A stretch of DNA of 24,599 nucleotides from a virus. Positions 1-24,599 of the stretch are shown here, piece by piece. Each line of letters opens with the position of its first letter. Positions within the stretch are counted from its first letter, which is position 1. The position numbers were made by a program, and so were the translations under genes. The notes under the pieces were generated by a model. That model saw only the letters and a program-made list of their open reading frames with translations, ran no database searches and had not been told where the DNA came from. The stretch covers positions 1 through 24,599 of the IMG/VR virus record IMGVR_UViG_3300017739_000108, one strand, 5' to 3'.

Positions 1-159
1 GAAGGAATGGGTAAAGCTAACGTAGTAAAATGCGTTCACAACTATCTTGGTCAGTTTCGTAAAGCCCTACCGGAAGGTAAGGCGGTTCATTACACAATGA
101 AAAACTGCAAGAAAGAGAGGGGTGGATACTCAAGAATTGCTATGTATTCCTACGAGTGA
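1..159 (+). CDS. 3' end of an unknown small phage protein (partial)
   Basis: The reading frame is open from base 1 and stops at TGA 157-159, giving 52 residues ending in RIAMYSYE. An in-frame ATG lies at 7-9, but the purines just before it sit too close to be a normal ribosome site, so the gene probably begins upstream of the window. The segment is rich in Lys, Gly and aromatic residues (for example KNCKKERGGYSRIAMYSYE) and contains two cysteines. I do not recognise a family. Its stop codon overlaps the GTG start of the nuclease gene by GTGA at 156-159, which suggests translational coupling in one operon. Confidence 0.6.
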   Translation, partial: EGMGKANVVKCVHNYLGQFRKALPEGKAVHYTMKNCKKERGGYSRIAMYSYE

Positions 160-1034
160 AGATCACTAATCAGTTCAACCTTCCGCAGATCGTCGTAGAC
201 GCTCTCACGCAGGATGATTACACCAAGGGCAAGTCCAACAGGTCAGTGACCCAGTTGATTGACAGCCCACAGGTGGCTATCTTGCAACGCGAGCATCACG
301 ATGAGATGTCTCAGGATGTGGTTGATTTCCTATGGTCACGGTTCGGCACCAGTGTCCACGGCATGTTTGAAAAGGCTGTTGAGGACACCACTGCTGTGGG
401 CGTGGTATCGGAGGAAAGGCTGTATGCTGAGGTGGAGGGTTGGACGATTAGTGGAGCGATAGACTTGCAGGAACTGCACGACGATGGCGTGCTGGTCAGC
501 GACTACAAGGTAACGTCTGTCTGGTCTGTGATCCATGACAAGACTGAATGGCACAATCAACTCAATGCATACGCTTGGTTGGTTAGGTCTGCTAAAGATT
601 TACCAGTCAAAGGGCTAAGGATCATTGCAATCCTGCGTGATTGGCAGCGGCGTAAGGCTCAGATGGAAGCTGATTACCCAGACTCACCAATCCACTTGGT
701 AGATATACCGATGTGGAGTGTCAAAGATACAGAGCAGTACATCCTAGATCGGGTGCTGCTGCATCAACAGGCTGAGTTTGATCGTATGACCGGAGGCGTG
801 CTACCGCCCTGCACAAGCGCGGAGCGTTGGGAGAAGCCAACGACCTATGCTGTTAACAAAAAGGGCCGTAAGCGTGCTGTGCGCGTTCTCTCGACGCGAG
901 AAGAAGCTGATTCCTACATGGAGTCACTAGGTAAAGATCATTTGATCGAAGAGCGGATTGGTGAATCAACTAGGTGCGCTCAGGATTGGTGCCGAGTGGC
1001 GAGGTTTTGTGATCAAAATAAATTGGAGTCTTGA
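156..1034 (+). CDS. PD-(D/E)XK exonuclease, RecB/Cas4-like, with predicted Fe-S cluster
   Basis: Predicted phage exonuclease of 292 aa that probably resects DNA ends to make single strands for the annealing protein encoded downstream. Visible nuclease-core motifs are GTSVH (His68), SGAIDL (Asp103), SDYKV (Asp116 and Lys118) and QLNAYAWL (Gln135 and Tyr139), in the order and spacing of the RecB/Cas4/AddB nuclease family. Four cysteines, Cys219 (PPCTSAERW) and Cys274, Cys279 and Cys285 (CAQDWCRVARFC), match the one-plus-three pattern that binds a 4Fe-4S cluster in Cas4- and AddB-type nucleases. The start is GTG at 156, overlapping the stop of the preceding gene. The nuclease call follows from motifs seen directly. 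The Fe-S cluster and the role in recombination are inferred from the family and the neighbouring Sak3-like gene. Confidence 0.9.
   Translation: MKITNQFNLPQIVVDALTQDDYTKGKSNRSVTQLIDSPQVAILQREHHDEMSQDVVDFLWSRFGTSVHGMFEKAVEDTTAVGVVSEERLYAEVEGWTISGAIDLQELHDDGVLVSDYKVTSVWSVIHDKTEWHNQLNAYAWLVRSAKDLPVKGLRIIAILRDWQRRKAQMEADYPDSPIHLVDIPMWSVKDTEQYILDRVLLHQQAEFDRMTGGVLPPCTSAERWEKPTTYAVNKKGRKRAVRVLSTREEADSYMESLGKDHLIEERIGESTRCAQDWCRVARFCDQNKLES
1025..1028 (+). promoter_or_regulatory. Shine-Dalgarno site selecting the GTG start at 1036
   Basis: GGAG lies 7 nt before GTG 1036-1038, inside the last codons of the nuclease gene. The same frame is open further upstream, to a TTG at 958. This site and the 2-nt offset from the upstream stop favour the shorter 62-aa product. 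Confidence 0.55.
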
Positions 1035-1035
1035 T

Positions 1036-1224
1036 GTGAAAACAAGCAATGGTGAATTGACACTCAAGTTCAGTTACGACTCTGAGGCTGGCACGTTGTC
1101 TGCCTTCATAGAGCCGATTGAGCCAGAACTAGTGACTGAGGCTGTGTATGAAATTATGCATTGGTGCGAGACATTCTTGCATCAAAAGCCCAACGTGGTG
1201 GAGGTAGACGATGATCGGAACTGA
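1036..1224 (+). CDS. Small hypothetical protein, 62 aa
   Basis: Unrecognised 62-aa acidic protein. Its N-terminal half reads like short beta strands (GELTLKFSYD, GTLSAFIEP). A helix containing Cys (AVYEIMHWCETFL) follows, and the end is acidic (VVEVDDDRN). I chose GTG 1036 because a GGAG lies 7 nt upstream and the start follows the nuclease stop directly. Starting at TTG 958 would force a 77-nt overlap with the nuclease. The 3' end overlaps the next gene by 14 nt. The position between nuclease and annealing protein suggests a DNA-metabolism accessory, but nothing in the sequence proves it. Confidence 0.6.
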   Translation: MKTSNGELTLKFSYDSEAGTLSAFIEPIEPELVTEAVYEIMHWCETFLHQKPNVVEVDDDRN

Positions 1225-1492
1225 TAAAGAAACCTATGAAAAGATGGTTGCAGTGTTCCAGATTGTGCAAATCCCAGCACTGAAGATGTCTACAAACAAT
1301 GGTCAGGCTGCGTTTACTTGGGGCAAAGGATTTATTACTGGGTTCCCTATGGCGCAGTTTTACAAGCTAGAGCCGATTGAGATAGCAATGCTGGTTGAGG
1401 CTGCGCTAGAAGAATTTTACAACGTGCCTAAGAAGTATTACCGAAATCAATTTACAGGGTTCAAAAAAGACCCATTCAGTTCTCAAAACTAA
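1211..1492 (+). CDS. Small hypothetical protein, 93 aa
   Basis: Unrecognised 93-aa protein starting at ATG 1211 with a GGAGG just upstream (around 1199-1203). It overlaps the previous gene by 14 nt. The middle contains aromatic and Gly-rich strands (FTWGKGFITGFPMAQFYKL). A helical segment (IEIAMLVEAALEEFYNVP) and a basic C-terminus follow. The helix rich in acidic residues resembles the helix of the preceding 62-aa protein (LVTEAVYEIMHW), so the two may be distant relatives. That is a weak impression only. It sits 19 nt before the annealing-protein gene in the same operon. Confidence 0.65.
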   Translation: MIGTDKETYEKMVAVFQIVQIPALKMSTNNGQAAFTWGKGFITGFPMAQFYKLEPIEIAMLVEAALEEFYNVPKKYYRNQFTGFKKDPFSSQN

Positions 1493-1511
1493 CCCATAGC
1501 AGGAGTGCAAT

Positions 1512-2231
1512 ATGGAAACTAACGTATCGCTAGGCGATATCTGGGAAACCCTTTACCCAGTTAAGTGCGGAGATGCCGCAAAGAAAAAGAACGGGCTAAC
1601 CTATCTGCCTTGGAACGAGGCTTGGCGTCTGTTGATGAATCATTACCCCACCGCTCATTTTGAGTTTGGTGAGATAGAGATGCACAGTGACGGCTCGCAA
1701 ACTATTCACTGCACAGTGGCTATCGAAGGCCACGCCCGTCATATGTGGTTGCCTGTGATGAACTACAAGAATCAAGCGATTGCCAATCCAAGCGCCCGTG
1801 ATGTGAGCGACACAAAGATGCGCTGCTTAGTTAAGACCATCGCTATGTTTGGACTAGGCTTTCACATATTCCAAGGGCAGGTGCAGCCAGAAGATACTTG
1901 GGACGATGTCACTGAAGAAGCTGTGGAAGAAAAGCCACCAGCTAAAAAGCCAGCGGCAAAAAAACCAGATCCAGAGCCAGAGGCTGACGGTGAGGAAGAG
2001 GAGTTTTATCTCAGCTTTGACACTGAAGGTGCCGATGTATGGGTAGACATGATGATCTCAACGGTTGAGGGCATGGTGGAAACGAAGAAGGGATTACGAA
2101 GCATGTGGGAGGCAAACAAGAAAGCTGTCGATCACATACAGGCTAAGTTCCCAGAATCTTATAGCAGACTTGCAGCGGCAATGAAGGCCAAGCAAGACGA
2201 ATTCAACAACAAGGACAAAGCTAATGACTAG
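1512..2231 (+). CDS. Single-strand annealing protein, Sak3/DUF1071 type
   Basis: Predicted phage recombinase of 239 aa that anneals complementary single strands, working with an exonuclease and an SSB. The N-terminal 130 residues carry the hallmarks of the Sak3/DUF1071 family: a TYLPWNEAW block at 30-38, the strand block WLPVMNYKNQAI at 79-90, and a conserved block containing MRCLVKTIAMFGLG at 103-116. A Lys/Pro- and then Glu-rich linker (about 137-165) separates it from a helical C-terminal region (166-239), a layout common in such proteins where the tail recruits partners. AGGAG at 1501-1505 lies 6 nt before ATG 1512. The 3' end overlaps the SSB-like gene by 8 nt. The family call is from recalled motifs, not a search. 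Confidence 0.82.
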   Translation: METNVSLGDIWETLYPVKCGDAAKKKNGLTYLPWNEAWRLLMNHYPTAHFEFGEIEMHSDGSQTIHCTVAIEGHARHMWLPVMNYKNQAIANPSARDVSDTKMRCLVKTIAMFGLGFHIFQGQVQPEDTWDDVTEEAVEEKPPAKKPAAKKPDPEPEADGEEEEFYLSFDTEGADVWVDMMISTVEGMVETKKGLRSMWEANKKAVDHIQAKFPESYSRLAAAMKAKQDEFNNKDKAND

Positions 2232-2538
2232 TTATCCAAAGGGCGAAGGCGGGTTGTGGCAACACGACAAAAAGAACGAGAAGCACCCAGACTACCGTGG
2301 TCACATCTATGTGTCGCGAGAACAGTTAAAGGTTCTTCTGGAAATGGCTAAGGAGAATCAGGCTAACCCTGACCCTAATTTTAAGATGAAGATCGACGTA
2401 GGCATGTGGAACCGCGTTGCCAAGCAGACTGGTGCTGAGTACAAGTACTTATCCACTGAAGTGTACAAAAAGCCTGTAGAGGAAGCGCCAACGCCACCGC
2501 AGGATGCTTTCGACGCTGATGAAGACATACCGTTTTAG
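2224..2538 (+). CDS. Small protein with SSB-like acidic C-terminal tail
   Basis: Protein of 104 aa. The N-terminus (LWQHDKKNEKHPDYRGHIYVS) resembles short phage proteins with a beta-barrel-like start (GLW...KHPDYxG). A helix and a charged middle follow. The C-terminal 20 residues are Pro/Asp/Glu-rich and end in DEDIPF, the same kind of tip that bacterial and phage single-stranded DNA-binding proteins use to dock partner proteins. No full OB-fold SSB signature is obvious and the protein is short for an SSB, so an ssDNA-binding or SSB-mimic role is an inference. It lies directly after the Sak3-like gene, as expected for a partner of an annealing protein. Confidence 0.6.
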   Translation: MTSYPKGEGGLWQHDKKNEKHPDYRGHIYVSREQLKVLLEMAKENQANPDPNFKMKIDVGMWNRVAKQTGAEYKYLSTEVYKKPVEEAPTPPQDAFDADEDIPF

Positions 2539-2548
2539 GGAGTAAGTG

Positions 2549-2926
2549 ATGCCGATAGTGGTAAAGATTGATGAAGACACTAGGATCACCTCAGATCCTT
2601 TGAACTGGATGGTGCAGAAGTTTATAGGCAAGGAATGGAGGTCTAAAAGCTGGCACCCCAACTACAGGGCGGCACTGCTGCACCTTAGCGAGACTATGAT
2701 TCGTGAAAGTAACGCTGAGGATCTGGCTGAAGCCTTGGATCGTGTTGAAGAGGTAATAGACAAGCTCGTGGAAGCGCACAAGGATGTCATAGCGCCCGTG
2801 GTAGACGATGAAGGGTTCTTGGTTAGCGAAGACGACCATGCTGACCCGTCAAATACCGCAACAATCGAACTTGATGTAATTGAAAAGCCTAAAGGCGAGC
2901 CGTTAGCGGAAGAAGATGCGTCTTGA
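2549..2926 (+). CDS. Hypothetical phage protein, 125 aa, acidic C-terminus
   Basis: The frame offers GTG 2546 followed directly by ATG 2549. The ATG is preferred because AGGGAG at 2537-2542 is then spaced 6 nt away. The N-terminal part (RITSDPLNWMVQKFIGKEW, then SWHPNYRAALLHLSETMI) resembles a short domain seen in many small phage genes of unknown role. A helix rich in acidic residues (AEDLAEALDRVEEVIDKLVEA) follows, and a disordered acidic tail (about 85-125) completes the protein. The operon context suggests an accessory to replication or recombination. The tail overlaps the start of the NinB-like gene by 11 nt. Confidence 0.6.
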   Translation: MPIVVKIDEDTRITSDPLNWMVQKFIGKEWRSKSWHPNYRAALLHLSETMIRESNAEDLAEALDRVEEVIDKLVEAHKDVIAPVVDDEGFLVSEDDHADPSNTATIELDVIEKPKGEPLAEEDAS

Positions 2927-3320
2927 TATCAAGGGCGCTGGTGTTGGGGAGATACTGGGGCCGATATGCGCCCTAGTTCCCAACCGCAGCACTGAGATCA
3001 TGGAGTTGTTCTTGAAATGCAAGAAGGGCTTGGTGATTGAACTAAAGCCTGTGCAGAAGAGCAGAAGCAGGAATCAAGAAAGCTATTACCGCAAATGGTG
3101 TAACAGCTTTGCGGATCACTGCGGCATGACACCCGATGAGATGCATGAAGAGATGCTATGCATAACTTTCGGTAGCGAGGAGGTTCAGACTAGGTTTGGG
3201 CCTAGACGCAGGGCTGTGAAGCGTAGCGGTGAAACCAGCGTAATAACATATGCACGGTTAATAGATAACCTTATAAATACCGCAGCGGAAATGGGATTCA
3301 AGATCCCAACACCAAGATGA
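2916..3320 (+). CDS. NinB-like recombination protein
   Basis: Protein of 134 aa resembling the NinB/Orf family of lambdoid phages, which bind single-stranded DNA and help recombinases load or replace RecFOR functions. The visible signature is a basic beta-strand region (LVIELKPVQKSRSRNQ, with RNQ at 52-54). An aromatic/Trp helix (ESYYRKWCNSFADHCG) follows, then a TPDEMHEEMLCITFG block and a C-terminal segment ending TAAEMGFKIPTPR. The assignment rests on overall pattern and context (adjacent to nuclease, Sak3-like and SSB-like genes), so it is moderate. The start ATG 2916 overlaps the upstream gene by 11 nt. The 3' end overlaps the endonuclease gene by ATGA at 3317-3320. Confidence 0.58.
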   Translation: MRLDIKGAGVGEILGPICALVPNRSTEIMELFLKCKKGLVIELKPVQKSRSRNQESYYRKWCNSFADHCGMTPDEMHEEMLCITFGSEEVQTRFGPRRRAVKRSGETSVITYARLIDNLINTAAEMGFKIPTPR

Positions 3321-3733
3321 GGCCTACATACGAAACCGATGAGGACATCAAGTACGAATCGCATGTTGCTGATGTGTTTGCCACCAATCACAGGATGCAA
3401 TGGGTAAGGAATCCACCAAAGTACCCGATAGACATTAGCTTTAGGCGAGGGCCAGATATTGTTTTGTTTGCTGAAATCAAGTGCCGAAAGGTGAAGAAGG
3501 ATGTCTACGAAACCTACATGATATCGGCGTCCAAGGTTATAGCGGCTAAGGCTTTGACTGATGCAACTGGGCTTTCTTGTATATTGATTGTGAAATGGAA
3601 AGATCAGGCTGGGTGGATTAACTTCAAAGAAAAGCCAAACAGTGTCGGTTTTGGTGGGCGCGTTGATCGCGGTGACAACCAAGACATGGAGCCAGTGGTG
3701 TACTACGATATTGACAGATTCAAAGAGGTTTAA
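3317..3733 (+). CDS. Second PD-(D/E)XK endonuclease (resolvase/VRR-NUC-like)
   Basis: Compact 138-aa predicted nuclease. It shows the PD-(D/E)XK core: YPIDI with Asp39, then LFAEIKCRK with Glu53 and Lys55. Downstream are YETYMISASKVIAAKAL and the strand CILIVKWKD, typical of small phage nucleases of the VRR-NUC or Holliday-junction-resolvase group. Such enzymes trim or resolve branched DNA. It begins at ATG 3317 with a 4-nt ATGA overlap of the NinB-like gene, so it probably completes the recombination module. The same frame continues open for 27 codons after TAA 3731-3733. No slip or readthrough signal is apparent, so the product is taken to end at residue 138. The exact subfamily is not determined. 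Confidence 0.75.
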   Translation: MRPTYETDEDIKYESHVADVFATNHRMQWVRNPPKYPIDISFRRGPDIVLFAEIKCRKVKKDVYETYMISASKVIAAKALTDATGLSCILIVKWKDQAGWINFKEKPNSVGFGGRVDRGDNQDMEPVVYYDIDRFKEV

Positions 3734-3813
3734 CTGCGAGAAAAAGGCAGGTGGGTGGCAGCGTCAGTCTCTCCAACATGGGTTGAGAATCTCCCACAAT
3801 ACAAAGAGGCCCG
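3734..3813 (+). other. Short interval holding only a possible 20-codon ORF
   Basis: This stretch separates the nuclease from a small ORF. In the nuclease frame it would encode WVAASVSPTWVENLPQYKEA. With GTG 3755 as start it would be a 20-codon ORF ending at TGA 3815-3817, overlapping the next ATG as ATGA. Its Shine-Dalgarno (GGCAGG near 3746-3751) is weak. It could be a tiny coupled peptide or nothing, and there is no clear hairpin or promoter. Confidence 0.2.
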
Positions 3814-3981
3814 ATGAAGTGTGGATCGCAGCGGCTTACTAGCTTTGCCGAGTCACCACCAATCGGGTCATCTGCCACAACTGAATTTGAATTGGCTCAG
3901 GGGATTCATCACTCCCTCCATAACCGTTCCCGTCCGGTGGAGCCAAAGGCGGGGCTTACGCAACAGGAGAATAAATGTTGA
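3814..3981 (+). CDS. Putative small protein, 55 aa
   Basis: A 55-aa ORF starting at ATG 3814 with AGAGG 4 nt upstream (3805-3809). It is Ser/Thr/Pro-rich and hydrophilic and ends ENKC. It fits neatly in the operon: the start is overlapped by the TGA of the 20-codon ORF, and the stop TGA 3979-3981 overlaps the lipoprotein start ATG 3975. Another frame over this interval (ending at 3842) lacks a convincing start. Support is start, spacing and overlap only. No family is recognised and it may be spurious. Confidence 0.42.
   Translation: MKCGSQRLTSFAESPPIGSSATTEFELAQGIHHSLHNRSRPVEPKAGLTQQENKC
3965..3969 (+). promoter_or_regulatory. Shine-Dalgarno of the lipoprotein gene
   Basis: AGGAG lies 5 nt before ATG 3975. 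It supports the full N-terminal signal peptide rather than the internal Met8. Confidence 0.6.
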
Positions 3982-4178
3982 TTTTTGGGCGCAAGATGTA
4001 CCTAAGCTCTTTGATATCCCTGTTTCTGTTAACAGGTTGCCAAACTACAGCCCATACTTATTGGGATCAGCTTGGGCCTGATCAGGTGAGTTGCCCAGAA
4101 AGATCGGCAGGATTCAAAGTTATGAAAGTTTGTCGGCAGTACGGGCCGCACTTGATATGCAAATGTGTGGTGAATTAA
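3975..4178 (+). CDS. Small cysteine-rich lipoprotein, 67 aa
   Basis: The N-terminus is a textbook lipoprotein signal peptide: a positive stretch (GRK), a hydrophobic core LSSLISLFL and the lipobox LLTGC with Cys22, followed by Gln23. In Gram-negative hosts the Gln at +2 favours the outer membrane. The mature chain would be about 46 residues. It holds four further cysteines (Cys40, Cys53, Cys62, Cys64), so two periplasmic disulfides are possible. AGGAG 5 nt upstream supports ATG 3975. Phage lipoproteins of this size include Rz1-type spanins and superinfection-exclusion proteins such as T5 Llp. Here it sits among early or recombination genes, not beside the lysozyme, so an exclusion-type role is more plausible than Rz1. 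Function is inference. Confidence 0.72.
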   Translation: MLIFGRKMYLSSLISLFLLTGCQTTAHTYWDQLGPDQVSCPERSAGFKVMKVCRQYGPHLICKCVVN

Positions 4179-4184
4179 AACAAC

Positions 4185-4188
4185 GAGG
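4185..4188 (+). promoter_or_regulatory. Shine-Dalgarno selecting GTG 4196
   Basis: GAGG lies 7 nt before GTG 4196, and this start lies just past the lipoprotein stop at 4178. A longer frame opens at TTG 4091 but would overlap the lipoprotein by 88 nt without an obvious ribosome site. Confidence 0.5.
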
Positions 4189-4195
4189 TAATCTG

Positions 4196-4438
4196 GTGAG
4201 TAAAGACAGATGCAGGTGGGCTATCAAATTTGTGGGAACCCATTTTATGGATGGGGCTTATAGCGACAAAAGCATGGCTATTGAGGTTAAAGAACACTTG
4301 AAGGAAAAATACTCAAGCTTACGTTTTGAGCTAATAGAGTTGGCTGAAGACTTTTACATTAACGATGATGTGTTTTGGGCAAAGCATCGCCAATCGATTG
4401 ATTTGCTTAACAACGGGAGAACATCCACAGATGAGTAA
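4196..4438 (+). CDS. Hypothetical protein, 80 aa
   Basis: Unrecognised 80-aa, largely helical protein. It starts at GTG 4196 (SKDRCRWAIKFVGTHFMDG...). A Lys/Glu-rich helix follows (AIEVKEHLKEKYSSLRFELIELAEDFYI). GAGG at 4185-4188 and the spacing to the lipoprotein stop decided the start. Alternative TTG 4091 would give 115 aa and a long overlap. The 3' end overlaps the HTH gene by 8 nt. The neighbourhood of small unknown genes is typical of phage early modulators, but no function can be given. Confidence 0.55.
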   Translation: MSKDRCRWAIKFVGTHFMDGAYSDKSMAIEVKEHLKEKYSSLRFELIELAEDFYINDDVFWAKHRQSIDLLNNGRTSTDE

Positions 4439-4700
4439 ACTACTAGCAGCAATCAGATCGCAAGAGGCTTATGCAAAAAAACCTAAGCCGCCAAGAGAGC
4501 GGGTTATCGCTGACAGGCGACCACCAGTGACGGACTCTCAGATCATGCAGATACTGTCTCTCCATGAAATGAATATGCCAGCGCGTCTTATCTCAAAAGA
4601 ATCTGAAGTGCCTGTGCAGACGGTATACAACGTGCGTCAGCGTTATATGCTGATTGACGTTAAGAATGGTAGCAAATGGTACAAGTATCTAGGGGAGTAG
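4431..4700 (+). CDS. Small helix-turn-helix DNA-binding protein, 89 aa
   Basis: Predicted HTH protein. After a basic N-terminal arm (KKPKPPRERVIADRR), residues 34-72 read as a resolvase-like tri-helix (VTDSQIMQILSLHEMNMPA, then RLISKESEVPVQTVYNVRQRY). The pattern VPVQTVYNVRQR fits a recognition helix. The start is ATG 4431, in frame with a longer opening at 4365 that would overlap the previous gene heavily. GGGAG at 4415-4419 lies 11 nt upstream, a little long. It could be a transcription factor for the early or late switch or a DNA-binding accessory. Its target is unknown. Confidence 0.65.
   Translation: MSKLLAAIRSQEAYAKKPKPPRERVIADRRPPVTDSQIMQILSLHEMNMPARLISKESEVPVQTVYNVRQRYMLIDVKNGSKWYKYLGE
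4692..4697 (+). promoter_or_regulatory. Shine-Dalgarno selecting GTG 4703
   Basis: GGGGAG lies 5 nt before GTG 4703, overlapping the end of the HTH gene (TAG at 4698-4700). It favours GTG 4703 over the in-frame ATG 4676, which lies inside the HTH gene. Confidence 0.6.
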
Positions 4701-4702
4701 GT

Positions 4703-4882
4703 GTGAGAAGGAAGGAAACCGTAGAAGAATTTTTAGCTCGCGGTGGGAAGGTCAGGTCAATACCATATGGCAGGACTAGAACCATATCTGGCAATGTTGA
4801 TAATCAGATTGGCGTGAAAGATGAGTTCTATAGCTACAGCAACAAAGGGCTGCACGGCTCTAAGCCAAAGATGAAGCGATGA
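4703..4882 (+). CDS. TVEEFLARGGK-motif small protein A, 59 aa
   Basis: Short basic protein starting at GTG 4703. Residues 5-16 (ETVEEFLARGGK) form an amphipathic helix followed by a Gly turn and a basic stretch (SIPYGRTRT). The C-terminal part is Ser/Asn/Gly- and Lys-rich (LHGSKPKMKR). It is a tandem paralogue of the next gene, sharing the motif at protein and DNA level. Related motifs (TVEEFLxxGGK followed by basic residues) recur in small proteins of marine phages, by my recollection, but their function is not known. It overlaps the next gene by 4 nt at ATGA 4879-4882. Confidence 0.65.
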   Translation: MRRKETVEEFLARGGKVRSIPYGRTRTISGNVDNQIGVKDEFYSYSNKGLHGSKPKMKR

Positions 4883-4926
4883 ATGACAAAGAAACCGTAG
4901 AAGAATTCTTAGCTCGCGGCGGCAAG
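4715..4926 (+). repeat. Diverged direct repeat encoding the TVEEFLARGGK motif
   Basis: The 36 nt at 4715-4750 and 4891-4926 match at 33 positions. All three differences are synonymous third-position changes (TTT/TTC, GGT/GGC, GGG/GGC). The repeat marks a gene duplication whose protein motif has been conserved while the rest of the two genes diverged. Confidence 0.85.
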
Positions 4927-5067
4927 ATCGAAAATGTGCCGTTTGGAAAGATCACAGACGAAGATAATCGGCTTAGCAAAACCTTTACTGTCCGAGCAAA
5001 TGTCCGAGCAGGTCAGAAACTGCACACCAAAACAGACAAGCTAAACAAGCTACAGAAGCGACGATAG
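4879..5067 (+). CDS. TVEEFLARGGK-motif small protein B, 62 aa
   Basis: Tandem paralogue of the preceding gene. It starts at ATG 4879 as MNDKETVEEFLARGGKIENV, with the shared KETVEEFLARGGK at 4-16. The remainder diverges (VPFGKITDEDNRL, then a basic C-terminus rich in Lys and Arg, ending KLQKRR). It includes a 12-nt in-frame near-duplication (VRANVRAG). The last 18 nt overlap the 3' end of the giant minus-strand gene in a convergent arrangement. As with copy A, no function is known to me. The motif and basic tail suggest a short protein that binds nucleic acid or another protein. Confidence 0.66.
   Translation: MNDKETVEEFLARGGKIENVPFGKITDEDNRLSKTFTVRANVRAGQKLHTKTDKLNKLQKRR
4989..5010 (+). repeat. 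10-bp direct repeat, 12-bp period
   Basis: TGTCCGAGCA occurs at 4989-4998 and again at 5001-5010, separated by 2 nt. It produces the in-frame VRANVRAG pattern in protein B. It may be a small tandem duplication. Confidence 0.6.
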
Positions 5068-8000
5068 TCTATTTGCTATGCTCTCAGTAGCTGTTGGCAG
5101 TTTGAGATGTCTTTTTATTGATGGAACAACCTGTAAGTAATATTGCTCCTGCAAATTAACCATCCTCATGTACTCTTGCTTTTGCTCTGCTGTTAGGTCG
5201 GCTTTTAGAATATCTCTTCTTTCTTTTCTGAGCTTAGCAAGAGCATTTGCCGTATCCTGCAAAGCTTCTTTAGCACCAATGAACTGCCTTCGACCAATAA
5301 GGAATGCTTGAAGCTCGTCCATGCGACCATCTTCTTGTAGTTTTTTGGCTGTAGCCTCTGTTCTTTTTACAAAGTCATATAGTTCGTAAAAGTCTTCTTT
5401 ATACCCACCGCCAAACTCTGAACCAAAGAAACGTCTTATCACAGGTTTTTGAGTCAGATCCGTTCCAGCCAGTAGATTTCGATTGTCTCCTTGAACAGGG
5501 ACACCAAGTATACTGTTCGATCTTAACGCTACATCCATTAGTGTTATGGCGTAAGACCCAATAGTCCCTCCATATCCACGCATTAAGTGATCAATATTTA
5601 TTGGGCTTGTTCCGGTGATTGTAGCAAGTCTTTTTGCAAACTCAGTAGTTGATGAAAGCTCTTGAAATTGAGGTTCATTGCTTGACTCAACGTACACAGG
5701 AATAACTGGTCTGCCTGTGTAAAGGTCGTGATTCATAACTACTTCAAGAAGAGGAGCCGCCGCTTGAGGAATAGGCGTAAAACCAAGAGTCCCAACAACC
5801 GCTCGTAAAGCAGACTGCTGAGCTTCTCTGGCTGTAGTGCCGCCGTTGTATGAGTCAATTATTCGCTCAGGCAGTGTCTTAAACAACAAACCAACCTCAA
5901 ACGGGATTGGGATCCGAACTGGTACGCCTGATGATGTTGGGAATATCCAGAAGTTATCTTTTATTTCTTCTGTCTGATTCTTGTATTGTTCGTCATCACT
6001 AAATAACCCGTAATAAAGGGCTGTAGCCCCTACAAGCAAACCTCCTCTTGCAAACGCACTTGCAGCAGCCTGTCCTCTAGAAAACTCCCTATTTGCACTG
6101 CTCTTACCTGTAAGGCCTCTGTATAAAACATCCAAGCCTTGTATTCTAGCGTTCAAAAACGGGATTGTTGATGCTGCTGTTCTTACTATCGGGCTGCTAC
6201 CTCTTCGACCAAAGTTCAAAACCTCCATAGCTTGGAAGTGAGCCTCGGCTTCGTTGCCTGTGCGAGCTAATACATCGTTGTATACAGCATTTCTTGTTGC
6301 TGCATCAGACTTGGTAGTTAAAGACCCAAGACCATCCCAAAGCTTTGTCCCGTACTTGATTACAAAGTTTCGATTGTCAGTAACTTGATTTGTGTCTCTA
6401 AGAATTTTTTGTGCAAACTTCCCAATGTTATCTGGATCATTCTTGTAGTCGTACCCACCAACGACACCGCTGCGCTCAAGTTTTTCCATCCCATCAGCAA
6501 AGCCAAGAAAAGTGTCTACCATTGGCGTAAAGCTAGATCCTGACGTTACAAACGCAGATAGAGAGTCCCTGATCATATTGGCTATGATAAATCCGGGTTC
6601 TCTGGTAACCATTTCTCTCAAGAAACGAGCGGGAATACCAGCATACTCAGTGATGAGCATTTCAACAGAACCAGCCGGGGCAATGGTCAACGACTCATAT
6701 ATTAACGGGTCATCTATTATGAATTTACGACGATCACCGCCAACCTTAAAAGTAACTACAGCTTCGCCAGTGGTTCTTTGTCCCGGCTTGACCTCTCTTG
6801 CAAGGCCAAGATTTCTCATGTCTCTGACTATTCGCTGCTGAGCAACATTCTTCATGCCCATGCTTATGGCGGCGTTGAGGTTCATTGCTATTGCTTCTAA
6901 AAGAGGCACGTTTATTTCTTTGGTGCTTCCTTTAATCGCCTTAAGATCCTGACTTGCAGTTAATCCACCAAATACATTTGGCGCGTTTGGAACATCTGAC
7001 CCTTCGACTTGTCGGTAAAACGGTACATAATCAGATTGGTCTTGCCATAACTGGGCGGTTTCAGCGTCTAAAATCCCTGTGTCTTTTAAGAACTGAACGG
7101 TATGCCCATTGTAATCCTGCCAAGCGTCGTACCAGTCTTTAATGATTGAGTTGCCGTCTTTATCTAAAAATGACTCTGCTGTTTTTATGTTCTCCGCATG
7201 CTGTGCTGGGGTTCCGGGTACTTCAATGCCCCTTGCTCGCAATCTTTCAGATCGCCTAGCTATTGAGTAAGCCTGAGCTATTTGTTCTAAAGACCCATGC
7301 TCTTTTGTGTAGAGCATAGCCATAAGCTCTATTAACCCGCGAAACTTTTTAGTCTCTCCTCTGCTGTTTGTGTGTTCAAAGTCAGCAATTGTTGTAAGAC
7401 CGCCTGTGTAAACAGGAACGCCGTACTTGAGCGCGGCGGCTGTCACTGCAGTTGAACGATCAGCAAACAATGCTGCTGACAAAGCAGAAGAGTCAGCAAG
7501 CATGTTGCCAGAAACACCCTTATAGTTTTCTAACTGAGCATATCTATTAACGGCTTTTTGTTTAGATGCAGTTAAAGATTTTCCAATTGGCCCTTGATCA
7601 AGGACGTTTAGCATTGTTTGACCGGGAGTGCTGGTCGGCAACTCGGCAACTACACCATCTAGCGCAGATTGTGCCGCAGGACTTATTTCTGGAGTGTTTG
7701 CCCTAGAGAACATGACTTCTTCACTAGGAGAAAGCCTTTGCCCTTTGTCTGGGTCAGCGGCAACTGCTTGTGCATATGGATCTGCGGCAGGATTAAAAGG
7801 CGGTATAACACCTACTGATCGGTTTTCAGCGACCTCTAAGTTGTCTTGTACAACACGATCAACTTCGCTTTGACCAATTACTTTCTTACGCTTGTATTTA
7901 TCAAGCAAGTCAAATGGCAGACCTACGTCTTCATCCGGTATCGGTCTGGCAGCATTGCTTCCTCTTCCGCGCCCAGTGGCTGACTCGGATCTCGGTCTGG

Positions 8001-11000
8001 ATACGCCGCTATCAGGTAGTTTTTTCTCGTAAGTGGCCGCTTCATCGCCTTCAGGTATCCCTCCACTGGATCGCTCCCAATCTGGCGGGTTGATGTCTTG
8101 CGCGTGTTCATAAACAGCCTCTCTTGCCTGATCCAAGGTTATTAGTTTCTTATTGTACTGTTTCCATATATTGTCTACAACGTCCACATTACTCTGTTGG
8201 GACTTGTACTCTGGTCGGAATAAACCTCTGACAGCCTCCCATGTAATAGACTGCATCTCTCTGGGCAACACGCCACGCTCATTAGCAGCACGACGATATC
8301 CTTCCTCATACAGGGAATACACGCCGTTCAGGCCAGTAATCTTGGATGACGAACCTTTTGTGCCAAAGTTATGAGACACCTCAAACGCACTGCCACCCAA
8401 AGGCTTGAGTAATCCAGCAGCAACAGCGTGAGTATCTATAGTGACAAAGCCCAAGTCTGAGTCTGGGTCAAATATGTTGTTATAGAAGTTTCTAACTTTG
8501 TTGGCGCTTCCTAGTGATTCGGATATGGCGTCAATGTCTGGATTTTGTAGGGCGCGAACACCCTTTGCTATTTCTACTAACGAACCCCAAGCAACCTTGG
8601 AGTTGCTGCCGTCAGCGTTTTTTGCGTAATCCAGCAGTCTGCCGTCAGGCGAAACAATTCTGTAGCTAGGATCGTGGTAAGTCTGGTCAAACGTCCTTAT
8701 CCACATGGCAGCTAACGTGTCGCCAAGCCCCGGCTCGTTAAACTTACGCAAAATTTCGCTCAAAGTGTTTGATCCAATCAACTCAAGTCTTACTCTGTTT
8801 TCTGCTTGAGCTTCCGCGCTTATCCCTTTGTGAAAGAATAATTCTTCCGCTCGGTCTTTCATTGCTTGAGTGAATGGTTGATTTGCGTGATCAAAATAAA
8901 TGTCTATTGTGCGCTCAGCCAGCGATGCGTTTTGATACCAGTCTTTTTGCGGCGACAAATTAGCTGCAACAGCAGATGCCTGCTCCATAGATATGCCGTG
9001 CCGTTCTGCAAAGCGCCCGACTAAGGCGTTAGCACCCTTGTACCAAAGCTTAGAGTTTTCCCTAGTCTCCGCTGGAACCCTGTCAAAGAGATTCAACAGG
9101 TTGTTCTTGACTGCTTCGACAAACGCTTCGGCTTTCTGCTCATTAGTTCGCAGGTTGGCTGCTTTTTGAAGTATCGGATAAAGCTTGGAGTCTTTGATTA
9201 GCTCCATGTTCTTGTTGAACACGGTCTTATCGTTCACAAAGGTTTGATAATCATTGACCAGCAAATCATCAAGAGGGTCTTCTGTGCGCCTTGCTGCCGT
9301 TGGATACCTTGTGCTGACGTTGCCCTGTATACCCCCTTGCTCTGGCGCTCTGCGAGAATACAAAGTTTCAAACTGCTCACCAGTCGGCGATATGCTTTTC
9401 AAAGCATTCTTGGCTAATACTAGAGGGCCAACCTGTATTACTTCATCAGCAAAAGTTACAGGCTCACCAGTTGACCTATCGTAGAAATACGAATGCCTTC
9501 TGGGATCAAACCCTACTTGAATCCAATCAGGAGAATTTATAAACGATTCTGCTAGGTTTGCCGTTTCTTCGGGGCTTCTGTTTACAAAGTCGCCCATGAT
9601 TTGAGCAAACGGAAACTTGTTTTTGCCTTCCATAACGGAACGAGCGTCTTCTTGAAGGTTTTTAGGATCTTTCCCCGTCCTTTCTCTAAGCATGGTGAAG
9701 TCAGCATTTTTTATTGATGCTGTAGCCATGTGAGATATCGACTTACCTTTCTGATCGTGAATTGTTGGCACCCAAGTGCCAAAGTTTTTGTATGCGTTTA
9801 TATCTAATCTAAGGCCAACGCGAGATCCATCGGGAACCTCTGCATTTATTTTGTCTTTTTGGCTTTGAACGGCTAAAGCCTCAAACATCTCATCTGTAGT
9901 AGCTGGCTCTGGAACAAAGTCGTAAGGCTGAATAGTGCCCAAAACAACTGAGTCATACTGTTCTCTAGTGAACTCTCCTGTTTGAAGCTTTGCATAAGCA
10001 TTAGCAACTTCTTCTTTTAACGCAGTGTCTGGAGCGCCTACAGCCCTTCTGCTGAAGTCAGGCACAGATTGCCCAGAACTAGCAGGTATGTCACGCTCTG
10101 CATCTTCGCCTGTCGTAACAACAACACCTTGGCTTCGCAGCTTGTTTATTTCAGCCTGCAAATCTCTAGACGCTTTCTTTTCTGTCTGAGTAAGTGTTCG
10201 TATTTGATCGCGTTGCCTAGCGCCAATTTCTCCAGACCCTATTGCCTCAAATACTTCACTAAAGGTATTAAATTTTTCACCTTTAAGGGCTGAAACCATA
10301 TTTCTAAGAAATCTAACTACTCGCTCAACTAATGACTTAGGCTTGCCTTGAAGAAGTTTGGGGTCTTCTTTTGTTCTTCTTACTAACTCAGCAACGGACT
10401 CCTCTGCTATTGCAACCTTGGAAAATCCAGCATAAGTGCTTTCTGCCCACCTCAAGAATGTTTGAGGGTTGCCTTCTTTGTCTCGCACTGTTGGGTGTAT
10501 TTTTCTGCTTGCTGCACCAGAAAGAAGGCTCCACTCTTTGTTCGTGAACAGGTCAAGGTTACGCATAGCGTGGATCATTTCGTGATCCAGTATTTCTAGC
10601 AATGCAGCCTCTACTTGAGCCTCAGTCATAGACGGATCTGACATGACGCTGTCTATTGACAAGAAAATAGTGTTCAAGCCGCTATCGTAATAACCCTCGG
10701 CCAAGCCCTCTGGGTCAATTTCATCATCCCTTACAAACTGAGTTCTAGGATCTCTCTGTCTAGCTGCTTCGCCACCAATGACCATTGCATCGGCATCTCC
10801 AGCTTGTCTGCGTCTTACTCCATAAACAAGATTGCCGTTAGCGTCTTTTGCTGCTGTCCTTAAGGCGTAATCAAGGCTTAGCCCTACATCACTTAGCCCA
10901 AAACCTTTCATTACCCTATTTATGGCTCTGCGTAATCTGTCTACGTTGACTGAGGGCGCAGGCAAGGCTAAGACTTCGGTTTCTTGCTCTACAACAGGCT

Positions 11001-13680
11001 CTGCCTCAACAACTGGAGCAGCCTGCACATCTTGCTTGGCTAGATCTGCTCTTAGATCGCTTAGGGCAGCAGCGCCTTGCTGCGTTGTTGGGTTGATGCC
11101 AGTGGCATTAGCAAGAACGACCTCGCCTGCGTCAGGAGTTTGTTGCAACGTCTTTGATGCTGCACGGAACTGAGCGCCTGTGTACTTGGGCAGCTTGAAG
11201 GTGGGAAGCTTTGTGGGCTTGTCGAAGCGTGGCAGTGATCTGAGCTTTTGGTACAACAACCTAGACTCAGCCAATGACAAATCATTTACCGACTTGATGG
11301 TCTTTTTGCCTAGTATTCTGCTCGCAAGGTACTTGACCTCAGGAGATCCAACCTTTGATGTGATGTTTTTAGCTTTGAGAAGCTGCTCCATCTCTTGGAA
11401 GTTAGCGTCAACATTACGCATGACACCTTTCTCAACAGCAGCCTTACCTGTGCGGTTGTTGAGTTGGTTTGCATAAACTCTAGCGTCGGCCTCTGTCTTA
11501 AACTTAACAAGCTTAGGCGGCTTCTTCTTAGGGTTTGCTTTGATTGCATCGTCTTTTTCTAGGGTAGTCAGCGGCCTGCCTTGCAGGATCTCACCAGCAC
11601 TGCTTCTTACGACTGGGTTGTTGTTTGCGCTTAACCCAGCCCTATACGTTTCAGTCTCAGGTAAACCATTTACCCGTGTATCGCTAAGATTGTATAGCTG
11701 GTCTTCTTTAAGGACGCTTCTGACTTCTTGAATGGTAAACGTATTTGTTACTGGCAGACCTTGACGCAGACGCTTGGCGTTTATGCGCTGAGATGCGGTC
11801 ATTTTGCTTGGGCCAACCCTGTCTTGCATCAACACATTAACGTCGGCTGTTTCATCAAAACCACGGTCTTGCGTTGTCTCGGCTGCGCTGTCTACGGCAA
11901 CTGAGCTATATGTGTTTGAGTCAGGATGGTTTGCAGCAAAGTTGTAGGACTGCAACGAGGATTCTTGATCGGCATCGTATGATTCTGGCGATGATGTAAT
12001 TACTGCGTCACCAGCAGAGAACACGTTGTCATTAATCATTTCATCGTTAAGGAACCCAGCAAGAGCAAATGCATCTTCGGAGTTCTGTAAAGGCACACCG
12101 TATTGCTGCCCGTTGCTATCTTCTACGGTGAAGACTGGCACACCTTCGGGATCAAGCTGGGTAGTGCTGACACCCTCACCGCCAAAGTCTTCTGGCAACT
12201 TAACAGTGAACGTATTGTCGGCTGATGGGAAGTTGTCGCCCATTGTTTGGCGAATTGATTGTGCATATGCAAGCATTGGTTGCTTGGGATATCTGCGCTG
12301 TATGCCCTCAGTAGGCTGTGCAACTGTAGTAATTTGGAATCCAGACAGTTGTGGCTGTCCATTCACAGATGTAACAATCTCGCCGCCTCCGGGGGCTTCA
12401 ACGTAGGCTGTGACAGTCTCTGTCGGCTTGCCTTTGTCCCTTACTCTAAACTTCTCTTCTGCTTGAAATGACTCGCCATTGGGGGCAGTCAACGTGATTA
12501 TTCTTGATGGCGTTTTAAGCTTAGATGTGAGCGCCCTGCCTGTAGGAGGGGCTATCTGAGATGGGTCTATTGGTGCCTCACCAGCAGCCCTACGAGCTTC
12601 ATTTGCAGCTTGACGGTCAGCGGCTGCTTGAGCGTCTATTTCTGCTTGTGCTGCTAGATCGCCAGCAAGCGCCCTCTGCCTAATATCTTGAGCATCCTGC
12701 AAGTCCTCTCTAAGCTTGCCTTCAGCCTCTTCTGCGGCCTTAAAGGCTCCTTTGTTGCGCCTACCAGCCACAGCGTTGAGCACAAGGTCTGCACCCGCAC
12801 CGACAGCACCGCCAATGGTAAAGTCATCCATCAGGTTGCCGCCGCCTATCTCTAAGGCTTCATTGTATTGACCTTGCTCAATGGCGTCTTGGGCTATGCT
12901 TGCAGCAACTTCCTGTATACCCTCAGTGCTGCCTGAGCGTAAGGCAGATCCAAGCCTTTCTTTTATTCCAGATGGTAGTTTTCCAGCAGATTCCAAACCC
13001 TTAAGTCTATTAAGAAGTCTTTGAGGAACAATAAGCTCAGACAAACCAACACCGCCACCAAGCAAAACAGATAAGTCTTCTTCGTCTTGCGAGACATCTA
13101 ACCCTGAGTCACGGGCCGCTTGTATTCTTTGAGCTTGATCACCAGCACCCGTACCCACAGCCAAAGCCCCGGTAGCGCCAATCTCAGCAACCTTTGCTGC
13201 TTTTGCTGCTGATATGCCTTTACCTGCCATACCTGCAAGCTTTATTGCTCCAGCAGGGGTAAAGAATGAGGCAAACGAACCAACACCTTCGCCAAACTTA
13301 GTGAGCCATTGATCTCTGTAAGCAAGATCAGCGCCCATCGCTTCGTCAATCGCTGCACGGCCTTCTCTAGCAGCAAGAACTAGGTCGTTCTCATCGCCGC
13401 TATCTATTAAGTCCTCAAGGCCTACTGCGTTAGTGCCAGCATCAGCAAGCTCTGCTAAGCCCTCACCAGCAGACAAGAATGCATTGGCAAAGCCACGACC
13501 TATTCCTTTGGCAGTCTCAAAGGCTTGACCTGATACAGTTCTTTCATCCTCAAATGGATCAAAGCCTAGCTCATCGGCTGTTATTACATTGCCGCCTATT
13601 AGTTTTTGAGCAAGCTCTTTTTTCCCAATATCATCTGGGACATCGCTAATAATAAGACCGTTGGGAAGTTGTACATCCAT
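5050..13680 (-). CDS. Giant polyvalent internal virion protein, 2876 aa
   Basis: Very long multidomain protein resembling phage polyvalent (DarB-like) proteins that are packaged and injected with the DNA. Residues 1-35 resemble a short N-terminal motif of other virion proteins (MDVQLPNGLIISDVPDD). Residues about 60-240 are hydrophobic and Gly/Ala-rich. About 310-365 are an Ala/Glu coiled coil. HEMIH at 1033-1037 is an HExxH zinc metallopeptidase motif, with Glu1049 a possible further ligand. About 1283-1430 match a conserved domain of other polyvalent proteins (VGFDPRRHSYFYDRSTGEP). About 1530-1765 contain KVRNFYNN at 1728-1735 and TIDTHA at 1747-1752, the latter reminiscent of an HhH-GPD glycosylase VDTH motif. 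About 2010-2720 resemble LPD38, with a hydrophobic segment near 2538-2557. Domain names are recalled, not searched. Three FSR/YSR linkers (1209, 1441, 1991) separate regions. It is the last gene of the leftward cluster, overlapping the plus-strand operon by 18 nt. Its ribosome site is weak. Confidence 0.82.
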   Translation of the reverse strand: MDVQLPNGLIISDVPDDIGKKELAQKLIGGNVITADELGFDPFEDERTVSGQAFETAKGIGRGFANAFLSAGEGLAELADAGTNAVGLEDLIDSGDENDLVLAAREGRAAIDEAMGADLAYRDQWLTKFGEGVGSFASFFTPAGAIKLAGMAGKGISAAKAAKVAEIGATGALAVGTGAGDQAQRIQAARDSGLDVSQDEEDLSVLLGGGVGLSELIVPQRLLNRLKGLESAGKLPSGIKERLGSALRSGSTEGIQEVAASIAQDAIEQGQYNEALEIGGGNLMDDFTIGGAVGAGADLVLNAVAGRRNKGAFKAAEEAEGKLREDLQDAQDIRQRALAGDLAAQAEIDAQAAADRQAANEARRAAGEAPIDPSQIAPPTGRALTSKLKTPSRIITLTAPNGESFQAEEKFRVRDKGKPTETVTAYVEAPGGGEIVTSVNGQPQLSGFQITTVAQPTEGIQRRYPKQPMLAYAQSIRQTMGDNFPSADNTFTVKLPEDFGGEGVSTTQLDPEGVPVFTVEDSNGQQYGVPLQNSEDAFALAGFLNDEMINDNVFSAGDAVITSSPESYDADQESSLQSYNFAANHPDSNTYSSVAVDSAAETTQDRGFDETADVNVLMQDRVGPSKMTASQRINAKRLRQGLPVTNTFTIQEVRSVLKEDQLYNLSDTRVNGLPETETYRAGLSANNNPVVRSSAGEILQGRPLTTLEKDDAIKANPKKKPPKLVKFKTEADARVYANQLNNRTGKAAVEKGVMRNVDANFQEMEQLLKAKNITSKVGSPEVKYLASRILGKKTIKSVNDLSLAESRLLYQKLRSLPRFDKPTKLPTFKLPKYTGAQFRAASKTLQQTPDAGEVVLANATGINPTTQQGAAALSDLRADLAKQDVQAAPVVEAEPVVEQETEVLALPAPSVNVDRLRRAINRVMKGFGLSDVGLSLDYALRTAAKDANGNLVYGVRRRQAGDADAMVIGGEAARQRDPRTQFVRDDEIDPEGLAEGYYDSGLNTIFLSIDSVMSDPSMTEAQVEAALLEILDHEMIHAMRNLDLFTNKEWSLLSGAASRKIHPTVRDKEGNPQTFLRWAESTYAGFSKVAIAEESVAELVRRTKEDPKLLQGKPKSLVERVVRFLRNMVSALKGEKFNTFSEVFEAIGSGEIGARQRDQIRTLTQTEKKASRDLQAEINKLRSQGVVVTTGEDAERDIPASSGQSVPDFSRRAVGAPDTALKEEVANAYAKLQTGEFTREQYDSVVLGTIQPYDFVPEPATTDEMFEALAVQSQKDKINAEVPDGSRVGLRLDINAYKNFGTWVPTIHDQKGKSISHMATASIKNADFTMLRERTGKDPKNLQEDARSVMEGKNKFPFAQIMGDFVNRSPEETANLAESFINSPDWIQVGFDPRRHSYFYDRSTGEPVTFADEVIQVGPLVLAKNALKSISPTGEQFETLYSRRAPEQGGIQGNVSTRYPTAARRTEDPLDDLLVNDYQTFVNDKTVFNKNMELIKDSKLYPILQKAANLRTNEQKAEAFVEAVKNNLLNLFDRVPAETRENSKLWYKGANALVGRFAERHGISMEQASAVAANLSPQKDWYQNASLAERTIDIYFDHANQPFTQAMKDRAEELFFHKGISAEAQAENRVRLELIGSNTLSEILRKFNEPGLGDTLAAMWIRTFDQTYHDPSYRIVSPDGRLLDYAKNADGSNSKVAWGSLVEIAKGVRALQNPDIDAISESLGSANKVRNFYNNIFDPDSDLGFVTIDTHAVAAGLLKPLGGSAFEVSHNFGTKGSSSKITGLNGVYSLYEEGYRRAANERGVLPREMQSITWEAVRGLFRPEYKSQQSNVDVVDNIWKQYNKKLITLDQAREAVYEHAQDINPPDWERSSGGIPEGDEAATYEKKLPDSGVSRPRSESATGRGRGSNAARPIPDEDVGLPFDLLDKYKRKKVIGQSEVDRVVQDNLEVAENRSVGVIPPFNPAADPYAQAVAADPDKGQRLSPSEEVMFSRANTPEISPAAQSALDGVVAELPTSTPGQTMLNVLDQGPIGKSLTASKQKAVNRYAQLENYKGVSGNMLADSSALSAALFADRSTAVTAAALKYGVPVYTGGLTTIADFEHTNSRGETKKFRGLIELMAMLYTKEHGSLEQIAQAYSIARRSERLRARGIEVPGTPAQHAENIKTAESFLDKDGNSIIKDWYDAWQDYNGHTVQFLKDTGILDAETAQLWQDQSDYVPFYRQVEGSDVPNAPNVFGGLTASQDLKAIKGSTKEINVPLLEAIAMNLNAAISMGMKNVAQQRIVRDMRNLGLAREVKPGQRTTGEAVVTFKVGGDRRKFIIDDPLIYESLTIAPAGSVEMLITEYAGIPARFLREMVTREPGFIIANMIRDSLSAFVTSGSSFTPMVDTFLGFADGMEKLERSGVVGGYDYKNDPDNIGKFAQKILRDTNQVTDNRNFVIKYGTKLWDGLGSLTTKSDAATRNAVYNDVLARTGNEAEAHFQAMEVLNFGRRGSSPIVRTAASTIPFLNARIQGLDVLYRGLTGKSSANREFSRGQAAASAFARGGLLVGATALYYGLFSDDEQYKNQTEEIKDNFWIFPTSSGVPVRIPIPFEVGLLFKTLPERIIDSYNGGTTAREAQQSALRAVVGTLGFTPIPQAAAPLLEVVMNHDLYTGRPVIPVYVESSNEPQFQELSSTTEFAKRLATITGTSPINIDHLMRGYGGTIGSYAITLMDVALRSNSILGVPVQGDNRNLLAGTDLTQKPVIRRFFGSEFGGGYKEDFYELYDFVKRTEATAKKLQEDGRMDELQAFLIGRRQFIGAKEALQDTANALAKLRKERRDILKADLTAEQKQEYMRMVNLQEQYYLQVVPSIKRHLKLPTATESIANRLSSLL

Positions 13681-13690
13681 TACTTTGACC

Positions 13691-15883
13691 CTATGGGGTA
13701 GGGATAGAGTTAAATGACATCACCCCTCCGGGGGTAGCTTTTTGCGCTGCCGCTGTGACTGTATCAACTGGACTAGCAAAAACAGAAGACATATCAACCC
13801 CTTGTTCACTGGCAAGTCTTTGTATAAGCGCATTTCTTTGAGCTATATATTCCGGGCTTTGTTTGTAAAGAGTTTTGCCGTCTGGGCCTTGAGCGCCTTC
13901 CATTAGCTTGTCAGCTATTTCAACTATTCTTTTTTGCTCTAAACTCAAACTTGCCGTTGAGCTTTTTTGAGCAAGAGACTGATAATATTCTTGCCTTATA
14001 GCTCTGTCACGGGCCTTCTCACGCACATCTTGTGCAGCAACGCCAGCCTTAGAAAGACCTTCTGCAAAGTCCCCCTTAGCGATACCAGCACCAAGCTGTA
14101 TCAGGGCAGCGCCTAAAGCCTCCTTCTTGGCTAAGTCTTCTTTGGTAATCAGCCCATCTTGACGGGCTTTTCTAGCGTCTGCTATGTATTGATCAGCCTG
14201 TTGTTGTGCTGTTTGCACTGTTTTCTGATCGTCATCGCCCGGCTGAGCGTCCGGTTGAACGCCCTGTTGAGCGTTCAGTGCAATGTTTGCTTCAGCTAAA
14301 TCTTGCTGTTCTTGACTAATGTTTGGATTCTGACGTATCTCAGCAATTCGTCTGTTTCTTTTAGCCTGATCTCTTCTTGCCTTTCTGGTTAAACCAGTGC
14401 GTTCTTTTTCTTCAACAGCTTCTTTCTCATCAGGGGCTGCTTGAGCCGCAAGCATTTTCTTCGTAGTAGAGTCTTTTTCGGCTTGTATTCTAGCCATCTC
14501 CTCTGCTGATTTACGCTTTCCTGTAATTAATCCACCAAGAATTGATATATCACCTTCATCAGCAGCGGGCATCTGTTGCGGACTGGTTAACAAGTTCATC
14601 CTTTCTGTCACAGAGGTGCTTGAGTCTCCAATCGCTTGTGCAGATTGCTGGAGTAAAGCTAAAGACGCTGATATGTCACCAGCAGGAGGCCTAACCTTGT
14701 CTTGTGGCTGCGCCTTCAGAGCATCCTCAACGATTGCTGATACAGGTCGGTTGTCTGTAGTGATAAGTCCCTTCGTATCAACCTTAGTCTCTTCAGCCAG
14801 CCGTATAACGTCCCCCGGCTCGCTGCCAGTGGGTTGTCGCATTGTTTGAGGTAGTGCGCCATCTAGCTCAGGAAGCCTTGATACGGCCCCCTGACGGCTT
14901 TGAGGCGCAACGTCTGGGGTCTGCCTGTCACCGAATGTAGCGGCCATTAGCTCATCTGGGCTTTGTGGGCCGCTTTGTGGAATCGGAGCGTCAAATACCT
15001 CTTCAGTGGTTACCCGTGTCTCTCGCTGCTGAGGCATAGGTATGTTCATTTCTGGCAACTGAACCTCTGGCACAAGAGGTCTTAGTTCTTGTCGAGGCGC
15101 ATTGGCCATCTCAATCATCTCGGTTATCTGACCGGGACTGTACTCAGACCTAGACTCCATCATAGCCATTGGTGACAAGATTCTTGCTCTCATCTCAGGA
15201 TCTGAAAGGTCAACCTCTGCGTCAGGGTCTATACCAAGCTGACCAGATATGTAGTTGACGTAATTACTTGTATCGTTTTCTGAGGGAGGAGCAAATCTGT
15301 TGATTAGACCACGGATAGTGTTTATTCCGCGCTTTGTGCCGTAGGTGGTAAGCACTTTGTCGGCAGCACGAACCCCATACATTGGGTCATCAAAGCTTAC
15401 AAATCCTGAATCTTCGCCTGATTCCCCAAGAAAACCTTGGTCATACTGCCTGATGTTGTATGGATTGTTTATTCTCTGGCCAATAATAGATGACTGCGGC
15501 GGGGTTTGATCCATAGGGAATGTGGCTTGCCTGCCTTCTGCCATACGGACTACGCCACCTTCAAACATTCCTTGTGGGGCCATAGGCTGCTGCATAGGCT
15601 GCTGCATAGGGGGCTGCATAGGCATTCTTTGAGGCATGGGTTGCTGACCCGGAGGCACCATAGCGCCTATACCTTGCTGCTGAGGCGCAACTATTTGCTG
15701 AGCAACAGTACCTTGAGGCTGTGGCTGTCTAGACTCAAAACGCTTACGCATGTCAGTCCTGCGCTGAATCTCGCTTACAACAAGAAACTGCGGCAACTGT
15801 GGATTAGGTCTTTGAGCTAACTGCTGTAACGCCTGATCTGGAAGACCTTTTACGTCATCCTCTAGCTGAATTAGGTTTTGCAT
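13691..15883 (-). CDS. Internal virion protein with lysozyme-like domain, 730 aa
   Basis: Large virion-type protein. The N-terminus (about 1-55) is Gln/Leu-rich. Residues 59-105 are Pro/Met/Gln-rich with MQQP tandem repeats. The GGVV motif follows at about 109-112 (MFEGGVVRMAEGR). Residues about 137-242 form a domain with INNPYNIRQYDQGFLG, FVSFDDPMYGVRA and INRFAPPSENDTSNYVNYI. This pattern recurs in phage virion peptidoglycan hydrolases and lysozyme-like structural proteins, sometimes annotated structural protein P5, and would help the particle open the cell wall during DNA entry. The remainder is disordered Gln/Pro/Glu-rich linker and coiled coil. A short small-residue helical segment (ALGAALIQLGAGIAKGDFAE, about 588-613) precedes the tail. 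The start is ATG 15883 with AGAGGA about 6 nt upstream. It lies 10 nt before the giant gene. Confidence 0.72.
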   Translation of the reverse strand: MQNLIQLEDDVKGLPDQALQQLAQRPNPQLPQFLVVSEIQRRTDMRKRFESRQPQPQGTVAQQIVAPQQQGIGAMVPPGQQPMPQRMPMQPPMQQPMQQPMAPQGMFEGGVVRMAEGRQATFPMDQTPPQSSIIGQRINNPYNIRQYDQGFLGESGEDSGFVSFDDPMYGVRAADKVLTTYGTKRGINTIRGLINRFAPPSENDTSNYVNYISGQLGIDPDAEVDLSDPEMRARILSPMAMMESRSEYSPGQITEMIEMANAPRQELRPLVPEVQLPEMNIPMPQQRETRVTTEEVFDAPIPQSGPQSPDELMAATFGDRQTPDVAPQSRQGAVSRLPELDGALPQTMRQPTGSEPGDVIRLAEETKVDTKGLITTDNRPVSAIVEDALKAQPQDKVRPPAGDISASLALLQQSAQAIGDSSTSVTERMNLLTSPQQMPAADEGDISILGGLITGKRKSAEEMARIQAEKDSTTKKMLAAQAAPDEKEAVEEKERTGLTRKARRDQAKRNRRIAEIRQNPNISQEQQDLAEANIALNAQQGVQPDAQPGDDDQKTVQTAQQQADQYIADARKARQDGLITKEDLAKKEALGAALIQLGAGIAKGDFAEGLSKAGVAAQDVREKARDRAIRQEYYQSLAQKSSTASLSLEQKRIVEIADKLMEGAQGPDGKTLYKQSPEYIAQRNALIQRLASEQGVDMSSVFASPVDTVTAAAQKATPGGVMSFNSIPTP
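15582..15617 (-). repeat. 12-bp tandem repeat encoding MQQP
   Basis: Two exact copies of ATAGGCTGCTGC (15582-15593 and 15594-15605) are followed by a third with two mismatches (15606-15617). They encode the Pro/Met/Gln-rich stretch of the 730-aa protein and can expand or contract in frame. Confidence 0.75.
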
Positions 15884-15886
15884 CTA

Positions 15887-17776
15887 TTATCCTCTGCCTA
15901 GAGCATTGTAAAGACCAACACCACCAATACCCGCGCCAAGAAGCTGCTGACCAGTCGAAGGCTGCACGCCATAACTCGCCATAGTGCTACCGGGGGTAAC
16001 AGGTAAGCCTTGGAGCATGTTGCTAAAGAATCCAATCTGCTCTCTTGGGAATGCTTGCTGGCGCAAGAAGTCTTGGTAACCCATATCAAGGCTACGCTGA
16101 TCCAAGCCACGCTGTATCTCACCAGCAGCTTGCAAGTTGCGAAGCCTGTCAAATGCCATAGCCTGTTCCTGACCACCAAGTGATGATAGTAACCTTGCTG
16201 CATCCAAAGATTGGCCTCTGCCAGCTTGATCAGCCTGTAGCCCAGCCAACCCTAGCTGCGCCCTGTCTTGTGCAGACCTGACGTTAAACTCTCTGGCAGC
16301 CATTGCCGCTTGGTTCTGAGCCTGATCTATGCGCTCTTGAGTCTCAGCGGCAGACAGTCCTAGCTGTGCAGCCTGTTGCTTTGCTTGCTCTCTTGCTTGG
16401 AAAACGGCTCTAGCTTCCTGTTGTTGAGCTAATTGACCTCTTTGGTTTTCAGCAAACGCCTCTGACCGGAAGCGTTGAGAAGCTTGATTCGCTGCTTCTT
16501 GTTGCTGTGCCGCAGAAAGTCCTAGCTGAGCAGCTTGCTGTTTGGCTTGTTGACCAGCATCAAATGCTCTTTGAGCAAACTGCTCTTGTTGAGCCATGCC
16601 TTCCATAGTCTGGCCCAAAGCACCTTGGCGAAGCTTTTCTTGAGCTTGTCTTGCTGCATCTTCTTGCTGTTGTGCAGACATGCCAAACTGAGCAGCTTGT
16701 TGCCTTGCTTGTTCTCCAGCTTGGAACGAATCAATAGCCATCTTTTGTTGAGCTTGTCGAGCTTGCTCAGTTGTGCCAAACGCAGACTGTCGCAACTGTT
16801 CCGCTTGCTGTTGAGCCTGCTGTGCTTGAGTACCTGTTTGAAGGCCAAGCTGTGCCTCTTGCAGTCTTGCTGCTCTGTCAGCCTCAAACGCTTGCTGAGC
16901 TTGAGCAAACGCAGCCTGACCGCCTTTGGCTTGTATATCTGCAAGCTGCTGCGATAAGTTTCGCTCTCTTTCTGACTGCAATATGCCTTCTCTGTAGCCA
17001 CCAAGACCGCCAGCCATGGCTGCTTGTTGACCTATTTCTGCCGCTTGCGTGTCTGATGCTCTCTTTGCTTCTCTAGCCTCAATATCAGTCACTAACTGCT
17101 GATAAGGATTCATGTAGCTTTCTATAGTTGCAGCATCAGCAACTGTCCCTGCTTGGAATCCGGGGCCAAAGTCGCCTTGCCCTGTGTACTGAGACTGCAA
17201 GTCCCTTGCTGCATAGTCTTGACCTAGCTCCCGCGCTATATATCCGGGGTCTATATCACCAGCGGCGTAACCGCTCGTAGAGACAGTAGGTGCAAATGCT
17301 GAGGTTCTTGTTTCTGGGGTATAACCAGACTGTATTGTGCCGGGAGTATAGGTTGGCGCTAACGTGCCAGCTTGAAAGCCTTGTGTGAGTGAAGTATCTG
17401 TAGGGGCTGCATAGCCAGAGGCAATGGTGCCAGCCTGATAATTAGAAAACTGCTGCTGCGGATTAAACCCAGCGGCTATGTTTGTACCCATATTTGTGGG
17501 CTGAAAGCCTATCTGGGTGGCTATGTCACTTGCAGACCTTATCTGCTGTGGAGTGCCAGCCCCAGCCATCTCGGCCATACCCGTCATTGCTGTGGTTTCA
17601 AACGGGTTGAAATCAGATATTCGCTGACCCTGATAAGTCTCGTATGGGCGAGTGCTTTCGTAGACTGTACGACCTAGCATCTCCTCATAGAAGGGCTTGG
17701 CATACTCAGGAAGATTAGTTTGAGTTACTACGCTTTCGCTTTGTTGGACGCCGCCACCACCGCTGCCTTTACCCAT
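15887..17776 (-). CDS. Gln-rich repetitive virion protein, 629 aa
   Basis: Structural or ejection-type protein. The N-terminus (MGKGSGGGGVQQSESV, then NLPEYAKPFYEEMLGR) resembles a recurring start in marine phage virion proteins. Residues about 103-212 hold degenerate GY/FQAGT-type repeats. Residues about 297-512 form four 54-residue tandem repeats rich in Gln and Ala that should be helical coiled coil. The last 100 residues contain LLSSLGGQEQAMAFDRLRNL and a Gly-rich end. The start ATG 17776 is supported by GAGAGGAG at 17785-17792 on the minus strand. It overlaps the GNAT-like gene by 8 nt and lies just before the lysozyme-domain gene. A role as an internal or injected protein is inferred from context. 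Confidence 0.75.
   Translation of the reverse strand: MGKGSGGGGVQQSESVVTQTNLPEYAKPFYEEMLGRTVYESTRPYETYQGQRISDFNPFETTAMTGMAEMAGAGTPQQIRSASDIATQIGFQPTNMGTNIAAGFNPQQQFSNYQAGTIASGYAAPTDTSLTQGFQAGTLAPTYTPGTIQSGYTPETRTSAFAPTVSTSGYAAGDIDPGYIARELGQDYAARDLQSQYTGQGDFGPGFQAGTVADAATIESYMNPYQQLVTDIEAREAKRASDTQAAEIGQQAAMAGGLGGYREGILQSERERNLSQQLADIQAKGGQAAFAQAQQAFEADRAARLQEAQLGLQTGTQAQQAQQQAEQLRQSAFGTTEQARQAQQKMAIDSFQAGEQARQQAAQFGMSAQQQEDAARQAQEKLRQGALGQTMEGMAQQEQFAQRAFDAGQQAKQQAAQLGLSAAQQQEAANQASQRFRSEAFAENQRGQLAQQQEARAVFQAREQAKQQAAQLGLSAAETQERIDQAQNQAAMAAREFNVRSAQDRAQLGLAGLQADQAGRGQSLDAARLLSSLGGQEQAMAFDRLRNLQAAGEIQRGLDQRSLDMGYQDFLRQQAFPREQIGFFSNMLQGLPVTPGSTMASYGVQPSTGQQLLGAGIGGVGLYNALGRG
16241..16888 (-). 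repeat. Four tandem 54-aa (162-bp) Gln-rich repeats
   Basis: The repeat units begin with Phe at residues 297, 351, 405 and 459 of the 629-aa protein, spaced exactly 54 residues apart. Unit starts are FEADRAARLQEAQLG, FQAGEQARQQAAQFG, FDAGQQAKQQAAQLG and FQAREQAKQQAAQLG. At residue 8 of the unit, Lys or Arg is followed by QQAAQ or a variant, then LG or FG. Unit 4 is the least complete at its end. The exact spacing and shared register mark an internal duplication series. Confidence 0.85.
17141..17470 (-). repeat. Degenerate short GY/FQAGT repeats
   Basis: Residues about 103-212 of the 629-aa protein repeat variants of an aromatic-x-Ala-Gly-Thr-[IL] motif: NYQAGTIASGYAAP, GFQAGTLAPTYTP, GTIQSGYTP, GYAAGDIDPGYIA and GFQAGTVADAA. 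The units are short and irregular, so the array was read by eye and its limits are approximate. They may form a beta-type or extended repeat structure. Confidence 0.6.
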
Positions 17777-18284
17777 CGTTCAAACTCCTCTCATATACAA
17801 CGTATGATCGCTGAAAACCGTCTTGTTGGAGCCACTTCCAGAAACCCATCCTAGCAGTAGCCTCTATTCCATCACAGTTATTGTCTCTGGCCCAGTCAGT
17901 AAACCTTTCAAGCATGTCCCAGACCCAATCGTTAAATCTGTCGCCGCCAAGAAACTGTATCGTGAGCATCTTTTTTCCGGGGTAAACAACAAGCTCAGTT
18001 GTCCCCACGCCATCTATATTGTGATCAGCATCAAACGCCAGCCAGAGGTGCTGATGACCAGAAACTATAGACTTGAACAACGCTTCTTCAGTCCATCGAC
18101 CTTTAGACCTATCAATAGCCCTTAGTAGCTGCTCTCTAACGTCAGGCCACAGAGTTTCTGTGTAGTTTGGGGGAACCATAGTTATGGTATGAGTAATTTC
18201 CCTTGGCGTGGCTTTGTTACGAACCTTCGGCTCACGGGATATATCTCTAACCCTTGACTCGTCAAAGTTTAATAGCTGATTCAT
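17769..18284 (-). CDS. GNAT-like acetyltransferase-fold protein, 171 aa
   Basis: The size and pattern resemble the small GNAT-like proteins found among virion genes of marine podophages. Helical N-terminal residues are followed by the region HLWLAFDADHNIDGVGTTEL, a strand-and-loop pair (VVYPGKKMLTIQFLGGDRF) and a C-terminal region with WARDNNCDGIEATARMGFW and YVVYERSLNDG. It probably keeps the acyltransferase fold. Clear catalytic residues and a typical acetyl-CoA P-loop (RxxGxG/A) are not obvious, so it may be structural. It begins at ATG 18284, overlapping the upstream 652-aa gene by ATGA. It ends 8 nt inside the 629-aa gene. Function in the particle is unknown. Confidence 0.55.
   Translation of the reverse strand: MNQLLNFDESRVRDISREPKVRNKATPREITHTITMVPPNYTETLWPDVREQLLRAIDRSKGRWTEEALFKSIVSGHQHLWLAFDADHNIDGVGTTELVVYPGKKMLTIQFLGGDRFNDWVWDMLERFTDWARDNNCDGIEATARMGFWKWLQQDGFQRSYVVYERSLNDG
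17785..17792 (-). promoter_or_regulatory. Strong Shine-Dalgarno for the 629-aa gene
   Basis: CTCCTCTC on the plus strand reads GAGAGGAG on the minus strand, 8 nt before ATG 17776. It is the strongest ribosome site in the leftward cluster and sits inside the GNAT-like gene. Confidence 0.65.
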
Positions 18285-20239
18285 GCGGGTATTAAGCCTC
18301 CAGCTTTAGAAACCAAGGGGTCTGGTTGTTTGGTTGTGCCAGTTTTTTGCATCCTTACTTCATCAAGCATTTGATCAAAGCGTTTAGCGCCTGCGTCTGT
18401 GTCACCATCGCCAGCAGCAGAGACTACGTCAGCAGGAATGATGTATTCGCCGGGAGATACCGCAACTGGCTGTTGTGCGCCTATTGTCCCCGGAATCATG
18501 TCATCCATGCCTCGGCCTTCACCTCTGATTACGCCCTCAGTTTGTGAGTTTGGCTGGACGCTTTGCAAAACCTGCTCTCTAAGCATCTGGAAAGCTTCTG
18601 TTCCGTACTCATCAACGAACCTGCTTATGACAACTTCAGCTTCATCTTCTGAAAGCCGACCTAATACCGCCATCATTGTTTGCTCTATTAGGGGGTCTGC
18701 GCTTGGAACAGGGCCGCCCTCTTGCATCGCATAGGTTTTAGTGTAATCAAAAGCTAATTCGTCCATATTTACAGGGGCTTGGAAAGCTCCCATATCTTTT
18801 TGCTTATCGCCAGTAAGACCTAAGCTTTCATACTGCTTTCTAGCCTGTTGATACTTCTTGCTTGCTCTACCCATGCCTCTAGGGTTGCTTGTCGCAAGAG
18901 CAATCAAATCATCGTAATCACTTTCAGACATCATAGACGCTATGCCTTCACTCATACCCGGATCAGACGGCGCGTCTACTGGAGGTGTTGTAGTGTCTGT
19001 GGTAGTTGCGTCATCTTCTGGCAATCTTTTCCTAAAGTAGCTGATCTCAGGGCCAAATCCGGGCCGATACCCAACTTCAGCAAGCTCTTCTGCTGATTTC
19101 GCTACTTCGCCTCTAAGGCCAGCTTGACGAGACGAAGCAGGGCCGTAGCCAAATCTAACATTAGGTATGTTTACGTTTTGATTGAAACCGCCTGTAGGGC
19201 CGCCCATGTCCATACGAACCGGAACTTGACCCAGTGTTCGAACTTCACCTAGTTGACGCTGATATTCTTGTGGGTTTACAGAAACAATGCCGCCCATGTT
19301 GTAGCCATCATAAGCTGCGTATTGTCTGTTACCTCCAGAAACGTCCATGTTGTAGTCCTGACCTACTTGAGCCAAAGATGTGCCTAAAAGATTATAGGCT
19401 TTGTCTGACTCGGCTTGGCGCTCAAGCTCAGCATCGCGGGCCATACGCTCATAGCCTTCTTGCATCTCTATGTCGCCCCGCATACCGCTACCTACAGCTA
19501 TGGGCAAAATTGCTCCCGGTCTTGTAAGACCTTTAGCTGTAGCTTTTAAAGCATCGCCGCTAGAAAACGGGGCTGCAACCTGCTTACCAAAGCTTTCTTT
19601 TGCAAACTCTGCTCCAGCCTGAGCAACATTGCTTGTACCTTTGCCGACCTCGCTTTGAAGTAAAGCTAAAGTTGTATCAGTTGCTGGTGTAGGCAAGACA
19701 CTTGCTCCAACCTCAACAGCCTGAGCTGTCGCAGCTTTTTGTCCAGCAGCTAAAGCATCTTTTGCAGAATCTAGCCCAGCGGTTGCCTCAGAAACACCAC
19801 TGGCAACATCTTTTCCTGCGCCCAAAGCAGATCCAAGTCCATAACCCATAAGACCGGAGGTAATACCCTTCTTGAGGTCACCAGTCATGGCTGTCGTGGC
19901 AAGACCTGAGCCTATAGCGCCTGCTAGGGCGCTGTTAGCACCTATTGCGCCCAAGACTCCTCCTAGTGCTGTGCCTCCTAAAGCCGCCGAGCCAGCAGCG
20001 GCTGTGAGAGCGCCCGGAGCGGCCATGCTTGCCAGCATAGGTATAAGGAAGGCAAACGCCTCTGGCTGCCCCGTAACAGGGTTTGTGGTCAATCCTCCGG
20101 GGGTCAGAGATGCTATGCCTTGAACCTCTGCTGGGTTCATGTGAACCATCATGCTGTCGCCATAACGCCCGTACTGAGCCATCTGCTCCGCTTGTGGCTG
20201 CAATGGCGCTGACTGCAATTGTCCTCTTACATAATTCAT
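18281..20239 (-). CDS. Gly/Ala-rich internal virion protein, 652 aa
   Basis: Large protein of a type common in marine podophage virion clusters. Residues 30-41 carry MMVHMNPAEVQG, followed by SLTPGGLTTNPVTG. Residues about 62-140 are a long Gly/Ala-rich hydrophobic stretch (AFLIPMLASMAAPGALTAAA and following) that could interact with a membrane. Two GG motifs appear later, at about 315-318 (MGGI) and 507-509 (EGG). Near the C-terminus is the conserved region SPGEYIIPADVVSAAGDG (595-612), and the protein ends AGGLIPA. Similar proteins are usually annotated only as internal or structural. The likely role is in DNA ejection or a channel through the envelope. It ends with ATGA overlap of the GNAT-like gene and begins at ATG 20239, TAATG-coupled to the preceding gene. 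Confidence 0.72.
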   Translation of the reverse strand: MNYVRGQLQSAPLQPQAEQMAQYGRYGDSMMVHMNPAEVQGIASLTPGGLTTNPVTGQPEAFAFLIPMLASMAAPGALTAAAGSAALGGTALGGVLGAIGANSALAGAIGSGLATTAMTGDLKKGITSGLMGYGLGSALGAGKDVASGVSEATAGLDSAKDALAAGQKAATAQAVEVGASVLPTPATDTTLALLQSEVGKGTSNVAQAGAEFAKESFGKQVAAPFSSGDALKATAKGLTRPGAILPIAVGSGMRGDIEMQEGYERMARDAELERQAESDKAYNLLGTSLAQVGQDYNMDVSGGNRQYAAYDGYNMGGIVSVNPQEYQRQLGEVRTLGQVPVRMDMGGPTGGFNQNVNIPNVRFGYGPASSRQAGLRGEVAKSAEELAEVGYRPGFGPEISYFRKRLPEDDATTTDTTTPPVDAPSDPGMSEGIASMMSESDYDDLIALATSNPRGMGRASKKYQQARKQYESLGLTGDKQKDMGAFQAPVNMDELAFDYTKTYAMQEGGPVPSADPLIEQTMMAVLGRLSEDEAEVVISRFVDEYGTEAFQMLREQVLQSVQPNSQTEGVIRGEGRGMDDMIPGTIGAQQPVAVSPGEYIIPADVVSAAGDGDTDAGAKRFDQMLDEVRMQKTGTTKQPDPLVSKAGGLIPA

Positions 20240-20568
20240 TAACTTGTCTCCACCCCGAATAGGTTAAAACTTACATTGGCGGCACTGGCATACACCTTCA
20301 CCACATCTGTTTGAGCAAGGCATATGCCGATTACAACCGTCCTAGTGGTGGTTGCTGCAAGTGCTTCATCGTAAAAAATAAACTGCTTGTCATCGGCTGT
20401 TGCGCCTCCGACATGAATACTGACCCTGAAGGTGATCCCAGAGCCGCTTCTGTTGCATATAACTAAGGAGCTTACCGTTGTTTGAGTAAGGTCTGGCACT
20501 GTGTAAAGCGTCGTAACTGTTGTTGCAGAAACATCTGCCTGACCCAGTACCTTGATAACGTCTGTCAC
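20239..20568 (-). CDS. Small beta-rich structural protein, 109 aa
   Basis: Compact predicted beta-sandwich. It opens with VIKVLGQADVSATTVTTLYT and continues with regular strands (TVSSLVICNRSGSGITFRVS, then FIFYDEAL, TRTVVIGICLAQTDVVKVYA, VSFNLFGVE). This strand pattern recurs in short proteins of marine phage tail or virion clusters of unknown exact role. The start is GTG at 20566-20568, overlapping the stop of the preceding 64-aa gene (GTGA). The end overlaps the 652-aa start as TAATG. It may be a decoration or fibre-associated protein, and this is inference. Confidence 0.65.
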   Translation of the reverse strand: MTDVIKVLGQADVSATTVTTLYTVPDLTQTTVSSLVICNRSGSGITFRVSIHVGGATADDKQFIFYDEALAATTTRTVVIGICLAQTDVVKVYASAANVSFNLFGVETS

Positions 20569-20759
20569 GATGCACCCATAAGCAGGAACTGAAACCTACG
20601 CATAGCCAAAGACCCAGACTTGTCGCCCTGCGTCTTGGCTAGGTTCACATCGTTTTCTATTTGATCCAGTGCTTGCTCTATAGTTCTGCGAGTAATTGCT
20701 TCGTTATCAGCCTGATACTCTGGTGTTGGAACAGGCAGCGGGTTTTGTCTTGTTGCCAT
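20565..20759 (-). CDS. Small virion-cluster protein, 64 aa
   Basis: Short, mostly helical protein. It begins MATRQNPLPVPTPEYQADNE and continues with a helix (AITRRTIEQALDQIENDVNL). It ends MRRFQFLLMGAS. I recognise the pattern as a short conserved gene next to the 109-aa structural protein in related phages, but no function is known to me. The start ATG at 20757-20759 is overlapped by the stop of the tail-protein gene as TAATG, so translation is probably coupled. It ends overlapping the GTG of the 109-aa gene. Confidence 0.65.
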   Translation of the reverse strand: MATRQNPLPVPTPEYQADNEAITRRTIEQALDQIENDVNLAKTQGDKSGSLAMRRFQFLLMGAS

Positions 20760-22615
20760 TAGCGCCTACCATCCTGTCGCATATCAAACCGCAAGTCTCC
20801 AAGCCTCCAGCCATACCCAGAACCACTGCTCTCAATACGAACAACTGCATGTCTTGCTCTTGTGCGTATGTGTGATTGCTGCGTTGAGGATGTAACTGTA
20901 GCTGTCGCTTGAGTCGTAGGCGTTTCTAGCGGGAAGTTGCTGCCTTTGATCGTGAAATCAACAGACGCATCTGATGTGGCCCCACGGAAGCTAAAGTCAG
21001 GAATGATCCTGCTGATCATCATAAACCGCTCGCCCTCACCTATTTCAAGATCACCTGACTCAACAAATGCAGTCATTGCCTGACCGTCATCGTCAAAACC
21101 AGTTTCATGGTTGTATAGGTAGTTTGCGTCAGTAACTCCAGTGTTTACGCTTGATGCTATTGGGTTGGAGTTCTTAGAGTAACCAATCCACGCGCCACGA
21201 TCCAATGTGCCTACAGACCAAAGGTTCTCAGCATAGTTGTACGACACATAGTTAGTAATCTCAGTGTCGCTCTCACCTACTGGGTAAAACCATGTGACCT
21301 CAGAAAAGTCATTGTTCTCTGCCGCAAACACCTTGAACGCCTGACCTTTGTTGAGGTTGGTAAAGACATGCTCTTTGACGCTACAAGGCAAGGGCTGCAC
21401 AGAACCGTTGTATACATAGAACCCGCCAGAATCCATAAAGTACACTGACCCTCTGGCATTGACCGCAGCGTTTGGCGAAATCATAGAGATGTCGGTGCTT
21501 AACGTAGAAAACTGGAAGGTAAACGGAGCGCCTGTAAACCGCATTGAGTGCAAGCTGACATCCGTAAATATAATTATTTCTTGTCTAGTCTGTATGGCTC
21601 CTATTATCTCAGAGCCAGAGTTAATTCTTACACCGCCAGCCGTATTTGTTGCTGTAGGCGTCCAATCTGCTGCGTTCTCTTGATCAGAGAACCTAACGAA
21701 TAACGGATCAATAGCTGATGACCCGATAGGGTTGGAGCCAAAAGCAATAACGTGCTGGTCTATGTCTGAGACAAGAACCTGCAATGCAATAGTTGGTGTG
21801 TTTGAAGCGCCTGCAAGAGATCCAATCTCTATAGCCCTAGCACCTGTACCTGAGCTTTCGTCCCAGTAATAGATACCGCCACCTCTAGCGTTAAACACCA
21901 AGTCTTCGCCAAAGTTATCTTGACTAAACAAGCGCAACTGCCCAGCCGCAGATATGCTGCTAGAACTACCCCAAGCACCAGAACTCCAAGTGCCTGCGCC
22001 GTAACCTGTGCCTTGAACAAACGTATTTAACCCTGTGTTGATCTGATAAGCGGCTACAGTTGAGCTACCGCCGTTACCAGTATCGCTAGAGTTTGCTACT
22101 ACTTCAGTTCCGTTTGTGTCCTTGGCTGTGATCGTAAAGGTGCTGGTCGTTGGCACAGAAGTAATCTGATACTCCTGATTTAACACTGCAGCTGTAATTA
22201 GACCGCCAAGAGAAGCTGCGCTACTAAAGGTAACAAAGTCATTAACAACTGCGCCATGACCGCTCTCTGTAACTGTAATTGTCGAGGAGCCGTCCGTTGC
22301 GGCGAATGTGGCGTCACCTGCACCAGCAGTAAGTCTTAGCGGGGTAATGTCGTTGTATCCAGCGCCTTCAGCTACATAGAACTTTAGATTAGTGCCTACA
22401 CCCAGATAGTTTATAGACTCCAAAGATGACCAATTGTGCAAAGACCGACAGACACCAAGGAAGCTTTGATCTGTGTATTTTTCCCAACCCCCAATCTTCT
22501 CAACTCTGCCTTGGCGAAAGCGTATCTTGTCAGCATCAAACCATCCTGCGTCAGCAGAATACTCTGTGCCTTCTTTGTTTACACCGGGGGCAAATTTGAT
22601 CTTACTGAGCGCCAT
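20759..22615 (-). CDS. Podovirus tail/DNA-stabilisation protein (gp10/TTPB-like), 618 aa
   Basis: Structural protein resembling P22 gp10 and tail-tubular-B-like proteins, which close the portal channel beneath the head and join it to fibres or needle. It opens MALSKIKFAPGVNKEGTEYS, continues with WFDADKIRFRQGRVEKIGGW and ends GWRLGDLRFDMRQDGRR, all typical of this family. In between are propeller-like strands (for example DLVFNARGGGIYYWD, AIQTRQEIIIFTDVSLHSMR, VYFMDSGGFYVYNGSVQ). Residues about 97-190 look like an extra beta domain inserted near the N-terminus. The start ATG 22615 has GAGG upstream. It lies 2 nt after the end of the Ala-rich gene. The name is recalled and not verified. Confidence 0.75.
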   Translation of the reverse strand: MALSKIKFAPGVNKEGTEYSADAGWFDADKIRFRQGRVEKIGGWEKYTDQSFLGVCRSLHNWSSLESINYLGVGTNLKFYVAEGAGYNDITPLRLTAGAGDATFAATDGSSTITVTESGHGAVVNDFVTFSSAASLGGLITAAVLNQEYQITSVPTTSTFTITAKDTNGTEVVANSSDTGNGGSSTVAAYQINTGLNTFVQGTGYGAGTWSSGAWGSSSSISAAGQLRLFSQDNFGEDLVFNARGGGIYYWDESSGTGARAIEIGSLAGASNTPTIALQVLVSDIDQHVIAFGSNPIGSSAIDPLFVRFSDQENAADWTPTATNTAGGVRINSGSEIIGAIQTRQEIIIFTDVSLHSMRFTGAPFTFQFSTLSTDISMISPNAAVNARGSVYFMDSGGFYVYNGSVQPLPCSVKEHVFTNLNKGQAFKVFAAENNDFSEVTWFYPVGESDTEITNYVSYNYAENLWSVGTLDRGAWIGYSKNSNPIASSVNTGVTDANYLYNHETGFDDDGQAMTAFVESGDLEIGEGERFMMISRIIPDFSFRGATSDASVDFTIKGSNFPLETPTTQATATVTSSTQQSHIRTRARHAVVRIESSGSGYGWRLGDLRFDMRQDGRR

Positions 22616-22617
22616 GT

Positions 22618-24234
22618 TTAACGACCACCTCGTTGCCTACGGCCTCGCTTCTTTCTAGAAGATTTTTGCGTTGACTCAACATTTTTCTTTCGGCCTTTTT
22701 TGGGCTTAGTGACCTTTTGAGTTCTTGGTTTTGGCAACAATCCAGACAAATCAGGAGCTACAAAAGGTTTAGGCGTTGCTGCTGCTCTTGCTTCCGCAGG
22801 AGTGATCACGGGCGGCGGGGGCAGAGGAATATTTACTGGCTCTCCTCTTCCACCACCAAGCAATGCGTCTATACCGACAGGCATTGACACTGGCCGTGGT
22901 GTTGGGACTGGTCTTTGAATGCTTTCTTGGGCTGCTGGTTGTTGAGCCAGCTCTCGTTGCCTTTCTTGACTTACAACTACCCTTGCATCATTTAGAGCCA
23001 TACCTGTTTCGGCGGCAAGTTCTTGAGCTTTGTTTTCACTTTCTTGAGCAGCTTTGGCAAAAATACCTTTTACACCACTAGCAAGGCTTCCTCCTGTTGG
23101 AGCAGCGGCTGCCACTGCATCCTCATATCCCACATCGCCGGGAGCAACTGCGTTAGCGAATATGCCGCCCATATCACGCAATCTGTCACCAAGACCAATG
23201 TCAGAGGCTCTAGGGCTAACTGGTCGCACAGAAGGATCTGGCGCAGGCAAATTGACAGGCGGCAGCATGATGTTGTCAAACATCCCTGCCATATTCATTT
23301 CTGGATTAAATGCACCCATTTGCATTATTTGCGAATCAATAGCAGGTGTAGGCGCTATCGGAACAGGAGCCGCTGCTGAAGCAGCTACTGGCGCTGCAAC
23401 AGGAATATTTGGCAAGAAAGTTCCGCTTTCTGGGTCAAACGATCCGGGCATGAAGGGAGTTGATGGCAAGACGCCGCCGGGGCCACCTTTCTCACCGCCC
23501 ATGCCGCGACTTTCTCTCAAAATAGCTTCGTTGATTTGTTCTTGATTGGGCAGTGACCCAGATTCTTGAACAGCAGCGATCTCATCAAGAATCCTCTGCG
23601 ATTCTGTCGCTCTTGCTGCTTCTTCAGCAGCAGCAGCTTCTTCAGCAGCCAATGCATCTGCCGCAGCTTTCTCAGCAGCAGCAGCTTCCGCAGCCGCAGC
23701 ATCTGCCGAAGCCTGCTCTGCCGCTATACGATCAGCCTCTGCCTGTGCAGCAGCAGCCTGTTCTGCTGCAATTCTGTCTCTTTCTGCTTGTGCAGCAGCC
23801 TCCGTAGCGGCAGCTTGAGCCGCAGCTTGATCTTGAGCCTGCTTGAGCATTTCGGCTTGTGCCGCAGCCGCTGCTTGATCTTGAGCGACTCTGCCTTGAG
23901 TAAATATGTTTGCCGCTTCGGTTGCACCAAATGTCTGAAAAGCTTGCCCAGTAAGAGGGTTTATACCCTCCATTTGATTAGGCATCGCTTGTTGAGGGGT
24001 CAAAAGCGCCCCAGCTTGCGGTGCGCCCATTGGGTTGGTGCCACCAAGTAGTGATGCAATGCCTGTAGGAACACCGTAGTTGGGGTTTCTTGAAAGGAGT
24101 GGTTGGCCCTGCATTTGACCGTAGCCAACTGGAACGCCGGGAGGGGTGAATGAATTGGCAGCAGTTGTTGGAGGTGCAAAGCCAAGCTGTTGAGCTTGAG
24201 CGCCTGTTTGTATGGTGCTATCAAACAATGCCAT
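22618..24234 (-). CDS. Ala-rich coiled-coil protein with basic tail, 538 aa
   Basis: Low-complexity virion-cluster protein. Residues 1-115 are Gly/Pro/Gln-rich. Residues about 117-222 are an Ala/Glu/Gln coiled coil. Residues 223-480 are Pro/Ala/Gly-rich disordered linker with short islands (AAPTGGSLASGVKGIFAKAA). The final 37 residues (502-538) contain 18 Lys/Arg and one acidic residue and resemble a histone-H1-like or nucleic-acid-binding tail. It may be an internal DNA-binding or scaffold-like protein. The start ATG 24234 overlaps the lysozyme stop as TAATG. A GGAGAG sits upstream. Base composition of the coding repeats is strongly skewed, as expected for low-complexity Ala codons. No family is recognised. 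Confidence 0.68.
   Translation of the reverse strand: MALFDSTIQTGAQAQQLGFAPPTTAANSFTPPGVPVGYGQMQGQPLLSRNPNYGVPTGIASLLGGTNPMGAPQAGALLTPQQAMPNQMEGINPLTGQAFQTFGATEAANIFTQGRVAQDQAAAAAQAEMLKQAQDQAAAQAAATEAAAQAERDRIAAEQAAAAQAEADRIAAEQASADAAAAEAAAAEKAAADALAAEEAAAAEEAARATESQRILDEIAAVQESGSLPNQEQINEAILRESRGMGGEKGGPGGVLPSTPFMPGSFDPESGTFLPNIPVAAPVAASAAAPVPIAPTPAIDSQIMQMGAFNPEMNMAGMFDNIMLPPVNLPAPDPSVRPVSPRASDIGLGDRLRDMGGIFANAVAPGDVGYEDAVAAAAPTGGSLASGVKGIFAKAAQESENKAQELAAETGMALNDARVVVSQERQRELAQQPAAQESIQRPVPTPRPVSMPVGIDALLGGGRGEPVNIPLPPPPVITPAEARAAATPKPFVAPDLSGLLPKPRTQKVTKPKKGRKKNVESTQKSSRKKRGRRQRGGR
23569..23886 (-). repeat. Ala/Glu-rich coiled-coil tract
   Basis: Residues about 117-222 of the 538-aa protein consist of Ala with Glu, Gln, Asp and Arg. 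The tract has a 15-residue sub-repeat around ERDRIAAEQ (Ile155) and EADRIAAEQ (Ile170). On the DNA it produces a long GCAGC-rich tract. It is best explained as a coiled coil, not as a DNA repeat element with its own role. Confidence 0.7.
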
Positions 24235-24599
24235 TACTGATACTCTCCAGTTCTAATCATTTCGGTAACTTCTACCGCCCTGTTTCCAACCTGCTTGCTC
24301 CACCTAGAATCCATAAACTCATCAGCAGCTATGTCAAACTGCTCGCGGGACATCGCTTGTATCGCCTTTACAAAGCCACGCAATCGCGTAAGACCAAGAT
24401 TAAAGCAAATATCAATCATTGCGTCCTTTCGAGCCTCATTGAGAGCAGCAAACCAAAAGTAAGTGTCATCTAGCTCATCACGCACACGCCTTATGTCATT
24501 GGCTAGTAAATACTCAATTTCATCATCAGACAGCCCAAGGCCAGACTCAGCGATGTTGCGACCAACACCTATAGTTTCATAGCCTGCACTGCACATATA
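24234..24599 (-). CDS. T4-type lysozyme (endolysin), 5' end outside the window
   Basis: Predicted muramidase of the GH24/T4-lysozyme family that cleaves peptidoglycan for lysis. The frame runs off the right edge and its start is not in the window. The first visible residues, YMCSAGYETIGVGRNI, align to the T4 segment YKDTEGYYTIGIGH. T4 Asp20 corresponds to Cys here and Thr26 to Thr; the catalytic Glu would lie just beyond the window edge. The core MIDICFNLGLTRLRGF and the end SRWSKQVGNRAVEVTEMIRT are typical. The arrangement E-8aa-[DC]-5aa-T is accepted in this family, and a natural Cys at this position should be compatible with activity. It ends at TAA 24234-24236, overlapping the next start as TAATG. 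No holin gene is visible here. Confidence 0.85.
   Translation of the reverse strand, partial: YMCSAGYETIGVGRNIAESGLGLSDDEIEYLLANDIRRVRDELDDTYFWFAALNEARKDAMIDICFNLGLTRLRGFVKAIQAMSREQFDIAADEFMDSRWSKQVGNRAVEVTEMIRTGEYQ

What the first reader, a model, noticed from the sequence alone, without database searches (positions are those of the whole stretch)
5050..13680. 2876-aa polyvalent protein combining a HEMIH peptidase motif, a glycosylase-like region and an LPD38-like domain
One gene occupies about a third of the window. It reads as a mosaic: N-terminal hydrophobic region, HExxH motif at residues 1033-1037, a conserved polyvalent-protein domain (about 1283-1430), a TIDTHA/KVRNFYNN region (about 1530-1765) and an LPD38-like region (about 2010-2720). 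Such polyvalent proteins are known to be injected and to act in the host. The particular combination may be undescribed. Domain limits and the glycosylase resemblance are by eye.
Basis: partly seen in the sequence, partly recalled or inferred. Interest (0 to 1): 0.72.

Follow-up and report, generated by a model that had tools for sequence, protein, structure and literature searches.

The report
Phage cargo protein with swappable modules
This giant phage protein is a fixed frame with a built-in protein-cutting enzyme and interchangeable cargo domains; nearly every joint carries the same tiny peptide (F/Y-S-R), which looks like the cut site that would free each cargo domain when the phage infects a bacterium.

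Summary
The 2876-aa gene is real and conserved (31 relatives found from the whole protein; 571 relatives of its C-terminal part).

The more important finding was missed. Relatives that are 70-90% identical at both ends carry different middles, built by shuffling discrete cassettes: DUF7178, ADP-ribosyltransferase, ASCH and five uncharacterised ones. Of 83 cassette junctions in 21 architectures, 69 carry [FY]SR and 9 a variant. FSR and SRR are the two most over-represented tripeptides in the variable region. The motif is not enriched in the N-terminal frame or peptidase, is absent from neighbouring virion proteins, and is written with different codons at different joints. Giants with a divergent peptidase carry K(A/F)SLR at the equivalent joints; a Rhodobacteraceae phage giant carries (L/M)FQ.

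Best explanation: an ejected, self-processing polyprotein whose peptidase cuts at the seams and frees the cargo modules. Cleavage and injection are inferred. Polyvalent proteins are known; I found no earlier description of the seam code.

The parts
5050..13680 (-). giant polyvalent protein gene, 2876 aa
   Evidence: ORF; 31 relatives in viral contigs
10894..13680 (-). N-terminal frame, residues 1-929, with Gly/Ala-rich hydrophobic stretches; 76-92% identical in close relatives
   Evidence: no Pfam match
10057..10713 (-). zincin-like metallopeptidase, about residues 990-1208
   Evidence: alignment A5, model pLDDT 82, structural matches LF protease domain, PPEP-1, ArdC
10570..10584 (-). HEMIH active-site motif, residues 1033-1037; further invariant Glu at 1093/1094
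   Evidence: H, E, H and EE invariant in 60 sequences
10048..10056 (-). seam 1: FSR, residues 1209-1211 (codons TTC AGC AGA)
   Evidence: recombination breakpoint at 1209; in a pLDDT<50 linker
9361..10047 (-). cassette A, residues 1212-1440 (phrog_586-like; relatives in Roseobacter phages and podophage ctYwJ313, in the latter in a separate protein close to the portal gene)
9352..9360 (-). seam 2: YSR, residues 1441-1443 (codons TAT TCT CGC)
7888..9351 (-). cassette B, residues 1444-1931: DUF7178, HhH-GPD glycosylase-like
   Evidence: Pfam, structural matches, conservation
8497..8499 (-). invariant Lys1728 (GSANK), candidate Schiff-base lysine
   Evidence: 73 of 73 sequences
8434..8436 (-). invariant Asp1749 (TIDTH), candidate catalytic aspartate
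   Evidence: 73 of 73 sequences
7711..7887 (-). spacer, residues 1932-1990; in several relatives bounded by FSR on both sides as a 68-aa piece
7702..7710 (-). seam 3: FSR, residues 1991-1993 (codons TTC TCT AGG)
   Evidence: aligned seam is [FY]SR in most relatives
5053..7701 (-). C-terminal frame, residues 1994-2876
   Evidence: alignment A2; 571 relatives
5527..5994 (-). LPD38 domain, residues 2563-2718
   Evidence: Pfam PF18857, 3e-33
13691..15883 (-). upstream gene, 730 aa, with matches to phage endolysin / tail injection transglycosylase families; ends 10 bases before the giant gene
   Evidence: phrog_873 5e-40, phrog_7182 8e-11

Best explanation
A short-tailed phage's ejected cargo polyprotein that processes itself. 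A fixed N-terminal frame carries a zincin metallopeptidase and a fixed C-terminal frame carries LPD38. Between them sit one to several interchangeable effector cassettes; here these are cassette A and a DUF7178 glycosylase-like cassette. Each junction is a disordered linker with the peptide [FY]SR, which I propose the peptidase on the same chain recognises and cuts, during virion maturation or after entry, freeing the cassettes as separate proteins. Shown: fixed frames, cassette exchange, the motif at junctions, its protein-level conservation and its change with peptidase lineage. Inferred: that the motif is cut, that this peptidase cuts it, and that the protein is packaged and injected.
For: Frames 70-92% identical while the middle is replaced between relatives. 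83 junctions, 21 architectures: 69 exact [FY]SR, 9 variant only. SRR and FSR rank first and second of all tripeptides by z-score in variable regions. [FY]SR in N frame 5 (7.9 expected), peptidase 3 (3.2), variable part 88 (14.7). At >=80% identity, 48% of exchange breakpoints lie within 12 aa of a motif versus 7% by chance. Different codons for the motif at different seams, including the three in this window. None in the neighbouring structural proteins of this window or of the seven relatives checked, apart from one antisense ORF seen in two of them. Both seams inside the model lie at pLDDT <50. Peptidase site strictly invariant, zincin structural matches. Giants with a divergent peptidase but LPD38 frame carry K(A/F)SLR at the equivalent seams (SLR 20 seen, 3.1 expected); the Rhodobacteraceae phage LS06 giant carries (L/M)FQ ahead of its ART, methyltransferase and DUF7178 parts. 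Gene follows a transglycosylase-type virion gene and a sister record has SU10-type portal and adaptor genes.
Against: No cleavage or proteomic data. A short linear motif could be a docking or packaging signal rather than a cut site. The C-terminal frame also has more [FY]SR than expected (47 versus 14.3), partly an in-domain NFSRRG of LPD38. Five of 83 junctions have no motif or variant. DUF7178 giants of other lineages show no clear repeated seam, so this is not universal. The LFQ case rests on one protein and the SLR case on four related ones. Motif score follows similarity of the C frame almost as well as that of the peptidase (rho 0.51 versus 0.59), so co-variation may partly be shared ancestry.
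Confidence: 0.6

Rival explanations
1. The seams are cut, but by another enzyme: a host protease met during entry (the common SRR resembles the dibasic sites of omptins) or a phage maturation protease. The zincin would have another target, such as a host protein.
For: SRR is the single most over-represented tripeptide. P22 gp20 may need cleavage by a host enzyme (PMC8954989).
Against: The constant part is [FY]SR; the next residue varies (A, R, T, N, V, E, K, G, S). No motif in the neighbouring virion proteins, so nothing suggests a general maturation site. Seam motif changes with peptidase lineage.
Confidence: 0.17
2. The motif is a docking or packaging signal, or a structural linker element, and the protein acts as one uncut chain.
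For: Plasmid polyvalent proteins such as the TraC1 primase move as full-length chains (PMC5512222). No cleavage data.
Against: A repeated docking site does not explain why nearly every independently moving cassette carries its own copy, why the motif lies in disordered linkers, or why it changes with peptidase lineage.
Confidence: 0.15
3. The seam is mainly a relic of recombination: a short shared DNA sequence where cassettes are exchanged, with no peptide function.
For: Exchange breakpoints cluster at the seams; short direct DNA repeats occur at seams in L006 and L010.
Against: The DNA differs between seams of one gene (TTC AGC AGA, TAT TCT CGC, TTC TCT AGG in this window) and about 20 SR codon pairs are used across relatives. 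Selection therefore acts on the peptide.
Confidence: 0.06
4. Ordinary mosaic polyvalent protein; the motif enrichment is inflated by shared ancestry of a few related sequences.
For: Many junctions are homologous copies; I first saw the motif by eye before testing it.
Against: The unbiased ranking counted only distinct sequence contexts (FSR 26 versus 6.7 expected), and the motif recurs in 21 different cassette orders.
Confidence: 0.02

Closest known systems
Polyvalent proteins of phages and plasmids (Iyer et al. 2017, PMC5512222)
   Same: Giant chain joining unrelated activities, zincin peptidase, LPD38 and ADP-ribosyltransferases among the parts, coded next to virion genes; self-processing by the peptidase had been proposed there in general terms.
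   Different: That paper's main text has no match for 'FSR' or 'linker'. A shared, lineage-specific peptide at nearly every cassette joint, beside a strictly conserved peptidase, and a DUF7178 cassette are added here.
jhp1044-type mosaic polyvalent proteins of Helicobacter prophages (PMC5512222)
   Same: Extensive domain shuffling between orthologues.
   Different: There, duplications and rearrangements of PBECR/ParB domains; here a fixed frame with a defined cargo slot and seam motif.
Polymorphic toxin systems (PMC3482391)
   Same: Fixed delivery part, exchangeable toxin cassettes, often with processing peptidases.
   Different: Toxins are exchanged at the C-terminus with immunity genes; here cargo is exchanged in the middle, several at a time, between two fixed ends.
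N4-type virion RNA polymerase (PMC5512222, PMC10925440)
   Same: Giant virion-associated protein with an HExxH zincin domain.
   Different: No polymerase domain detected here; I know of no exchangeable cargo region with seams in it.
HhH-GPD DNA glycosylases (EndoIII-3, AGOG, OGG1)
   Same: Best structural matches of the DUF7178 part; K...(V/I)DTH residues at similar spacing.
   Different: No detectable sequence-profile relation to cellular members.

Membership tests
Polyvalent protein (Iyer et al. 2017) | several domains of unrelated activity in one chain | tested here: met
   zincin, cassette A, DUF7178 and LPD38 in one ORF
Polyvalent protein (Iyer et al. 2017) | gene in a virion structural context | tested here: met
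   follows phrog_873/7182 and phrog_3287 virion genes; sister record with terminase, capsid, SU10-type portal and adaptor
Polyvalent protein (Iyer et al. 2017) | delivered into the host with the DNA | not testable with these tools
   inference from gene position only
LPD38 (PF18857) | profile match above the curated cut-off | tested here: met
   115.9 bits, cut-off 27
DUF7178 (PF23802) | profile match above the curated cut-off | tested here: met
   94.4 bits, cut-off 27
Zincin metallopeptidase | HExxH helix and a third Glu ligand in a following helix, conserved | tested here: met
   H74 E75 H78 E134 E135 A138 are the only invariant columns in 60 sequences; both motifs lie in predicted helices
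Zincin metallopeptidase | zincin fold | tested here: inconclusive
   top matches are LF protease domain Z 5.7 and PPEP-1 Z 4.0, with ArdC Z 3.0 lower down; Z below 8. Foldseek alone found nothing significant
Zincin metallopeptidase | zinc binding and proteolysis | not testable with these tools
HhH-GPD DNA glycosylase superfamily | catalytic Lys/Asp around the helix-hairpin-helix | tested here: met
   K1728 and D1749 in 73 of 73 sequences
HhH-GPD DNA glycosylase superfamily | fold | tested here: inconclusive
   eight best structural matches are all HhH-GPD glycosylases, Z 5.1-6.5
HhH-GPD DNA glycosylase superfamily | sequence-profile match to PF00730 or cellular members | tested here: not met
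   no Pfam match; hhalign probability 0.4%. Therefore not filed as a member, only as glycosylase-like

The most novel reading that the evidence does not exclude
Phage cargo polyproteins use a peptidase-specific seam code: each peptidase lineage has its own short cut site ([FY]SR, K(A/F)SLR, (L/M)FQ), and any cassette becomes releasable cargo by acquiring that code at its ends. The seams would then allow cargo of uncultured phages to be read from sequence.
Probability: 0.45. Interest if true: 0.78.

Novelty: new variant of a known kind. Interest (0 to 1): 0.62.

Why it matters
Polyvalent proteins were proposed in 2017 to be processed by their own peptidases, but I found no cut sites described. 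This family offers explicit sites that can be tested with one expression construct and two point mutants. If right, the seams mark the borders of effector modules, so the cargo that phages carry into bacteria (ADP-ribosyltransferases, ASCH domains, glycosylase-like enzymes, unknown domains) can be listed from metagenomes, and the peptidases could serve as programmable release tools.

Tried and rejected
Cassette D (L010 1577-2071) looked by eye like a second glycosylase cassette (GPK...TMD); profile comparison with DUF7178 found no relation, so dropped. DUF7178 against cellular HhH-GPD proteins by profile: no relation. Sequence search of solved structures with peptidase, DUF7178 and C-frame profiles: no credible relative. 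Search for seam repeats in other DUF7178 giants: nothing clear, so the code is not claimed to be universal. Relatives of the LS06 and L157 peptidases in viral contigs and phage genomes: too few to test their motifs further. Recombination-relic explanation tested with codons and rejected. First breakpoint test with loose matches was noisy and was replaced by one using matches of >=60-80% identity. Genome collection: a single hit, in a MAG, so no host assignment. Several Foldseek hits for the two models (trichodiene synthase, ribosomal S7, and others) rejected as insignificant.

Full report
WHAT IS THERE. The window is a 24,599-base virus record from IMG/VR. One ORF, 5050-13680 on the - strand, codes for 2876 aa. 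Pfam finds LPD38 (residues 2563-2718) and DUF7178 (from 1515). The gene directly upstream matches phage endolysin and tail-injection transglycosylase families, and the 618-aa gene further upstream a virion structural family. A sister record of 59,971 bases has a terminase, a capsid gene and SU10-type portal and adaptor genes, so this is most likely a short-tailed phage with SU10-like head-tail parts, and the giant sits where ejection proteins usually lie (inference from general knowledge of podophage gene order). No nucleotide match exists among 50,697 phage records.

A FIXED FRAME WITH A CARGO SLOT. The full protein found 31 loci. Comparison showed an unusual pattern: residues 1 to about 1209 and about 1932 to 2876 are 70-92% identical in close relatives, but the middle is often unrelated. 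L009 lacks the first cassette, L004 has an extra one of about 430 aa, and L010 and L011 have quite different middles. Cutting the sequences at a recurring peptide gave discrete pieces that reappear in other orders. Identified cassettes: A (residues 1209-1440 here), B (DUF7178), ART-PolyVal (PF18760, 1.6e-15), ASCH (PF04266, 3.5e-4 in L010), two PHROG families of unknown function (30118 and 3170) and two without a significant match.

THE SEAM MOTIF. Most boundaries carry [FY]SR in a linker rich in acidic residues and proline, for example ESPAFSRRP. I first saw this by eye, so I tested it without choosing the motif. Ranking all tripeptides in the variable regions of 66 proteins, counting only distinct contexts, put SRR first and FSR second. 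Counts by region: N frame 5 (7.9 expected), peptidase 3 (3.2), variable part 88 (14.7), C frame 47 (14.3). Mapping eight cassette types onto the giants gave 83 junctions in 21 architectures: 69 exact, 9 with a variant only (such as SFARK, PFART, ASSRV, LSKRP), 5 with none. Independent exchange breakpoints (ends of matches at 80% identity or more) fall within 12 residues of a motif in 48% of cases, 7% expected. Related sequences are not independent, so these figures describe strength and are not exact probabilities.

THE MOTIF IS SELECTED AS PEPTIDE. In this window the three seams use TTC AGC AGA, TAT TCT CGC and TTC TCT AGG, and some twenty SR codon pairs occur across relatives. A recombination relic would share DNA. 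The motif is absent from the neighbouring virion proteins of this window, and the only hits in the relatives checked are in an antisense ORF. The two seams inside the structural model fall in stretches with pLDDT below 50, between better predicted domains.

THE PEPTIDASE. In 60 sequences down to about 22% identity the only invariant columns are H1033, E1034, H1037, E1093, E1094 and A1097. The model of residues 960-1150 (pLDDT 82) matches best the protease domain of anthrax lethal factor (Z 5.7) and PPEP-1 (Z 4.0), with ArdC lower (Z 3.0); the first eight rows are zinc metallopeptidases, a metal-dependent hydrolase, or another part of the same toxin. Z is below 8 and Foldseek alone found nothing significant, so the fold match is supportive, not proof. 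No relative of this peptidase region was found in the phage collection.

THE SEAM CHANGES WITH THE PEPTIDASE. Four giants (L156-L159) keep the LPD38 frame but have a divergent peptidase. They lack FSR seams and instead have SLR-type seams (KASLR, KFSLR, KPSLR) at the equivalent places: before DUF7178 in L158 and at the start of the C frame in all four (SLR 20 seen, 3.1 expected). The giant of Rhodobacteraceae phage LS06-2018-MD07, with a HEFTH peptidase motif, has (L/M)FQ ahead of its ART-PolyVal, methyltransferase and DUF7178 parts. Stand-alone DUF7178 proteins without HExxH have no such motif in front of the domain. This is what co-evolution of a peptidase and its cut sites would look like, but the alternative lineages are few, and similarity of the C frame tracks the motif nearly as well.

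THE DUF7178 CASSETTE. The eight best structural matches of residues about 1489-1871 are all HhH-GPD DNA glycosylases (DrEndoIII-3 Z 6.5, Pa-AGOG 6.1, OGG1 5.2). G1724, K1728, T1747, D1749, T1750 and H1751 are invariant or nearly so in 73 sequences, matching in order the hairpin lysine and VDTH aspartate of bifunctional glycosylases (general knowledge). Profile comparison with cellular HhH-GPD proteins found nothing. I call it glycosylase-like and do not file it as a member. The domain also occurs in stand-alone phage proteins and, in Roseobacter phage CRP-738, close behind the portal gene.

HOW IT LIKELY WORKS. The giant is made late with the virion proteins, is packaged (inferred), enters the cell with the DNA (inferred), and its peptidase cuts the disordered seams (inferred), releasing cargo enzymes that act on the host. 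Shown here: frame, cassette exchange, seam motif, peptide-level conservation, invariant peptidase site. A host protease, or a docking role for the motif, remain live alternatives.

WHAT IS KNOWN. Polyvalent proteins, their zincin peptidases, LPD38 and ART domains were described by Iyer et al. 2017, who proposed self-processing as one role of the peptidases (PMC5512222); the terms 'linker' and 'FSR' do not occur in the main text. Searches of the paper library found no mention of DUF7178 and no description of a seam motif. The library lacks most subscription papers and all bioRxiv preprints.

Noticed in passing
window 1512-2231, 3317-3733, 156-1034: Opposite-strand early genes: Sak-type single-strand annealing protein (PF06378, 2.8e-27), PDDEXK_14 endonuclease (2.5e-33) and PDDEXK_1 nuclease (2e-6).
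   Followed up: no
L170:701-2137 (-) of the sister record: DUF2201 gene pairing a putative metallopeptidase domain with a VWA-like domain in a phage genome.
   Followed up: no
L168:4873-7380 (Roseobacter phage CRP-738 gp40) and L172:5563-8547 (podophage ctYwJ313): Cassettes B and A of the giant occur as separate proteins close to the portal gene in other podophages, suggesting cargo moves between different delivery proteins.
   Followed up: partly
   Followed up: partly
L003:5382-6293, L004:14192-15478: Cassette with the motif VHDAFGHGIEGAG (phrog_3170, unknown function) recurs in several giants; a possible metal-binding enzyme.
   Followed up: no
L010:14705-16189: Cassette D, about 495 aa, no significant family match, often takes the place of DUF7178 just before the C-terminal frame.
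   Followed up: partly
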